From: Pseudomonas sp. Fl4BN1
Lineage (GTDB): Bacteria > Pseudomonadota > Gammaproteobacteria > Pseudomonadales > Pseudomonadaceae
NCBI RefSeq assembly: GCF_009908285.1
Contig: NZ_JAAARM010000002.1
Coordinates: 124,001-188,000, forward strand
Length of the DNA: 64,000 bases
Direction of reading: 5' to 3'
The notes under the pieces are model-generated. The model made no database searches and was not told where the DNA came from. It saw nothing but the letters and a program-made list of their open reading frames with translations. Position 1 is the first letter of the stretch. Each line of letters opens with the position of its first letter. The position numbers and the translations under genes are program-made. Below are positions 1 through 64,000 of this stretch, in pieces.

Positions 1-2
1 TC

Positions 3-1520
3 AACGCCCACTGCGCCGACGCCATCGTCTGCATCTCCAACTGCGACAAGATCACCCCCGGCATGCTGATGGCCGCCCTGCGCCTGAACATCCCGGTGAT
101 CTTCGTCTCCGGCGGCCCGATGGAAGCCGGCAAGACCAAGCTCGCCGCTCACGGCCTGGACCTGGTAGACGCCATGGTCATCGCCGCCGACTCCAGCGCT
201 TCTGACGAGAAGGTTGCCGAGTACGAGCGCAGCGCCTGCCCGACCTGCGGCTCGTGCTCCGGCATGTTCACCGCCAACTCGATGAACTGCCTGGTCGAAG
301 CCCTGGGCCTGGCCCTGCCGGGCAACGGTTCGACCCTGGCCACCCACAGCGACCGCGAACAGCTGTTCCTGCAGGCCGGCCGCACCATCGTCGATCTGTG
401 CAAGCGCTACTACGGCGACAACGACGAGTCGGTACTGCCGCGCAACATCGCCAACTTCAAGGCGTTCGAGAACGCCATGATGCTCGACATCGCCATGGGC
501 GGTTCGACCAACACCATCCTGCACCTGCTGGCGGCCGCCCAGGAAGCCGAGATCGATTTCGACCTGCGCGATATCGATCGGCTGTCCCGCAGCGTTCCAC
601 AGCTGTGCAAAGTGGCGCCGAACATCCAGAAGTACCACATGGAAGACGTGCACCGCGCCGGCGGCATCTTCAGCATCCTCGGCTCGCTGGCTCGCGGTGG
701 CCTGTTGCACACCGACCTGCCGACCGTGCACAGCCGTTCCATGAGCGATGCCATCGCCAAGTGGGACATCACCCAGACCAGCGACGAAGCAGTGCACCAC
801 TTCTTCAAGGCTGGCCCGGCGGGCATCCCGACCCAGACCGCCTTCAGCCAGTCGACCCGCTGGGACACCCTGGACGACGACCGTGAAAATGGCTGCATCC
901 GCAGCTTCGAACACGCCTACTCGAAAGAAGGCGGCCTGGCCGTGCTGTACGGCAACATCGCCCAGGACGGCTGCGTGGTGAAGACCGCCGGCGTCGACGA
1001 GTCGATCCATGTCTTCGAAGGCAATGCAAAAATCTTTGAAAGCCAGGACAGCGCCGTGCGCGGCATCCTTGCCGACGAAGTGAAGGCCGGTGACATCGTG
1101 ATCATTCGCTACGAAGGTCCGAAAGGCGGCCCGGGCATGCAGGAAATGCTCTACCCAACTTCGTACCTGAAGTCCAAGGGCTTGGGCAAAGCCTGTGCCC
1201 TGCTGACCGACGGCCGCTTCTCCGGCGGCACCTCGGGCCTGTCCATCGGCCACGCTTCGCCGGAAGCGGCGGCGGGTGGTGCGATTGGCCTGGTGCAGGA
1301 TGGCGACAAGGTCTTGATCGACATTCCGAACCGCTCGATCAACCTGCTGGTCAGCGATGAAGAGCTGGCGGCCCGCCGCGTCGCACAGGACCAGAAAGGC
1401 TGGAAGCCCGTAGAGAAACGCCCACGCAAAGTGACTACTGCGCTGAAGGCTTATGCCCTACTGGCGACCAGTGCCGACAAGGGTGCCGTGCGCAACAAGG
1501 CGATGCTCGACGGCCTGTGA
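3..1520 (+). CDS. ilvD: Dihydroxy-acid dehydratase, 5'-truncated by window edge
   Basis: Cytoplasmic Fe-S enzyme that dehydrates 2,3-dihydroxy-isovalerate and -methylvalerate in valine, leucine and isoleucine synthesis. The frame is open from base 3, so about the first 108 of some 613 residues lie outside the window; 505 are present. Cluster and active-site motifs are visible: NCDKITPGM at residues 13-21 of the visible part, and the cysteine-rich [11 protein letters not shown] segment. Later motifs are [17 protein letters not shown] and [11 protein letters not shown], all typical of the IlvD/Edd family. ILVD rather than 6-phosphogluconate dehydratase is favoured by the NCDKITPGM and CPTCGSCSG spellings. 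A strong intrinsic terminator follows 20 bases after the stop, so it ends its transcript here. Confidence 0.96.
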
Positions 1521-1540
1521 TTGCCCTGACCCTGAAATGA

Positions 1541-1571
1541 AAATGCCCCGCCAAGTGCGGGGCATTTTTTT
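1541..1571 (+). terminator. Rho-independent terminator of ilvD
   Basis: A perfect 8-bp stem TGCCCCGC/GCGGGGCA with a short loop (CAAGT) is followed by seven T residues, 20 bases after the ilvD stop codon. Confidence 0.9.
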
Positions 1572-1589
1572 GACCTTGGGTTGCCCTTG

Positions 1590-2056
1590 AGGGCCTCTTC
1601 GCTGGCAAGCCAGTTCCAACAGCTTGTAGGAGCCGGCTTGCCGGCGAATGGACCTTCAGACCCTGCATCGCCCTTAAGGACGCCTTCGCTGGCAAGCCAG
1701 CTCCAACAGCTTGTAGGAGCCGGCTTGCCGGCGAATCGGCCTTCAGACCCTGCATCGCCCTTAAGGACGCCTTCGCTGGCAAGCCAGCTCCAACAGCTTG
1801 TAGGAGCCGGCTTGCCGGCGAATCGGCCTTCAGACCCTGCATCGCCCTTAAGGACGCCTTCGCTGGCAAGCCAGCTCCAACAGCTTGTAGGAGCCGGCTT
1901 GCCGGCGAATCGGCCTTCAGACCCTGCATCGCCCTTAAGGACGCCTTCGCTGGCAAGCCAGCTCCAACAGCTTGTAGGGGCCGGCTTGCCGGCGAATGGG
2001 CCTTCAGACCCTGCATCGCCCTTAAGGACGCCTTCGCTGGCAAGCCAGCTCCTACG
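1590..2056. repeat. Tandem REPIN array, 87-bp period (5 units plus a partial)
   Basis: The core GCTGGCAAGCCAG recurs at 1601, 1688, 1775, 1862, 1949 and 2036, exactly 87 bases apart. Each unit holds two inverted REP sequences (TTCGCTGGCAAGCCAGC and GCCGGCTTGCCGGCGAA) joined by a short loop, then a spacer of about 36 bases containing CTTCAGACCCTGCATCGCCC. By eye units 2 to 4 are identical, while units 1 and 5 differ by a few bases, consistent with recent tandem expansion from the middle. The array lies between convergent ilvD and the SGNH lipoprotein gene and fills nearly the whole gap. Because 87 is a multiple of three, meaningless long open frames appear across it on both strands. Confidence 0.92.
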
Positions 2057-2061
2057 GAGGC

Positions 2062-3285
2062 TCAAGGCATGCGTTCGCCCAGCTGCCCGCGCAAGAAGCG
2101 ATACAGCCCATCGGCGCTCTTGCGATAGCCATCGGCGGTCAGGTGGACCAGATCATTGCGCGCCAGGTCATTGCCCTGCCACTGCCTGATCGAGCAATCG
2201 CCCCCCATGAAAGCCTGCCAGTCCCAGAACAGCGTGCGGCTGTTCTTCGCCACGTCCTTCTGGATCTGGATGATCTGCCGCAACGGCTGTGGCTGAGAGG
2301 CCGCACAACTCCCGGCATTGCGCCGTTTGATCGAATCAGGAGCCCCCACCAGCAGGATCACGGTCTTGGGCAGGTTCTTGCGCAGCAGCGCGACCTTCTC
2401 CTGCAACTGGCTGCGGTACAGCTGCAGGTCCAGATCGTCATCGAAGGCTTCGTTGGTGCCATAGGCCAGCACCACCATGTCCGGGCGCAGGGCCTTGAGG
2501 GTTTCCAGCCAGCCGGGCTGCCACTTGTCCAGCACATCCAGGCGCGCGCCATTGATGCCCAGGGAGGAGTAGATCACCCCGGCGCTCTTCTGCCCGAGGA
2601 TGTTCCAACCGCCCAGGGCCAGCCCCTGGTTGTTGGCGAAGCTCAAGTCCAGAGGCATGGTCAGGTTGTTGAACGGCGGGCTGAAGCGCCATTGCCCACC
2701 CGTGGCCGCGAGCATGCGGCTGCTCTTGTTGAGGTTGTCCCGGGCCGTCACGGTGTTGTTAGTGGCTGCCTGGTACAACGCCGAAATGCGGTACTGCTGA
2801 TTGCTCGGCTGGCGCTCGGCGATATGCACCCTGGCACCCGGGGTCATCGGCAGCGACAGGTAACCGCCCAAGGGAAACTGGTTACTCTGTTGGTTACGTG
2901 CCGATACCAGCGACCACTGACGCTTGGCGACACTGAGGATCACGCGCTCGTAACGGGTACCGGGCACCGGCGTCGCAGCCACGAAACCAATGCCGCCGTC
3001 ACCATATTGCGCCTGCAACAGGCGGCGCACTTCACCGCTGAACAGGTCGGCGGCGGTGTGCGAATCCCCCAGTTGCACAATGCTGATGGGCGTACGGTTG
3101 GAGGTACTGAACTTGCGCGCCAACAACGCCAGGTTCGGGTCGGTGCCGGTAGTCACGACCTTTTTCGTGCCGTTCCCGGCCTTGGCCAGGGCCGAGGCAG
3201 GAGTGGCCTGAACCTCGGTGGTCGGGCTGCAACTGCTCAGCAAGGAGATGCCCAGCAATAGCGCAATGCCTTGCAGTCGCCCCAT
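2062..3285 (-). CDS. SGNH/GDSL lipoprotein, Ape1-like O-acetylesterase candidate
   Basis: 407 residues. The N-terminus is a lipoprotein signal with lipobox LSSC, acylated Cys19. SGNH blocks are visible: GDS with nucleophile Ser75 (QLGDSHTAAD), the block II Gly in SSLGINGA, block III in AYGTNEAFDD, and a C-terminal Asp378-x-x-His381 (DLVHL). About 120 residues rich in predicted beta structure sit between block I and block II. This matches the layout of Neisseria peptidoglycan O-acetylesterase Ape1, where a CBM35-like domain is inserted in the SGNH fold. The start is supported by GGAGC about 11 bases upstream, and the gene begins 1 base after the preceding stop. It could remove acetyl groups from, or help attach them to, a periplasmic glycan. 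Substrate not proven. Confidence 0.72.
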   Translation of the reverse strand: MGRLQGIALLLGISLLSSCSPTTEVQATPASALAKAGNGTKKVVTTGTDPNLALLARKFSTSNRTPISIVQLGDSHTAADLFSGEVRRLLQAQYGDGGIGFVAATPVPGTRYERVILSVAKRQWSLVSARNQQSNQFPLGGYLSLPMTPGARVHIAERQPSNQQYRISALYQAATNNTVTARDNLNKSSRMLAATGGQWRFSPPFNNLTMPLDLSFANNQGLALGGWNILGQKSAGVIYSSLGINGARLDVLDKWQPGWLETLKALRPDMVVLAYGTNEAFDDDLDLQLYRSQLQEKVALLRKNLPKTVILLVGAPDSIKRRNAGSCAASQPQPLRQIIQIQKDVAKNSRTLFWDWQAFMGGDCSIRQWQGNDLARNDLVHLTADGYRKSADGLYRFLRGQLGERMP

Positions 3286-3286
3286 A

Positions 3287-4438
3287 TCAGTGCTGCTCCG
3301 TCAATTGTTCACTGGGAAAGCTGATCAGCGAGATCACACGCTCAGCGATCAGTCTCTGTCCAGTGGGGGTGAAATGAATACCGTCGTCGACCCGGGTCTT
3401 GACCTTCTTGCCATCCCCGGTGGTGCGGTAATAGGAAAACTCGTCGTTCTGGTAACCGAGAATCTCGTTGGCCGAGACAAAATGCTGGTGGTACAGCTCG
3501 ATCTGGCTCTTGTACAGCTCGCTCAGGTAGGCCATTGCCGTAGACAGCTTGGCCTTCTCCATGTTCGGCGGACCGACCCAGATCACTTGCACATTATGCG
3601 CCTGGGCGGTTTCGAGAATCGAATCGATGCGCCGGCGGTAGGCTTCCTCCCAGTCCGGCTTCTTGAAGCGCAGGAACGGCTTGCCCTTGACCTCAGGCAT
3701 GTCCCACGGGTCGTTGGGGCCGAGGAAGATCACCATCAGGCGAATATTCGGATTGCCGGCCAGGGTGCTTTCAACGGTCTTGGGCCAGTTGAAGAAGCTT
3801 GGATAGGCCAGCCCGGTGCTCTGTTTGCTGAGGTTGAGGCTCTTGACGTTGTAGCGTTTGCGCAAGGTGTTGGCCATGTGCGGCGCCACGCCCTGCATCA
3901 AGGAGTCACCGACGAAGAACACCTCATCTCCGGCCGCCAGGCTGGCCATCAACGGCGTGCCAGTCCCCTGCTCGACCATCGGCGGGTGGTTGATCACAGG
4001 AGCCACCACCACAGGTTGCGGGTGGACCACAGCGGGATCCGGCGCGACTACCACTGCCGGATGAGACGCCGGTACAGCCGGTGGCTGCTCGGCCTGGACG
4101 GTGGGAGCCGAAACAACCTTCGGCAACGGCTCCGGCTCTTCATCTGCGGCCGCGTCAGACTGGGCCACCAAGTTCACGTCGGCCTGGTCGGTAAAATTGC
4201 CGACAAAAGCCACCCGGGCACTCTCAAGGTTCTGATTGAGTTGCGCGCCAAAGCGCCACTGCGGGTTCTGCGACAACCCTGGAATCTCGCAGCCTTCGTG
4301 GTATTTCTGCTGGCAGTAGAGGCTGATCGATTGCTGGTTGAACCACACCAGCAACAGGCTCGTCACCACCAGGGCATAGAGCACCTTGGCCGCACTACCG
4401 AGACTGGCCGACAACGGCGAACGGTTAGAAACTGGCAT
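3287..4438 (-). CDS. Membrane-anchored SGNH (DUF459-type) protein, O-acetylation partner
   Basis: 383 residues from the ATG at 4438. An upstream in-frame extension is only the antisense-like end of the MBOAT gene. One N-terminal membrane segment (residues 18-33) is followed by an acidic and then a proline/valine-rich linker (about 95-155), placing the catalytic part in the periplasm. SGNH features are block I FFVGDSLMQG with Ser179, GPNDPWDMP (block III-like) and the C-terminal DDGIHFT with Asp352 and His355. It overlaps the MBOAT gene by 14 bases, so translation is probably coupled. Proteins of this type work with MBOAT transporters to place acetyl groups on periplasmic polymers; that partnership here is inferred from the operon. 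Confidence 0.75.
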   Translation of the reverse strand: MPVSNRSPLSASLGSAAKVLYALVVTSLLLVWFNQQSISLYCQQKYHEGCEIPGLSQNPQWRFGAQLNQNLESARVAFVGNFTDQADVNLVAQSDAAADEEPEPLPKVVSAPTVQAEQPPAVPASHPAVVVAPDPAVVHPQPVVVAPVINHPPMVEQGTGTPLMASLAAGDEVFFVGDSLMQGVAPHMANTLRKRYNVKSLNLSKQSTGLAYPSFFNWPKTVESTLAGNPNIRLMVIFLGPNDPWDMPEVKGKPFLRFKKPDWEEAYRRRIDSILETAQAHNVQVIWVGPPNMEKAKLSTAMAYLSELYKSQIELYHQHFVSANEILGYQNDEFSYYRTTGDGKKVKTRVDDGIHFTPTGQRLIAERVISLISFPSEQLTEQH

Positions 4439-5837
4439 AGATGAACCCCGGCACGCCCGACGGTGAGGCGAAGATGACCAGACAGATAAACAGCCCCAGC
4501 GGCACTGGATACAGCAGCCACGGCAAGCCGGTGGCGGCGTCGAACACCCGGCGCAGCAGTGCCACGATCCGCGGGTAAAGAGCGACGAACAACAGGCAGC
4601 CCAGCAACGACGCGGCACTGCTGGCCAGCCCGGCGAAGGACAAGCCACCCAGGCCCGCGAGCATGTCCAGGGCATCGGGCAGGGTCGCGCAACGGAAGAA
4701 GATCCAGGCGAACGCCACATAGTGGAAGGTCAGCAAGCGGGCCGTAAGGTCCGCGCCGATCCAGCTGGGCCCCCGGGCCAGCAACGGACTGCACAGTTTG
4801 TACAGTGCCAGGCCGACGCCATGCAGCGCGCCCCAGATGATGAAGTTGGCGCTAGCACCGTGCCACAGCCCGGAAATCAGCATGGCCAGCAGCATGTTCA
4901 GATTGCCGCGCCAGACCGGACCCCGGTTGCCCCCCAGGGGGATGTACACGTAGTCGCGAATGAAGGTCGACAGACTGATATGCCAGCGCCCCCAGAACTC
5001 CTTGAGGTTGCGCGCCGCATAGGGGTAGTTGAAGTTCAAGGGCAGGCGAAAGCCCAGCAGCAAGGCGATGCCGGTCACCAGATCGGTATAGCCGCTGAAG
5101 TTGAAGTAGATCAGGAACGAATAGCCGTAGACCGCCCGCAGGATCTGCTCGGCGGAAAACGCCACCGGGCTATCGAACACCGGATCGACCCACTCGTTGG
5201 CCAGCCACGAGCTGAGGAAGAACAGCTTGACCACCGCCACTGCGATCAAACCCAGCGCCCGTTGCGGCTCCAGCACCTGGCGCAACTGCGGCGGGTTGAT
5301 CTGCGCCAGCATCGGTATCGCCCGGTTTACCGGACCAGCAATCAGGCTGGGGAAAAACGCCAGGTACAGCGCCAGGTCGAACGGCGAGCCGGGCGTCAGT
5401 TCACGGCGATTGATCGACACCAGGTAGCTGACCGAGTGGAAGGCGTAGAACGACAGCCCCACCGGCAGTAGCACTTCCAGCAGCGGCAGCGACACTTCCA
5501 CTCCAAACTGAGCGAAGGCGTTCTGCACCGTGCTGGTGAAGAAGTCCTGGTACTTGAACAGGTAGAAGGCCCCCAGCACCAACAGCAACATCAGGCCGTT
5601 GACCCAGCCTCGCCCGGGGTAACGCTGGCTCAACAGGCCGAGCAGGTACACCAGGGCCGTGTAGCCCAGCAGGATGTAGAGGAAGTTCAGGCTGAAACTG
5701 GCGAGGATCGCGTAGCTGGCGGCCAGCAACAGGCCATTCTGCAACCGCAGGCTGAAGCCCAGGCCCCAGTACAGAACGAAGAACAAGATGAAGCAGAGGC
5801 CGAATTCAATCGAGAGATAGCTCACAACGTAGTCCAT
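4425..5837 (-). CDS. MBOAT family membrane O-acyltransferase (AlgI/PatA-like)
   Basis: 470 residues, highly hydrophobic with about ten membrane segments. The MBOAT signature region FWGRWHISLSTFIRDYVY, the following IPLGGNR, and the catalytic-type histidine in SGLWHGAS (His326) with a second His in GALHG (339) are clear. Family members such as AlgI, PatA and DltB pass acyl groups from a cytoplasmic donor across the inner membrane. As first gene of the three-gene operon it would supply acetyl groups to the two SGNH proteins. I start at the ATG at 5837; a TTG nine bases upstream is also possible and neither has a clear ribosome site. No alginate or cellulose genes lie nearby, so those substrates are not indicated. 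Confidence 0.85.
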   Translation of the reverse strand: MDYVVSYLSIEFGLCFILFFVLYWGLGFSLRLQNGLLLAASYAILASFSLNFLYILLGYTALVYLLGLLSQRYPGRGWVNGLMLLLVLGAFYLFKYQDFFTSTVQNAFAQFGVEVSLPLLEVLLPVGLSFYAFHSVSYLVSINRRELTPGSPFDLALYLAFFPSLIAGPVNRAIPMLAQINPPQLRQVLEPQRALGLIAVAVVKLFFLSSWLANEWVDPVFDSPVAFSAEQILRAVYGYSFLIYFNFSGYTDLVTGIALLLGFRLPLNFNYPYAARNLKEFWGRWHISLSTFIRDYVYIPLGGNRGPVWRGNLNMLLAMLISGLWHGASANFIIWGALHGVGLALYKLCSPLLARGPSWIGADLTARLLTFHYVAFAWIFFRCATLPDALDMLAGLGGLSFAGLASSAASLLGCLLFVALYPRIVALLRRVFDAATGLPWLLYPVPLGLFICLVIFASPSGVPGFIYASF

Positions 5838-5977
5838 TACGTGCAATCGGGGATGAACCCGGCACAGGGAGAGCAGGCGAGGGAAGAGAAACGGGCGCGA
5901 TTATGGCAGAGGGGGTTTGCGAGTCACAAGTTGAAACATTCTCGGCATATTGCCGGTGCCTACACAGGGTGACAGAC

Positions 5978-6441
5978 GTCCTGTAGGAGCTGGCTTGCCA
6001 GCGAAGACGTCCGTGAATGCGCCTCAAGGAACAAGGGCCTCTTCGCCGGCAAGCCGGCTCCTACAAAGGGGGGCAGGCACTCTGTAGGAGCTGGCTTGCC
6101 AGCGAAGGCGTCCGTAAGTGCACCTCAAGGACCAAGGGCCTCTTCGCCGACAAGCCGGCTCCTACAAAGGGGGCAGACATCCTGTAGGAGCTGGCTTGCC
6201 AGCGAAGGCGTCCGTAAGTGCACCTCCAGGACCAAGGGCCTCTTCGCCGGCAAGCCGGCTCCTACAAAGGGGGCAGGCGTTCTGTAGGAGCTGGCTTGCC
6301 AGCGAAGGCGTCCGTAAGTGCACCTCCAGGACCAAGGGCCTCTTCGCCGGCAAGCCGGCTCCTACAAAGGGGGGCAGGCGTCCTGTAGGAGCTGGCTTGC
6401 CAGCGAAGGCGTCCGTAAGTGCACCTCCAGGCCCAAGGGGT
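5978..6441. repeat. Second tandem REPIN array, 100/101-bp period
   Basis: The string CTGTAGGAGCTGGCTTGCC starts at 5981, 6082, 6182, 6282 and 6383, spacing 101, 100, 100, 101. Each unit has a REP (GCTGGCTTGCCAGCGAA), a spacer containing GTCCGTAAGTGCACCTC, and an inverted REP (TTCGCCGGCAAGCCGGC) followed by CTCCTACAAAGGGGG. The last unit is cut off just before the pchP stop codon. Unit composition and spacer are unrelated to the array at 1590-2056, so the two expanded independently. The gap between the MBOAT start (5837) and 5978 holds 140 bases in which the operon promoter should lie; I could not pick one out confidently. Confidence 0.92.
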
Positions 6442-6444
6442 GGG

Positions 6445-7500
6445 CTACTGAATGTCCTCCGGCTTGACGATCACCCAGTTCTTGTCCGCAGTCACCGGCA
6501 GCCCTTCCTTGGCCTGGGCGGCGGCGTGCTTGGCAATCATGCCGTTGAGCTGGGTCATGTACTTGTCCTTGCGGTTGACCCACAGGTGTATGCCGCCCTT
6601 GGCCACGTCGACGCTGTGGAACAGCATGTAGCCGTCGCTGGTCGGAGTATCGCCGCCCACCAGTACCGGTTTCTTCCATTCATCGATGTAGGTCAGGATC
6701 GCCGCGTGCTTGCCCGCCATCCAGGTGGCCGGGGTCCACAGGTAGGGGGTCAGCTCCAGGCCGAGGTTGGCTTTCTCGTCATACTTGCCATCAGTGATCT
6801 GTTTGCGCGCGGTGGTCAGGGCGCCGGTCTTGCGGTCCTTGAGCAGCGTGCTCACGCCGATCACGTTCTGCGGCTTGACGTTGTAGCCGTACTTGGGATC
6901 GGCAGCGACCATGCGCACCAGCTCTTCGGAGGCGGCGGTCATCACATAGACCTCGATGCCGTTCTCCATCAGCTTGTTGTACAGCTCGGCCTGGCCGGTG
7001 AAGACCTTGGGCGGGTTGACCTCGATGGTCTTGACCACGTCACCGTCGTAATAGGTGCTCGGCACCGGCTTGCCGGACGCCATCAGTTCATCAACGTAGC
7101 CCTTGAGCTCCTTGAGGGTGAAACCCGAGAACACCTGGGCCACCCAGGGGTAGCAGACCATGTCGTCGACTTCGCAGAGGCGGTAGTAGTAGCTGAACAG
7201 GCTTTCCTTGTGGTCCGCGGTGTCCTTGAACGGAATCAGCTTCAACGACGGATCGAGGGTCTCGCGGGTGATCAGGCCCTTGTTCTCCATGTAGGGCAGC
7301 AGGGATTCTTCCAGGTCGTAGCGGTAACTGGTGTTGTCCATGTCGAACACCGCGTAGTTACCCTTGTTGGCGTTGGCCGCGATCATTGCGTCCAACTGCT
7401 TGGCCTGGTCTTGCGGCCAGTGCTTCAACTCGGTGGCAAAGGCCTGGCCGGCGAGGCCCAGGCAGAGTGCAACAGCTAGGAATTTCGGCGCGAACTTCAT
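6445..7500 (-). CDS. pchP: Phosphorylcholine phosphatase (periplasmic HAD enzyme)
   Basis: 351 residues with a Sec signal peptide, cleavage predicted after AFA at residue 22. It releases phosphate from phosphorylcholine (and other phosphomonoesters) in the periplasm, freeing choline from host or membrane phospholipids. HAD motifs fall, in mature numbering, exactly where I remember them for the P. aeruginosa enzyme: DMDNT at 31-35, TAA at 166-168 (SAA in P. aeruginosa), Lys242, and GDTPTSD at 261-267. An AGGGAGAA ribosome site lies upstream of the ATG. The gene stands alone: no choline, betaine or phospholipase genes adjoin it, and the REPIN array begins three bases past its stop. Confidence 0.93.
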   Translation of the reverse strand: MKFAPKFLAVALCLGLAGQAFATELKHWPQDQAKQLDAMIAANANKGNYAVFDMDNTSYRYDLEESLLPYMENKGLITRETLDPSLKLIPFKDTADHKESLFSYYYRLCEVDDMVCYPWVAQVFSGFTLKELKGYVDELMASGKPVPSTYYDGDVVKTIEVNPPKVFTGQAELYNKLMENGIEVYVMTAASEELVRMVAADPKYGYNVKPQNVIGVSTLLKDRKTGALTTARKQITDGKYDEKANLGLELTPYLWTPATWMAGKHAAILTYIDEWKKPVLVGGDTPTSDGYMLFHSVDVAKGGIHLWVNRKDKYMTQLNGMIAKHAAAQAKEGLPVTADKNWVIVKPEDIQ

Positions 7501-7637
7501 CTGCGGTTTCTCCCTGAGTGAAAGCCATCGACGCTAACAAATCCCTGTGACAGTTCTCGTCTCTACACGACCGCCTGCGTCCCGTCAGCGCCAGTCACAT
7601 ACGCCAGAGCGTCAGCTGCTTATTCCAAAAACGACAG

Positions 7638-7666
7638 TTGCCATGCGATATCGTTATTAATTCAAT
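7638..7666 (+). promoter_or_regulatory. Candidate sigma-70 promoter for tcyP
   Basis: TTGCCA (-35, 5 of 6 consensus) and TTCAAT (-10, 4 of 6) are separated by 17 bases in an AT-rich patch, about 75 bases before tcyP. The 240-base pchP-tcyP gap holds no other gene I can support. A CysB site would be expected for a cystine transporter but I cannot define one by eye. Confidence 0.35.
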
Positions 7667-7741
7667 AGATTTCAAGCTGTTAGGCTTGCCGGTTCGCAAT
7701 CGCCCTGAGCCGCGATTGGCACTCGTCTTATCGGAGCCTCA

Positions 7742-9133
7742 ATGAATCTGCCGCTGACCCTCAATCTGCTGGTGTTCCTGGCCTTGCTGTTCGGCCTGGC
7801 ACAAACCCGCCACACCACCTGGAGCCTGGCCAAAAAAGTCCTCCTGGCCCTGGTGCTGGGCGTGGTCTTCGGCATCGCCCTGCACAGCATCTACGGCGCC
7901 GGCAACCCGGTGCTCAAGGCTTCCATCAGCTGGTTCGACCTGGTCGGCAACGGTTACGTGCAGTTGCTGCAGATGATCGTGATCCCGCTGGTGTTCGCCT
8001 CGATCCTCAGCGCCGTGGCACGCCTGCACAACGCCTCGTCCCTGGGCAAGATCAGCTTCCTGACCATCGGCACCCTGCTGTTCACCACCGCCATTGCGGC
8101 GCTGCTGGGCATCGGCCTGACCAACCTATTCGGCCTGACTGCCGAAGGGCTGGTGGCCGGCACCCAGGAATTGGCCCGCCTGCAAGTGATCCAGAGCGAT
8201 TACGCAGGCAAGGTCGCCGACCTCAACGTGCCGCAACTGCTGCTGTCGTTCATCCCGCAGAACCCCTTCGCCGACCTGGCCCGGGCCAAGCCGACCTCGA
8301 TCATCAGCGTGGTGATCTTCGCCGCCTTCCTCGGCGTCGCGGCGCTGCAATTGCTCAAGGATGATGCCGACAAGGGCCAGAAAGTGCTCAACGCCATCGA
8401 CACCCTGCAAGCCTGGGTGATGCGCCTGGTGCGCCTGGTGATGAAGCTGACCCCGTACGGCGTGCTGGCCCTGATGACCAAGGTGGTGGCCGGCTCCAAC
8501 CTGCAGGACATCATCAAGCTCGGCAGTTTCGTGGTGGTGTCGTACATCGGCCTGGGGCTGATGTTCGTGGTCCACGGCCTGCTGGTTGCCCTGGCCGGGA
8601 TCAACCCGCTGCGCTTCTTCCGCAAGGTCTGGCCGGTGCTGACCTTCGCCTTCACCAGCCGCTCCAGCGCCGCCAGCATTCCCCTGAGCATCGAGGCCCA
8701 GACCCGGCGCCTGGGCATTCCCCAGTCCATCGCCAGCTTCGCGGCCTCGTTCGGCGCCACCATCGGCCAGAACGGCTGCGCCGGCCTGTACCCGGCCATG
8801 CTGGCGGTGATGGTGGCCCCGACCGTGGGCATCAACCCGCTGGACCCGCTGTGGATCGCCACCCTGGTGGCCATCGTGACCTTGAGTTCGGCCGGTGTCG
8901 CCGGCGTTGGCGGCGGCGCGACCTTCGCCGCGCTGATCGTGCTGCCGGCCATGGGCTTGCCGGTGTCGCTGGTGGCGCTGCTGATTTCCGTGGAGCCGCT
9001 GATCGACATGGGCCGCACGGCGCTGAACGTCAGCGGTTCGATGACTGCCGGCGCAATCACCAGCCAGGTGATGCAGCAGACCGACAAGGCGTTGCTCGAT
9101 GCCGATGAGCATTCAGAGTTGGAACACGCGTAA
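7742..9133 (+). CDS. tcyP: L-cystine/dicarboxylate-type Na+ or H+ symporter (TcyP family)
   Basis: 463 residues, about eight to ten membrane segments plus re-entrant loops, in the dicarboxylate/amino acid:cation symporter (DAACS) family. The signature [15 protein letters not shown], the serine-rich hairpin [11 protein letters not shown] and the [13 protein letters not shown] segment of the substrate site are visible. The spelling of the N-terminus and of the NGCAG loop match the L-cystine importers TcyP/YdjN better than DctA (C4-dicarboxylates), so cystine uptake is the likely role. It is a single-gene unit: a hairpin lies 15 bases after its stop, before convergent folA. Confidence 0.85.
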
Positions 9134-9147
9134 AACAACAGCTGCAC

Positions 9148-9183
9148 GCTGCAAGCAAGAGCCAGTCGGCTTTTACTTGCAGC
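9148..9183. terminator. Imperfect hairpin between convergent tcyP and folA
   Basis: GCTGCAAGCAAGAGCC and GGCTTTTACTTGCAGC pair at 14 of 16 positions around a 4-base loop. It could terminate both genes, although T-runs are weak. The arms resemble the repeat at 62039-62089. Confidence 0.5.
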
Positions 9184-9199
9184 TTGTGGCTTGAAGCGT

Positions 9200-9712
9200 T
9201 CAGCTTCTCTCCCACACCTCGAAGCTGTACGCCGGCTTGTCCCCTTCCGGCGGGTTCGGCACCTCTGACACCAGCGTCCACTGCTGCTCATCGAATTCCG
9301 GAAACCAGGCATCGCCTTGCGGATTCAACGCCACCCGCGTCAGGTACAGACGATCCGCCTGCTCCAAGCCTTGGCTATAGAGCTGTGCGCCGCCAATCAG
9401 CATCAGCTCGCTGGCGCCCTGCTCCAGGGCCCATTCCTCGGCCCGGGCCACCGCAGCTTCCAGCGACGGATAGACCTCGGCACCTTCCAGCACCAGATCG
9501 GTCTGACGACTGACCACGATATTCAACCGCCCCGGCAAGGGCCGGCCGAGAGAATCCCAGGTCTTGCGCCCCATGATGATCGGCTTGCCCAGGGTGGTGG
9601 CCTTGAAAAATTTGAAATCCCCCGGCAAATGCCAGGGCATGCTGTTGTCGACGCCGATCACGCGGTTTTGTGCGAGGGCCGCGATCAGGCTGAGAGGGAG
9701 AGATTTTTTCAT
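9200..9712 (-). CDS. folA: Dihydrofolate reductase
   Basis: 170 residues, the usual size for a chromosomal type I DHFR. It reduces dihydrofolate to tetrahydrofolate with NADPH and is the trimethoprim target. Visible features are the Met20-loop stretch NRVIGVDNSMPWHLPGD with the catalytic Asp, the FFKATTLGKPIIMGRKTW segment with the NADPH-binding Arg/Lys, and the later LMLIGGAQLY glycine turn. It works with thyA (22985-23956 on the same strand), which produces dihydrofolate. The upstream divergent gene starts about 97 bases away. Confidence 0.96.
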   Translation of the reverse strand: MKKSLPLSLIAALAQNRVIGVDNSMPWHLPGDFKFFKATTLGKPIIMGRKTWDSLGRPLPGRLNIVVSRQTDLVLEGAEVYPSLEAAVARAEEWALEQGASELMLIGGAQLYSQGLEQADRLYLTRVALNPQGDAWFPEFDEQQWTLVSEVPNPPEGDKPAYSFEVWERS

Positions 9713-9808
9713 GCCGGCGAGGATACCAGAGGACCAGGACCTGGCAACGTACCCCGACCCGCGCTGCAGCAGTTATGCTCAGCGCACTTTTGAGCGATGG
9801 AATGACGC

Positions 9809-11188
9809 GTGACTGCACTGACTCCCCTGCAACGCCTATGGCTGACCGAAACCGTGCGCCTGCGCGAGGAACACGCCGGCCCGCTGGAGGATCAGGAAGC
9901 CAATCGCCTGGCCCGCAACCAGGGCGGCGACCTGGCGACCCGGATCCAGAACCGTGCCCTGTGGCTGGCCCAGCGTGATGGCCTGCACAGCGCCCTGCTG
10001 CACTGGCACCAGGGCGCACGCCTGGCACTGCTGGCGCTCTCGGTACTGGCGGTGATCAGCGGCGCCGGCTTGGCCTTCAGCGCCCTGGGCAGCACCCAGC
10101 AACCGGTGAACGTGTTCTGGGCCCTGGGCAGCCTGCTGGGCATCAACCTGATCCTGCTGCTGAGCTGGCTGGCCGGCCTGCTGTTCGCCGGCGAACACGG
10201 CGCCAGCCTGGGCCGCCTGTGGCTGTGGCTCAGCGAGAAATTCTCCCGGGATGCCAAGGCCGCGCAATTGCCGCCGGCCCTGCTGCTGTTGCTGCAACGG
10301 CGCAAACTCAACCGCTGGGCCCTGGGCAGCCTGATCAACGGTCTGTGGTGCCTGGCCCTGTTCAGCGCCGTGGTCATGCTGCTGTTGTTACTGACCACCC
10401 ACCGCTACAGCTTTGTCTGGGAAAGCACCCTGCTGGGCAGCGATGCCTTCGTGGCCATTACCAACGTCCTCAGTGCCCTGCCGCGAGGCCTGGGCCTCGG
10501 CGCCCCCAGCGTGGCGACCATCCAGGCCAGCACCCGGGATGTCTACAACACCGAACTGATCCGTCAGTCCTGGGCCATCTGGCTGGTGGTCCTGGTGGTG
10601 ATCTACGGCGTGCTGCCGCGCCTGCTGCTGATGCTGTTCTGTCGCTGGCGCTGGAAACACGGGCAGGCCCGCCTGCAACTGGACCTCAACCTGCCGGGCT
10701 ACGCCCAACTGCGGGAGCGCCTGATGCCCAGCAGCGAGCGCCTAGGGGTCAACGATGCGGCGCCGGAGCAATTGCACCGCGTCGAAGGCGGCGTCAGTGC
10801 CCAGGACAGCAGCGGCGCCGTGCTGGTGGCCATCGAACTGGACAACCAGCGCCCCTGGCCGCCGCAGCTGCCGGACAGCATCAAGGACGCCGGCATCCTC
10901 GACAGCCGCGAATCGCGCAACCGCCTGCTGGAACAGATGAGCCGCTTCCCCCCGGCGCGCCTGGTGATCGCCTGCGACCCCCGGCGCTCACCGGATCGCG
11001 GCAGCCTGGGGCTGATCGCCGAACTGGCGCGCAATGCCACCGCGACCCGGGTCTGGCTGCTCCAGGCACCGCCCGGCCAGGCCCTGGATGCTGACCGCCT
11101 GGGAGACTGGCACGCTGCCCTGCAACAGTTGGAACTGCCGTTCGCCGATTGCATCCCCCTCAACTGGTTGGAGACCGGTCATGACTGA
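9809..11188 (+). CDS. DUF2868 membrane protein, partner of downstream GTPase
   Basis: 459 residues; begins with GTG. An N-terminal soluble part of about 70 residues is followed by membrane segments near residues 72-95, 108-132, 180-205 and 255-280, then a cytoplasmic domain of about 180 residues. It is recognised as a DUF2868 family protein by its opening (LTETVRLREEHAGPLED) and by its invariable neighbour, a DUF3482 GTPase, with which it overlaps by 8 bases. No enzymatic motif is visible. The overlap and membrane location suggest it is the membrane anchor or effector of the GTPase. Function unknown. Confidence 0.75.
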   Translation: MTALTPLQRLWLTETVRLREEHAGPLEDQEANRLARNQGGDLATRIQNRALWLAQRDGLHSALLHWHQGARLALLALSVLAVISGAGLAFSALGSTQQPVNVFWALGSLLGINLILLLSWLAGLLFAGEHGASLGRLWLWLSEKFSRDAKAAQLPPALLLLLQRRKLNRWALGSLINGLWCLALFSAVVMLLLLLTTHRYSFVWESTLLGSDAFVAITNVLSALPRGLGLGAPSVATIQASTRDVYNTELIRQSWAIWLVVLVVIYGVLPRLLLMLFCRWRWKHGQARLQLDLNLPGYAQLRERLMPSSERLGVNDAAPEQLHRVEGGVSAQDSSGAVLVAIELDNQRPWPPQLPDSIKDAGILDSRESRNRLLEQMSRFPPARLVIACDPRRSPDRGSLGLIAELARNATATRVWLLQAPPGQALDADRLGDWHAALQQLELPFADCIPLNWLETGHD

Positions 11189-12566
11189 TGCCCGCCAGAA
11201 ACCACTGAAACTGGCGGTGGTCGGCCACACCAACGTCGGCAAGACCTCCCTACTGCGCACCCTGACCCGGGACGTAGGCTTTGGCGAAGTCTCCCATCGC
11301 CCCAGCACCACCCGGCATGTGGAAGGTGCCCGCCTTTCGGTGGATGGCCAGCCGTTGCTGGAGCTGTACGACACCCCCGGTCTGGAGGACGCGATTGCCC
11401 TGTTGGACTATCTGGAACGCCTGGAGCGCCCCGGTGAACGCCTGGACGGCCCGGCACGACTGGTACGCTTTCTCGACAGCAGCGAGGCCCGGCAACGTTT
11501 CGAACAGGAAGCCAAGGTCCTGCGCCAGCTCCTGGCCTCGGACGCCGGACTCTATGTGATCGATGCCCGGGAACCGGTGCTGGCCAAATATCGCGATGAA
11601 CTGCAAGTGCTGACCGGCTGCGGCAAGCCGCTACTGCCGGTACTGAATTTCGTCAGCAGCGCCGAGCAGCGCACAGACGACTGGCGCGAGGCCCTGGCCC
11701 GCCTGGGCCTGCACGCCCTGGTGCGCTTCGACAGCGTGGCCCCGCCGGAAGACGGCGAGCGTCGCCTGTATGAAAGCCTGGCCCTGCTGCTGGAGCACGC
11801 CCGCCCGGCCCTGCAACGGCTGATCGACGACCAGCAGGCCCAGCGCCTGGTGCGCCAGCAAGGCGCCGCGCGACTGATTGCCGAGTTGCTGGTGGACTGC
11901 GCCGCCTGCCGCCGCAGCGTGGCCAGCGACAAACAACAGGAACAACAGGCCATCGGCGAGTTGCGCCAGGCCATTCGCCAACGTGAACAACGCTGTGTCG
12001 AAGCCCTGCTCAAGCTTTACGCCTTCCGCCCCGAAGATGCCTCGGCCAGCGACCTGCCGTTGCTGGATGGGCGCTGGGGCGATGACCTGTTCAACCCGGA
12101 AACCCTCAAGCAGCTGGGGGTGCGGGTGGGCAGCGGCATTGCCGCCGGAGCCGCGGCCGGCGCGGGGGTGGACTTGCTGGTGGGCGGTTTGACCCTGGGG
12201 GCCGCTGCCCTGGCCGGGGCCATCGCCGGCGGCGCACTGCAGACCGCCCGCAGCTACGGCAGCCGCTTGCTGGGCAAGCTCAAGGGCCAGCGTGAGCTGA
12301 CGGTGGACGACAGCGTGCTGCGTCTGCTGGCCCTGCGTCAGCGCCAACTGGTGCAGGCCCTGAACCTGCGCGGGCATGCAGCCATGGACAGCATCCGGTT
12401 GGCCACGCCGGAGGACAAAAGCTGGCGCGAAGGCAAGTTGCCGGAGGCCCTGAACAAGGCCCGGGCGCACCCGCAGTGGTCGTCGCTCAACCCCCATGCG
12501 CGCCTGAACCAGGCCGAGCGCCAGGAGCAGATCGAGGCGCTGGCTGAGACGTTGCTGGTGTCTTAG
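11181..12566 (+). CDS. DUF3482 GTPase (Era-like N-terminal G domain)
   Basis: 461 residues from the ATG at 11181; longer in-frame openings upstream lie within the previous gene. The P-loop GHTNVGKTS (residues 15-23) and G3 motif DTPG (64-67) define a TRAFAC-type GTPase domain. Where NKxD would be expected, the segment reads PVLNFVS, so base specificity may differ. The C-terminal half (DUF3482) contains a glycine/alanine-rich stretch near 320-370 that could insert into or lie on a membrane. The 8-base overlap with the DUF2868 gene implies tight coupling. I know of no established role. Confidence 0.8.
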   Translation: MTDARQKPLKLAVVGHTNVGKTSLLRTLTRDVGFGEVSHRPSTTRHVEGARLSVDGQPLLELYDTPGLEDAIALLDYLERLERPGERLDGPARLVRFLDSSEARQRFEQEAKVLRQLLASDAGLYVIDAREPVLAKYRDELQVLTGCGKPLLPVLNFVSSAEQRTDDWREALARLGLHALVRFDSVAPPEDGERRLYESLALLLEHARPALQRLIDDQQAQRLVRQQGAARLIAELLVDCAACRRSVASDKQQEQQAIGELRQAIRQREQRCVEALLKLYAFRPEDASASDLPLLDGRWGDDLFNPETLKQLGVRVGSGIAAGAAAGAGVDLLVGGLTLGAAALAGAIAGGALQTARSYGSRLLGKLKGQRELTVDDSVLRLLALRQRQLVQALNLRGHAAMDSIRLATPEDKSWREGKLPEALNKARAHPQWSSLNPHARLNQAERQEQIEALAETLLVS

Positions 12567-12572
12567 ATCGCC

Positions 12573-12626
12573 TTCGCCGGCAAGCCGGCTCCTACACGGC
12601 CCTGTAGGAGCGGGCTTGCCCGCGAA
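12573..12626. repeat. Single REPIN between convergent genes
   Basis: TTCGCCGGCAAGCCGGCTCC and GGAGCGGGCTTGCCCGCGAA face each other around a short loop, directly after the GTPase stop. It could end transcription from both sides. Confidence 0.85.
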
Positions 12627-12633
12627 AGGGCCC

Positions 12634-13188
12634 TCAAGCCAACACAGCCAAGGCCTTGTCCTTGAGCACCTGCAGATCCATCACCGGCACCCACATGTCC
12701 TTGGCCTGCTCGTCCCAGTGGCGCATGCGCAGGCTTACTGCGCATAAGGGATCGAGCTCGAAGGCCGCCGCTTCCGCCGCGCTCATCACCCCGCCCTGGT
12801 ACTCCAGGGTGCGCCGGCTGGCTTCACTCAGGCGCTGGTAATACCCCGGCTCCTTGAAGGTCAGGTAACGCTTGGCCTGAACGTGGTATTCCACCAGCCG
12901 CGCCAGGCGTTCGCTGAATCCGGCCCGGCGCAGATAGTCGGCCCCCAGGCGCTCATGGCTGACCACGCCAAAACCGCCCATGTTCTCGGCATCCTGCGCG
13001 CAGATATGCCCGATATCGTGAAAGAACGCCGCCAACACCACTTCGTCGTCATAACCCTCATCCAGAGCCAGCTGCGCCGCCTGAGACATGTGCTCGATCT
13101 GCGAAATCGGCTCGCCGATGTAGTCGCTGTCGCCGAAACGTTCGTACAAGCCGAAAACTTCGTCGATCACCTGCTGCTTTGGACTCAT
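12634..13188 (-). CDS. PhnZ-like HD-domain mixed-valent diiron oxygenase
   Basis: 184 residues from the ATG at 13188, preceded by GGAGG. Enzymes of this family (PhnZ, TmpB) cleave the C-P bond of 1-hydroxy-2-aminoethylphosphonates oxidatively, giving phosphate and glycine or glycine betaine. His33, His57-Asp58, His78, His102 and Asp159 fall one or two positions from the iron ligands I recall for PhnZ, and Tyr23 and Glu26 match its substrate-gating Tyr24/Glu27. The stop of the upstream FAD oxidoreductase overlaps the start (TGATG). No Fe/2OG hydroxylase (PhnY/TmpA), the usual first enzyme, is present in the window. It may act on hydroxylated substrate taken up from outside or made elsewhere. 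Confidence 0.82.
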   Translation of the reverse strand: MSPKQQVIDEVFGLYERFGDSDYIGEPISQIEHMSQAAQLALDEGYDDEVVLAAFFHDIGHICAQDAENMGGFGVVSHERLGADYLRRAGFSERLARLVEYHVQAKRYLTFKEPGYYQRLSEASRRTLEYQGGVMSAAEAAAFELDPLCAVSLRMRHWDEQAKDMWVPVMDLQVLKDKALAVLA

Positions 13189-14321
13189 CACACCTCCTCC
13201 AGCAACCGGGCGATGTTGTTCTCGGCCATGGCCGGACCGACGCTCATGCCCACCCCGGTGTGCATCAGGGCCACGTTGACCCCAGGGGCCGCTTCCAGGA
13301 AGGAGAACGGCGCGGGGCCACGAGCACCATAGACGCCCTGCCAGCGCTCCAGTACCTGGACCTTGCAGCCCAGGGTCTGCTGCGCCAGCTCGATCAACCA
13401 GTTATCCACCTGCTCAGCGTTGAACGGTGAGGGATCGCTGCCGTAATCGTGGGAATCGCCGATGATCAGCTCGCCCGAGGGTGTCGGGCTGATCAGCAGG
13501 TGAATCCCGTGCTCATGCAGGTGTGGTGCCTCACGAAGGATCTGCGCCTGCACGGCGGCGGCCTCGGGCAGGTCGGCAAAGGCCCCGTAATGCACACAGC
13601 TCAGACCGGTGAGCACGGCGTGTTGTAGATCCAGATTGGCCTCGGGCCGGGCACGGAGCATCTGCAGACGGCAGATCTGTGGCTGCAACAGCGCAATCTG
13701 CTCGGCCAGCAGAGTCTGGTAGTCGTGTCCGGAGCACAGCAGGATGCGCGCGCCACGAAAGGTCCCGGCGGTGCTCTGCAGTTGGCCCGGTTCGATGTCC
13801 CGCACCAGGGTCGAAAAGTGAAACTCGACCCCCAGGTCCCGGCGCAGGTAGTCGATCAGCATCGGGATCGCCTCGCGGGAATACAGTTGCTGGTCGTCCA
13901 GGCCGTGCAGCGCGGCTCGGTGATGGCGGAATTGGCCGCCATACAGATCATTCAGGGCCGCGCCCTGAAGCAGTTCGACCCGGTAGCCATGCTCCCGCGC
14001 ACGCCCGCTGCAGAAGGCTTCCAACAGGTGTTCTTCGGCCTCGCTGCGGGCGAACAGGTAGGAACCGTTGCGCTTGAGTTGCAGGCCGGCCAGTTGTTGC
14101 CAGTCGACCCAGATATCCCGGCTGGCCCTGGCCAGTTCAAGCATGGTGCCCGGCGGCTGGCCGGTGACCAGGGCCTGGCCGAAATTGCGCACCGAAGCCC
14201 CCAGGGGCGTGGCACTGCGCTCGAATACCTGTACCCGCAAACCGCGCTTGGCGGCTGCATAGGCATGGGACAGGCCCAGGATGCCGGCGCCGACGATCAG
14301 CAGATCGCTGTGATTGGTCAT
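13188..14321 (-). CDS. FAD-dependent oxidoreductase of aminophosphonate operons (DAO-like)
   Basis: 377 residues from the ATG at 14321; an extension to 14372 would run into the REPIN. An N-terminal Rossmann FAD motif GAGILG (residues 11-16) opens a glycine/D-amino-acid oxidase fold, with GASVRNFGQ as substrate-side segment. The protein matches the type grouped as TIGR03364, which co-occurs with aminoethylphosphonate transport genes. Relatives have been reported to oxidise 2-aminoethylphosphonate or its N-methyl form to phosphonoacetaldehyde. If so here, a phosphonatase (PhnX) or PhnY-type dehydrogenase must act elsewhere. It is coupled to the HD oxygenase by a TGATG overlap. Exact substrate is inferred from context. 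Confidence 0.8.
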   Translation of the reverse strand: MTNHSDLLIVGAGILGLSHAYAAAKRGLRVQVFERSATPLGASVRNFGQALVTGQPPGTMLELARASRDIWVDWQQLAGLQLKRNGSYLFARSEAEEHLLEAFCSGRAREHGYRVELLQGAALNDLYGGQFRHHRAALHGLDDQQLYSREAIPMLIDYLRRDLGVEFHFSTLVRDIEPGQLQSTAGTFRGARILLCSGHDYQTLLAEQIALLQPQICRLQMLRARPEANLDLQHAVLTGLSCVHYGAFADLPEAAAVQAQILREAPHLHEHGIHLLISPTPSGELIIGDSHDYGSDPSPFNAEQVDNWLIELAQQTLGCKVQVLERWQGVYGARGPAPFSFLEAAPGVNVALMHTGVGMSVGPAMAENNIARLLEEV

Positions 14322-14347
14322 GAATAGTGTCCTGGAGGGAAAGCGCC

Positions 14348-14400
14348 TTCGCCGGCAAGCCGGCTCCTCCACACTCGGCAGGAGCCGGCTTGCCGGCGAA
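14348..14400. repeat. REPIN inside the phosphonate operon
   Basis: Two inverted REPs (TTCGCCGGCAAGCCGGCTCC and GGAGCCGGCTTGCCGGCGAA) pair perfectly over 20 bases around a 13-base loop. It lies between the binding-protein gene and the two catabolic genes, all on the minus strand. Confidence 0.9.
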
Positions 14401-14413
14401 AACGATGGTTCGT

Positions 14414-15439
14414 TTACTGTGCCGCGACTTTTTCCGACTTGCCGTCATAGCGCTTGCGCCATTCGGCGAGGATGCTGTCGCGGTTCTTCGAGGCCCAGGC
14501 AAAGTCGTTCTTGATCAGGCGCTGCTCGTAGTCCGCCGGCAGTTCGGTCTGCGGCTTGGCGATGCCTGGCTGGGCCAGTACGGCGAAGTTCTCCTTGTAC
14601 AGCTCCATGGCCGCCGGGCTGGCGGAGAAGTCGGCGAGTTTCTTCGCTGCCTCTTCATGTGGCGTGCCCTTGATCACCGCAGTGGCTTCGATTTCCCAGC
14701 CCAGGCCCTCTTTCGGCAGGACGATGTCCAGAGGCGCGCCCTGGCGCTTGAGCTGCACCGCCGGGTATTCGAAGGAAATGCCGATGCTGAATTCGCCCGC
14801 TGCCGCCAGCTTGCACGGCTTGGAACCGGAGTGAACGTACTGGCCGATGTTCTGGTGCAGTTCGTCCATGTACTGCCAGCCCTGCTTCTCGCCGAAGGTC
14901 TGCAGCCAGGCACTGACATCAAGGAAGCCGGTGCCCGAGGATGCCGGGTTAGGCATGACAATCTTGCCCTTGTACTCAGGCTTGGTCAGGTCCTGCCAGC
15001 TCACCGGTTTGGTCAGCCCCTGTTTCTGCGCTTCCACGGTGTTGAAGCAGATGGTTGCCGCCCACACGTCCATGCCAACCCAGGCCGGTGGATTGGCTGC
15101 GTCGCGGTAGTTGCCGCCGATCTTGCCCAGGTCTTTCGGTGCATAGCTTTGCAGCATGCCCTGCTGGTCAAGGATCGCCAGGCTGGACGCCGCCAGGCCC
15201 CAGACCGCGTCAGCCTGGGGACGGGCCTTTTCCGCCAGCAGCTTGGCGGTGATGATCCCGGTGGAATCACGCACCCACTTGATCTCGACATCCGGGTTGG
15301 CCGCTTCGAAGGCCTGCTTGTAGGACTTCAGCTGCTCGGCTTCGAGGGCGGTGTAGACCGTCAGCTCGGTTTTCGCAGCAAAGGCATTCAGGCTGACAGC
15401 AGAGAGGACGGCAGCGGCAAGAGCCAGGGGCTTGAACAT
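14414..15439 (-). CDS. phnS: ABC transporter periplasmic binding protein, 2-aminoethylphosphonate type
   Basis: 341 residues with a signal peptide cleaved after about residue 21 (NAFA). The mature protein begins KTELTVYTALEAEQL and resembles type II periplasmic binding proteins of the Fe/AEP cluster; RDSTGIITAK and NPASSGTGF are likely ligand-contact loops. Together with the adjoining fused permease and ATPase it forms the PhnSTU-type importer found beside TIGR03364-type oxidoreductases. An AAGGAA ribosome site precedes the ATG. The symbol is by family and context; affinity for AEP versus other aminophosphonates cannot be read from sequence. Confidence 0.82.
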   Translation of the reverse strand: MFKPLALAAAVLSAVSLNAFAAKTELTVYTALEAEQLKSYKQAFEAANPDVEIKWVRDSTGIITAKLLAEKARPQADAVWGLAASSLAILDQQGMLQSYAPKDLGKIGGNYRDAANPPAWVGMDVWAATICFNTVEAQKQGLTKPVSWQDLTKPEYKGKIVMPNPASSGTGFLDVSAWLQTFGEKQGWQYMDELHQNIGQYVHSGSKPCKLAAAGEFSIGISFEYPAVQLKRQGAPLDIVLPKEGLGWEIEATAVIKGTPHEEAAKKLADFSASPAAMELYKENFAVLAQPGIAKPQTELPADYEQRLIKNDFAWASKNRDSILAEWRKRYDGKSEKVAAQ

Positions 15440-15487
15440 GGTGCGGTTCCTTAATGAGTGCGGATCAGAGGGCGGGTGAACAAGGAA

Positions 15488-17212
15488 TCAGTGGCCGGGC
15501 GCGTTCTGCCGCCAGGCCTGGGAGCGGCGCAGCAAGCCGCGTGAAGCCCAGGCCAGGAGCAGCGAGACGCCGGCCGAGGTGAACAGGATCAGGGTCGACA
15601 TCGCCGCGGCGCCGCCGACATTGCCGGCGTCGTCCATGTTCAGCACGGCGACGGCAGCGAGGATGGTGTCGGGGCTGTAGAGGAAGATTGCCGCCGACAC
15701 CGTGGTCATGGCCGAGACGAACAGGTAGCGCACGATGTCCAAAAGCGCCGGCAGGCAGATTGGCACCGTCACCCGCAGGTAGTGCCTGTACAGCGGTGCC
15801 TTGAGCGACAGGGCAGCGGCTTCGAACTCCGCGTCGAGTTGGCGCAGGGCGGTGGTGGCGGTCATCTGCGCGGTGGTCAGATAGTGAGCGATGGTGCACA
15901 CCACCAGCAGGGTCATGGTTCCGTAGAACACATGCAGCGGATTGCCATTGAGGTTGAAGAAGAACACGTAGCCCAGACCGAGGACCAGCCCGGGAACCGC
16001 CATGGGCACAAAACTGAGCATGCGCAGCGCCAGGTTCAGGCCGCGTTGCCCCTGGGTTTTCTCCATCAGGTAGGCACCGGTGAAGATCAGCCCGCTACCG
16101 ATCAGTGCCGTGCACAGGGCCATGGTCAGGCTGTTGCGATAGGCCAGCCAGCCACCGCCGGCGGTGTCGTTGAACTGGTAGTGGTTCAGTGACAGCGACA
16201 GGTTGTAGGGCCAGAATTTCACCAGCGACGAATACACCGCCATGCCGAACACCAGCAGCAGCGACGCGCAGATCAGCAGCACGATGGCCAGGTAGCAACC
16301 ATCCCGCAGCCGCGACGGCGCCGGCTTGAACACCTGGGCACGACCGCTCATGGAGTCGCCATGCCGGCGGCGCAACCAGGCATCGACACCGAAGCTGAAT
16401 AGCGCCGGAAGCAACAGCACCATGCCGATCAGCGCGCCGCGACCGAACTGCTGCTGGCCGACCACCGCCTTGTAGGCTTCCAGGGCCAGCACCTGATAGT
16501 CGCCGCCCACCACCACCGGCACCCCGAAGTCGGTGATGGTCAAGGTGAACACCAGGCAGAAAGCAGCGAACACCGCTTGCCGGGTAGCGGGCCAGGTGAT
16601 GCTGCGAAAGGCCTTCGCCGGGCTGGCACCCATGCTCGATGCCGCGTCGAACAGCCGCGCATCCGCCAGGGACAGGGCCGAGAGCAGGATCATCAGGGCA
16701 TGGGGAAAGGTGTAGATGACTTCACCGAGAACGATGCCCCAGAAGCCGTAGATGTTGTCGGCGAACAGGCCGCGGAGCAGGCCCTGGTTACCGAACAGGT
16801 AGACCAGGGCGATGCCCGGCAGCATCGATGGCGCCATCAACGGCAACAGTGAGAGTCCACGCCAGATGCCTTTGCCTGGAATCAACGTGCGTTGCAGGGC
16901 GTAGGCAAACAGATAAGCCAGGGGCACCACGATGGCGGCCACGCTGAGAGAGACTTTCAGGCTGTTGCCGAGCAGCCAGTGAAAATTGTCACTGCGGATC
17001 AGCTCCCGGGCCGCGACCAGGCCGCCGCCCTGCCCGTCCTCGGCACTGAAGCCGCGCCAGAAGATCGCCAGCAGCGGCAACAGCACGGCAATCCCCAGCA
17101 ACAGCAGGAGCAGGAGCTTGCCGCCCACCACAAACAGACGATCGCCAAGCTCGGCACGGGAGGTCTGCCGCGCCCGCTTTGCAGGTAGCGGCAGGGACAT
17201 TTGCCCGGTCAT
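15488..17212 (-). CDS. ABC transporter permease, two fused domains, aminophosphonate type
   Basis: 574 residues from the ATG at 17212, with about twelve membrane segments. Two homologous BPD-transporter domains are joined in one chain; EAA-type cytoplasmic loops are seen around DAASSMGASPAKAFRSITWP in the first half and EAAALSLKAPLYRHYLRVTVP in the second. Fusion means one polypeptide can supply both halves of the channel, as in the AEP importer permease PhnU2-type. It starts 1 base after the ATPase stop, so the two are co-translated. Confidence 0.84.
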   Translation of the reverse strand: MTGQMSLPLPAKRARQTSRAELGDRLFVVGGKLLLLLLLGIAVLLPLLAIFWRGFSAEDGQGGGLVAARELIRSDNFHWLLGNSLKVSLSVAAIVVPLAYLFAYALQRTLIPGKGIWRGLSLLPLMAPSMLPGIALVYLFGNQGLLRGLFADNIYGFWGIVLGEVIYTFPHALMILLSALSLADARLFDAASSMGASPAKAFRSITWPATRQAVFAAFCLVFTLTITDFGVPVVVGGDYQVLALEAYKAVVGQQQFGRGALIGMVLLLPALFSFGVDAWLRRRHGDSMSGRAQVFKPAPSRLRDGCYLAIVLLICASLLLVFGMAVYSSLVKFWPYNLSLSLNHYQFNDTAGGGWLAYRNSLTMALCTALIGSGLIFTGAYLMEKTQGQRGLNLALRMLSFVPMAVPGLVLGLGYVFFFNLNGNPLHVFYGTMTLLVVCTIAHYLTTAQMTATTALRQLDAEFEAAALSLKAPLYRHYLRVTVPICLPALLDIVRYLFVSAMTTVSAAIFLYSPDTILAAVAVLNMDDAGNVGGAAAMSTLILFTSAGVSLLLAWASRGLLRRSQAWRQNAPGH

Positions 17213-17213
17213 C

Positions 17214-18290
17214 TTAGACAAACACCTGCAGGCTGCGCGGCGGCAAGGCGACCCAGATGTCCTGGGCGCCCAGTCGCGGCATGGCTTCCGGTGCCAGTTC
17301 AGCCAGCAGCGGATGCCCTGGCAAATGGTTGAGCTCGAAGCTCATGCGGCAGCGGTTGCCGAGGAACGTGATCTCGCGGACCTTGGCCGGGAACAGGTTT
17401 TCCTCATGCACCGGCGGGTTGACGCTGATGGCTTCCGGACGACAGAACAAGCGACCCGCAGCGGCTTTGCCCGAATCGTCGGCCAGGCGCACATTCATCC
17501 CGCCGACCTGGGCGTGGCTATCGCTGTTGCGGCTGAAGGGCAGCCAGTTACCCTGGCCGACGAATTCGGCGACGAAGGGCGTAGCCGGACGGTCGTAGAT
17601 TTCCTGCGGGGTGGCGTACTGCTCGACCTTGCCGTTGTTCATCACGGCGATGCGGTCGGCCATCAACATGGCCTCGTCCTGGTTATGGGTGACCATCAGG
17701 GTAGTGATCCCCAGGCGCCGTTGCAGTTGGCGCAACTCGGTGCACAGATGCTCGCGAACCCGGGCATCCAGGGCCGACATCGGCTCATCCAGAAGCAGCA
17801 ACGACGGTGCCGGCGCCAGGGCACGGGCCAGTGCCACCCGCTGCTGCTGGCCCCCGGACAGTTGCCCGGGGTATTTTTTCTCGCTGCCGGTGAGGCCCAC
17901 CAGTTCCAGCATCTGCGCCACGCGCTTGCGCACTTCCTCACGGCCACTGCCCGCCAGGCCGTAGGCGATGTTGGCTTCAACCGTCAGGTTGGGAAACAGC
18001 GCGTAGGACTGGAACAGAATCCCGTAGTCCCGTGCCTGGGGCGCCAACCGCGAGACGTCCCGATCCCCCAGGTACAACTCGCCCTGGTCCTGGCGCTCCA
18101 GGCCGGCGATGCAGCGCAGCAGTGTGGTCTTGCCGCAACCGGACGGCCCCAGCAGGCACACCAGCTCACCGGCGGCGACGTCCAGGGACACGTTATCCAG
18201 GGCGGTGAAGGCACCAAAACGCTTCTGGATACCGCGCACCTTCATTGGCGCGCCTGGGTTGCTCAGGGCTGTTGCAACGGAGTTGTTCAT
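17214..18290 (-). CDS. phnT: ABC transporter ATP-binding protein, aminophosphonate type
   Basis: 358 residues. Walker A GPSGCGKTT (48-56), Q-loop FQSYALFP, signature LSGGQQQR (144-151) and Walker B LLLLDEP (164-170) are intact, followed by an H-loop in MVTHNQ and a C-terminal TOBE-like regulatory domain. It energises the importer with the fused permease and PhnS. First structural gene of the operon after the LysR regulator, which is on the same strand and 150 bases upstream. Confidence 0.85.
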   Translation of the reverse strand: MNNSVATALSNPGAPMKVRGIQKRFGAFTALDNVSLDVAAGELVCLLGPSGCGKTTLLRCIAGLERQDQGELYLGDRDVSRLAPQARDYGILFQSYALFPNLTVEANIAYGLAGSGREEVRKRVAQMLELVGLTGSEKKYPGQLSGGQQQRVALARALAPAPSLLLLDEPMSALDARVREHLCTELRQLQRRLGITTLMVTHNQDEAMLMADRIAVMNNGKVEQYATPQEIYDRPATPFVAEFVGQGNWLPFSRNSDSHAQVGGMNVRLADDSGKAAAGRLFCRPEAISVNPPVHEENLFPAKVREITFLGNRCRMSFELNHLPGHPLLAELAPEAMPRLGAQDIWVALPPRSLQVFV

Positions 18291-18404
18291 GGACGGACCT
18301 CATCAAGCAGATGCAGGCCATCCTAGGGAGCGAATGCGTAGGTCGTGTGGCAAACAGGCAAAAGCTGCCGATAGTGGTATTGGTGGATTTGGGTTGGGCG
18401 GCGA

Positions 18405-18428
18405 TTCGCCGGCAAGCCGGCTCCTACG
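18405..18428. repeat. Single REP sequence
   Basis: TTCGCCGGCAAGCCGGCTCC lies 13 bases downstream of the LysR stop, without an inverted partner nearby. Confidence 0.8.
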
Positions 18429-18440
18429 GGAGAAGGTGCT

Positions 18441-19304
18441 TCAGCAACCGGCCATTTCCTGGGCCAGGCCGAGGAACGCCGCCGGCAGGCGCGCATTCTT
18501 GCGCTCCTTGAGGCAATACAGGTACTCGGCGATCTGTGGCGCATTTTCGATGGTCAGCACCCGCAGCTGCGGGTCGTGGGGCACCTCCTGACGGGCAATG
18601 ATGCTGATGCCGATGTTGCGCAGCACCGCCTCGCGGATCGATTCGCGACTGCCGATCTCCAGCAGCGGGCCGAAGCTGACGTTGGCGTTCTTCAACAACT
18701 CTTCGGTAAGACTGCGGGTAGTGGAACCAGGCTCGCGCATCAACAGGGTATGCCCGGCCAGGGCCTGGAGCGGCACATGTTCCAATGCCGCCAGGGGGTG
18801 ATTGCGATGCACCGCCAGCACCAGCGGGTCGCTGCCCAGCACTCGGCGGATCAATCGCGCATCCTCCAACAGTTGCGAGGACGCGGCCACATCCACCCGG
18901 TATTCCTCCAGCGCCTCCAGCACCTGCTGGGAGTTGCCGATCTCCACCGAAACGTCCACTTGAGGCAGGCGCTGGCGGAAGGTTTTCACCAGGTCGAGGA
19001 TGTAATACGGCGCAGTGGCGGCTATCCGCAGCGTGCCCTGTACCTGCCCGCTGTTGCGCAGGAAGAACTCGATATCGGCTTCTTTCTGCAACAGCTCCTT
19101 GACCATCGGCAACAGGCTCGTGCCCTCATCACTGAGACTCAGCCGACGACCGCCACGAAAGAACAGCTCAACCGAGTACTGGCTTTCCAGGTTGCGGATC
19201 TGCGTAGTCACCGTCGGCTGGCTGAGACCGAGCTTCTTCGCCGCCTGGGTGATACTGCCCAGGCGGGCGACCATGTAAAAAGCCTTCAGCTCGGCACTCA
19301 GCAC
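18441..19304 (-). CDS. LysR-type regulator of aminoethylphosphonate genes
   Basis: 287 residues; GTG start at 19304 with a GAGAG ribosome site. The N-terminal winged helix-turn-helix (SITQAAKKLGLSQPTVTTQI) is standard LysR, followed by the two-lobed effector domain. Location at the head of the AEP transport/catabolism operon and family resemblance indicate the aminoethylphosphonate-associated LysR group. Unusually for LysR regulators it is co-directional with, not divergent from, its presumed target. The inducer is probably a phosphonate or a catabolite. Confidence 0.82.
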   Translation of the reverse strand: MLSAELKAFYMVARLGSITQAAKKLGLSQPTVTTQIRNLESQYSVELFFRGGRRLSLSDEGTSLLPMVKELLQKEADIEFFLRNSGQVQGTLRIAATAPYYILDLVKTFRQRLPQVDVSVEIGNSQQVLEALEEYRVDVAASSQLLEDARLIRRVLGSDPLVLAVHRNHPLAALEHVPLQALAGHTLLMREPGSTTRSLTEELLKNANVSFGPLLEIGSRESIREAVLRNIGISIIARQEVPHDPQLRVLTIENAPQIAEYLYCLKERKNARLPAAFLGLAQEMAGC

Positions 19305-19320
19305 AGTGTTCTCTCATCGT

Positions 19321-21639
19321 TTACTTGCGCAACAGGCGCAAACCGTTGAACACCACCAACAGGCTGACGCCCATGTCGGCGAACACGGCCATCCACATGG
19401 TGGCCAGTCCGGCAAAGGTTACCCCAAGAAAGATTGCCTTGATGACCAGGGCCAGGGCGATATTTTGCTTGAGGACTACCGAGGTCTGGCGAGACAGGCG
19501 AATAAACGCCGGAATCTTGCGCAGATCATCGTCCATCAGGGCAACATCCGCGGTCTCGATAGCGGTATCGGTACCCGCCGCCGCCATGGCAAAACCGATC
19601 TCGGCGCGGGCCAGGGCCGGGGCATCGTTGATGCCGTCCCCCACCATTCCCACCCGATGCCCTTGGGCGTACAGCTCCTCGATGGCTTGCAGCTTGTCGG
19701 TGGGCAGCAGGTCGCCCCGGGCCTGGTCGATCCCTACCTGGACCGCGATCGCCTGGGCCGTGTGGGGGTTGTCGCCAGTGAGCATCAGGGTCTTGATCCC
19801 CAGTTCGTGCAACTGCTGGATGGCTTCGCGGCTGGATTCCTTGACCGTGTCCGCCACGGCGAACAGCGCCAACGGGCCGTTGCGGTCCAGCAGCAGGACC
19901 ACGGTCTTGCCTTGTTTCTCCAGGGCGAAGAGCTTTTCTTCCAGGGCTGGCGAGCACAGGCCCAGTTCCTCCACCAGACGGTGGTTGCCCAAGTGATACA
20001 CCTGGCCGTTGATTTCACCCCGTACGCCACGCCCGGTCAGGGCCTCGAAGTTATCCACAAGGTGCAGCGCCAGCTGTTTATCCACAGCCGCCTGGGCGAT
20101 AGCCAGGGACACCGGGTGGTCGGAGCGCCCCGCCAGACTGGCGGCCAGGGCCGGAGCACTGTCATTGGCCAGCGGGTCCAGGGACAGGAAGTCAGTCTGC
20201 ACTGGCTTGCCGTGGGTGATGGTGCCGGTCTTGTCCAGGGCCAGGTAGTCAAGCTTGTAGCCGCCTTCCAGGTAGACCCCGCCCTTCACCAGGATCCCTT
20301 TGCGCGCCGCTGCGGCGAGGCCGCTGACGATGGTCACCGGGGTGGAGATCACCAGGGCGCAAGGACAGGCCACCACCAGCAACACCAAGGCGCGGTAGAT
20401 CCAGTCGAACCAGGCGCCGGCCATGAACAGCGGTGGAATCAGCGCCACCGCCAGGGCAAAGGCGAACACCGCCGGGGTGTAGATTTTCGAAAAGGTATCG
20501 ACGAAGCGCTGGGTTGGAGCCCGCGCGCCCTGGGCCTGCTCGACGGCGTGGATGATCCGCGCCAGGGTCGAGTTATTGGCCGCGGCGGTCACCCGGTACT
20601 CCAGGGAGCCGGCCTGGTTGATGGTGCCGGCGAATACCTTGTCACCCACGGTCTTTTCTATCGGCAGGCTTTCACCGGTGATCGGCGCCTGGTCGATGGT
20701 GGAACTGCCGGACACAACCTCGCCATCCAGGCCGATACGCTCGCCGGGACGCACCCGTACTCGGGCTCCGAGCTCAACGGTTTTTGCCTCCTGCTCGCTC
20801 CAACTGCCATCCGCCTGCTGCACCGTGACCTGTTCCGGGGTCATCTGCATCAGGCCGCTGATGGCATTGCGCGCACGGTCCAGGGAGCGGGCCTCAATCA
20901 GCTCGGCCACGGTGAACAGGAACATCACCATCGCCGCTTCCGGCCATTGGCCGATCAGCACCGCACCGGTGACGGCGATGCTCATCAGCGCGTTGATGTT
21001 GAGGTTGCGGTTCTTCAGGGCGATCCAGCCCTTCTTGTAAGTGCCCAGGCCGCCACTGAGGATCGATACCAGGGCCACCAGCGCCACCACCCAGGTCGGC
21101 GCGGCACTGGTGAAATGAATCACCTCCGCCGCCAACGCGCCCACCCCGGACAGGGCCAGCGGCCACCAGGCTTTCTTCACCGGCACTGCGGCCGCCGGCT
21201 CGGCACCTGGGCTCTGTTCCAGGGGCTCGGCGTGCATGCCGAGGGACTTCACCGCGGCGATGATGGGCGCCGTGTCCGGCAGATCATGGGTGACCCCCAG
21301 CACTCGGTTCATCAGGTTGAATTCCAGCGCCTGAACCCCGGCCAGCTTGCCCAGCTTGTTCTGGATCAGCGTCTGCTCGGTGGGGCAATCCATGGCCTCG
21401 ATGCGGAAAGTGCTCAGGCGCGCCCCCGCGCTTGGCGTCTCGCTGAGGATAATCCGCGCCGGCGCCGCATCGCTGCTGCAGCAAGAGCCGGCATGGGCGG
21501 CATGATCATGGGCCTTGACCGGCTGCAATTTGCCCACCGGGGCATGGGAGTGGCCATGATCGTGATCGTGATCGTGATCGTGATCAGCATGACGCTGCTG
21601 AGCATCGGGCTTGCGCGGGCTGTGGAGAGAATCGCTCAT
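19321..21639 (-). CDS. cadA: Cd2+/Zn2+/Pb2+-exporting P1B-type ATPase
   Basis: 772 residues from the ATG at 21639, just downstream of the CadR operator. Order of parts: a His/Asp-rich tract (residues 17-32, alternating DH), a second CC pair at 53-54, one HMA-like metal-binding domain with MDCPTE (Cys85), eight membrane segments, actuator TGES (321-324), transport motif CPC (425-427), phosphorylation site DKTGT (469-473) and hinge GDGINDAP. CPC plus the CadR neighbour point to cadmium/zinc/lead efflux rather than copper. The DNA for the His tract is a short GATCGT tandem repeat that may vary in copy number between strains. Confidence 0.94.
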   Translation of the reverse strand: MSDSLHSPRKPDAQQRHADHDHDHDHDHGHSHAPVGKLQPVKAHDHAAHAGSCCSSDAAPARIILSETPSAGARLSTFRIEAMDCPTEQTLIQNKLGKLAGVQALEFNLMNRVLGVTHDLPDTAPIIAAVKSLGMHAEPLEQSPGAEPAAAVPVKKAWWPLALSGVGALAAEVIHFTSAAPTWVVALVALVSILSGGLGTYKKGWIALKNRNLNINALMSIAVTGAVLIGQWPEAAMVMFLFTVAELIEARSLDRARNAISGLMQMTPEQVTVQQADGSWSEQEAKTVELGARVRVRPGERIGLDGEVVSGSSTIDQAPITGESLPIEKTVGDKVFAGTINQAGSLEYRVTAAANNSTLARIIHAVEQAQGARAPTQRFVDTFSKIYTPAVFAFALAVALIPPLFMAGAWFDWIYRALVLLVVACPCALVISTPVTIVSGLAAAARKGILVKGGVYLEGGYKLDYLALDKTGTITHGKPVQTDFLSLDPLANDSAPALAASLAGRSDHPVSLAIAQAAVDKQLALHLVDNFEALTGRGVRGEINGQVYHLGNHRLVEELGLCSPALEEKLFALEKQGKTVVLLLDRNGPLALFAVADTVKESSREAIQQLHELGIKTLMLTGDNPHTAQAIAVQVGIDQARGDLLPTDKLQAIEELYAQGHRVGMVGDGINDAPALARAEIGFAMAAAGTDTAIETADVALMDDDLRKIPAFIRLSRQTSVVLKQNIALALVIKAIFLGVTFAGLATMWMAVFADMGVSLLVVFNGLRLLRK

Positions 21640-21680
21640 AAGGGTCGCGTCCGAATAAAGGTGCTTGTTGCCAAGTGAAC

Positions 21681-21704
21681 ACCCTGTAGCCACTATAGGG
21701 TCAA
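21681..21704 (-). promoter_or_regulatory. CadR operator and cadA promoter
   Basis: The dyad ACCCTATAGTGGCTACAGGGT (minus strand, 21701-21681) has 7-base arms ACCCTAT/GTAGGGT-like with one mismatch and lies right after a TTGACC -35 box (21704-21699). A TTCACT -10 candidate follows at a spacing of 19, the elongated spacer typical of MerR-family activation. It closely matches what I recall of the P. putida CadR site. Confidence 0.85.
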
Positions 21705-21727
21705 GCACCCATTCGGAGATAACGGCA

Positions 21728-22177
21728 ATGAAGATTGGCGAACTGGCGAAACTCACCGACTGTCAGGTCGAGACCATCCGTTACTACGAACGCGAAGGAC
21801 TGCTGCCGGAGCCGGCTCGCAGCGAAGGCAACTACCGCCTGTACACCCAGGCCCACACCGAGCGCCTGACCTTTATCCGCAATTGCCGCAGCCTCGACAT
21901 GACCCTCGAGGAAATCCGCAGCCTGCTAAATTTGCGGGACAGCCCTCAGGGACAATGCGCCAGCGTCAACGCGCTGATCGACGAGCACATCCACCACGTC
22001 AAGGCACGTATCGATGGCCTGCTGGCCCTGCAGGAGCAGCTGCTGGACCTGCGCCAGCGCTGCAGCGAGGAACCGGACCTGGATCACTGCGGGATCTTGC
22101 AGCGCCTGGAGGTCAGCGGCTCGGTGGCCCCCAGCGAGGCTGAGCCCTCCCATGTCGGTCGCAGCCACGGGCATTGA
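21728..22177 (+). CDS. cadR: MerR-family Cd/Pb-responsive regulator
   Basis: 149 residues from the ATG at 21728, preceded by GGAGA. An N-terminal winged helix (KIGELAKLTDCQVETIRYYE) typical of MerR is followed by the coiled-coil dimerisation helix. Metal-binding cysteines at 77, 112 and 121 and the His-containing tail SHVGRSHGH fit CadR. It binds the operator between itself and divergent cadA, repressing without metal and underwinding the long-spacer promoter when metal binds. Confidence 0.93.
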   Translation: MKIGELAKLTDCQVETIRYYEREGLLPEPARSEGNYRLYTQAHTERLTFIRNCRSLDMTLEEIRSLLNLRDSPQGQCASVNALIDEHIHHVKARIDGLLALQEQLLDLRQRCSEEPDLDHCGILQRLEVSGSVAPSEAEPSHVGRSHGH

Positions 22178-22200
22178 GCCCGCAGCCCGGGGTCGCGGTT

Positions 22201-22788
22201 TCAGGAACCGCGACGGCCCGTCGGTATCAGGCGCAGATACAACCCTTCGAGCCGATCCAGCAAACGCTGGTCCAGCTGCCGCCAGGCCATGCCCCGGCGC
22301 ACCAGCCAGGCGCTGAACAGCCCCACTAGGCAACCGCCGAGGATATCGAAGGGGAAATGTACCCCCAGGTAGACGCGGGCCCAGCTCACTAGCAGCGCCA
22401 GCGCCAGCATCACCAATCCGGTCTTGCGCAGGGATGCTAGGATCAGAGCAAAGGCCATGGCGAACATGCCGCTGGCATGATCGCTGGGAAACGATGCCCC
22501 AGGCGCGTGAGCCAGGAAATTCTGCCCCAGGCCCAGCATGAAGGGCCGCGGGTGAAACCACAGGTCACGGATCAACAGGTTGCAGCCCAGGGCGACGACA
22601 ATGCTCAGGGTTGCGATCAGCACGGTCATTCTCTGGCGGCGCTCCCCCAACACCCAAAGCACCAGGAGCAACAACGGCACACTCAGAACCAGCCCTTGTG
22701 CCAGGAAAACCGCCAGCCCACGCATTACCAATGAAGCTTCAGCGCTGGCATTGATGGCCAGGAACAGACTGCGATTGAACTCTTCCAT
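22201..22788 (-). CDS. PAP2-type phosphatase, probable undecaprenyl-diphosphatase (BcrC-like)
   Basis: 195 residues, about five membrane segments. The three PAP2 motifs are present: RDLWFHPRP (first basic residue Arg rather than Lys), PSDHASG and SWARVYLGVHFPFD. BcrC/YbjG proteins of this size dephosphorylate undecaprenyl pyrophosphate on the periplasmic face, recycling the carrier for peptidoglycan and surface glycans. Other lipid phosphates remain possible. It is convergent with cadR, only 23 bases apart. Confidence 0.78.
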   Translation of the reverse strand: MEEFNRSLFLAINASAEASLVMRGLAVFLAQGLVLSVPLLLLVLWVLGERRQRMTVLIATLSIVVALGCNLLIRDLWFHPRPFMLGLGQNFLAHAPGASFPSDHASGMFAMAFALILASLRKTGLVMLALALLVSWARVYLGVHFPFDILGGCLVGLFSAWLVRRGMAWRQLDQRLLDRLEGLYLRLIPTGRRGS

Positions 22789-22933
22789 TTAACGGCTCGT
22801 ATTGACTAATCAGAAGGAAAACGCCCGGAGCGCTCCAGGGCCCGCTCCTGAGAGCGTAGCCGCCCGGCAGGCGCAGCAATGTCCGCAGTGACTCCCGGGC
22901 AAAGGTCGATAAAGCAACCGGGTGAATCGACAA

Positions 22934-22963
22934 GGGGCCACGCAGTCTCAACTGCGTGGCCCC
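22934..22963. terminator. Perfect 13-bp hairpin downstream of thyA
   Basis: GGGGCCACGCAGT and ACTGCGTGGCCCC enclose a CTCA loop 22 bases after the thyA stop. There is no good T-run on the minus strand, so termination efficiency is uncertain; it may serve as an mRNA 3'-end stabiliser. Confidence 0.6.
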
Positions 22964-22984
22964 CTGGTACCGCCAGTGAAACGC

Positions 22985-23956
22985 TTAAACCGCCATCGGC
23001 GCGGTCATCGGCGCGTGGTGTTGATAGCCTTCAAGGGAGAAGTCGCTCGGTTCGATCAGCTCCAGCCACTCTGGCTGGTACAGGCCGGTCTTGGCGAACT
23101 CCGGCACACGCTCGGAAATCACCAGTTTGGGCATCGGGAACGGCTCGCGCTTGAGCTGTTCGTTGAGCATGTCCAAGTGGTTTTCATAGACGTGGGCATC
23201 ACCAATGAAATAGGTGAACCAGCGCGGCGTGTAGCCGGTCAGGCGGCCGATCAGGCTCAGCAACGCTGCACCCTCAGTCAGGTTGAACGGAGTTCCGAGC
23301 CCCAGATCGTTGGAACGGATGTAGAGAGTCAGGGAGATTTCCCGGGTCTCGACATTGGGGTGGAACTGATAGAGCAGGTGACATGGCGGCAGGGCCATTT
23401 CATCCAGCTGCGCGCAGTTCCAGCCGTGGAACAGGATCCGCCGGCTGCCTGGGTCGTTGATGATGGTGTCGACGCACTGACGAACCTGGTCGATGGCCTT
23501 GTACAGCACCACATAGCCCTGGCCTTCTTCCTCACCCGCAGCGATCTGCCGGTAGCCCTGGCTCAGCGCCAGGTCGATGGCCGCCTGGTTACTGGTGCTG
23601 ATCTGCTTGTAGGCCGGCCATTTGCGCCACTGCACGCCATAGATTTCGCCCAGGTCGTCGTCGCCCTGACGGAAAGGGTTGGCCAACCATTGGGCGTTTT
23701 CGTTGGCGTTCTGATCCCAGACCTTACAGCCCAACGCGCGAAATTCAGCGGCGTTGTTCACGCCCCGCAGGAAGCCGACCATTTCGCCGATCGCCGACTT
23801 GAAGGCCATCTTGCGCGTGGTAATGGCTGGGAAACCTTCCTTGAGGTCGTAACGCAGCATCGCCCCGGGAAAGCTGATGGTGTTCACACCGGTGCGGTTG
23901 GCCTGCTTGGTGCCGTTGTTGATGACGTGGGCCACCAGATCAAGATATTGCTTCAT
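22985..23956 (-). CDS. thyA: Thymidylate synthase
   Basis: 323 residues. Methylates dUMP using methylene-tetrahydrofolate. Key features are [18 protein letters not shown], the catalytic Cys192 in [10 protein letters not shown], and the dUMP-binding [12 protein letters not shown] loop. It is longer than the 264-residue E. coli enzyme because of an insertion at about 85-150, as in other pseudomonads. The gene follows lgt by 48 bases on the same strand and is probably co-transcribed with it; lgt-thyA linkage is widespread. Confidence 0.96.
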
Positions 23957-24004
23957 GAATTACCTGCATCCTTGAACCCGGAGCTTGCGCCCCGGGGTTC
24001 GAAT

Positions 24005-24814
24005 TTATTGCGCCGCGCTCTTGGCTGGAGCGCGATGATACGCCAGCCAGATCAGCCCCAGGCCGCCGAGAATCATCGGCACACAAAGAACCTGACCCAT
24101 GGTCAACCAGTTCCACGCCAGGTAGCCGAGTTGCGCATCCGGCACCCGGACGAACTCGACGACAAAACGGAAGATCCCGTAGAACAGGGCGAACATACCG
24201 GAAACCGCCATGGTCGGCCGCGGTTTGCGCGAGAACAGCCACAGGATCAGGAACAGCGCCACGCCTTCCAGGGCAAACTGGTACAGCTGCGAAGGATGAC
24301 GAGGCAACTGCGACGGATCGCTGAACGGCGGGAAAATCATTGCCCAGGGCACATCGGTGGGCTTGCCCCACAACTCGGCGTTGATGAAGTTGCCGATACG
24401 CCCGGCGCCCAGACCGATCGGCACCATCGGCGCGACGAAGTCCATCAGTTCGAAGAAGGTCTTGTTGTTGCGCTTGCCGAACCACCAGGCCGCCAGCATG
24501 ACCCCGATGAAACCGCCATGGAACGACATGCCGCCCTTCCATACTTCGAAGATCAGGGTCGGATTGGCCAGGTAGGCACTCAGGTCGTAGAACAGCACGT
24601 AACCCAGGCGGCCACCGACGATCACGCCCATGGACATCCAGAACACCATGTCCGAGAGCTTTTCTTTGCTCCAGGTCGGATCGAAACGGTTCAGCCGGCG
24701 CGACGCCAGCAGCCAGGCGCCGCCGATGCCGATCAGGTACATCAGGCCGTACCAGTGGATTTTCAGCGGGCCGATGGCCAGGGCCACCGGATCAATCTGC
24801 GGGTAAGGCAGCAT
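24005..24814 (-). CDS. lgt: Prolipoprotein diacylglyceryl transferase
   Basis: 269 residues, seven membrane segments. Transfers diacylglycerol from phosphatidylglycerol to the lipobox cysteine of prolipoproteins. The Lgt signature [13 protein letters not shown], the [11 protein letters not shown] segment and the essential-type histidine in MSFHGGFIG are all visible. Upstream partner of thyA. Confidence 0.96.
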
Positions 24815-24895
24815 TGCGACTCCTCGTCAGGGTTAGATCTCTTGATTCCCGGGCGAAACTGTCACGCCAGGATTAAGCCAGGATTGCGTTACCAC

Positions 24896-25678
24896 TCAGA
24901 ACAGGAAGCTGATTCCCACACAGAACAGTAGCGCGGCAAACATGCGCTTCAACAGGCGCGGCGACAGCTTGTGCGCCAGGCGTGCGCCGATACGAGCAAA
25001 CACCATGCTGGTCAGGGCAATGCCCAACAACGCCGGCAAATAAATTAAACCGAGACTATGGGCCGGGAGCAGCGGATCATGCCAGCCCAGAATCATGAAA
25101 CTTAAGGCACTGACCAGGGCAATGGGCAAGCCACAGGCCGAGGATGTGGCCACCGCCTGCTGCATGGGCACGCTGCGCCACGTGAGGAACGGTACGGTCA
25201 GCGAGCCACCGCCAACGCCGAAAATCGCCGAGGCCCAGCCGATCACGCTGCCAACTGCTGCCAGGCCCAGTTTGCCGGGGACTTGGCGACTGGCCTTGGG
25301 CTTGAGCTCCAGGGTCATTTGCAGGGCTATTACCAGAGCGAAGACGCCGATGATCTTTTGCAGGTGCGGGCCGGAGATGGCCTCGGCGGTCAGTGCCCCG
25401 AAGCCGGCCCCCAGCAGAATGCCCACCGTCATCCAGACGAAGATCGGCCAGCGCACCGCACCGCGGCGATGGTGTTCACGAACCGCATTGACCGACGTGA
25501 AGATGATGCTGGCCAGGGAGGTGCCCACCGCCAGGTGAGTCAGCACCGAGGTATCGAAGCCCTGCAAGGTGAAACTGAACACCAGCACCGGAACGATGAT
25601 GATCCCGCCGCCCACACCGAACAGCCCGGCCAGCACGCCCGCACAGGCGCCCAACAGCAGATAGAGCAGAAATTCCAT
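24896..25678 (-). CDS. TauE/SafE family membrane permease
   Basis: 260 residues from the ATG at 25678, where the hydrophobic N-terminus begins; an ATG 27 bases upstream is possible. Two repeats of about four membrane segments each start with the family pattern AGLFGVGGGIIIVPVL and, in the second half, SAIFGVGGGSLTVPFL. Family members export sulfite, sulfoacetate or related anions. Nothing around it reveals the substrate. Confidence 0.8.
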   Translation of the reverse strand: MEFLLYLLLGACAGVLAGLFGVGGGIIIVPVLVFSFTLQGFDTSVLTHLAVGTSLASIIFTSVNAVREHHRRGAVRWPIFVWMTVGILLGAGFGALTAEAISGPHLQKIIGVFALVIALQMTLELKPKASRQVPGKLGLAAVGSVIGWASAIFGVGGGSLTVPFLTWRSVPMQQAVATSSACGLPIALVSALSFMILGWHDPLLPAHSLGLIYLPALLGIALTSMVFARIGARLAHKLSPRLLKRMFAALLFCVGISFLF

Positions 25679-25801
25679 GGGAGCATCCGAAAATAAGACC
25701 GGCATGGTAACGGATGCGCCACCCCGGACTCCACTGGATGGCGATGGATACCCATCGGTTCTGTGGGTAAAGTGGGCAAAAACACACAGGGGGCCACCTT
25801 A

Positions 25802-26548
25802 ATGTGCTTGATCGTTTTCGCCTGGCGGCCAGGTCATTCGCAACCGTTGATCGTCGCGGCCAACCGTGACGAGTTCTATGCCCGGCCCAGCCTGCCGCTT
25901 GGGCAATGGCCAGAATCGCCACAGATCCACGCCGGGCGCGACCTGGAGGCTGGTGGCACCTGGCTCGGCGTCGGTGCCGACGGCCGCTTTGCCGCCCTGA
26001 CCAATATCCGCAACCCCCATCAGCCTCCGGCGCGGCGCTCGCGAGGCGAGCTGGTAGCGCGTTTTCTTGCCGGCAACATTGACCTCGACGACTATTTGCA
26101 GGACGTGGTCGGCCGTTCGGTAGACTACGCCGGGTTCAACCTGCTGCTGGGTACCCCAGATCAGCTGTGGCACTACAATGCCCGGGAACCGCAACCGCAA
26201 AGGCTTGAAGCCGGTGTCTACGGCCTGTCCAATGCCGGGCTCGATACCCCCTGGCCCAAGCTGCTCAAGGCCAAGGCTGCACTGCAGGAAGCGCTGCACG
26301 ATCCGCAGCCCCAGGCATTGCTGGCGCTTTTGAGCGACCCGCAAACCGCGCCTTTCGCGGAGCTGCCAGACACCGGAGTCGGATTGGCCACGGAAAGCCT
26401 GTTGTCCAGCGTGTTCATCGCCAGCCCCAGCTACGGCACTCGTGCCAGCACCGCATTGATCGTCAACGCCGACGGCTCGCGGCATCTGCTGGAGCGCAGC
26501 TTCGGCCCGTATGGCGGGCATCTGGGAGAGGTTGAGCTGAGGGTGTGA
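25802..26548 (+). CDS. NRDE (TANGO2-like) family protein
   Basis: 248 residues. The protein begins MCLIVFAW, with Cys2 as the position that becomes N-terminal after Met removal in this Ntn-hydrolase-like family, and carries the name-giving NRDE motif in AANRDEFYARP. GGTWLGV and ALTNIRNP are further family landmarks. The bacterial role is not established; eukaryotic TANGO2 has been linked to heme and lipid handling. A long perfect palindrome follows its stop. Confidence 0.8.
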   Translation: MCLIVFAWRPGHSQPLIVAANRDEFYARPSLPLGQWPESPQIHAGRDLEAGGTWLGVGADGRFAALTNIRNPHQPPARRSRGELVARFLAGNIDLDDYLQDVVGRSVDYAGFNLLLGTPDQLWHYNAREPQPQRLEAGVYGLSNAGLDTPWPKLLKAKAALQEALHDPQPQALLALLSDPQTAPFAELPDTGVGLATESLLSSVFIASPSYGTRASTALIVNADGSRHLLERSFGPYGGHLGEVELRV

Positions 26549-26552
26549 AGCG

Positions 26553-26608
26553 TTCGCCGGCAAGCCGGCTCCTACACAGGCCTGTGTAGGAGCCGGCTTG
26601 CCGGCGAA
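26553..26608. repeat. REPIN forming a 56-bp perfect palindrome
   Basis: The 28 bases from TTCGCCGGCAAGCC to CTACACAGG are followed immediately by their exact reverse complement, with no loop bases. It sits between convergent NRDE and ptsP genes and can act as a bidirectional transcript end. Confidence 0.92.
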
Positions 26609-26621
26609 GAAAGCACCTCGA

Positions 26622-28901
26622 TTAGAGGGTCTTGCTCGAAGCCGGGTTGATCATTCGTGCCAACCCGAGCTTCTTCAGCGCCAATTGCAGCGAGCTGTGG
26701 ATAACTTGCGGGTTGTCGATGGTCATCATCTCGGCCAGGAGTTCCTTGGCCTTGCTCAGGTTGATCTGACGCAGCATCCACTTCACTTTCGGCAAGTTGG
26801 TGGCGTTCATCGACAGGCTGTCAAAACCCATGGCCATCAACAGCACCGCTGCCGCCGGATCACCGGCCATCTCGCCACAGATACTCACCGGCTTGCCCTC
26901 GGCATGGGCATCGCGCACCACGTTCTGCAGGGCTTGCAACACAGCCGGGTGCAGGTAGTCGTAGAGATCGGCGACCCGCGGGTTGTTGCGGTCCACCGCC
27001 AGCAGGTATTGGGTCAGGTCGTTGGAGCCCACTGAAAGGAAGTCCACCTGCCGTGCCAGTTCCTTGGTCTGGTACACCGCCGCCGGAATCTCGATCATCA
27101 CCCCCACTGGAGGCATCGGCACGTCGGTGCCTTCATCGCGCACTTCGCCCCAGGCACGGTGGATCAGGTGCAGGGCCTCTTCCAGCTCATGGATACCGGA
27201 AATCATCGGCAGCAGGATGCGCAGGTTGTTCAGGCCTTCACTGGCCTTGAGCATGGCCCGGGCCTGCACCAGGAAGATCTCCGGGTGGTCGAGGGTTACG
27301 CGGATACCGCGCCAGCCCAGGAACGGGTTGTCTTCCTTGATCGGGAAATACGACAGCGACTTGTCGCCACCGATATCCAGGCTACGCATGGTCACTGGCT
27401 GCGGATGAAAAGCCGCCAGTTGTTCGCGATAGATCGCCAGCTGCTCTTTCTCGCTGGGGAAACGCTGGTTGATCATGAACGGCACTTCGGTGCGGTACAG
27501 CCCGACGCCCTCGGCCCCGCGCTTCTGCGCCCGAGCCACATCGGCCAGCAAGCCGGTGTTGACCCACAGCGGCATACGGTGGCCGTCCAGGGTCACGCAG
27601 GGCAGATCACGCAGCGCGTCCAGGCCCTGGGCCAGTTGCCGCTCTTCTTCCACCACATCGGCGAATTGCTTGCGCAGCACGTCGCTGGGGTTGGTGTAGA
27701 CCTCGCCGTGGTAGCCATCGACGATCATCTGGATGCCGTCGACCTTGGAGTACGGCAGGTCGACCAGGCCCATGACCGTCGGGATGCCCATGGCCCGGGC
27801 CAGGATCGCCACGTGGGAGTTGCCCGAACCCAGTACCGAGACCAACCCCACCAGCTTGCCTTCCGGCACTTCGCCAAGCATGGCCGGGGTCAGCTCTTCA
27901 CTGACCAGGATGGTGTTGTCGGGGTAGACCAGGGTCTGCTGGCGCTCTTCCTGCAGATAGGCCAGGAGCCGGCGCCCCAGGTCCTTGACGTCCGACGCAC
28001 GCTCACGCAGGTAGGCGTCGTCCATCAGTTCAAAACGGTTGACGTGATCGGTGACCACCTGGCGCAACGCGCCCTGGGCCCATTGCCCGGTCTTGATCAC
28101 GGTTTTCACTTCGCTGCCCAGGGAGGCGTCGTCGAGCATCATCAGGTAGACGTCGAACAGCGCGCGCTCTTCCGGGCGCAGTTGGGTAGCGAGTTTTTCC
28201 GACAGCGCCCGCATATCGGCGCGCACCCCTTCCAGGGCGGTCTTGAACAGCCCCAGCTCGGCGTCGATGTCGGTGATGTATTTGTCCGGCACCACGTCCA
28301 GGTCGGCCGGCGGCAACATCACCACCGCACTGCCTACCGCGGCACCGGGGGAGCCCGGCACACCAACGAACTTGGCCTCCTGGATACCCTTGCCCTGGCG
28401 CCCCAGGCCGCGGATCGAGCCGGTGGCCTCGGCATGGGCAATTACCCCGGCCAGTTGCGCGCTCATGGTCACCAGGAAGGCTTCTTCGCCCTCGTCGAAC
28501 TGACGACGCTCCTTCTGCTGGATGACCAGAACGCCGACTACGCGGCGGTGGTGAATGATCGGGGCGCCGAGGAACGAGGCGTAGCGCTCTTCACCGGTTT
28601 CAGCAAAGTAGCGGTAGCGCGGGTGATCGGCAGCGTTTTCCAGGTTGAGGGGTTCTTCCCGGGTGCCCACCAGGCCTACCAGGCCTTCGTTGGGGGCCAT
28701 GCTGACCTTGCCGATGGAGCGCTTGTTCAAGCCCTCGGTGGCCATCAGCACGAAGCGGTTGGTTTCCGGGTCCAGCAGATAGACCGAGCAGACCTGGCTG
28801 CCCATGGCCTCTTTGACGCGCAATACAATAATCCCCAACGCCGCCTTGAGATCCTTGGCGGAGTTAACTTCCTGGACGATCTTGCGCAGCGTATTGAGCA
28901 T
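26622..28901 (-). CDS. ptsP: PEP-protein phosphotransferase PtsP (enzyme I-Ntr)
   Basis: 759 residues. An N-terminal GAF domain (about 1-165) is followed by the enzyme I core. The phosphorylated His363 lies in GSGNSHVAILARAMG, and the PEP-binding half carries GVGLYRTE, ILLPMISG and SVGSNDLTQY. It starts the regulatory phosphorelay PtsP-PtsO-PtsN, which signals nitrogen/carbon status rather than sugar transport. It lies 22 bases after rppH on the same strand, a conserved gammaproteobacterial pair. Confidence 0.95.
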   Translation of the reverse strand: MLNTLRKIVQEVNSAKDLKAALGIIVLRVKEAMGSQVCSVYLLDPETNRFVLMATEGLNKRSIGKVSMAPNEGLVGLVGTREEPLNLENAADHPRYRYFAETGEERYASFLGAPIIHHRRVVGVLVIQQKERRQFDEGEEAFLVTMSAQLAGVIAHAEATGSIRGLGRQGKGIQEAKFVGVPGSPGAAVGSAVVMLPPADLDVVPDKYITDIDAELGLFKTALEGVRADMRALSEKLATQLRPEERALFDVYLMMLDDASLGSEVKTVIKTGQWAQGALRQVVTDHVNRFELMDDAYLRERASDVKDLGRRLLAYLQEERQQTLVYPDNTILVSEELTPAMLGEVPEGKLVGLVSVLGSGNSHVAILARAMGIPTVMGLVDLPYSKVDGIQMIVDGYHGEVYTNPSDVLRKQFADVVEEERQLAQGLDALRDLPCVTLDGHRMPLWVNTGLLADVARAQKRGAEGVGLYRTEVPFMINQRFPSEKEQLAIYREQLAAFHPQPVTMRSLDIGGDKSLSYFPIKEDNPFLGWRGIRVTLDHPEIFLVQARAMLKASEGLNNLRILLPMISGIHELEEALHLIHRAWGEVRDEGTDVPMPPVGVMIEIPAAVYQTKELARQVDFLSVGSNDLTQYLLAVDRNNPRVADLYDYLHPAVLQALQNVVRDAHAEGKPVSICGEMAGDPAAAVLLMAMGFDSLSMNATNLPKVKWMLRQINLSKAKELLAEMMTIDNPQVIHSSLQLALKKLGLARMINPASSKTL

Positions 28902-28923
28902 GGCTCGGGGTCGAACTCCGTCG

Positions 28924-29403
28924 TCAGTCGCGCACTAAAAGGCGCGGGGCAAGCTCTTTGAGAGCGCGGCGATACACTTCGCGCTTGAATGTCACCACCT
29001 GGCCCAACGGATACCAATAACTGACCCAGCGCCAGCCATCGAATTCCGGTTTACCGGTCAAATCCATCCGCACCCGCTGCTCGTTGGAGATCAGGCGCAG
29101 GAGAAACCATTTCTGTTTCTGGCCGATGCACAGCGGCTGGCTGTGGGTCCTGACCAGACGCTGCGGCAAACGATAGCGCAACCAGCCCCGGGTGCAGGCG
29201 AGAATTTGCACATCTTCGCGCTCCAGACCCACTTCTTCGTTCAACTCGCGGTACAAGGCGTCTTCCGGCGTCTCGTCGGGGTTGATGCCCCCTTGAGGAA
29301 ACTGCCAAGCGTCTTGATTGATACGGCGAGCCCATAGCACCTGTCCGGCATCATTGGTCAGAATGATCCCGACATTGGGGCGGAAACCATCGGGGTCGAT
29401 CAC
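28924..29403 (-). CDS. rppH: RNA pyrophosphohydrolase (Nudix)
   Basis: 159 residues from the GTG at 29403 ([10 protein letters not shown]), with GAGG 9 bases upstream; a longer ATG-started frame upstream lacks homology-like features. The Nudix box at residues 38-60 carries GGINPDE, the REL, and EEVGL. RppH converts 5'-triphosphate (or diphosphate) mRNA ends to monophosphate to trigger RNase E decay. Forms an operon with ptsP. Confidence 0.95.
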
Positions 29404-29547
29404 GGCTACAACCTCGCAAACGCATGTCGCCGCATTGTTCCACAAAGCTTGGGAATGCAGCAACGAGGCTGCTCAGCTTATGTGCACTCTTGTGAAAAGA
29501 CCGTATTCTGGGCCCCTTTCTCCGTGACTTTTCAGCGAGTAACTGCA

Positions 29548-30204
29548 ATGCGCCTGGCTTTATTCGACTTGGACAACACGCTTTTGGGCGGCGACAGCGA
29601 CCACGCCTGGGGCGACTACCTGTGTGAACGGGGCTTCCTCGATCCCATCGCCTACAAGACCCGCAATGACGAGTTCTACCAGGACTACCTGGCCGGCAAG
29701 CTCGACAACGCTGCCTACCTGAACTTCTGCCTGGAAATCCTCGGCCGCACCGAAATGGCCGTGCTCGAACAATGGCACAGCGACTACATGCGCGACTGCA
29801 TCGAGCCGATTGTCCTGCCCAAGGCCCTGGCACTGCTGGCCAAGCACCGTGATGCCGGCGACAAGCTGGTGATCATTACCGCTACCAACCGCTTCGTCAC
29901 TGCACCGATTGCCGAGCGCCTGGGGGTCGAAACCCTGATCGCCACCGAATGCGAAATGCACGACGGCCGCTACACCGGGCGCAGCACCGACGTGCCGTGC
30001 TTTCGCGAAGGCAAGGTCACTCGTCTCAAGCGCTGGCTGGAGGAAACCGGACATAGCCTGGAGGACAGCTACTTCTACAGCGACTCGATGAACGACCTGC
30101 CGCTGCTGGAGCAAGTGACCACCGCGGTGGCCGTCGATCCTGACCCGAACCTGCAAGCTGAAGCACACAAGCGCGGCTGGCAGGTGATCACCCTGCGCAA
30201 TTAA
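29548..30204 (+). CDS. HAD-IB phosphatase, probable histidinol-phosphatase
   Basis: 218 residues from the ATG at 29548. HAD motifs: nucleophile DLDNT (Asp7, Asp9), Thr in IITATN, Lys in [11 protein letters not shown], and SDSMNDLP. This is the SerB-like HAD-IB family. The gene occupies the position, next to rppH-ptsP, of P. aeruginosa PA0335, which I recall being identified as the missing histidinol-phosphate phosphatase of Pseudomonas. The assignment to histidine biosynthesis rests on that positional and family match. It is divergent from rppH with a 144-base shared promoter region. Confidence 0.75.
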
Positions 30205-30209
30205 GCAGG

Positions 30210-30262
30210 TCTCCGGCAAGCTGGCTCCTACAGGTTGTTGCAGGAGCTGGCTTGTCAGCGAA
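30210..30262. repeat. Degenerate REPIN
   Basis: TCCGGCAAGCTGGCTCCTACA faces TGCAGGAGCTGGCTTGTCAGCGAAG with several mismatches from the local consensus, between convergent genes. It looks like a decaying copy. Confidence 0.7.
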
Positions 30263-30277
30263 GAGGCTGAGCCGACC

Positions 30278-30745
30278 CTAAGCCGGCTTGGCCACCATCA
30301 AATAGAAAATCGCCATGAAGGCCAGAAACGCCGGCCACCCCAAGGCGAACCACCAACGCATATACAGACCTGCCTGCAACGGCATCGGCGTCCCATCCCG
30401 CAACGCCTGCTCAGCCATCTTGTGCACGCGAATCTGCAACCAGACCACCGGCAACCAGCACAGCCCCGCCAGCACGTAGAGCCCCAGGCTCCACATCAGC
30501 CAGGCTTGCTGGATCGGCCAGCCCGCCAGATGCACCAGCCCCAGCCCGCTCAGCGGCTGGAACACCGCGGTGGTGGCAGTAAAAGCCCAATCGGCGAACA
30601 CCAGGTGCTTGAAGGTCACGGCTATCACTTCCAGCTTGCCGCTGCGCCACGCCCGCAGCGCGTAGTAAGCCGAGCCCGCACCCAGACCGAAGAGAATGGT
30701 CGAGGACAGGATATGCAGGGTTTTCAACAGCAGATAAGCGCTCAT
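30278..30745 (-). CDS. DUF2269 integral membrane protein (first copy)
   Basis: 155 residues from the ATG at 30745, which overlaps the upstream stop as ATGA. Four to five membrane segments. Conserved with the second copy at 32024-32452 are a histidine in the first segment (LKTLHIL) and another in VHLAGWP before the third. The LK-x-LH-I pattern recalls HemJ-like membrane proteins whose first-helix His binds heme; that is my inference. It is the last gene of a run ilvA, DUF2269, SDR-DoxX, DUF2269. Confidence 0.78.
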   Translation of the reverse strand: MSAYLLLKTLHILSSTILFGLGAGSAYYALRAWRSGKLEVIAVTFKHLVFADWAFTATTAVFQPLSGLGLVHLAGWPIQQAWLMWSLGLYVLAGLCWLPVVWLQIRVHKMAEQALRDGTPMPLQAGLYMRWWFALGWPAFLAFMAIFYLMVAKPA

Positions 30746-31998
30746 CGGCGAGGTTCGGTCCACAACAGCCAAAGGGTCGCCACCATCAACACCAGGTTCT
30801 TGGCTACGGCGGCATAAGGGTCAAACCAGAAATGCGGCAGGATCAGGCTGATGATCAGGGTGTAGCCGAACATCAGCAGCAGTTGCGCCTGCAGGGCTCG
30901 CCGACGCCAACGCCGCAGCAGCAGGCCGATACCCAGAACGGCATCACACAGTGATCCACCGATCACCGCCAACACCGCCCAAACGCCTTGCACCCCGGCC
31001 TCGGCCATGATCCGCAGGCCCCAGTCGTAGCCAGGGCCGATGCACACCAGCGCGGTACCCAACCAGATCAGCACCATGACCGCCAGCAGCAATGGCCGCA
31101 GGGCCAATTGAACGCTTTGCGCTGCCTGCGGCCAGTCTTGCAGGCGTGTTGCCAGGGGCGCCGCGTGATATCCGCAGACTGCTGCCAGCACCTCGGGAGA
31201 CGCCAGACTATCCCGCCGGGCCATGCTCAGGGTTTGGCAGTTCAGTGCTCTCCAACCCAAGCGATCACCCACCTCGCTCACCGACGTCAACAAGGCTGAG
31301 GGGAGCTGGAAATAACGCGCCGGGGCCCAGCCTTGAGCCGCGCGCAGGTGATCCAGTAACTGCGCCATGGTCATCCGCTCAGGCCCCACCAAAGGCAGCA
31401 CCATGGATTCTTGCGGCCACTGCCTGAGCAGGGCCAATACGGCCGCACACAGATCATCCACATGCAAGGGCTGAATCTGCGCCTTGGAGGACAACAACGG
31501 GATCAGCGGCCAGGGCGACAGGCGTGCCAGCCAACGACTGCTGGCCCCGCCGGCGCCAAGCACCAGCGATGGACGCAACACCACCGCCGGGATATTCAGG
31601 CGCAGCAGGTAATCATCCGCAGCCGCCTTGCTCGCCAGGAATGGCACATCTGGCTGGGCCCCTGCGCCCAAGGCAGAAATCTGCAGCACTGGCACACCCC
31701 GGACCGCAGCCAGGTCGAACAGCGCACGAGTGCCCAGATCCTGAGTCAGGGTCAGCGATGGCGCGTCGCTGCTCAACAACCCGGCGGCGTTGATCAGCAG
31801 GTCGGTATCGGCAGGTAAGACAAAGGGCTGTGATTCAAGCCCCAGACGATCAAGATCCAGTGACAGCCATTCCACTCCCGGCAAGCTCCGGGACTGTGGA
31901 TAACGACTGGTGGCGATCAACTGATGACCGGCGGCGTGCAACGCCGCCAGCAGATGGCGGCCGACAAACCCTGTGGCCCCCACCAGAACAACCTTCAT
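30742..31998 (-). CDS. SDR-type NAD(P)-binding protein fused to a DoxX-like membrane domain
   Basis: 418 residues. Residues 1 to about 285 form an atypical short-chain dehydrogenase/NmrA-like Rossmann domain with GATGFVG (7-13) and no canonical YxxxK. The remainder has four membrane segments of the DoxX-like kind (from LRPLLLAVMVLIW onward). The arrangement suggests a nucleotide-dependent redox or sensing unit tethered to the membrane. Flanked on both sides by DUF2269 genes and overlapping one by 4 bases. No substrate can be proposed from sequence. Confidence 0.8.
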   Translation of the reverse strand: MKVVLVGATGFVGRHLLAALHAAGHQLIATSRYPQSRSLPGVEWLSLDLDRLGLESQPFVLPADTDLLINAAGLLSSDAPSLTLTQDLGTRALFDLAAVRGVPVLQISALGAGAQPDVPFLASKAAADDYLLRLNIPAVVLRPSLVLGAGGASSRWLARLSPWPLIPLLSSKAQIQPLHVDDLCAAVLALLRQWPQESMVLPLVGPERMTMAQLLDHLRAAQGWAPARYFQLPSALLTSVSEVGDRLGWRALNCQTLSMARRDSLASPEVLAAVCGYHAAPLATRLQDWPQAAQSVQLALRPLLLAVMVLIWLGTALVCIGPGYDWGLRIMAEAGVQGVWAVLAVIGGSLCDAVLGIGLLLRRWRRRALQAQLLLMFGYTLIISLILPHFWFDPYAAVAKNLVLMVATLWLLWTEPRR

Positions 31999-32023
31999 GA
32001 CAATCCTTAGAATTTACGCCGGG

Positions 32024-32452
32024 TCAGACCGGCTTGGCGCCCATGAGGCCGGCAATGGCCACAAAACACACGACGCTGAAGACGGCCAGCACCAGGGTGA
32101 AGGTCAAACCACTGGCGGCCTTGGCCACCCGCAGGCGATTGAGCCGCACCATGAGCCATAACCAAGCCAGGGCACCCAGGGTGTAAAGCACACTGGAAGC
32201 CAGGATCCAGGTCTGCCCCAGCGGCCAGCCCACCAGGTGCACCATCCACCAGCCAGTAAACGGCAGGCTCAGCAAGCCGAGCGCCAGCAGCAGCCAGCCG
32301 AACAGCCCCGGACGATGCAAGATCCGGCTGTATACCGTCGCATCACCCTGGCGGCGCAAGCGCCAAACCCAGATCGCCAGCCCCAACGCACTGCCTAGCA
32401 GCAGCACGGTGGCCAGCATATGAAGGGTCTTCAGCGTGGTCAGTGTTTCCAT
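32024..32452 (-). CDS. DUF2269 integral membrane protein (second copy)
   Basis: 142 residues, four predicted membrane segments. Shares the layout of the protein at 30278-30745: LKTLHML in helix 1, VHLVGWP before helix 3, and a following W-rich helix. AAGGAAG precedes the ATG. It begins 40 bases after the ilvA stop with no terminator visible between, so read-through from ilvA is likely. Confidence 0.78.
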   Translation of the reverse strand: METLTTLKTLHMLATVLLLGSALGLAIWVWRLRRQGDATVYSRILHRPGLFGWLLLALGLLSLPFTGWWMVHLVGWPLGQTWILASSVLYTLGALAWLWLMVRLNRLRVAKAASGLTFTLVLAVFSVVCFVAIAGLMGAKPV

Positions 32453-32492
32453 GTTTTCGCTTCCTTAAGGCTTCGATCCTCAGCGTAGTCGT

Positions 32493-34007
32493 TCAACCGA
32501 GGAACAACTGATACGCCGGGTTATCGCTTTCATCCCAGTATGGATAGCCGATCTGCTCCAGGGCCGCCGGCACCAGATGACGCTCATCGGCCGGCACTTG
32601 CAGGCCGGCGACCACCCGGCCATCTGCCGCGCCGTGGTTACGGTAATGGAACATCGAGATGTTCCAGCGCCCACCCAGCTTGTTGAGGAAGTTGAACAGG
32701 GCCCCCGGACGCTCCGGGAACTCGAAACGCAGCACCACTTCGTCGCTGACCTTCTCCGCGTGGCCGCCGACCATATAGCGGATGTGCAGCTTGGCCAACT
32801 CGTTGTCGGTCAGGTCGATCACCGGGAAACCCTGCTCGGTCAGACTGGCGATCAAGGCACTGCGCGGATCGTTTTCCGGGTGGGTCTGCACGCCAACGAA
32901 AATATGGGCCTCGCTACCGGTGTTGTAGCGGTAGTTGAACTCGGTAATCTGGCGCTTGCCCACGGCCTCGCAGAACGCCTTGAAGCTGCCGGGCTTCTCG
33001 GGAATGGTTACGGCGATGATGGCTTCACGGCCCTCACCCAACTCGGCGCGCTCGGCCACATGGCGCAGGCGATCGAAGTTGACGTTGGCGCCGGAGTCGA
33101 TGGCCACCAGGGTCTGCCCGGTGATGCCGCGCTGCTCGACATACTTCTTGATCCCGGCCACACCCAAGGCGCCGGCAGGCTCGGTGATCGAGCGGGTATC
33201 GTCGTAGATATCCTTGATCGCCGCGCAGATCTCGTCGGTGCTGACGGTGATCACTTCATCGACGTAATCCTTGCAGATATCGAAGGTGTGCTGGCCGATC
33301 TGCGCCACCGCCACCCCGTCGGCGAAGATACCCACGGTCGGCAGCACCACTCGCTCGCCTGCGGCCATGGCCGCTTGCAGGCAGTTGGAGTCATCCGGCT
33401 CGACACCGATGATCTTGATCTCAGGACGCAGGTACTTCACGTAGGCGGCGATGCCAGCGATCAGCCCGCCGCCGCCCACCGGAACGAAAATCGCATCCAG
33501 CGGCCCCGGGTGCTGACGCAGAATCTCCATGGCCACCGTACCCTGCCCGGCAATGGTGTGAGGATCATCGTAGGGGTGGATATAGACGTAGCCTTTTTCG
33601 TCCACCAGCTTCAGCGAGTAGGCCAGCGCTTCCGGAAAAGTGTCGCCGTGCAGCAACACTTTGCCGCCACGCGAACGCACGCCTTCGACCTTGATCTCCG
33701 GAGTGGTCTTGGGCATCACGATAGTCGCCTTGACCCCCAACACCTTGGCCGCCAGGGCCAGGCCCTGGGCATGATTGCCCGCCGATGCAGTGACCACGCC
33801 ACGGGCGCGCTCGGCCTCGGTGAGCTGGGTCAGTTTGTTGTAGGCGCCGCGAATCTTGAACGAGAACACCGGCTGCAAGTCTTCACGCTTGAGCCAGATC
33901 TGATTGCCCAGCCGCTCGGAGAGCTGGCGGGCAGTCTGCAATGGGGTTTCTACGGCAACGTCATAAACGCGCGAGGTGAGGATTTTCTTAACGTACTGTT
34001 CGAGCAT
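32493..34007 (-). CDS. ilvA: Threonine ammonia-lyase, biosynthetic
   Basis: 504 residues. PLP enzyme making 2-oxobutanoate for isoleucine. Lys51 in FSFKIRGAYNK binds PLP, the SAGNHAQG and GGGGL loops hold the cofactor, and residues from about 330 form two ACT-like domains for isoleucine/valine control, which distinguishes the biosynthetic from the short catabolic form. Feeds the same pathway as ilvD at the left edge. Divergent from rpiA. Confidence 0.95.
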   Translation of the reverse strand: MLEQYVKKILTSRVYDVAVETPLQTARQLSERLGNQIWLKREDLQPVFSFKIRGAYNKLTQLTEAERARGVVTASAGNHAQGLALAAKVLGVKATIVMPKTTPEIKVEGVRSRGGKVLLHGDTFPEALAYSLKLVDEKGYVYIHPYDDPHTIAGQGTVAMEILRQHPGPLDAIFVPVGGGGLIAGIAAYVKYLRPEIKIIGVEPDDSNCLQAAMAAGERVVLPTVGIFADGVAVAQIGQHTFDICKDYVDEVITVSTDEICAAIKDIYDDTRSITEPAGALGVAGIKKYVEQRGITGQTLVAIDSGANVNFDRLRHVAERAELGEGREAIIAVTIPEKPGSFKAFCEAVGKRQITEFNYRYNTGSEAHIFVGVQTHPENDPRSALIASLTEQGFPVIDLTDNELAKLHIRYMVGGHAEKVSDEVVLRFEFPERPGALFNFLNKLGGRWNISMFHYRNHGAADGRVVAGLQVPADERHLVPAALEQIGYPYWDESDNPAYQLFLG

Positions 34008-34164
34008 CGGAAAGCATCACTGGGCGGGTTGGGCAGGGCCAGGGAGTCTAACCCAGCGTTTGCCCGGGCGACCACACGAATCCAGAGGTTTTAGCCGCCC
34101 CCTGGCCTGCCTCCCTTCACGCCGCACACGCCCCGCCACTCCCGGCCGATTAGCCAAACGGGCA

Positions 34165-34193
34165 ATGACCTGACTTGCGACGGCGCCTATAAT
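34165..34193 (+). promoter_or_regulatory. Candidate sigma-70 promoter of rpiA
   Basis: ATGACC and a perfect TATAAT are 17 bases apart. Transcription would begin near 34200, directly at the left end of the MITE-like element, which therefore forms most of the rpiA leader. Confidence 0.6.
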
Positions 34194-34203
34194 GCCGGCC
34201 TTT

Positions 34204-34343
34204 GCAGACTGTGTGAAAACGTCGCGAGTGAAGGCAAGACAAGGCAAAAACAGGGAGGAAGCGGAGTTTAGTGGCCTAAATGAGCATTCCGAGCCTGCTT
34301 TTAACGCCTTATTGTCGAACGCAGCAGTTTTCACACAGCCTGC
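34204..34343. mobile_element. MITE-like element, 140 bp, in the rpiA leader
   Basis: GCAGACTGTGTGAAAAC at the left and GTTTTCACACAGCCTGC at the right are inverted repeats matching 16 of 17. A TTT lies on each outer side and could be a 3-base target duplication. The interior has no coding capacity for a transposase. The rpiA ribosome site and ATG begin about 25 bases after the right end. Confidence 0.7.
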
Positions 34344-34375
34344 TTTGTGCCCCCCTTGCCCGCTTCGGAGCCCGC

Positions 34376-35047
34376 ATGACCCAGGATCAACTCAAACAGG
34401 CAGTCGCCCAGGCCGCCGTCGACCTTATCCTCCCGAAACTCGATGACAAGAGCATCGTCGGGGTCGGCACCGGCTCTACCGCCAACTGCTTCATCGACGC
34501 CCTGGCCCTGCACAAAGGCGCATTCGACGGCGCAGTCGCCAGCTCCGAAGCCACCGCCGCGCGCCTCAAGGGCCATGGGATTCCGGTGTATGAGCTCAAC
34601 ACCGTCAGCGACCTGGAGTTCTACATCGACGGCGCCGACGAGAGCGACGAGCACCTGAACCTGATCAAAGGCGGCGGCGCCGCCCTGACCCGGGAAAAGA
34701 TTGTCGCCGCCGTGGCCAAGACCTTCATCTGCATCGCCGACGCCAGCAAGCTGGTACCGGTACTGGGCAACTTCCCACTGCCCGTGGAAGTGATTCCCAT
34801 GGCCCGTAGCCACGTGGCCCGTGAGCTGGTGAAATTGGGCGGCGATCCGGTGTATCGCGAAGGTGTAACCACCGACAACGGCAACATCATCCTCGATGTG
34901 TACAACATGCAGATCACCAACCCGGTGGAGCTGGAAAGCCAGATCAATGCCATTGTCGGCGTGGTCACCAACGGCCTGTTCGCTGCGCGTCCTGCGGACG
35001 TGTTGCTGCTGGGCACTGCCGAAGGCGTGAAGACCCTCAAGGCCTGA
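34376..35047 (+). CDS. rpiA: Ribose-5-phosphate isomerase A
   Basis: 223 residues from the ATG at 34376 with GGAG upstream. Interconverts ribose-5-phosphate and ribulose-5-phosphate in the pentose phosphate pathway. Family motifs GTGSTA, SSEAT, DGADE and [11 protein letters not shown] (catalytic Glu) are all present. Divergent ilvA-rpiA is a conserved Pseudomonas arrangement. Confidence 0.96.
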
Positions 35048-35078
35048 GGCTGTCTGTCACCCCGGCCTGCACAAGCCG

Positions 35079-35987
35079 CTACAGCTCAGGCTTCTTGAAG
35101 ACGTAGAACAGATTCGGCTCGCTCACCAGGTACAGGGTGCCGGCGTCATCCATGGCCATTCCTTCCGCCTGGGGTACCGCCTTGCTCAAGCCCTGCCGGC
35201 CTTTGCCCAGCGCCAACGTGCTCAACGGGCGACCTTCGACATCCAACTCCAGCACCAGGCGAGATTCGTCCGACAAGGCCAGAAGATGGCCACTGCGCTC
35301 ATCGTATTGCAGGCTGGAGAGGTCGCGCACAAACAACCCGGCATCGCGCTTGGGATTGTTCACTACATGCACCCCGTAGGATTTGTCCGGGTTGTCATGG
35401 GGAAACCCCTGCACTTCATAAATCAGCATCGGGTCGCGCTCCTTGGCGACGAACAGACGCTTGCCCTGTGAATCGTAGGCCAACCCCTCAAACCCCTTGT
35501 TACCCGCGAGGTGCACGCCAAGGGTGATCTGCTCGGCCGCTGCTGCATCCACCGTCGTCGTTGCCTCCTGCAGCTGGATCTTGATCAGCCGTTGCTGGCG
35601 TTCATCGCTGATCACATAGGTATTGGCGCTGATGAATTCCACCGCCTCGGGATCACTGAAACCCACCAAGGCAATGCGCCGCAAAATCTGCCCATCCAGT
35701 GACAGCTCAATCAGCTCGGCATTCTTGTTGGTCACGGTGAACAGGCTGTTGCGCAACGGGTCGTAGGTCAGTGCCGAGACTTCATCCAGGCCCTCGATGG
35801 GTTGCGCCTCAAGCACCACCCGATAATCGCCCAGGCCCAGGGACTGCGCAGCCGTCACTTGCCAGTAGGATTGCCAATCAAACCAGGCGCGTTGCCACAA
35901 TCGGTGGTTATGAACGAACACTGCGAGCAGCACGGCCAGCAGACCGAGGATCAGGTAAAGGGGTTGGAAGCGGGTCAGGCGATACAT
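35079..35987 (-). CDS. SdiA-regulated-family membrane-anchored protein (copy 1)
   Basis: 302 residues from the ATG at 35987. One N-terminal membrane segment (about 9-25) is followed by a beta-propeller-like periplasmic domain with repeats such as LTYDPLRNSLFTVTN, VGFSDPEAVEF, FEGLAYDSQGKRLFVAKE and PQAEGMAMDDAGTLYLVSEPNLFY. The family (PF06977) is named after a gene regulated by SdiA in E. coli and has no proven function. A close paralogue follows upstream. Confidence 0.8.
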   Translation of the reverse strand: MYRLTRFQPLYLILGLLAVLLAVFVHNHRLWQRAWFDWQSYWQVTAAQSLGLGDYRVVLEAQPIEGLDEVSALTYDPLRNSLFTVTNKNAELIELSLDGQILRRIALVGFSDPEAVEFISANTYVISDERQQRLIKIQLQEATTTVDAAAAEQITLGVHLAGNKGFEGLAYDSQGKRLFVAKERDPMLIYEVQGFPHDNPDKSYGVHVVNNPKRDAGLFVRDLSSLQYDERSGHLLALSDESRLVLELDVEGRPLSTLALGKGRQGLSKAVPQAEGMAMDDAGTLYLVSEPNLFYVFKKPEL

Positions 35988-36056
35988 GGCGCACAGGCTC
36001 GAAATCAGAACAGGCGGACGGAATATCACAGCCGACTGAATTCAAGCTTAATCCGC

Positions 36057-36078
36057 GGTCCGGCAAGGCTGCCGGACC
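36057..36078 (-). terminator. Hairpin after the second SdiA-regulated-family gene
   Basis: GGTCCGGCA and TGCCGGACC enclose AGGC, 6 bases beyond the stop at 36085. The following T content is low, so it may only attenuate read-through into the next copy. Confidence 0.5.
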
Positions 36079-36084
36079 AGGGAT

Positions 36085-37011
36085 TCATTGCTTCTCGAAG
36101 CGATAGAACAGATTGGGCTCACTGACCATATACAGATTGCCCGCTTCGTCCATGGCCACACCTTCGGCCCGGGGAATGGTACTTTTCAAGCCGTTGAAGC
36201 CGCCGAGCAAGGCCATGAAACTGACCTGTTCACCCTGCTCGTCCAACTCCAGCAGCAGATGGGAATCTGCGGACAACACCAAGGTATGACCGGTGCGCGG
36301 ATCGATGGCCAAGGCCGAGAGGTTACGCAGGTCAAGCTCATCGCTAGGCAGTTTCTGCTTGTCGCCCTTGAGCACCTGGCTACCGTCGCTGCTCCAGGTG
36401 AACAGCGCCGGCGGACGCTCCTCGCCCAGCAGCAACTGCTGCTTGCGTGGGTTCCAGGCCACCGCTTCAAAGGCCTTGTTCTGGTTCTTCGAGGGGCCCA
36501 GGTCATAGCTTGGGAAGTCTTTGATATTCAGCTCTTTGGTATCGCCATCGACCTTGACGATCACCAACGAGTGCTCACGCTCATCGACAATCGCCAGCAG
36601 GCCATTCTCCATGACCGCCACCCCTTCAGGGTTGCTCCAGCCCACCAGGGGGATCTTGCGCAGGACGTCGCCGTTCAGGGTCAGCTCCACCAGGAACGGA
36701 TACTTGCCCATCACCGAGAACAAGGTTTTGGTCTGCGGGCTGTAAGAAAGGTCGGAAGCTTCATCACGCTCCATACCCGGCAACAGCTTGGCATCGATGA
36801 CGGCGCGATAAGCGGGCAACCAGACGCTGGCACTGCGCTCGGCAGGACTGACAAAACCTTCCTGTACCCAGAGCGCACCTCGGTCATCCCAATGCAGGAT
36901 ATTGGCAATGCCATAGCAGATCACCCCAGCCAGCAGCAGCCAGGAGTACCAACGCATGCGTATGTGCAGACGACGGGCGGGAAGGGGTTTGGGCAGGGGA
37001 GGGGCGTCCAT
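36085..37011 (-). CDS. SdiA-regulated-family membrane-anchored protein (copy 2)
   Basis: 308 residues from the ATG at 37011 (a GTG lies 3 bases upstream). N-terminal membrane segment at about 21-38, then the same propeller-like domain as its downstream neighbour, sharing DLSYSPQTKTLFSV, VGWSNPEGVAV, FEAVAWNPRKQQLLLGEE and AEGVAMDEAGNLYMVSEPNLFY patterns. The C-termini of the two copies are the most alike, indicating an old tandem duplication with divergence at the N-terminus. Confidence 0.8.
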   Translation of the reverse strand: MDAPPLPKPLPARRLHIRMRWYSWLLLAGVICYGIANILHWDDRGALWVQEGFVSPAERSASVWLPAYRAVIDAKLLPGMERDEASDLSYSPQTKTLFSVMGKYPFLVELTLNGDVLRKIPLVGWSNPEGVAVMENGLLAIVDEREHSLVIVKVDGDTKELNIKDFPSYDLGPSKNQNKAFEAVAWNPRKQQLLLGEERPPALFTWSSDGSQVLKGDKQKLPSDELDLRNLSALAIDPRTGHTLVLSADSHLLLELDEQGEQVSFMALLGGFNGLKSTIPRAEGVAMDEAGNLYMVSEPNLFYRFEKQ

Positions 37012-37125
37012 CACACAGATTCCAGAAGCTCGGCCATAGGTAATAGCACACGAATTTCAGATCCGCGAACCATAGGCCTCGGAATTATCCGGAGAAAATG
37101 TGAAAAAACAGTTAACGGAAAAACC

Positions 37126-37168
37126 CTTTCTGCGAGGTGTCCGGTATTCCCGGGCCACTCGCAGAAAG
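37126..37168 (-). terminator. Terminator downstream of the FAH-family gene
   Basis: CTTTCTGCGAG and CTCGCAGAAAG pair perfectly over 11 bases across a 19-base loop, 8 bases beyond the stop at 37176. On the minus strand the second arm is followed by GGGTTTTTCC. Confidence 0.65.
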
Positions 37169-37175
37169 ATTCGGT

Positions 37176-37841
37176 TCAGCGGACGCTGCTGGTGAAACGA
37201 CTGGCGCCCGGCAACTCAAGTACCAGCTCATCACCGACATTCAGCGGACCAACGCCGACCGGAGTGCCGGTCAGGATCACATCGCCGGCCTGCAGCGAAA
37301 AACAGCCGGCCATGTACTGGATCATCGGCACAATGGGGTTGAGCATGATGCTGCTGTTACCGTCCTGGCGAACTTCACCATTGATAGTCAGGCGAATGCC
37401 GATGTCGGTGAGGTCGGCAAAGGTACTGCCCACCACAAAAGGCGCGATCACTGCTGCGCCGTCGAACGACTTGGCGATTTCCCAAGGCAAGCCCTTGGCT
37501 TTCAACTCGGCCTGCTTGTCCCGCAGGGTCAGGTCCAGTGCCGGGGCGAAGCCGGAAATGGCATCCAGTACTTCTTCGCGGCTGGGCTTGGTGGACAGCG
37601 GTTTACCGATCAGCACGGCAATTTCCGCTTCGTAGTGCACCGAACCACGCTCCGTGGGAATGGCAAAACCACCTTCCAGTGGCACTACGCAACTGCCTGG
37701 CTTGATAAACAGCAGGGGCTCGGTAGGCACCGGATTGTCCAGTTCCTTGGCGTGCTCGGCGTAGTTACGCCCGATGCACACCACCTTGCCCACCGGGAAA
37801 TGAATCCGGGTACCGTCGACATACTGGTGCTGATAGCTCAT
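37176..37841 (-). CDS. Fumarylacetoacetate hydrolase family protein (YcgM-like acylpyruvase)
   Basis: 221 residues, the size of the FAHD1/YcgM group that hydrolyses acylpyruvates or decarboxylates oxaloacetate. Motifs include VCIGRNYAEHAKE, FIKPGS, the metal-binding YEAEIAVLIG and the GDVILTGTPVGVG turn. Located 43 bases downstream of the D2HGDH gene on the same strand, so likely co-transcribed; metabolite repair of TCA-like keto acids would fit both. Substrate not determined. Confidence 0.85.
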   Translation of the reverse strand: MSYQHQYVDGTRIHFPVGKVVCIGRNYAEHAKELDNPVPTEPLLFIKPGSCVVPLEGGFAIPTERGSVHYEAEIAVLIGKPLSTKPSREEVLDAISGFAPALDLTLRDKQAELKAKGLPWEIAKSFDGAAVIAPFVVGSTFADLTDIGIRLTINGEVRQDGNSSIMLNPIVPMIQYMAGCFSLQAGDVILTGTPVGVGPLNVGDELVLELPGASRFTSSVR

Positions 37842-37884
37842 TACCGACTCCTGCTCGTGTGCTTCATCAGGACGCTGCTTGGGC

Positions 37885-39279
37885 TCAAACAGCGAAGATC
37901 TTGCCCGGGTTCATGATGCCGTTCGGATCGAACACCGCCTTGACCGCCTTCATGTACTCGATCTCCACCGGCGAACGGCTGTAGGTCAGGTAGTCACGCT
38001 TGGTCATGCCCACACCGTGCTCGGCAGAGATCGAACCGTTGTACTTCTCGACGGTCTCGAACACCCACTTGTTCACCGTGGCGCACTTGGCGAAGAACTC
38101 GTCCTTGCTCAGGTTGTCCGGCTTGAGGATGTTCAGGTGCAGGTTGCCGTCGCCGATGTGGCCGAACCAGACGATTTCGAAATCCGGATAGTGTTTGCCG
38201 ACGATGGCGTCGATTTCCTTAAGAAATGCCGGCACTTTCGACACGGTGACCGAAATATCGTTCTTGTACGGAGTCCAGTGGGAGATGGTCTCGGAAATGT
38301 ACTCGCGCAGCTTCCACAGGTTCTGCAGCTGGGTTTCACTCTGGCTCATCACGCCGTCCAGAACCCAGCCTTGCTCGACGCAGTGCTCGAAGGTTTCCAG
38401 GGCGTGGTTGGCCACTTCCTCGGTGGTGGCTTCGAATTCCAGCAGTGCGTAGAACGGGCAGTCGGACTCGAACGGTGCCGGCACGTCACCACGTGCCAGG
38501 ACCTTGGCCAGGGCCTTGTCGGAGAAGAACTCGAAAGCGGTGAGATCAAGCTTGTTCTGGAATGCGTGCAGCACCGGCATGATCGAGTCGAAGTCGGCGG
38601 TGCCAAGCACCATTGCGGTGAGATTCTTTGGCGCCCGGTCCAGGCGCATGGTGGCCTCGACCACAAACCCCAGGGTGCCTTCCGCGCCGATGAACAGCTG
38701 GCGCAGATCGTAGCCGGTAGCGTTCTTGATCAAGTCCCTGTTCAGCTCCAGCAGGTCACCCTTGCCGGTGACCACTTTCATGCCCGCCACCCAGTTGCGG
38801 GTCATGCCGTAGCGAATCACCTTGATCCCGCCGGCATTGGTGCCGATATTGCCGCCAATCTGGCTGGACCCTGCAGAGGCGAAGTCCACCGGGTAATACA
38901 GGCCATTCTCTTCGGCCAGATTCTGCAACTGCTCGGTGACCACGCCCGGCTGGCACACCGCTGTACGGTCAGTCAGGTTCAGATCGAGAATCTGGTTCAT
39001 GTAGTCGAAGGACACCACTACTTCGCCATTGGCGGCCACTGCAGCGGCCGAGAGCCCGGTACGACCGCCGGACGGCACCAACGCCACCTTGTGCTGATTG
39101 GCCCAACGCACGATGGCCTGGACCTGCTCGGTGGTTTTCGGAAACACGATGGCCGTCGGGGCCGGAGCGAAATGCTTGGTCCAATCCTTGCCGTAAGCAT
39201 TCAGGGAGTCAGCGTCGGTCAGCACCTTGCCAGGCTCAACCAGGGTCTTCAGCTCATCAATCAGGGCAGGATTGGTCAT
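37885..39279 (-). CDS. D-2-hydroxyglutarate dehydrogenase (FAD-linked)
   Basis: 464 residues from the ATG at 39279. An N-terminal PCMH-type FAD domain carries PSGGRTGLSAAAV and SSQIGGNIGTNAGG; the C-terminal FAD-oxidase domain has the metal-site HIGDGNLHLNIL and SAEHGVG. Divergent to serA, as in P. stutzeri and P. aeruginosa, where this enzyme re-oxidises the D-2-hydroxyglutarate that SerA produces from 2-oxoglutarate. Glycolate or D-lactate dehydrogenases have the same fold but this genomic position favours D2HGDH. Confidence 0.88.
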   Translation of the reverse strand: MTNPALIDELKTLVEPGKVLTDADSLNAYGKDWTKHFAPAPTAIVFPKTTEQVQAIVRWANQHKVALVPSGGRTGLSAAAVAANGEVVVSFDYMNQILDLNLTDRTAVCQPGVVTEQLQNLAEENGLYYPVDFASAGSSQIGGNIGTNAGGIKVIRYGMTRNWVAGMKVVTGKGDLLELNRDLIKNATGYDLRQLFIGAEGTLGFVVEATMRLDRAPKNLTAMVLGTADFDSIMPVLHAFQNKLDLTAFEFFSDKALAKVLARGDVPAPFESDCPFYALLEFEATTEEVANHALETFEHCVEQGWVLDGVMSQSETQLQNLWKLREYISETISHWTPYKNDISVTVSKVPAFLKEIDAIVGKHYPDFEIVWFGHIGDGNLHLNILKPDNLSKDEFFAKCATVNKWVFETVEKYNGSISAEHGVGMTKRDYLTYSRSPVEIEYMKAVKAVFDPNGIMNPGKIFAV

Positions 39280-39483
39280 CGACAGAACTCTCGAACAATT
39301 CATGGTCATCCTGAGAACGCTTCACGTCGCAGGAATGAGTGTTTAGCGGGGCGCGTATGCTAGCATACCGCCCCCGCAGGATAGAGCCCAAGGGCGTTCT
39401 GCGGTGGCGGCTTACGTGCCGCCCAGGTCAGCTCAAGCTGTCCACTTCCCTGCCATTTTTCTCCGGGACACAGGTTTACGCAG

Positions 39484-40713
39484 ATGAGCAAGACTTCTCT
39501 CGATAAGAGCAAGATCAAGTTCCTTCTCCTCGAAGGCGTCCACCAATCCGCTGTCGACGTCCTCAAGGCCGCCGGCTACACCAGCATCGAGTACCTCACC
39601 GGTTCTCTGCCGGAAGCCCAGCTCAAGGAAAAGATCGCCGATGCGCACTTCATCGGTATTCGCTCCCGTACTCAACTGACCGAAGAGATCTTCGACCACG
39701 CGAAGAAACTGGTCGCCGTGGGCTGTTTCTGCATCGGCACCAACCAGGTTGACCTGTCTGCTGCTCGCGAGCGCGGCATTGCGGTGTTCAACGCGCCTTA
39801 CTCCAACACCCGTTCGGTAGCCGAACTGGTGCTGGCCGAGGCCATCTTGCTGCTGCGCGGCATCCCCGAGAAAAACGCTTCCTGCCACCGTGGCGGCTGG
39901 ATCAAGAGCGCAGCCAACTCCTTCGAAATCCGCGGCAAGAAGCTGGGTATCGTCGGTTACGGCTCCATTGGTACTCAGCTGTCGGTCCTGGCCGAAGGCT
40001 TGGGCATGCAGGTGTTCTTCTATGACACCGTAACCAAGCTGCCGCTGGGCAACGCCACTCAGGTCGGCAAACTGCACGACTTGCTGGGCATGTCCGACAT
40101 CGTCACCTTGCACGTTCCAGAGACCGCTGCCACCCAGTGGATGATCGGTGAGAAGGAAATCCGCGCCATCAAGAAAGGCGGGATCCTGATCAACGCTGCT
40201 CGCGGCACCGTGGTCGAACTGGACGCCCTGGCGGACGCGATCAAGGACAAGCACCTAATCGGCGCAGCCATCGACGTGTTCCCGGTGGAGCCTCGCTCCA
40301 ACGACGAAGAGTTCGAAAGCCCGCTGCGCGGCCTGGACAACGTGATCCTGACCCCGCACATCGGCGGTTCCACCGCTGAAGCCCAGGCCAACATCGGCCT
40401 GGAAGTGGCAGAGAAACTGGTCAAGTACAGCGACAACGGTACCTCGGTATCCTCGGTCAACTTCCCGGAAGTGGCGCTGCCGGCCCACCCTGGCAAGCAC
40501 CGCTTGCTGCACATCCACGAGAACATTCCGGGCGTGATGAGCGAGATCAACAAGGTCTTCGCCGAAAACGGCATCAACATCTCCGGTCAGTTCCTGCAGA
40601 CCAACGAGAAGGTCGGCTACGTGGTGATCGACGTCGACGCCGAGTACTCGGACCTGGCGCAAGAGAAGCTGCAGCACATCAACGGCACCATCCGTTGCCG
40701 CGTGCTGTTCTAA
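39484..40713 (+). CDS. serA: D-3-phosphoglycerate dehydrogenase
   Basis: 409 residues. First enzyme of serine synthesis, also able to reduce 2-oxoglutarate to D-2-hydroxyglutarate. NAD-binding GYGSIG, the catalytic Arg in AARGTVVE, and the His in PHIGGSTAEAQ are seen, and a C-terminal ACT domain (about 338-409) gives serine feedback. This is the short E. coli-like form. It ends with a very strong terminator. Confidence 0.96.
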   Translation: MSKTSLDKSKIKFLLLEGVHQSAVDVLKAAGYTSIEYLTGSLPEAQLKEKIADAHFIGIRSRTQLTEEIFDHAKKLVAVGCFCIGTNQVDLSAARERGIAVFNAPYSNTRSVAELVLAEAILLLRGIPEKNASCHRGGWIKSAANSFEIRGKKLGIVGYGSIGTQLSVLAEGLGMQVFFYDTVTKLPLGNATQVGKLHDLLGMSDIVTLHVPETAATQWMIGEKEIRAIKKGGILINAARGTVVELDALADAIKDKHLIGAAIDVFPVEPRSNDEEFESPLRGLDNVILTPHIGGSTAEAQANIGLEVAEKLVKYSDNGTSVSSVNFPEVALPAHPGKHRLLHIHENIPGVMSEINKVFAENGINISGQFLQTNEKVGYVVIDVDAEYSDLAQEKLQHINGTIRCRVLF

Positions 40714-40754
40714 ACAGCAGCAAGCCCAGAGCCCGCTCTGACTTGCAGCTTGTA

Positions 40755-40801
40755 GCGCGATAAAAAAGGGAGCCCCCAAGGGCTCCCTTTTTTTATCGCG
40801 C
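40755..40801. terminator. Bidirectional terminator between serA and DUF4399 gene
   Basis: A nearly perfect 21-base stem running from GCGCGATAAAAAAGGGAGCCC to its complement, with a CCAA loop and A/T tracts on both arms, lies 42 bases after serA and 9 before the convergent stop. Confidence 0.92.
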
Positions 40802-40809
40802 ATTTACGA

Positions 40810-41247
40810 TTATTTCACTGTCACTGTGATTTTCTTGGAGACAATCACCGGGTTGAACGGCACATGGTTCTTGTCACCCAGCTCCAACTGCAGGGTGTGC
40901 GTACCCGGGGTCAGGGTCACTTCGGTTTCGGTCTGGGCCTTGCCGAAGTGAATGTGCTTGGCATCGGCTGGGATCGGCAGGTTTTCCGCAGGCAGGGTAT
41001 CGACGTCGATCAGCAGGTGATGGTGACCGGTATGGGCGGTCTGGTCGCCCGCCGGGGCCAGGGCGATGCCCTCAACGCCGAACGTGACCTTGAAGGTCTT
41101 GTCCACGGTAGCCCCGTCAGCCGGGGAAACAATAAACACCTTGGCACCCTCAGGTGCTTCAGTACGAGGAATATCCGCAGCGCCGGCCAACATCGAGGTT
41201 CCCAGCAACAGACCGGCCAGGGCCGCACAAGACATAAAATTTTTCAT
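40810..41247 (-). CDS. DUF4399 periplasmic protein
   Basis: 145 residues from the ATG at 41247 with GGAGA upstream; the longer frame reaching 41880 is antisense to the next gene. Signal peptide cleaved after about residue 23 (LAGA). The mature protein is a single DUF4399 domain with histidine patches HTGHHHLLIDVD and KHIHFGKAQTE, which suggest metal (possibly copper) binding. Divergent from the binding-protein gene. Function unknown. Confidence 0.82.
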   Translation of the reverse strand: MKNFMSCAALAGLLLGTSMLAGAADIPRTEAPEGAKVFIVSPADGATVDKTFKVTFGVEGIALAPAGDQTAHTGHHHLLIDVDTLPAENLPIPADAKHIHFGKAQTETEVTLTPGTHTLQLELGDKNHVPFNPVIVSKKITVTVK

Positions 41248-41379
41248 TATCTTCTCCAGTTTTTCCGCAAATCTTTTACGGTTATGACAACTTCGTGGCA
41301 ATTCGTTGTCGAAGGCACTCAACACCTTAGCAAAGCGAGCCTGAACGGCGCATCGCTCATATAAATTCAAGGAGTGACC

Positions 41380-42165
41380 ATGCGTTTCCTGCCTGGCCTG
41401 ATACTTTTGCTGCCCCTTGTGAGCACTTACGCTCAAGCCGAACTGATGGATGACATCAATGACCGCGGGGAACTGCGCATCGCCCTGGAGGCCAACGCAC
41501 CGCCCTTCAACTTCAAGGATGACGGCAAGCTCAGCGGTTTCGAGGTCGAGCTGGGGCAGTTGCTGGCCAGCGAGCTGGACGTACGCGCCGACTTCGTGGT
41601 GACCCAGTCGGCCGAGTTGCTGCCGGGAGTCGAGAGCGGCAAGTTCGACGTGGCCATCAATCACATAGCAGTGACTCCAGAACTCAAGGATCGTTTCGAC
41701 TTCAGCGAACCTTACAGTTACTCCAGCGCCCAACTGATCGTGCGCAAAGAAGAACAGCGCCCGCTGTTTTCCCTGCAGGCCCTGCGCGGCCAGGCCTTGG
41801 GCGTGGCACAGGGCAGCCAGTTCGTCGATCAGGCGCGTACTGTGGAAGGGATCAACCTGCGGAGCTACGCCGATGCCCAACAGCCGATCAAGGATGTGGC
41901 AGACAAACAGATCGACGCAGCCATCAGCGACCGCCTGCTGATTCCCTACGCCATTCGTGACAGCCGCCTGCCGGTAAAGGAAGGCGCGAAGGTCGGGCCG
42001 ACCCTGAGCCTGGCGATTCCCTTCCAGAAGGGTAACCCGGCATTCCGGGCGAGCCTCGATAGCGCCCTGCAGCGGATCAAGGCAGATGGGCGACTGATGG
42101 CCCTTTCGGAGAAATGGTTCGGCATGGATGCAAGCAAACCGCCCAAGGCCGAAGCCGGGCAGTAA
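41380..42165 (+). CDS. Orphan amino-acid-type periplasmic binding protein
   Basis: 261 residues from the ATG at 41380 (GGAG six bases upstream). Signal peptide ends near AQA at residue 20. The SBP_bac_3 pattern GELRIALEANAPPFNF and FEVELGQLLA is typical for polar amino acid or cystine binding proteins. No permease or ATPase gene is adjacent, so it must join a transporter encoded elsewhere or act as a sensor. Confidence 0.82.
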   Translation: MRFLPGLILLLPLVSTYAQAELMDDINDRGELRIALEANAPPFNFKDDGKLSGFEVELGQLLASELDVRADFVVTQSAELLPGVESGKFDVAINHIAVTPELKDRFDFSEPYSYSSAQLIVRKEEQRPLFSLQALRGQALGVAQGSQFVDQARTVEGINLRSYADAQQPIKDVADKQIDAAISDRLLIPYAIRDSRLPVKEGAKVGPTLSLAIPFQKGNPAFRASLDSALQRIKADGRLMALSEKWFGMDASKPPKAEAGQ

Positions 42166-42181
42166 TCCTCAGCCCTGAAAC

Positions 42182-42676
42182 CTACAAAGAGGCCAGGGCA
42201 GCCAGGGCGGCTGCGGCCTCAGGCAATTGCAGCTCACTGAAGACTTGCACACCGTGGTGCTGTAGCAGCGCAGCGGTAACGCCCTGGCCCTGAACCCGGG
42301 TCCCGCTGAATGTGCCGTCATAGGTCAGCAGGTTGCCGCAAGACGGACTGTTGGCCTTGAGCACGGCAATGCGAATCCCGTGCTTCTCCACCAGCGCTAA
42401 AGCCTGCCGGGCACCGGACAGGAACTCGGCGCTGACATCGTCGCCTTCAGTGGTCAGCACCCGGGCCTTGCCCTCCAGCACTTCCACGCCCTGCCCGCCG
42501 GGGATTTCCGCCGCCGCCCGTGGCGTTGGCAAACCGCCAGCCACTTCCGGGCACAAGGCAACTACACGCCCCTCTTGCAGCCAACTGCTCAGTTGGTCGA
42601 ACGGACCACTGGCACCGCCGTCATAACGTACGCGATGGCCCAACAGGCAACGGCTGACCAGAATCTTGTGCATCAT
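42182..42676 (-). CDS. DUF523 family protein
   Basis: 164 residues from the ATG at 42676, which overlaps the upstream stop as TGATG. DUF523 signatures: SRCLLG near the start, CPEVAGGLPTPR and LKANSPSCG, giving three conserved cysteines that could hold a metal or Fe-S centre. Relatives are cytoplasmic and often fused to DUF1722. No biochemical role is established. Coupled to the 2OG oxygenase. Confidence 0.82.
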   Translation of the reverse strand: MMHKILVSRCLLGHRVRYDGGASGPFDQLSSWLQEGRVVALCPEVAGGLPTPRAAAEIPGGQGVEVLEGKARVLTTEGDDVSAEFLSGARQALALVEKHGIRIAVLKANSPSCGNLLTYDGTFSGTRVQGQGVTAALLQHHGVQVFSELQLPEAAAALAALASL

Positions 42677-43311
42677 CAAAACGGCTCGTTACCGCGACGT
42701 CGAAACCACCCGGTCAAGGACAGGCGTTCCCGGCTTGCGGGCAGGACTTCATGGGGCACTTCGCTGGAGAGAAACACCACCAGGCGCCCCCCGACGGGCA
42801 CCACATCGTATGGTTCCTGGCCCTCCAGGTACATGCGCAATTGCCCGCCATGCTCCGGCAGCCACTCAGAAGAGTTGAGGTAGATAACCGCCGACACCAT
42901 GCGTCGGTCGTCGTCGTGAAAGCGGTCCACATGGCGTTTGTAGAAAGCACCCGGCGGGTAGAGGGCAAAGTGGCATTCAAAATCCTCGAGGCCGAGGAAC
43001 AGGCCCCGATTGAGTGCCTCGCGCAGGCTGTCCATCAGCCCCAGGTAGCTATCACTGGACTTGGCCTCGCCAGGTTCGAGCCACTGGATATGATCACCGC
43101 GAATACCCTCGCGAATTTCCTGGGCCGCGCCGCGCCCGACCGCCGCAGGGGCCAATTCACCTTCTTCAGCACGTTTACGGCACTCAGCCGCCAGTTCGAG
43201 GGTCAGAGCCTCGGGCAGGAACATATTCTGCTGCGACCAGCCACAGGTGGCCAAGTCGTCGACGATACGCAACAACAGCGGGTGATCAGAGGGTATTTGC
43301 ATGGCGCGCAT
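42676..43311 (-). CDS. 2OG-Fe(II) oxygenase, PPHD/prolyl-4-hydroxylase-like
   Basis: 211 residues from the ATG at 43311, with GGA 5 bases upstream; an ATG at 43302 is also possible and upstream ones are less likely. The iron ligands are His-x-Asp in KRHVDRFHDDD and the distal His in VPHEVLP, with the 2-oxoglutarate Arg in RLSLTGW. The order and spelling match the Pseudomonas prolyl hydroxylase PPHD, which hydroxylates a switch-I proline of EF-Tu and resembles human PHD oxygen sensors. The identification as PPHD is from family recall. Confidence 0.83.
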   Translation of the reverse strand: MRAMQIPSDHPLLLRIVDDLATCGWSQQNMFLPEALTLELAAECRKRAEEGELAPAAVGRGAAQEIREGIRGDHIQWLEPGEAKSSDSYLGLMDSLREALNRGLFLGLEDFECHFALYPPGAFYKRHVDRFHDDDRRMVSAVIYLNSSEWLPEHGGQLRMYLEGQEPYDVVPVGGRLVVFLSSEVPHEVLPASRERLSLTGWFRRRGNEPF

Positions 43312-43472
43312 AGTATCCAGCATCAGATGAATCTGACAGAGCCGCAGAGCGGAGGAGCAAGCATTTTTTCCAATGCACTTTCCCATCATCACTTTAGCGG
43401 GCGATCCTGATACGAATTCTCGACAACCATCGCCCTGCCCCGGAGAATAGTCGCCTGCTGACAGGAGTCCTT

Positions 43473-44225
43473 ATGCGTCGTTTGCTTTTCTCACTGTTGA
43501 TGTTCTGCGCCTTGCCTGCCTGGGCAGACAGCCACGACCAGTTGTACAAGGTCGCCGGTTGGCCGGAACAACGCGCGCATTTCAACGATGCCCTCAGCGC
43601 TGCCCAGCAACGCTACCAGAACAGCTTGCCGCCAGCGGTCTACCAGGCCCTGGTGGACAACAGCAATCAACGCTTCGCGCCTCAGGCCGTGGATCGTCGC
43701 GCCGAAGCGCAACTGCGGCAGAACCTTGCCGATCCCGCGCCCGCGCTGGCCTTCTTCCAGTCGCCTCTGGGACGCAAGATCGTTGCCGCGGAACTGCTGG
43801 CCACCCGCCGCGACCAACTGGCCAAGAACGCCCAGGGCCTGCCGAAGATGCCGGCCAGTGACAACCGCCAGTTGATCATCGGTCATCTGGCCCAGGCGCT
43901 GCCGGCCCGGGAAGCCGGCGCGGAAGTGAGCCTGGCGATTGCCGGCGTCGCCGCCGACAGCCTGAGCCAGATGATTCCCGGCCTGCTGGGCGGCGGGCAA
44001 GCCCAGGGCATGCTCAATGGTCAGCGCCAGCGGCTGATGCAGCAGATCGGCAATGACCTGAACAACACCCTGCTGTACGTCTATCGGGACCTGTCCGACA
44101 CCGAGCTGGAAGAGTTCGCCACCTTTGCCGAGTCCAGCGAAGGCAAGGCCTATTACCAGGCGGCCCTGGCAGCGATTCGCGCGGGGCTGGCGGTAGGACA
44201 GAGCAGCTCAAATCTCGCACCCTGA
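43473..44225 (+). CDS. DUF2059 periplasmic protein
   Basis: 250 residues with signal peptide cleaved after AWA (residue 18); AGGAG precedes the ATG. The mature chain is almost wholly helical, with a C-terminal DUF2059 domain recognisable by the pattern YRDLSDTELEEFATFAESSEGKAYY split by a helix break. Secreted, function unknown. Confidence 0.78.
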   Translation: MRRLLFSLLMFCALPAWADSHDQLYKVAGWPEQRAHFNDALSAAQQRYQNSLPPAVYQALVDNSNQRFAPQAVDRRAEAQLRQNLADPAPALAFFQSPLGRKIVAAELLATRRDQLAKNAQGLPKMPASDNRQLIIGHLAQALPAREAGAEVSLAIAGVAADSLSQMIPGLLGGGQAQGMLNGQRQRLMQQIGNDLNNTLLYVYRDLSDTELEEFATFAESSEGKAYYQAALAAIRAGLAVGQSSSNLAP

Positions 44226-44275
44226 ATCCTGGCTACCGGTGTTGCCCCTGTAGCCGTCCGCCCAGATACCCAGCC

Positions 44276-45214
44276 TCAGACATGCTGGGTGAGAAAAGCG
44301 AAGTACTGGTCGCGGTACAACGGAATTTCATTCGCCAGATGGTGCCGGGCCTCCGCCAGCATCAACACCTCGGGCGCGGCGAATTTGCCGCGAATCACCT
44401 GCAGGTTGTGCTCCCAATCCACCGTCATGTCCGCCTGCCCCTGTACGATCAACGGCTGCCTTGAGCTGCACGGCGCCGCCTCCAAACGCTTGATCCAGTG
44501 CGCCAGCGCACCCACCCAGGCAGTTGGCAGACGCTGGGGCTGCAGCGGATCGGACTGTAGGAAGGCGAGGAAATCCGGGTCGTTGGAGTTTTCGCTGAAG
44601 CGCCGGGCAATGCCGCTGACGAAGGGCCGCAGCAGGTAATAGCTGAGCATCGACCAGCCCCAGGCCCGCGGCCGCACCAGGGGCGATAACAGGATCACCT
44701 GGCCCTGGGCCGGGCTTTCGGCTCCCTGGTTGAGCAGATGATCCATGATGATCGCGCCGCCGGTGCTTTGTCCGAACAGGTGCCAGGGCTGTGGCAGGTC
44801 CAGGGACCGCGCTTCGGCGAACAGGCCTTGCAGCACCCGCTGGTACACCGCGAAGTCATCGATACTGGCTCGCTCGCCACTGGACAGCCCGTGCCCAGGC
44901 AGATCGCAGGAAATCACCACAAAGTGGCGCTGCAGCGCCCACTCAATCACATGTCGGTACAAACCCATGTGATCGTAGAAACCGTGGAACAGAAACAGCG
45001 TTGCCCGCGGCTGCTCTGGCCACCAGACCTGACAGACCACTTCGTAGCCGTCCACCTGGAACCGCCCCAGGCGACTGCGCGGCACCAGCGCACGTCCGGC
45101 GAAGTCCAGCCCATAGAACCGTTGGTAGGCCTGAGCCTCGGCCGACAAGGGCTGCCCGGCGACCAGGGGTTGCAGGCTGGCACGCAGGTGGTCGGAGTCG
45201 AAGGTCGCGGACAT
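44276..45214 (-). CDS. Alpha/beta hydrolase, lysophospholipase/monoglyceride-lipase-like
   Basis: 312 residues from the ATG at 45214. Oxyanion motif FLFHGFYDH, nucleophile elbow GQSTGG with Ser150, acid-region QGQADMTVDW and catalytic His in ARHHL. PldB/monoacylglycerol lipase relatives cleave a fatty acyl chain from lysolipids. No signal peptide, so cytoplasmic. Exact substrate undetermined. Confidence 0.8.
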   Translation of the reverse strand: MSATFDSDHLRASLQPLVAGQPLSAEAQAYQRFYGLDFAGRALVPRSRLGRFQVDGYEVVCQVWWPEQPRATLFLFHGFYDHMGLYRHVIEWALQRHFVVISCDLPGHGLSSGERASIDDFAVYQRVLQGLFAEARSLDLPQPWHLFGQSTGGAIIMDHLLNQGAESPAQGQVILLSPLVRPRAWGWSMLSYYLLRPFVSGIARRFSENSNDPDFLAFLQSDPLQPQRLPTAWVGALAHWIKRLEAAPCSSRQPLIVQGQADMTVDWEHNLQVIRGKFAAPEVLMLAEARHHLANEIPLYRDQYFAFLTQHV

Positions 45215-45323
45215 AGAGGTTTCCAAAACGGGATAGCGGGGACAAAACGGGCTTTCTGGGCCTGCGATATTCATCTGTCGCGGCAAGCATGGCAAGCTAC
45301 GCGACCTTCGAGGACTGTATTCC

Positions 45324-45902
45324 ATGCGCCATTCTTACCGCACGCCCCTGATTGCCAGCCTGCTCGTCCTGATCTGTGCCGTTGTGCTGTGGAGCGCCTA
45401 CGACTGGTTTCAGGGACGCTATCTGCGGGCCTTCAGTGAGCACACGGCGATGTTCTCCGGCGACCCCTTGCAGCTGCCCGCCGAGTTGGCCGGCCCCGGG
45501 GCGATCCGCCTGGTGCACTTCTGGGACCCGGCCTGCCCCTGCAACGTCGGCAATCAGCAGCACCTGGCCGAGCTGATCGAGGCCTACGGCCCTCAGGGCG
45601 TGGAGTTCTACTCGGTGCAAAAGCCTGGCAGTCACGGCCAGCTACCCGCCACCCTGAGCCGCCTGAAACCCCTCGACAGCCTGCCGGGTGCCGAACAGAT
45701 CCCCGCCAGCCCGGCAGTGGCGATCTGGGACCGTAGCGGCAAACTGGCGTACTTCGGTCCCTACAGCGAAGGCCTGACCTGCAACGCCAGCAACAGCTTT
45801 ATCGAGCCGATCCTCCAGGCCCTGCAGGACAATCGCAAGGTCAGCGCCACCCATACCCTGGCGGTAGGCTGCTACTGTCCCTGGCCAGCCAGCGCGGACT
45901 AA
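45324..45902 (+). CDS. Membrane-anchored thioredoxin-like protein (DUF6436)
   Basis: 192 residues. N-terminal membrane helix at about 8-25, then a thioredoxin-like fold with FWDPACPCNVGNQ: the active-site pair is C-x-C rather than C-x-x-C. A second pair CYC occurs at the C-terminus (AVGCYCPW). GAGGA precedes the ATG. The two pairs may form a redox relay in the periplasm. Function not established. Confidence 0.75.
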   Translation: MRHSYRTPLIASLLVLICAVVLWSAYDWFQGRYLRAFSEHTAMFSGDPLQLPAELAGPGAIRLVHFWDPACPCNVGNQQHLAELIEAYGPQGVEFYSVQKPGSHGQLPATLSRLKPLDSLPGAEQIPASPAVAIWDRSGKLAYFGPYSEGLTCNASNSFIEPILQALQDNRKVSATHTLAVGCYCPWPASAD

Positions 45903-46009
45903 GGCATTCGCGACTATTCAAGGACCGCCTCCTGCGCGAGGCCCATGACTTGTGCTAAATCTCTGCAGCTCTCCCAAGGCGGCATTGAAAACAACAGCAA
46001 GGAGCCCGC

Positions 46010-48421
46010 ATGAAACGCAGCCTGACCGTCGTCGCCGTACTGATCTTCGCCCTGTTGGCAGGCGTTGCCGGCTATCTGTACAGCAAACAGCCGACGCGTC
46101 AGGGCCAGGTCGAGCTCAGCGGCCTGCAGGGCTCGGTCACCGTGCGCTACGACGAACGCGGCGTGCCGCACATCCGTGCGGAAAACGAAGCCGATCTGTA
46201 CCGCGCCCTGGGTTACGTCCACGCCCAGGACCGGCTGTTCCAGATGGAAATCCTGCGGCGTCTGGCCCGCGGCGAGCTGGCAGAAGTCCTGGGGCCCAAG
46301 CTGCTGGATACCGACAAACTGTTTCGCAGCCTGCGCATTCGCGAGCGTGCCGACAGCTACGTGGCCGGGCTCGACCGCCAGTCTCCGGCCTGGAAGGCCC
46401 TGGAAGCCTATCTGGACGGCATTAACCAGTATCAGGCCAGCCACGCCCAGCCCATGGAATTCGATGTCCTGGGTATCCACAAACGGCCGTTCACTGCAGA
46501 AGACACTGTCAGCGTCGCCGGTTTCATGGCCTACAGCTTCGCCATGGCCTTTCGTACCGAACCGCTGCTGACCTACATCCGCGACCAGTTGGGCAACGAC
46601 TACCTGAAGGTCTTCGATCTCGACTGGCAGCCCAAGGGCGTGCTGGCCAAGGGCAAGTCGCCCACCTCACTGCCATTGGCCGCCGTTGACTGGCAGGACC
46701 TGGGGCAGATCGCCCGCCTGAGCCAGGAGGCCCTGAGCGAGGCGGGACTGCCGCAGTTCGAAGGCAGCAACGCCTGGGCCGTGGCCGGCGCACGCACCAA
46801 GAGCGGCCGGCCGCTGCTGGCCGGCGACCCGCATATTCGCTATTCCCTGCCATCGGTTTGGTACGAGGCGCAACTGTCGGCGCCGGGTTTCGAGCTCTAC
46901 GGCCATCATCAGGCCCTGGTGCCCTTTGCCTTCCTGGGCCACAACCTGGACTTCGGCTGGAGCCTGACCATGTTCCAGAACGACGACCTCGATCTGATCG
47001 CCGAGAAGGTCAACCCGGAGAACCCCAATCAGGTCTGGTTCCACGACAAATGGGTCGACCTGAGCAGCAGCACGCAACAGATTGCGGTCAAGGGCCAGGC
47101 ACCGGTGACCCTGACCTTGCGCCAGTCACCCCACGGTCCGATCATCAACGACATGCTCGGTACCACCGTGGGCAAGGCCCCGGTGGCCATGTGGTGGGGC
47201 TTCCTGGAAACTCCGAACCCGATCCTCGACGGTTTCTACCAGCTCAATCGTGCCGACACCCTGGCCAAAGCCCGCGCCGCCGCGGCCAAGATCCACGCAC
47301 CAGGACTGAACATCATCTGGGCCAACGCCAAGGGCGACATCGGCTGGTGGGCTGCGGCGCTGCTGCCCAAGCGCCCAGCCGGGGCCAAGCCGGCCTTTAT
47401 CCTCGATGGCAGCACCGCCATGGCGGACAAGGAAGGCTTCTACCCCTTCAGCGCCAACCCTCAGGAAGAGAATCCGGCCCGGGGCTATATCGTCTCTGCC
47501 AACTTCCAGCCGCTCTCCCCCACCGGCGTGGAAATTCCCGGCTACTACAACCTCCCCGACCGTGGTCAACAACTGGACCGTCAGCTCAGTGACAAAAGTG
47601 TCAAGTGGGACCTGGAAAACACCCAGAAACTGCAACTGGGCACCACCACCGCCTACGGCCCGCGCCTGTTGGCTCCCCTGCTGCCGGTGTTGCGAGAAGT
47701 GGTCAGCGATCCCGAGGAACTGAAACTGGTCGAGCAACTGGCGAAGTGGCCAGGCGACTACCCGCTGGACTCCACCAGCGCCACCCTGTTCAACCAGTTC
47801 CTGTTCGAACTGGCCGACGCCACCTTCCACGAGAAACTCGGCGACGCCTATTTCGACGCGCTGATCCAGGCCCGGGTAGTCGATGCCGCCCTGCCACGCC
47901 TGGCGGCGGACCCCGACTCGCCCTGGTGGGACAATCGCACCACCGCTCAGCGTGAAAGCCGCGCCGACACCGTGAAGGTGGCCTGGCGCGCCAGCATCGA
48001 CCACCTCAAGCGCACCCTAGGGGCCAACCCTGGGCAATGGCGCTGGGGCACCGCCCATACCCTGACCCACGCCCACCCACTGGGCATGCAGAAACCTCTG
48101 GACCGGTTGTTCAACGTTGGCCCTCTGGAAGCCCCCGGCAGCCATGAAGTGCCGAACAACCTCACCGCCAAGATCGGCCCGGCGCCCTGGTCAGTGGTGT
48201 ATGGCCCCTCGACCCGACGCATCATCGACTTCGCCGATCCGGCCCACAGCCTGACCATCAACCCGGTGGGCCAGAGCGGTGTACTGTTCGACAAGCACTA
48301 CGACGATCAGGCTGAGGCCTACATCGAAGGGGTCTATCAGCAAGCGCACTTCAGCGAAGAAGAGGTCACCGCCAATACCCGCAGCACTCTGAAGCTGCTG
48401 CCGGCGCGCGGCCCCCAATAA
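46010..48421 (+). CDS. hacB: Penicillin-acylase family amidase, AHL acylase HacB-like
   Basis: 803 residues with AAGGAG upstream. An N-terminal signal/anchor helix (about 5-23) exports the precursor. Autoproteolysis before Ser253 in EGSNAWAVAG would release an alpha chain and a beta chain with Ser253 as N-terminal nucleophile; the beta-chain AGDPH and the NLTM/NVGP loops are family-like. In P. aeruginosa the gene beside the spu operon, PA0305, is HacB, which degrades acyl-homoserine lactones. Position and size agree; actual AHL activity could vary. Confidence 0.82.
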   Translation: MKRSLTVVAVLIFALLAGVAGYLYSKQPTRQGQVELSGLQGSVTVRYDERGVPHIRAENEADLYRALGYVHAQDRLFQMEILRRLARGELAEVLGPKLLDTDKLFRSLRIRERADSYVAGLDRQSPAWKALEAYLDGINQYQASHAQPMEFDVLGIHKRPFTAEDTVSVAGFMAYSFAMAFRTEPLLTYIRDQLGNDYLKVFDLDWQPKGVLAKGKSPTSLPLAAVDWQDLGQIARLSQEALSEAGLPQFEGSNAWAVAGARTKSGRPLLAGDPHIRYSLPSVWYEAQLSAPGFELYGHHQALVPFAFLGHNLDFGWSLTMFQNDDLDLIAEKVNPENPNQVWFHDKWVDLSSSTQQIAVKGQAPVTLTLRQSPHGPIINDMLGTTVGKAPVAMWWGFLETPNPILDGFYQLNRADTLAKARAAAAKIHAPGLNIIWANAKGDIGWWAAALLPKRPAGAKPAFILDGSTAMADKEGFYPFSANPQEENPARGYIVSANFQPLSPTGVEIPGYYNLPDRGQQLDRQLSDKSVKWDLENTQKLQLGTTTAYGPRLLAPLLPVLREVVSDPEELKLVEQLAKWPGDYPLDSTSATLFNQFLFELADATFHEKLGDAYFDALIQARVVDAALPRLAADPDSPWWDNRTTAQRESRADTVKVAWRASIDHLKRTLGANPGQWRWGTAHTLTHAHPLGMQKPLDRLFNVGPLEAPGSHEVPNNLTAKIGPAPWSVVYGPSTRRIIDFADPAHSLTINPVGQSGVLFDKHYDDQAEAYIEGVYQQAHFSEEEVTANTRSTLKLLPARGPQ

Positions 48422-48579
48422 GCCGGGGCAGCCCATTGTTGGCAAACGGGCTCGCCATCGAGTTCATTTGCGCGTACTGGGCAGGTATTTGAGCGAATCG
48501 GACACACCCGAAACGCCAGGATGGTCAAGACTGAGGGTGTCGCAACAGCACACCCCCAACCCATCCCGGAGTGACTACG

Positions 48580-48921
48580 ATGTTCCATAACTGGTCCGAA
48601 CTGCTGCCTACCATCAAGAAAGCCTTTGGCTCCCTGGGCAAGAGCAACCCGAAAATGGTCCAGGCCTATATGGCCCTGGGTGAAGCCGCGGAAGAAAACA
48701 ACGTACTCGACGCCAAGACCCGCGAGCTGATTTCCATTGCCGTGGCCATCACCACCCGCTGTGACGGCTGCATCGGTGTACACACCGACGCCGCGATCAA
48801 GGCCGGCGCCACCCGCGAAGAAGTGGCCGCGACCCTGGCCACGGCGATCTCGCTGAATGCCGGTGCGGCGTATATCTATTCACTGCGCACGCTAGAGGCG
48901 TATGACAGCCTGAAGCCATGA
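48580..48921 (+). CDS. AhpD-like/carboxymuconolactone-decarboxylase family protein
   Basis: 113 residues from the ATG at 48580 with GGAG 8 bases upstream. One CMD domain with a redox C-x-x-C (Cys61, Cys64) followed by His68 in CDGCIGVHTD, the arrangement of AhpD peroxidase-type thiol enzymes rather than true decarboxylases. A general peroxidatic or disulfide-reductase role is likely. No operon partner is visible. Confidence 0.86.
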   Translation: MFHNWSELLPTIKKAFGSLGKSNPKMVQAYMALGEAAEENNVLDAKTRELISIAVAITTRCDGCIGVHTDAAIKAGATREEVAATLATAISLNAGAAYIYSLRTLEAYDSLKP

Positions 48922-49049
48922 CGGCCCTGCGCCAATCTCGAAGCAGCACCTTTGGCAACGGAAAGGCCGACGTGTTGCGGGATCAGCAGCCAGGGCTCAG
49001 GGCGCTGGACTTCATCGAGATCACCCGCCAGTCGCCCTGGCAATCCTGA
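48918..49049 (+). CDS. Possible 43-residue small ORF
   Basis: An ATG overlapping the preceding stop as ATGA opens a 43-residue frame ending LDFIEITRQSPWQS, just before the terminator. The tight overlap hints at coupled translation, but I recognise no family and codon context gives little support. Confidence 0.2.
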   Translation: MTALRQSRSSTFGNGKADVLRDQQPGLRALDFIEITRQSPWQS

Positions 49050-49066
49050 GAGGGAATGTTCAGGGT

Positions 49067-49105
49067 AAAAAAAACCTCGCTCCCGATCAGGGGCGAGGTT
49101 TTTTT
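49067..49105. terminator. Bidirectional terminator of spuH and the CMD gene
   Basis: CCTCGC and GCGAGG, extended by CCC/GGG, form a stem flanked by eight A on one side and seven T on the other, 17 bases beyond the spuH stop. Confidence 0.88.
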
Positions 49106-49121
49106 CAGTGCTGCACGCAGG

Positions 49122-50012
49122 TCAGACGGTTTCCACCCGCTGTGGCCGACGCACGTCCGGCTGTTTCCAGGAGTCGGCGGCGCTTTCTTCGATGGCTTGC
49201 TGGATTGCCCGCTTGCGGGATTCTTCGGCGCGACGGCTGAAGAACCAGACCAGGAAGGTCACCAGGGACACCGCCAGCAGAATCAGGCTGGCCACGGCGT
49301 TGATCTCAGGTTTTACCCCCAGGCGCACCGCCGAGAACACTTCCATCGGCAAGGTGGTGGAACCCGGGCCGGAGACGAAGCTGGCCAGAACCAGGTCATC
49401 CAGGGACAGGGCGAAGGACATCATGCCGCCCGCTGCCAGGGAGGGCGCGATCATCGGGATGGTGATCAGGAAGAACACCTTCCACGGCCGCGCGCCAAGG
49501 TCCATGGCCGCCTCTTCGATGGACAGGTCCAGCTCACGCAGGCGTGCCGACACCACCACCGCCACATAGGCGGCGCAGAACGTGGTGTGAGCGATCCAGA
49601 TGGTGACGATGCCACGCTCCTGGGGCCAACCGATGGCCTGGGCCATGGCCACGAACAGCAGCAACAGCGACAGACCGGTGATCACTTCCGGCATCACCAG
49701 CGGCGCGGTGACCAGGCCACCGAACAGGGTGCGGCCCTTGAAGTGGGTGATCCGGGTCAGCACGAATGCCGCCAGGGTGCCCAGGGCCACCGCCGCTACT
49801 GCGGTGTAGCAGGCGATCTCCAGGGACCGCAGGACCGAGCCCATGAGCTGGGTGTTGTCCAGCAGCCCGACGTACCAACTGATCGACCAACCGCCCCACA
49901 CCGTCACCAGTCGCGAGGCGTTGAACGAGTAGATCACCAGGATCAGCATCGGCAGGTAGATGAACAACAATCCCAGCACCAGCATCAGGCTTGAAAAACT
50001 GAAGCGCTTCAT
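49122..50012 (-). CDS. spuH: Polyamine ABC transporter permease
   Basis: 296 residues, six membrane segments, PotC/PotI type. The EAA loop EEAAMDLGARPWKVFFLITIP contacts the ATPase. With SpuG it makes the inner-membrane channel for putrescine/spermidine import. Overlaps spuG by 4 bases (ATGA) and ends the operon at the terminator above. Confidence 0.92.
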   Translation of the reverse strand: MKRFSFSSLMLVLGLLFIYLPMLILVIYSFNASRLVTVWGGWSISWYVGLLDNTQLMGSVLRSLEIACYTAVAAVALGTLAAFVLTRITHFKGRTLFGGLVTAPLVMPEVITGLSLLLLFVAMAQAIGWPQERGIVTIWIAHTTFCAAYVAVVVSARLRELDLSIEEAAMDLGARPWKVFFLITIPMIAPSLAAGGMMSFALSLDDLVLASFVSGPGSTTLPMEVFSAVRLGVKPEINAVASLILLAVSLVTFLVWFFSRRAEESRKRAIQQAIEESAADSWKQPDVRRPQRVETV

Positions 50013-50929
50013 TCCTTGCCCTCCATTTCCTTGGCCTGACTGCGGTTGAACAGGATGATCGGCACAATCAGGATCGCCAGCATCACCACTGCCAGGGCAG
50101 ACGCCACCGGCCAGTCACGGTTGTTGAAGAACTCTTGCCAGAGCACTTTACCGATCATCAGGGTTTCCGGACCGCCCAACAGTTCCGGAATCACGAACTC
50201 GCCCACCACCGGGATGAACACCAGCATGCAGCCGGCGATGATGCCGTTCTTGGACAGCGGTACGGTGATCGTCCAGAAGCTGTTGAAGGAGCTAGAACCC
50301 AGGTCGGCCGCCGCCTCCAGCAGACTGTGGTCGTGTTTTACCAGGTTGGCGTAGAGCGGCAGGATCATGAACGGCAGGTAGGAATAGACCACGCCGATGT
50401 ACACCGCGATGTTGGTGTTGAGGATCTGCAGCGGTTCGTTGATCCAGCCCATCGACATCAGGAAGCCATTGAGCAGGCCGTTGTTACTGAGAATGCCCAT
50501 CCAGGCATAGACGCGGATCAGGATCGCGGTCCAGGTCGGCATCATGATCAGCAGCACCAGCACCGTCTGCATCTCTTTGCGGGCACTGGCGATGGCATAG
50601 GCCATCGGGTAGCCGATCAGCAGGCAGAGGATGGTGCTGAAGAACGCCATCTTCAGCGAGCCGAGGTAGGCGGCGATGTACAGCTCGTCGTCCCCCAGCA
50701 TCGCGTAGTTGCCGAGGTTGAGCAGCAGCTGGAGCTTCTGGTCGACGTAGCTGTAGATCTCGGTATACGGCGGAATGGCCACGTCCGCTTCGGCGAAGCT
50801 GATCTTCAGGACAATGAAGAACGGCAGCATGAAGAACAGGAACAGCCAGATGAAGGGGATCCCGATGACCAGTTGGCGACCACCGGGAATTATTCGATTG
50901 AGTCGGCGCTTGAGCTTTCGCATGTTCAT
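50009..50929 (-). CDS. spuG: Polyamine ABC transporter permease
   Basis: 306 residues from the ATG at 50929, which overlaps the spuF stop as ATGA; an alternative ATG lies 6 bases on. PotB/PotH type with six membrane segments and an EAA loop LEAAADLGSSSFNSFWTITVP. Partner of SpuH. Confidence 0.92.
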   Translation of the reverse strand: MNMRKLKRRLNRIIPGGRQLVIGIPFIWLFLFFMLPFFIVLKISFAEADVAIPPYTEIYSYVDQKLQLLLNLGNYAMLGDDELYIAAYLGSLKMAFFSTILCLLIGYPMAYAIASARKEMQTVLVLLIMMPTWTAILIRVYAWMGILSNNGLLNGFLMSMGWINEPLQILNTNIAVYIGVVYSYLPFMILPLYANLVKHDHSLLEAAADLGSSSFNSFWTITVPLSKNGIIAGCMLVFIPVVGEFVIPELLGGPETLMIGKVLWQEFFNNRDWPVASALAVVMLAILIVPIILFNRSQAKEMEGKE

Positions 50930-52068
50930 GAGCGCAGTACCACGCCGCTGTCGTCTTCCCACCACACGTAGACCTGGTCACCCCAGGTCGGCCGCGCGCC
51001 ACGGCGCTCGGCGTTGGCGACGAAGGACTGCACCAGCTTGCCGCTCGGCAGCTCGACGTAGAACACCGAGTGACCGCCCAGGTAAGCAATGTCGTGCACC
51101 TTGCCGCTGGACCAGTTGTACTCGCAGGTCGGCATCTCGGCGGTGACCAGGAGTTTTTCCGGGCGGATCGCGTAGGTCACCGACTTGTCCTGGACCGAGG
51201 TGCTGATGCCGTGGCCAACATAGATGCTGCGGTCCACGTCCTTGCAGGTGATCACCGCATGGCCCTCGGCATCGTCCACCACTTCGCCCTCGAAGATGTT
51301 GACGTTGCCGATGAACTCGCAGACCAGACGGCTGACCGGCGTTTCATAAATATCGATCGGGCTGCCGATCTGGGCGATCCAGCCCAGGTGCATGATGGCG
51401 ATGCGCTCGGCCATGGTCATGGCCTCTTCCTGGTCGTGAGTCACCATCACGCAGGTCACACCCACGCGCTCGATGATCTCTACCAGCTCCAGCTGCATCT
51501 GCGAGCGCAGCTTCTTGTCCAGGGCGCCCATGGGCTCATCCAACAGCAACAGTTTCGGGCGCTTGGCCAGAGAGCGGGCCAGGGCCACGCGCTGGCGCTG
51601 GCCGCCGGACAGTTGGTGCGGCTTGCGTTTGGCGTATTGGCTCATCTGCACCAGCTTGAGCATTTCGGCCACCCGGGCGTCGACTTCAGCGGCCGGGATC
51701 TTGTCCTGCTTGAGGCCGAAGGCGATGTTCTGCGCCACAGTCATGTGCGGGAACAAGGCGTAGGACTGGAACATCATGTTGATCGGCCGCTCGTAAGGCG
51801 GCATATCGGTGATGTCCACGCCATCGAGGAAGATTCGCCCCTCCGTCGGCCGCTCGAACCCGGCCAGCATACGCAGCAAAGTGGACTTGCCCGATCCCGA
51901 GCCGCCGAGCAGGGCGAAGATCTCGCCTTTGTTGATTTCCAGGGACACATCGTCCACAGCAATCGTCTCGTCGAACTTCTTCGTGACCCGGTCGATTTTG
52001 ACCAACACCTGTTTCGGTGTCTGGTCGCCCTCGAGGGCTTTCTTATAGGCGCCGGAGGCAACTGCCAT
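50926..52068 (-). CDS. spuF: Polyamine ABC transporter ATP-binding protein
   Basis: 380 residues, PotA/PotG type. Walker A GGSGSGKST (Lys61), Q-loop FQSYALFPH, signature LSGGQRQRVA, Walker B LLLLDEP, D-loop ALD and H-loop VTHDQ are intact, followed by a TOBE domain. An N-terminal extension of about 20 residues precedes the ATPase fold. Confidence 0.93.
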   Translation of the reverse strand: MAVASGAYKKALEGDQTPKQVLVKIDRVTKKFDETIAVDDVSLEINKGEIFALLGGSGSGKSTLLRMLAGFERPTEGRIFLDGVDITDMPPYERPINMMFQSYALFPHMTVAQNIAFGLKQDKIPAAEVDARVAEMLKLVQMSQYAKRKPHQLSGGQRQRVALARSLAKRPKLLLLDEPMGALDKKLRSQMQLELVEIIERVGVTCVMVTHDQEEAMTMAERIAIMHLGWIAQIGSPIDIYETPVSRLVCEFIGNVNIFEGEVVDDAEGHAVITCKDVDRSIYVGHGISTSVQDKSVTYAIRPEKLLVTAEMPTCEYNWSSGKVHDIAYLGGHSVFYVELPSGKLVQSFVANAERRGARPTWGDQVYVWWEDDSGVVLRS

Positions 52069-52140
52069 TTTGCGAAACTCCCAACAAAATTTGCAGCCCG
52101 CCGCACGCCGGCGGGCCTTGGATAGTTTGAGCCTGTGGAA

Positions 52141-53358
<1,218 letters not shown>

Positions 53359-53425
53359 TCATTTAATTGTTTCCTGTTGCCGCCCTCGCCATGACGACGA
53401 CAACAGGATATTGCTGCAAATCGGT

Positions 53426-54538
53426 TTATTTACCGGATTTGATCTTGGTCCAACTGCGGGTCAGGACGCGCTGGGTCGCGGCCGGCAAGTCGGAGATCGC
53501 GTACAGCTTGGCCTGGACATCCGCAGGCGGGTAAACGCCCGGGTCGCTGGTGATGTCTTTATCGACCAATGGGGTTGCAGCCGCGTTACCGTTGGGGAAA
53601 CGCACGGCGTTGGTGATCTCGGCCATCACTTCCGGCTTCTGCAGGAAGGTCATGAACTTGTAGGCACCTTCGACGTTTTCTGCATCTTTAGGGATGGCGA
53701 CCATGTCGTAGAAACTGCCAGCACCCTCTTTCGGAATGTTGTAGCTGACCTTGACCTTGTCACCGGCTTCAGCCGCACGGGCCTTGGCCTGGTAGATATC
53801 GCCCGAGTAACCAACAGCCACGCAGATGTTGCCGTTGGCCAGGTCAGAGATGTACTTGGACGAATGGAAGTAGGCGATCGAAGGACGGATCTTGAGGAAC
53901 AGTGCTTCGGCTTCAGCCAGTTGTTTCTTGTCCTGGCTATCGGTTGGGTAGCCCAGGTAGTGCAATGCCACCGGAATCATCTCGGTTGGCGAATCGAGGA
54001 AGCTGACGCCACAGGATTTCAACTTCGCGGCGTTTTCCGGCTTGAACAGCAGGTCCCAGGAGTTGGTCGGTGCGTCGGCACCCAATGCAGCCTTGACCTT
54101 CTCGGCATTGAAGCCGATACCGATCGAGCCCCACATGTAAGGGAAAGCGTGTTTGTTGCCCGGGTCACTCACCGATACCGCCTTGAGCAGCGACTCGTTG
54201 AGGTTCTTCCAGTTCGGCAACTTGGACCGGTCCAGTTCCTGGTAGACGCCCGCCTTGATCTGCTTGGCCAGGAAGTTGTTGGAAGGCACCACCACGTCGT
54301 AACCGGACTTGCCGGCCAGCAACTTGGCTTCCAGGGTCTCGTTGCTGTCGAACACGTCATAGACCACTTTGATGCCCGACTCGGCTTCAAACTTCTTGAT
54401 GGTGTCCGGAGCGATGTAATCGGACCAGTTGTAAACGTGCAGCACTTTATCGTCCGCCTGTGCCGCGGCCGCCATCACGCCCATCAGGGACATGGCGAGG
54501 AGGGTCTTGCCAGCTAACTTCATACCTAATGCCTTCAT
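53426..54538 (-). CDS. spuD: Putrescine-preferential periplasmic binding protein
   Basis: 370 residues from the ATG at 54538 with GGAG upstream; a second ATG at 54523 is possible. Signal peptide ends AAQA near residue 32. Paralogue of SpuE with [13 protein letters not shown] and [13 protein letters not shown]. The 190-base gap to spuE contains an imperfect inverted repeat CCTGTTG/CAACAGG (53383-53407), which could allow the two proteins to be made in different amounts. Confidence 0.9.
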
Positions 54539-54722
54539 GCGTAATGCTCCGATTATTCTTTTTAAGCACATTCTTGGTGACCCAGAGCCAGCGGCCGATA
54601 TGCAAGCCACTAAGAACGGCGGGTAGTCTGGCAAGATCCAAGGCCGGCTTTCAAGGAAAGTCCCGGCCTTTATATCCACTTTGAACGCAATGCCCGCAAG
54701 CATCGCGCTCAAAGCCTAGCAC

Positions 54723-56087
54723 TCAGCCCTCGAGTGCATGCAGAGTCAGGTCCAGGCACTTGCGCGCCTTGGCCACCAACTCGTCAATCTCTGCTTCGCT
54801 GATCACCAGCGGCGGAGCAATGATCATGGTGTCGCCCACGGCGCGCATGATCAGGCCGTTGTCGAAACAGAACTGCCGGCAAATCATGCCTGCACCACGG
54901 CCTGTGTGGCGTGCCCGGGTGGCCTTGTCCTTGACCAGTTCGATCGCCCCCAGTAGACCGACTCCGCGAACCTCACCCACCAACGGGTGGTCACTCAGTT
55001 CCCGCAGTCGTTTCTGCAAGTAAGGTGCCGTTTTTTCCTGGACATGCTGGATAATTTTTTCTTCACGCAGGATGCGGATGTTTTCCAGGGCCACAGCCGC
55101 CGCCACCGGGTGCCCGGAATAGGTGAAACCGTGGTTGAAATCACCGCCCTCGTTGAGCACCGCCACCACCGCGTCACGTACGACCAGGCCACCCATGGGG
55201 ATATAGCCGGAGGTCAGGCCCTTGGCGATGGTCATCATGTCCGGCTTGAGGTCGTAGAAATCGCTACCGAACCACTCACCGGTACGACCGAAGCCACAGA
55301 TCACTTCATCGGCGACGAAGAGAATGTCGTACTTGGCGAGGATTTCCTTGATCCGCGGCCAGTAGCTGTCCGGCGGCACAATGACCCCGCCGGCGCCCTG
55401 GATCGGCTCGGCGATAAAGGCCCCGACGTTGTCCACGCCCAGTTCGAGGATCTTTTCTTCGAGTTTGTTGGCCGCCCAGATGCCGAACTCTTCGGGGCTC
55501 ATGTCACCGCCTTCGCCGAACCAGTAAGGCTGCGGGATGTGGACGATGCCCGGGATCGGCAAGTCGCCCTGCTCGTGCATGTAAGTCATGCCGCCAAGGC
55601 TGGCACCGGCCACGGTGGAACCGTGGTAGCCATTGACCCGGCTGATGATGGTTTTCTTGTTCGGCTGGCCCTTGATCGCCCAGTAGTGGCGGACCATGCG
55701 CAGCATGGTGTCGTTGCCTTCGGAGCCGGAACCGGTGAAGAACACGTGATTCATGCCTTCTGGTGCGACATCGGCAATCGCTTTGGACAACTCCAGCACC
55801 GGCGGGTGGGCCGTCTGGAAAAACAGGTTGTAGTACGGCAGTTCGCGCATCTGCTTGCTGGCGGCCTCGGCCAGTTCATCACGACCGTAGCCGATGGCCA
55901 CGCACCACAGGCCAGCCATGCCGTCGAGAATCTGATTGCCTTCACTGTCCCAGAGATAAACACCCTTGGCATGGGTGATGATCCGTGGCCCCTTCTCCTT
56001 CAATTGTTTGAAGTCACTAAAAGGCGCCAGGTGGTGATCACTGCTGAGGGTTTGCCACTCGCGGGTTTGCGGGTTTTTATGAGTCAT
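54723..56087 (-). CDS. spuC: Putrescine-pyruvate aminotransferase
   Basis: 454 residues from the ATG at 56087 with AGGAGA 7 bases upstream (a TTG one codon earlier is less likely). Class III PLP aminotransferase: Asp260 in LFVADEVICGFGRTG and Lys289 in MTIAKGLTSGYIPMGG. It transfers the amino group of putrescine (also cadaverine or spermidine) to pyruvate, giving 4-aminobutanal. Alternative route to gamma-glutamylation by SpuB/SpuI. Confidence 0.93.
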   Translation of the reverse strand: MTHKNPQTREWQTLSSDHHLAPFSDFKQLKEKGPRIITHAKGVYLWDSEGNQILDGMAGLWCVAIGYGRDELAEAASKQMRELPYYNLFFQTAHPPVLELSKAIADVAPEGMNHVFFTGSGSEGNDTMLRMVRHYWAIKGQPNKKTIISRVNGYHGSTVAGASLGGMTYMHEQGDLPIPGIVHIPQPYWFGEGGDMSPEEFGIWAANKLEEKILELGVDNVGAFIAEPIQGAGGVIVPPDSYWPRIKEILAKYDILFVADEVICGFGRTGEWFGSDFYDLKPDMMTIAKGLTSGYIPMGGLVVRDAVVAVLNEGGDFNHGFTYSGHPVAAAVALENIRILREEKIIQHVQEKTAPYLQKRLRELSDHPLVGEVRGVGLLGAIELVKDKATRARHTGRGAGMICRQFCFDNGLIMRAVGDTMIIAPPLVISEAEIDELVAKARKCLDLTLHALEG

Positions 56088-56143
56088 CAATGTCTCCTAA
56101 GTGTCAGTGAAGGCGCCACTGGCGGGCAGTGGCGCCCGGCGGA

Positions 56144-57502
56144 TCAGACGGCGAACAACAGGAACTCCCGCTCCCACGAACTGATCACGCGCTTGAAGTT
56201 TTCATGCTCGGCCCGCTTCACCGCGACATAACCGGTGATGAACTTGTGGCCCAGGTATTTTTCGATGGTCTTGCTGTTTTCCATACGTTCCAGCGCATCC
56301 TCGATGGTCAACGGCAGGCGCAGGTTACGGCGCTCGTAGCCACGACCGACCACCGGCGCGCTCGGGTTGTGGCCTTCGACCATGCCGATGTAGCCACACA
56401 GCAGGCTGGCAGCAATGGCCAGGTAGGGGTTGGCGTCGGCGCCCGGCAGGCGGTTTTCCACCCGGCGGTTCTGTGGTCCGGCATCCGGCACCCGCAGGCC
56501 CACGGTACGGTTCTCCTCACCCCACTCGACGTTCACCGGCGCCGAAGTGTCGGGCAGGAAGCGACGGAACGAGTTGACGTTGGGGGCAAACAGCGGCAGC
56601 AGCTCGGGGATGAACTTCTGCAACCCGCCGATATGATTGAGGAACAGCTGGCTCATGGTTCCGTCTTCATTGGAGAAAACATTCTTGCCAGTACTGATCT
56701 CAATGATGCTCTGGTGCAGGTGCATGGCGCTGCCAGGCTCGCCGGTCATCGGCTTGGCCATGAAGGTCGCGGCGACGTCGTGCTTGAGCGCGGCTTCACG
56801 CATGGTGCGCTTGAACACCAGGATCTGATCAGCCAGGGACAGGGCATCGCCGTGACGGAAGTTGATCTCCATCTGCGCCGTGCCGTCCTCGTGGATCAGG
56901 GTGTCGAGGTCCAGCTCCTGCAGCTCGCACCAGTCGTAGACGTCCTCGAACAACGGGTCGAATTCGTTGGCGGCTTCAATGGAGAAGGATTGGCGACCGG
57001 TTTCCGGGCGGCCGGAGCGGCCCACCGGCGGTTGCAACGGGTAGTCCGGGTCGTCGCTGCGCTTGGTCAGGTAGAACTCCATCTCCGGCGCCACGATGGG
57101 CTGCCAGCCGTGGTCGGCATAGAGCTTGAGGACCTTCTTCAAGACGTTGCGCGGCGACAGCTCGATGGGGTTGCCTTGCTTGTCGTAGGTGTCGTGGATC
57201 ACCTGGGCGGTGGGCTCGATGGCCCACGGCACGAGGAACACGGCGTTCTGGTCCGGGCGGCAGATCATGTCGATGTCCGCGGGATCCAGCAGGTCGTAAT
57301 AGATGTCGTCTTCGACATAGTCGCCGGTCACGGTCTGCAGCAGCACGCTCTCGGGCAAACGCATGCCTTTCTCGGCAATGAATTTGTTGGTCGGCGAGAT
57401 CTTGCCCCGGGTGATACCGGTCAAGTCGCCGATCATGCATTCGACTTCTGTGATCTTGTGGTCTTTCAACCAATCGGTGAGCTGGTCGAGGTTGTTACTC
57501 AT
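56144..57502 (-). CDS. spuB: Gamma-glutamylpolyamine synthetase
   Basis: 452 residues, glutamine-synthetase-like. It ligates glutamate to putrescine or other polyamines with ATP. The beta-grasp N-terminus is followed by the catalytic core with EMEFYLTKR, QMEINFRHGD and a metal-site histidine in GSAMHLHQS; NRTVGLRVPD lies in the nucleotide/glutamate area. PauA-family rather than true GlnA, as shown by its polyamine neighbours and the lack of an adenylylation-tyrosine loop in the GlnA spelling. Confidence 0.9.
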   Translation of the reverse strand: MSNNLDQLTDWLKDHKITEVECMIGDLTGITRGKISPTNKFIAEKGMRLPESVLLQTVTGDYVEDDIYYDLLDPADIDMICRPDQNAVFLVPWAIEPTAQVIHDTYDKQGNPIELSPRNVLKKVLKLYADHGWQPIVAPEMEFYLTKRSDDPDYPLQPPVGRSGRPETGRQSFSIEAANEFDPLFEDVYDWCELQELDLDTLIHEDGTAQMEINFRHGDALSLADQILVFKRTMREAALKHDVAATFMAKPMTGEPGSAMHLHQSIIEISTGKNVFSNEDGTMSQLFLNHIGGLQKFIPELLPLFAPNVNSFRRFLPDTSAPVNVEWGEENRTVGLRVPDAGPQNRRVENRLPGADANPYLAIAASLLCGYIGMVEGHNPSAPVVGRGYERRNLRLPLTIEDALERMENSKTIEKYLGHKFITGYVAVKRAEHENFKRVISSWEREFLLFAV

Positions 57503-57540
57503 AAATGCCTCTAGGCTGAGTTTCCTGACTCTTTATTAGG

Positions 57541-58323
57541 TCAGGCGTTGTTTGACGCATGGGCGTCGCGTTGTGTTGCCCGCTTGCGGCAGGCATCACC
57601 AAATGCCCGGAAGATGGCAAGGTAGTGAGGATTGGAGCTTACCTGCCATTCGGGGTGCCATTGCACCCCCAAAGCAAAAGCCTTGCCTCCTTTGATAGAG
57701 ATCGCCTCTATCAACCCGTCAGGAGCCTGTGCCTCAACCTGCAGGCCCGGCGCCAGACGTTCAACGCCTTGAGCATGAATCGAGTTGACTTGCATCTTTT
57801 GCGGCAAGCCCAGGCCCGCCAGTATCCCGCCGGCCTGGATATGCAGCTCGTGAGCGGGCGCGTACCAGGCATCCAGGGGCTGCTCGGGCTGCTCCGCGTG
57901 GCGGTGGTCCATGAAAGGCTCCACCTCATGCACGTTCTGATACAGGCTGCCACCGAGGGCCACGTTCATTTCCTGAAAACCGCGACAGATAGCCAGCACC
58001 GGAATCCCGGCGGCAACGGCGGCGCTCAGCAGTGGCAACGTGGCAGCGTCCCGTGCAGAATCATGAGCAGTGCCCGCCGCGCTGGCAGGACCCTGATAGT
58101 GAAAAGGTTCGATATTGGAAGGGGAGCCCGTAAAGAGAATGCCGTCCAGACCGTCCAGAATATCGGACGGGGAAAGCAGTTCTGCCAGGGAAGGAAGAAT
58201 CACCGGCACGCCGTGGGCGGCGCTGGCTACTGCCTGGACATACTCGTCGCCACTGATGTGATAGGCATGCAGACCGATCTGCCTGGAGCAGGCGGTGACG
58301 CCGATTAACGGCAGGCGAGACAT
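57541..58323 (-). CDS. spuA: Gamma-glutamyl-GABA hydrolase (class I amidotransferase fold)
   Basis: 260 residues. Nucleophile Cys113 in AICRGFQEMN and His223/Glu225 in VQWHPEW make the PuuD-type triad. Releases GABA from gamma-glutamyl-GABA at the end of the gamma-glutamylation route. First gene of the leftward spuABCDEFGH operon, divergent from spuI. Confidence 0.91.
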   Translation of the reverse strand: MSRLPLIGVTACSRQIGLHAYHISGDEYVQAVASAAHGVPVILPSLAELLSPSDILDGLDGILFTGSPSNIEPFHYQGPASAAGTAHDSARDAATLPLLSAAVAAGIPVLAICRGFQEMNVALGGSLYQNVHEVEPFMDHRHAEQPEQPLDAWYAPAHELHIQAGGILAGLGLPQKMQVNSIHAQGVERLAPGLQVEAQAPDGLIEAISIKGGKAFALGVQWHPEWQVSSNPHYLAIFRAFGDACRKRATQRDAHASNNA

Positions 58324-58601
58324 GAAACACCCCGGTATTATTGCTGTTATGGGTTTGATTCGAGCTTAGCCTTGTTCATTTTTTTACACAACACCCCCGT
58401 AAAAAATACAACACGGCCCGCTCAAGCCTGCGGCACCCAAGTGACTCGAGGCCCAAAAAACGCCCCGTTTTGCCTCAAAAGGGCCTTGTCGGCCCTTTAT
58501 TAGGGCATAAAAGGCCTTACTTGACTTCGGCAAGCCGTTCGGGTTGACTGAAACCAGAAAAGATCAATGATTGATATTTTTAACAACAAAGGTGTTGCAT
58601 C
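58324..58601. promoter_or_regulatory. spuA-spuI divergent control region
   Basis: This gap of 278 bases must contain both promoters. A perfect palindrome AAAGGGCC-TTGTC-GGCCCTTT (58478-58498) lies near the middle, followed by the partly matching AAAAGGCC at 58510. TTGACT at 58544 is a possible -35 for spuI but I find no convincing -10 and no sigma-54 site. Confidence 0.4.
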
Positions 58602-59978
58602 ATGTCGGTACCCCCGCGTGCCGTTCAGCTTAATGAAGCGAACGCGTTCCTTAAGGATCATCCTGAGGTTCTGTACGTAGACCTTCTAATTGCGGATATG
58701 AATGGTGTGGTGCGCGGCAAGCGCATCGAACGCACCAGCCTCCACAAGGTTTACGAGAAAGGCATCAACCTGCCGGCCTCCCTCTTTGCCCTGGATATCA
58801 ATGGCTCTACGGTGGAAAGCACCGGCCTGGGCCTGGACATCGGTGATGCTGACCGAATCTGCTATCCAATCCCCGATACCCTGTGCAATGAACCCTGGCA
58901 GAAGCGCCCTACCGCGCAACTGTTAATGACCATGCACGAACTGGAAGGCGAACCTTTCTTCGCCGACCCCCGCGAAGTCTTGCGTCAAGTCGTGACCAAG
59001 TTCGACGATCTCGGCCTGACCATCTGCGCAGCGTTCGAGCTGGAGTTCTACCTGATCGACCAGGAGAACGTGAACGGTCGCCCACAACCTCCGCGCTCGC
59101 CGATCTCCGGCAAGCGTCCGCACTCGACACAGGTCTACCTGATCGACGACCTCGACGAATATGTCGACTGCCTCCAGGACATTCTGGAAGGTGCGAAAGA
59201 GCAAGGCATCCCGGCTGACGCCATCGTCAAGGAAAGTGCTCCGGCGCAGTTCGAAGTGAACCTGCACCACGTTGCCGACCCGATCAAGGCCTGCGACTAC
59301 GCGGTACTGCTCAAGCGTCTGATCAAGAACATCGCCTACGACCATGAGATGGACACCACCTTCATGGCCAAGCCTTACCCTGGCCAGGCGGGTAACGGTC
59401 TGCACGTCCACATCTCGATTCTCGACAAAGACGGCAAAAACATTTTTGCCAGTGAGGATCCCGAGCAGAACGCCGCACTGCGTCACGCGATCGGCGGTGT
59501 GCTCGAGACCCTACCGGCGCAGATGGCCTTCCTCTGCCCGAACGTCAACTCCTACCGTCGTTTCGGCGCGCAGTTCTATGTACCCAATTCGCCGAGCTGG
59601 GGCCTGGACAACCGCACCGTAGCCCTGCGCGTACCGACCGGCTCTGCCGACGCGGTCCGCCTGGAGCACCGGGTAGCCGGCGCCGACGCCAACCCTTACC
59701 TGCTGATGGCTTCGGTCCTGGCGGGTGTGCACCACGGTCTGACCAACAAGATCGAACCCGGTGCTCCGGTGGAAGGCAACTCCTACGAGCAGAACGAGCA
59801 GAGCCTGCCGAACAACCTGCGCGATGCACTGCGCGAGTTGGACGACAGCGAAGTCATGGCCAAGTACATCGACCCGAAATACATCGATATCTTCGTCGCC
59901 TGTAAAGAGAGCGAGCTGGAGGAGTTCGAACACTCCATCTCCGACCTCGAGTACAACTGGTACCTGCACACCGTTTAA
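58602..59978 (+). CDS. spuI: Gamma-glutamylpolyamine synthetase (second)
   Basis: 458 residues, GS-like, paralogue of SpuB. AFELEFYLID, QFEVNLHHVADP, GNGLHVHIS and NRTVALRVPTGS mark the active core. P. aeruginosa has this gene divergent from spuA as here (PA0296). Two synthetases probably differ in preferred polyamine. Ends in a strong terminator. Confidence 0.91.
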   Translation: MSVPPRAVQLNEANAFLKDHPEVLYVDLLIADMNGVVRGKRIERTSLHKVYEKGINLPASLFALDINGSTVESTGLGLDIGDADRICYPIPDTLCNEPWQKRPTAQLLMTMHELEGEPFFADPREVLRQVVTKFDDLGLTICAAFELEFYLIDQENVNGRPQPPRSPISGKRPHSTQVYLIDDLDEYVDCLQDILEGAKEQGIPADAIVKESAPAQFEVNLHHVADPIKACDYAVLLKRLIKNIAYDHEMDTTFMAKPYPGQAGNGLHVHISILDKDGKNIFASEDPEQNAALRHAIGGVLETLPAQMAFLCPNVNSYRRFGAQFYVPNSPSWGLDNRTVALRVPTGSADAVRLEHRVAGADANPYLLMASVLAGVHHGLTNKIEPGAPVEGNSYEQNEQSLPNNLRDALRELDDSEVMAKYIDPKYIDIFVACKESELEEFEHSISDLEYNWYLHTV

Positions 59979-59997
59979 ACGGTTGCTGTAGAAAACA

Positions 59998-60032
59998 ACG
60001 CCGCGGGGCTCAACAGCCCGCGGCGTTTTTTT
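59998..60032 (+). terminator. Rho-independent terminator of spuI
   Basis: CGCCGCGGG..CT/AG..CCCGCGGCG stem with a CAAC loop and seven T residues, 20 bases after the stop. Confidence 0.92.
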
Positions 60033-60089
60033 GCGCCGGTGATCCGTAACCGCTGACGTACAATGCCCGCTGCCCTGTAGGAGACACCG

Positions 60090-60728
60090 ATGACGCGCAC
60101 TGCCCCTCTTCGCAAACCCCGTGCACGCAGCCAGGCCCGGATCGACTCGATACTCGAGGCCGCACGGACCCTGCTGGCGGCCGAGGGCGTGGCCAGCCTG
60201 TCGATCTACAGCGTGGCTGAAAGAGCACAGATTCCACCGTCGTCGGTCTATCACTTCTTCGCCAGCGTCCCGGCCCTGCTGGAAGCCCTTACCGCCGACG
60301 TCCACGCCGGGTTCCGCGCCTGCCTGCAAGCACCGATCGACCATGACCAACTCAACAGCTGGCGCGATCTGTCACGCCTGGTGGAACAACGCATGCTCGT
60401 CATCTACGACGCGGATGCAGCGGCCCGCCAGCTGATTCTCGCGCAGCACGGCCTGACCGAAGTGACTCAGGCCGATCGCCAGCACGACATCGAACTCGGC
60501 GACCTGATGCACAAGCTGTTCAATCACCACTTCGAACTGCCGACGCTGCCCCAGGACGTGGATGTATTCGCCCTGGCCATGGAGTTGGGAGATCGGGTGT
60601 ACGCGCGCTCGGTACAACAGCATGGGCAGATCACCCCGCGCATGGCAGAAGAAGGCATGCGCGTATTCGATGCCTACCTGGGTCTCTATCTACCGCCCTA
60701 CCTGCCCAAGCGCCCAGCATCGCGCTGA
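60090..60728 (+). CDS. TetR/AcrR-family transcriptional regulator
   Basis: 212 residues with AGGAGA before the ATG. N-terminal helix-turn-helix (ARSQARIDSILEAA... IYSVAERAQIPPSSVYHFFAS) is typical TetR; the C-terminal domain is unique. In P. aeruginosa the TetR near spuI is AguR (agmatine), but the aguBA genes are not next to this one, so I leave it unnamed. Possibly controls polyamine genes; unproven. Confidence 0.82.
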   Translation: MTRTAPLRKPRARSQARIDSILEAARTLLAAEGVASLSIYSVAERAQIPPSSVYHFFASVPALLEALTADVHAGFRACLQAPIDHDQLNSWRDLSRLVEQRMLVIYDADAAARQLILAQHGLTEVTQADRQHDIELGDLMHKLFNHHFELPTLPQDVDVFALAMELGDRVYARSVQQHGQITPRMAEEGMRVFDAYLGLYLPPYLPKRPASR

Positions 60729-60745
60729 GAACAGCGCCAGCCCGC

Positions 60746-61663
60746 TCATACTTGCCGCAGCAGCAGCCTGTCGATGTGATGGTCCGCCGATTTATGGATG
60801 ATCAGGTTGGCCCTTTCTCGGGTCGGCAGGATGTTTTCGACAAGGTTCTTCAAGTTGACCCGATCCCAGGTAGCAGACGCCATTGACAGCGCTTCGGGAT
60901 CGGAGAGCCCTTTGTACTTGTTGAAGTAAGAGTCTGCCGACTGGAAGGCGGTGTTCTTCAAGTAGACAAATCGCTCCAGATACCAGGTCTTGATCGTCTC
61001 CGGCGATGCATCGACATAGATGGAGAAGTCGATGAAGTCCAGCGCGTTCAAGCCTTGCCCCTGTTCCCCCTGCAACACATTCAGGCCTTCCAGGATGATG
61101 ATATCCGGCGCCTCTACCGACTGCGCTTCATCGGCCAGGATGTCGTAGCGAACATGGGAGTAGACCGGAATCTGCGCGGCTTTGCCGTTCTTGCACACGG
61201 CCTGCAGGAAATCCACAAACAGCGGCTCGTCGTAGGACTCGGGAAACCCCTTGCGGTGCAAAATATTCTTTGCCTCAAGGGTCGCCAAAGGAAACAGAAA
61301 CGAATCCGTGGTCACCAGGTGCACATTGGGTTTTCCCGGCCAATAGGCCAACAGAGCCGCCAAGACCCTGGCAAAACTGCTTTTGCCCACTGCCACGCTG
61401 CCCGAGACGCCAATCACATAAGGGGCCTTGAAGCCTGCCTGCGGCTCCTTGAGCGGCTGCACCTGTGCCGCATGCAAATGCAGCAGGCGCGACAGCGGGA
61501 GCAGAATCTGCCTCACCTCCTCGGACGCCATGGGCTGGGTCGGACTGGTCAGCGTGTCCATCTCGGACGGTGACAGGCTCATGGGCTCCCCGGCCCGCAA
61601 AGCAGACCAATGGTCGCGATCGAACTCCAGATACCCTACGTTTGGACCCTGCTCTGTTGTCAT
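60746..61663 (-). CDS. coaA: Type I (eukaryote-unlike, E. coli-type) pantothenate kinase
   Basis: 305 residues. P-loop GSVAVGKSS (Lys94), TTDSFLFP, KGFPESYD, PVYSHVRYDI, ILEGLNVLQ, FSIYVDA, ILPTRERA and IIHKSA all follow the E. coli CoaA order. Phosphorylates pantothenate, first step to coenzyme A. Most pseudomonads use the type III enzyme CoaX, so presence of this type is notable. Convergent with the TetR gene at only 17 bases. Confidence 0.93.
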   Translation of the reverse strand: MTTEQGPNVGYLEFDRDHWSALRAGEPMSLSPSEMDTLTSPTQPMASEEVRQILLPLSRLLHLHAAQVQPLKEPQAGFKAPYVIGVSGSVAVGKSSFARVLAALLAYWPGKPNVHLVTTDSFLFPLATLEAKNILHRKGFPESYDEPLFVDFLQAVCKNGKAAQIPVYSHVRYDILADEAQSVEAPDIIILEGLNVLQGEQGQGLNALDFIDFSIYVDASPETIKTWYLERFVYLKNTAFQSADSYFNKYKGLSDPEALSMASATWDRVNLKNLVENILPTRERANLIIHKSADHHIDRLLLRQV

Positions 61664-61733
61664 GTCAGTACTGTTCAGGCCTTGCCGAAAGCAGGGAAAG
61701 TATCAAATCTGACCGTTATTTACAGCGCCCATG

Positions 61734-61767
61734 AAAAAGCCCCGAAGGACTCGCACCCTTCGAGGCT
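61734..61767 (-). terminator. Terminator of the ssu operon
   Basis: On the minus strand AGCCTCGAAGG pairs with CCTTCGGGGCT (one G-U pair) across an 8-base loop, followed by TTTTT, 16 bases beyond the ssuF stop. Confidence 0.8.
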
Positions 61768-61782
61768 GTTGTGTAGCACCGC

Positions 61783-61998
61783 TCACAGCTTGGCGATCGA
61801 CACCTCGGTGGACTTTACAAAGGCGATCACTTCGCTACCGATCGCCAACTCCAACTCCCTGACCGAACGGGTGGTGATCACCGAAGTGACAATCCCGGAG
61901 GCGGTTTGCACGTCGATTTCCGACAGCACATCACCTTCGACGATTTCCTTGATGGTGCCCTTGAACTGATTACGTACGTTGATGGCTTTAATGGTCAT
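61783..61998 (-). CDS. ssuF: Molbindin-like TOBE/Mop protein of the sulfonate operon
   Basis: 71 residues from the ATG at 61998 with AGGAGA upstream. One Mop/TOBE domain: INVRNQFKGTIKEI start and SVRELELAIGSEVIAFVKSTEV end, typical for molybdate/tungstate-binding proteins. The last gene of P. putida ssuEADCBF encodes a protein of this kind that is needed for sulfonate use. Its role beside a flavin monooxygenase is still odd. Confidence 0.85.
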   Translation of the reverse strand: MTIKAINVRNQFKGTIKEIVEGDVLSEIDVQTASGIVTSVITTRSVRELELAIGSEVIAFVKSTEVSIAKL

Positions 61999-62038
61999 GA
62001 TATTTCTCCTGGGGGATCGAAATGAGCTGCAAGCTTCA

Positions 62039-62089
62039 AGCGACAAGTAGCAAGCCGGAGCGCTCGGTTCCTTCTTGCCACTTATCGCT
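62039..62089. repeat. Hairpin-forming intergenic repeat between ssuB and ssuF
   Basis: AGCGACAAGTAGCAAG and CTTGCCACTTATCGCT pair at 14 of 16 positions around a 19-base loop. Related arms (GCTGCAAG…) occur at 9148-9183. It may set the relative level of ssuF. Confidence 0.6.
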
Positions 62090-62107
62090 GAACACTTGCC
62101 GCTGCTC

Positions 62108-62914
62108 TTACAGCGCCCACCGCAACTGGGTGGGCAAGGGTGAAACAGGTTCCGGTTCCGGCGGCGAGCCAGGCAGTGACAACACACGATTGAGGACTTC
62201 AGTCTCCAGCGCCGCCAAGCGATGGGAACCCCGTACCCGCGGACGCGGCAATTCAACATGCAGATCGAGACCGACCTCGCCGTCCTCGATCAGGATCACC
62301 CGATCGGCAATCGCCACGGCTTCACTGACATCGTGGGTCACCAGCAATACGGTGAAGCCATGCTGCTGCCACAGACGCTCGATCAACTGCTGCATCTCGA
62401 TCCGGGTCAGGGCATCCAGCGCCCCCAGCGGCTCGTCCAGCAGCAACAATCGCGGCTGGTGAATCAAGGCCCGGGCCAGGGCTACGCGCTGTTTCTGGCC
62501 ACCGGACAAAGCGGCTGGCCATTCATTGGCGCGATCTGCCAGGCCCACTGCCTCTAGAGCTTCCAGGGCTTGTGGCCGCCAGTTGCCCTTGAGTCCAAGC
62601 CCAACGTTGTCGATGACTTTTTTCCAGGGCAGCAAACGCGCCTCCTGGAACATCAGCCGGGTATCTTCAATGGCCGCGCTCAACGGCGCGGAACCCGCCA
62701 GCAACTCACCGCCCGTGGGTTGATCGAGACCGGCCAGCAGGCGCAGCAAAGTGCTTTTGCCGCAACCGCTGCGACCGACCACCGCAACGAACTGGCCGGC
62801 AGGAATATGCAGATCGACTTCCCGCAGCACCTGCCGCGAACCGAAGGTCTTGTGCAATTTGTGTACGGCTAGGGGAATACCCCGCAACAGCCGTGGGGGT
62901 TGTTGAGCCGTCAT
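62108..62914 (-). CDS. ssuB: Aliphatic sulfonate ABC transporter ATP-binding protein
   Basis: 268 residues. Walker [10 protein letters not shown] (47-55), signature LSGGQKQR, Walker B LLLLDEP and H-loop VTHDVSEA are intact. The start overlaps the ssuC stop as ATGA. It powers uptake of alkanesulfonates and related sulfonates as sulfur sources. Confidence 0.93.
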
Positions 62915-63699
62915 TGGGCACCGCCTTTGGCCACTTGGTAGGCCGGATGCCAGCGCAGCCAGAGCCTTTCCAGGCCACGCGCCGCCAGATCCGCCAGCTT
63001 GCCAAGCACCGCGTACATGACGATGGCCAGCACCACCACATCGGTCTGCAGGAACTCCCGAGCATTCATTGCCAGGTAACCGATACCGGAACTGGCGGAA
63101 ATGGTTTCGGCGACGATCAGGGTCAGCCACATGAAGCCCAGGGCAAAACGTACCCCCACCAGGATCGACGGCAGGGCCCCCGGCAGGATCACCTGGCGGA
63201 ACAGCGCGAAGCCAGACAGGCCGTAGCTGCGAGCCATCTCCACCAGCGCCGGATCGACGTTGCGAATGCCGTGATACGTGTTGAGGTAGATCGGAAACAG
63301 GGTGCCCAGGGCCACCAGGAAGATCTTCGCCGACTCATCGATACCGAACCACAGGATCACCAGGGGAATCAGTGCCAGATGCGGTACGTTGCGGATCATC
63401 TGCACCGAGCTGTCGAGCAAGCGCTCGCCCCATTTCGACAAACCGGTGATGAAGCCCAGCGCCAGGCCGATGCCGCCGCCGATGAAAAAACCCAGCCCCG
63501 CACGCCAGCCGCTGATCGCCAGATGGGTCCAGATATCACCGCTGCGTACCAGGCTGACCCCGGCTTCGATCACTGCGCTGGGGGCCGGCAGAATGCGGGT
63601 CGAGAGCCAACCCGCCGACACCGACAGTTGCCACACCGCGAGCAACAGCAACGGCAGCCCCCAGGGCGCCAGCCGATGCACTATGCGTTGTCCATTCAT
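62911..63699 (-). CDS. ssuC: Aliphatic sulfonate ABC transporter permease
   Basis: 262 residues, six membrane segments, TauC/SsuC type with the EAA loop [21 protein letters not shown]. Follows ssuD by 9 bases. Works with SsuB and a binding protein (ssuA, expected left out upstream of ssuD beyond the window). Confidence 0.93.
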
Positions 63700-63708
63700 G
63701 GCCGCACC

Positions 63709-64000
63709 TCAGCTCTGGGACGCGGCTTTGGGGATGATGTCATTGGCCACCATTTCCCCGAACGGGCTGACATAACCTGCAGCTTCAGGCAGCTTGGGGC
63801 GCTCGATATCCAGGTGCGGGAACAGCAGCTCGGCCACCCGGTAGGACTCTTCCAGGTGTGGATAACCGGAGAAGATGAAGGTGTCGATGCCCAGGTCCGC
63901 GTACTCCTTCATCCGCGCCGCCACGGTAGGACCGTCGCCCACCAGGGCGGTGCCGGCACCACCGCGCACCAGGCCGACTCCGGCCCAGAGGTTGGGGCTC
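63709..64000 (-). CDS. ssuD: Alkanesulfonate monooxygenase, C-terminal part (window edge)
   Basis: About 96 C-terminal residues; the reading frame is open at the right edge. The chain [21 protein letters not shown] and [17 protein letters not shown] fits the end of SsuD, the FMNH2-dependent luciferase-like enzyme that splits alkanesulfonates to sulfite and aldehyde. Reduced flavin comes from SsuE, expected outside. Order ssuD-C-B-F on the minus strand supports the name. Confidence 0.92.

Follow-up and report, generated by a model that had tools for sequence, protein, structure and literature searches.

We suggest, with a probability of about 0.88, that a three-gene cassette of Pseudomonas sp. 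Fl4BN1 is a complete operon for the O-acetylation of peptidoglycan (OAP) of the type patA-patB-ape1. The cassette is found in a window of 64,000 nucleotides, by which we mean the whole stretch of DNA that was analysed, and runs on the minus strand from window position 5837 to 2062 in the order patA, patB, ape1 (Table 1). The first-pass annotation had already proposed a peptidoglycan O-acetylation cassette with an Ape1-like lipoprotein, and protein families, folds, catalytic residues and gene order all match an OAP cluster. The three translationally linked open reading frames which it had listed, an MBOAT protein, an SGNH protein and a lipoprotein SGNH protein, were recovered at the same positions: the last 14 bp of patA are shared with the start of patB, and only one base lies between the patB stop and the ATG of ape1. 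The overlap would couple the translation of patA and patB. The MBOAT protein had been called a transporter. It is indeed an MBOAT protein, yet not a plain transporter but an acyltransferase which hands the acetyl group across the membrane. The wording that this may be an undescribed system was too strong as the OAP system is known from elsewhere. Both sides of the cassette are flanked by REP-like tandem arrays; the pattern of the 87-bp array has 884 matches in the genome and the reversed control none.

Table 1. Predicted features of the cassette and its flanks (window coordinates)
Feature	Position	Strand	Basis or remark
patA-like MBOAT O-acetyltransferase, 470 aa	4425..5837	-	Pfam MBOAT, 74.5 bits
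patB-like membrane-anchored SGNH/DUF459 O-acetyltransferase, 383 aa	3287..4438	-	DUF459, 224.1 bits
ape1-like lipoprotein, peptidoglycan O-acetylesterase, 407 aa	2062..3285	-	match to 4k3u
FIYASF, FxYxxF acyl-shuttle motif (Tyr467) at the PatA C-terminus	4428..4445	-	
PatB SGNH catalytic domain, residues 172-369	3332..3925	-	Pfam DUF459 range
Ape1_N insert domain, residues 97-202	2680..2997	-	PF22753, 64.9 bits
patA/patB overlap, 14 bp	4425..4438	-	kept in 45/45 Pseudomonas loci that carry patA and patB
REP-like tandem array, 87-bp period, 5.4 copies, in the flank on the far side of ape1	1583..2052	.	TRF
REP-like tandem array, 100-bp period, 4.8 copies, in the flank that precedes patA	5952..6439	.	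TRF

PatA is more similar to PatA of Providencia stuartii (48.7% identity) than to the alginate-type MBOAT of the same genome (35.3% over 382 columns), and it also matches DltB structures (E = 7.5e-23). The motif GLWHGAS with His326, probably the catalytic histidine, is conserved in all 45 Pseudomonas loci. PatA combines the conserved histidine expected of an OAP cluster with the C-terminal FxYxxF motif, which has been described as an acyl-shuttle motif (PMC12148441). The end FIYA[SG]F is found in 45/45 Pseudomonas PatA proteins, and the looser pattern F.Y..F close to the end in 74 of the 76 PatA reading frames of the named loci; the two exceptions (L104 and L152) have reading frames which end differently. 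A D-alanylation system can be set aside. The protein scores 144.4 bits with the DltB model TIGR04091, whose equivalog cut-off is 375 bits, and its shuttle motif is fused to the MBOAT protein whereas in the Dlt system this motif resides on DltX (PMC12148441).

By sequence and predicted fold the other two proteins fall with PatB and Ape1. The best solved relative of PatB is the Neisseria gonorrhoeae enzyme (7tjb, E = 3.7e-61), onto which the predicted model superposes with Z 24.7 and an rmsd of 4.5 over 208 residues (41% identity for the PatB domain in the structural alignment). The quality of the model is moderate (mean pLDDT 71, pTM 0.58), and its helix 8-33 is likely the membrane anchor. In the alignment with 7tjb, Ser133, Ser161, Asn196, Asp302 and His305 of NgPatB correspond to Ser179, Ser207, Asn242, Asp352 and His355, and all five residues are invariant in an alignment of 27 rows. 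PatB thus is a DUF459 protein with the Ser-Asp-His triad, the block III asparagine and a block II residue other than glycine, namely the serine by which NgPatB differs from ordinary SGNH enzymes. The block II motif NLSxQSTG is present in 45 of 46 loci, the remaining one (L079) being masked sequence at this place, and GDS[LM]MQ, G[PA]NDPWD and DDGxHFT are each present in 46/46. The NCBIfam equivalog for PatB, NF045704, gives 292.9 bits for the cassette protein, below the curated cut-off of 580 bits, which is reached in none of 398 Pseudomonas genomes. The PatB proteins of P. stuartii (289.5), Proteus mirabilis (287.8), Photorhabdus (271.7) and Budvicia (285.2) fail as well. The curated threshold thus does not cover the whole family.

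For the lipoprotein the best solved relative is Ape1 of Neisseria meningitidis (4k3u, E = 4.5e-51; Foldseek E = 8.8e-33). The AlphaFold model (mean pLDDT 84) superposes on 4k3u with Z 42.1 and an rmsd of 2.0 Å over 342 residues at 30% identity (VIA-align). The protein has a recognisable lipobox, LLSSC; a crude pattern counted by script, to which we give no weight as evidence, finds one in 44/54 Pseudomonas-like and 15/26 Enterobacterales loci. The large beta-rich insert which had been suspected between SGNH blocks I and II is seen in the predicted structure: the Ape1_N domain (cut-off 27 bits) follows block I (GDSH, Ser75) and precedes block II (GINGA, Gly246), and this stretch is rich in strands in the model of the whole protein. 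In NgApe1 the insert has been labelled CBM35-like (PMC6174289). The proposed triad Ser75/Asp378/His381 maps to Ser80, Asp366 and His369 of NgApe1, and Gly236 and Asn268 correspond to Gly246 and Asn278, so that the SGNH esterase has the insert together with the equivalents of all five active-site residues. Ser75 is invariant in an alignment of 31 Ape1 rows and Asp378 and His381 are conserved to at least 90%. Over 49 loci GDSHTAAD and G[IV]NGA are found in 49/49, YGxNEA in 48/49 (missing in L049) and the block V Asp/His pair in 47/49. The block V pattern itself missed three loci; one of these (L058) reads DQVHL and retains both residues, and in the other two (L043, L049) the 3′ end of ape1 is altered or shortened.

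It has been considered that the cassette could instead acetylate an exopolysaccharide or O-antigen, the lipoprotein trimming the same polymer. Alginate and cellulose are also served by pairs of an MBOAT and an SGNH protein (PMC12148441), and the 35.3% identity between the two MBOAT proteins of the genome is not negligible. However, the four neighbours identified, ilvD, a phosphorylcholine phosphatase (4as2, E = 9.4e-183), a sodium:dicarboxylate symporter and dihydrofolate reductase, include no glycan biosynthesis gene. The genome has two MBOAT matches in all, and the second is encoded on another contig, with an alginate lyase gene on one side and the gene of an AlgX-type SGNH protein on the other. 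This alginate-type pair (G000:C91, L190) resembles the cassette in that its MBOAT has an FxYxxF end (FLYFQF) and a separate SGNH-type partner, but this partner belongs with AlgX/AlgJ (PF16822). PatB in contrast matches DUF459 and gives no meaningful alignment with the AlgX-type protein of the genome (best E = 0.03 over 23 columns). The flanks of the cassette are ilvD and the phosphatase gene and not an alginate cluster. The single Ape1_N match of the genome is the one in the window. Moreover, the models of Ape1 and PatB match solved cell wall enzymes far above other SGNH structures. The separate alginate-type pair and the housekeeping neighbours argue against acetylation of alginate, an exopolysaccharide or O-antigen, which we regard as very improbable. 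The MBOAT described for P. donghuensis P482 is a different gene, within the alginate cluster of that strain (PMC4880745).

It is also conceivable that another periplasmic glycan, for example osmoregulated periplasmic glucans, and not peptidoglycan is the main substrate. NgPatB also accepts chitooligosaccharides in vitro (PMC9487903) and therefore the choice of the acceptor can be loose. Yet the signatures at the level of residues and structure are those of the peptidoglycan enzymes, and the bacteria with such clusters in the 2005 survey had acetylated peptidoglycan, Agrobacterium tumefaciens being a weak case. A glycan other than peptidoglycan thus appears highly improbable as the main substrate.

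Of 398 Pseudomonas genomes, 49 have Ape1_N; PatB was detected in 46 of these 49 and in no other, so that three genomes have ape1 without patB. At one of the 46 patB loci (L043) the contig edge is reached before patA. The order patA-patB-ape1 on one strand is kept in 45 of the 49 fetched stretches, and all three genes were matched in 76 of 80 named loci. In 24 comparisons (eight close pairs, three genes) dN/dS is between 0.05 and 0.22, which shows purifying selection. For seven pairs the values are 0.05-0.10 for patA, 0.05-0.09 for ape1 and 0.15-0.22 for patB; for the eighth (L041/L042) they are 0.14, 0.17 and 0.21, respectively. These low values and the three open frames speak against an intact but silent, or decaying, cassette in the source lineage. 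The altered ape1 genes of L043 and L049 and the three genomes without patB could reflect decay elsewhere in the genus, and before patA there is a single promoter-like place (scored as two sites that overlap, where 0.6 would be expected). Genes alone are no proof of the modification, as A. tumefaciens has minimal O-acetylation only despite its Ape-like genes (2005 survey, PMC1199599). Overall a silent or decaying cassette in this lineage seems extremely improbable.

Two quick trees were computed with a single-matrix model, and both gave warnings that long branches meet. In them a branch with an SH-aLRT of 100 separates the Pseudomonas cassettes from the 25 Enterobacterales rows that were included. 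The G+C content is 61.8% for the cassette and the window alike. Thus there is no sign of a recent import from Enterobacterales; only in patB is the third-position G+C lower (0.78 against 0.82-0.91 for the neighbours). The cassette is found at at least two chromosomal sites within Pseudomonas, and an older transfer or a relocation may therefore have occurred.

From the homologous systems of gonococci and Campylobacter we suggest that peptidoglycan O-acetylation proceeds in the following steps. PatA would take the acetyl group from cytoplasmic acetyl-CoA via its catalytic histidine, probably His326, and pass it to Tyr467 of the FIYASF motif, which lies at the C-terminus of the same protein on the periplasmic face of the membrane. 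PatB, held in the membrane by a single N-terminal helix, would accept the acetyl group on Ser179 and transfer it to the peptidoglycan, at the C-6 hydroxyl of MurNAc. The lipoprotein Ape1, with its carbohydrate-binding-like insert, could then strip the acetyl group at places which lytic transglycosylases need to cleave. The analysis itself shows the content and order of the genes, their homology, the predicted folds, the catalytic residues, co-occurrence and purifying selection; we infer which substrate is used, which way each reaction runs, a single transcript, expression and phenotype. The likely benefit would be control of autolysins at the level of the substrate and resistance to muramidases. 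In other bacteria peptidoglycan O-acetylation blocks lysozyme.

A 2018 review lists species with OAP clusters without Pseudomonas and states that some pseudomonads, P. aeruginosa being named, do not O-acetylate. Passages of a paper on P. aeruginosa muropeptides name de-N-acetylation, methylation and deamination as further modifications and not O-acetylation. A search of the open-licence PMC literature, preprints excluded, found no report crediting Pseudomonas with a patA/patB/ape1 cluster. It thus seems that a known system is present in a genus for which it has not been reported. If expressed, the cassette would qualify the view that O-acetylation of the wall is absent from pseudomonads, would be relevant to how these bacteria tolerate lysozyme, control autolysis and are recognised by innate immunity, and would provide a genetically tractable group in which the purpose of the modification could be tested, with a natural contrast of presence and absence within one genus. 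A wider proposal, unlikely in its full extent, is that about one in eight Pseudomonas species (among them some that are filed under P. protegens, P. chlororaphis and P. entomophila) can both add acetyl groups to their peptidoglycan and remove them, and that this guards them against lysozymes of hosts or predators, above all invertebrates, and that a related lineage (P. veronii, P. palleroniana type), having the esterase without the transferases, uses it otherwise, for example to strip acetyl groups from foreign walls. The species names give an impression that the cassette may be linked to association with insects.

The OAP clusters of N. gonorrhoeae and N. meningitidis likewise consist of three genes in the order patA-patB-ape1, and have in common with the cassette the PatB triad and block II serine as well as the Ape1 fold with its insert and five active-site residues. 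The cassette differs by a Pro/Val-rich linker between the anchor and the SGNH domain of PatB and by a host genus which is not credited with the modification. The Campylobacter jejuni structures are also similar to the cassette models (Ape1 8gld, Z 36.9; PatB 8tlb, Z 23.6), but block II of CjPatB has an asparagine where the cassette PatB and NgPatB have a serine. The gene order is that of the Ape1a-type clusters, patA, patB (ape2), ape1a (PMC1199599). Among the 80 loci kept, the nearest relatives outside Pseudomonas are the clusters of Enterobacterales: Providencia, Proteus, Photorhabdus, Xenorhabdus and Budvicia have the same order and strand. The 14-bp patA/patB overlap and the FxYxxF end are found in six of seven such loci, and in the seventh (L152) the patA frame ends early. 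They differ from the Pseudomonas cassettes by forming a separate clade at 36-51% identity, and none has the ilvD-phosphatase or ispA/ribB flanks. P. stuartii and P. mirabilis share all three genes and their order with the cassette (PatA 47-49%, PatB 39-42%, Ape1 44-47% identity) and appear as peptidoglycan O-acetylators in reference titles and in a review table of known or hypothetical producers. The 2005 survey included Photorhabdus luminescens, for which it reports base-labile acetate at 65.6% per muramic acid (PMC1199599), and four Photorhabdus loci carry all three genes.

The three genes read here as a peptidoglycan O-acetylation (OAP) operon are arranged as patA-patB-ape1 on the minus strand, flanked by ilvD and a phosphorylcholine phosphatase gene. 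Little space is left between them, with patA and patB sharing 14 bp and patB followed after a single base by ape1. The cassette lies between two tandem arrays which we take to be REP repeats. With 884 occurrences of the repeat word across the Pseudomonas sp. Fl4BN1 genome (reversed control, 0), the cassette flanks are not special in this respect.

Coordinates of the cassette, its flanks and ape1 genes at loci lacking patA and patB
Sequence	Feature	Position	Strand	Basis or place
Window	ilvD	63-1520	+	Pfam ILVD_EDD
Window	REP-like tandem array, 87-bp period	1583-2052		one flank of cassette
Window	ape1, SGNH lipoprotein, 407 aa	3285-2062	-	ORF
Window	patB, SGNH protein, 383 aa	4438-3287	-	ORF
Window	patA, MBOAT, 470 aa	5837-4425	-	ORF
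Window	REP-like tandem array, 100-bp period	5952-6439		other flank of cassette
Window	phosphorylcholine phosphatase gene	6445-7500	-	match to 4as2, E 9.4e-183
Locus L054	lone ape1	8872-10050		ilvD-phosphatase site
Locus L056	lone ape1	8878-10092		ilvD-phosphatase site
Locus L062	lone ape1	9065-10279		ilvD-phosphatase site

Pfam assigns the first protein to MBOAT, the middle protein to DUF459 (224.1 bits) and the lipoprotein to Ape1_N (64.9 bits, cut-off 27) and Lipase_GDSL_2. In NCBIfam the middle protein matches the PatB equivalog alone, and its 292.9 bits lie below the cut-off of 580. This cut-off is narrower than the family, since it is missed as well by the PatB controls from Providencia stuartii (289.5), Proteus mirabilis (287.8), one Photorhabdus (271.7) and one Budvicia (285.2). 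Sequence searches of the PDB return PatB of N. gonorrhoeae and C. jejuni as nearest to the middle protein, and for the lipoprotein N. meningitidis Ape1 (4k3u, E 4.5e-51) followed by C. jejuni Ape1.

The first-pass annotation had seen in the lipoprotein a large beta-rich insert between SGNH blocks I and II and a Ser75/Asp378/His381 triad, and both are borne out. The AlphaFold2 model (31 sequences; mean pLDDT 84, pTM 0.83) contains a strand-rich insert, which matches the domain described as CBM35-like in N. gonorrhoeae Ape1 (PMC6174289, excerpt). The model has 4k3u as top match with Foldseek (E 8.8e-33) and with VIA-align (Z 42.1, rmsd 2.0, 342 residues; best non-Ape1 row at Z 18.9). In the alignments from the PDB sequence searches the gonococcal active-site residues Ser80, Gly236, Asn268, Asp366 and His369 (same excerpt) correspond to Ser75, Gly246, Asn278, Asp378 and His381. 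Confidence is lower for the PatB model (mean pLDDT 71, pTM 0.58), but the nearest structures to the SGNH part of this model are four solved PatB entries and C. jejuni Cj0610c, at Z 23.2-24.7 against 16.2 for the row that follows. Likewise, Ser133, Ser161, Asn196, Asp302 and His305 of gonococcal PatB (PMC12148441, excerpt) align with Ser179, Ser207, Asn242, Asp352 and His355, and Ser207 stands where typical SGNH enzymes, in the excerpted literature, carry Gly. A Pro/Val-rich linker (30/71 residues) joins the PatB anchor to the SGNH domain (residues 92-162, window 3953-4165). PatA ends in FIYASF, which fits the FxYxxF acyl shuttle motif (PMC12148441, excerpt), and FIYA[SG]F closes all 45 Pseudomonas PatA examined.

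In characterised systems patA and patB are described as both necessary and sufficient, and mutants in ape1 as hyper-acetylated (PMC12148441, excerpt). By homology we infer all catalytic steps in Pseudomonas sp. Fl4BN1: an acetyl group from acetyl-CoA would be loaded onto PatA Tyr467, handed to PatB Ser179 and placed on the C-6 hydroxyl of MurNAc, and Ape1 would reverse this acetylation. It is very improbable that the cassette instead acetylates exopolysaccharide or O-antigen and that the lipoprotein trims that polymer, as it is the other MBOAT of the genome that has an alginate lyase gene on one side and a gene for an AlgX-type SGNH protein on the other, PatB shows no meaningful similarity to this AlgX-type protein, and no polysaccharide-making genes are among the neighbours examined.

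Ape1_N is present in 8 of 95 near genomes including the window's own, all within Pseudomonas, in 49 of 398 Pseudomonas genomes and in none of 14 control genomes. NCBIfam PatB matches 46 of the 398 (E 0.001; 0 above cut-off), all inside the Ape1_N set. The three genes follow in order on one strand in 45 of the 49 fetched stretches; the exceptions are L043, at a contig edge, and the lone-ape1 loci L054, L056 and L062. Of 46 PatB proteins, 45 are 342-414 aa long; the other is that of the edge-truncated L043 (265 aa). Among 80 named loci, retained out of 391 stretches encoding a relative, 76 match all three genes. Their record titles name P. protegens, P. piscis, P. chlororaphis, P. morbosilactucae, P. 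entomophila, P. donghuensis and other Pseudomonas as well as Budvicia, Providencia, Proteus, Photorhabdus and Xenorhabdus. Two cassettes, in records titled Pantoea sp. Cy-639 (L109) and as a Paucimonas MAG (L132), nest within Pseudomonas clades, have an ispA-like gene close by and are probably mislabelled Pseudomonas.

The 49 stretches (each 19 kb or less) reveal two or more chromosomal sites. ilvD and the phosphatase gene accompany the cassette in 10 and lone ape1 in 3 (13/49). An ispA-like polyprenyl synthetase and/or ribB-like gene is found in 33 (both 18, ispA only 11, ribB only 4), and 3 stretches, one at a contig end, show none of these patterns. The phosphatase gene is present in 20 of 28 genomes searched. 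ilvD adjoins it, about 70-710 bp apart, in 16 of these 20 stretches, with no cassette match in between; the other four comprise one lone-ape1 genome and three without ilvD in range. The window's site is thus a presence/absence site for the cassette. In two of these 16 genomes (G024, G051) the cassette sits at another place.

A quick tree built on 75 concatenated rows separates the Pseudomonas-type cassettes by one branch (SH-aLRT 100) from the 25 Enterobacterales rows. In it the window belongs to a starred set of 7 rows that includes P. protegens and P. piscis, at a common site. In eight pairs dN/dS is 0.05-0.14 for patA, 0.15-0.22 for patB and 0.05-0.17 for ape1, the patB value being 1.3-3.7 times the others within each pair; for ape1, two extra pairs of the P. 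putida group stand at 0.13 and 0.08. Lone-ape1 pairs give 0.39 (a very close pair) and 0.12 (dS saturated). L129, L130 and L134 also carry ape1 without patA or patB at the ilvD-phosphatase site, and all six lone-ape1 rows form a single clade. The NCBIfam search finds no PatB match in the genomes of L054, L056 and L062; their ape1 active-site motifs are intact, and the lipobox is LSGC in L054 with no obvious one in L056 and L062. Separately, the ape1 frame is shortened or altered toward its 3′ part in L049 (9055-9924) and L043 (8966-10105), which may reflect genuine decay or a fault in the assembly.

The excerpted text of a 2018 review (PMC6174289) lists OAP-cluster species without any Pseudomonas and describes some pseudomonads, naming P. 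aeruginosa, as lacking O-acetylation, with a footnote allowing PatA and/or PatB homologues in other Gram-negative bacteria. Our searches of open-licence PMC papers gave no report of a patA/patB/ape1 cluster in Pseudomonas. Against a simple reading counts a 2005 survey (PMC1199599, excerpt), in which A. tumefaciens has little acetate although Ape-like genes are present. The first-pass annotation had thought of an undescribed system; the OAP system itself is already known and its occurrence in Pseudomonas seems to be what is new. The cassette bears on the absence stated for some pseudomonads and can be tested directly.
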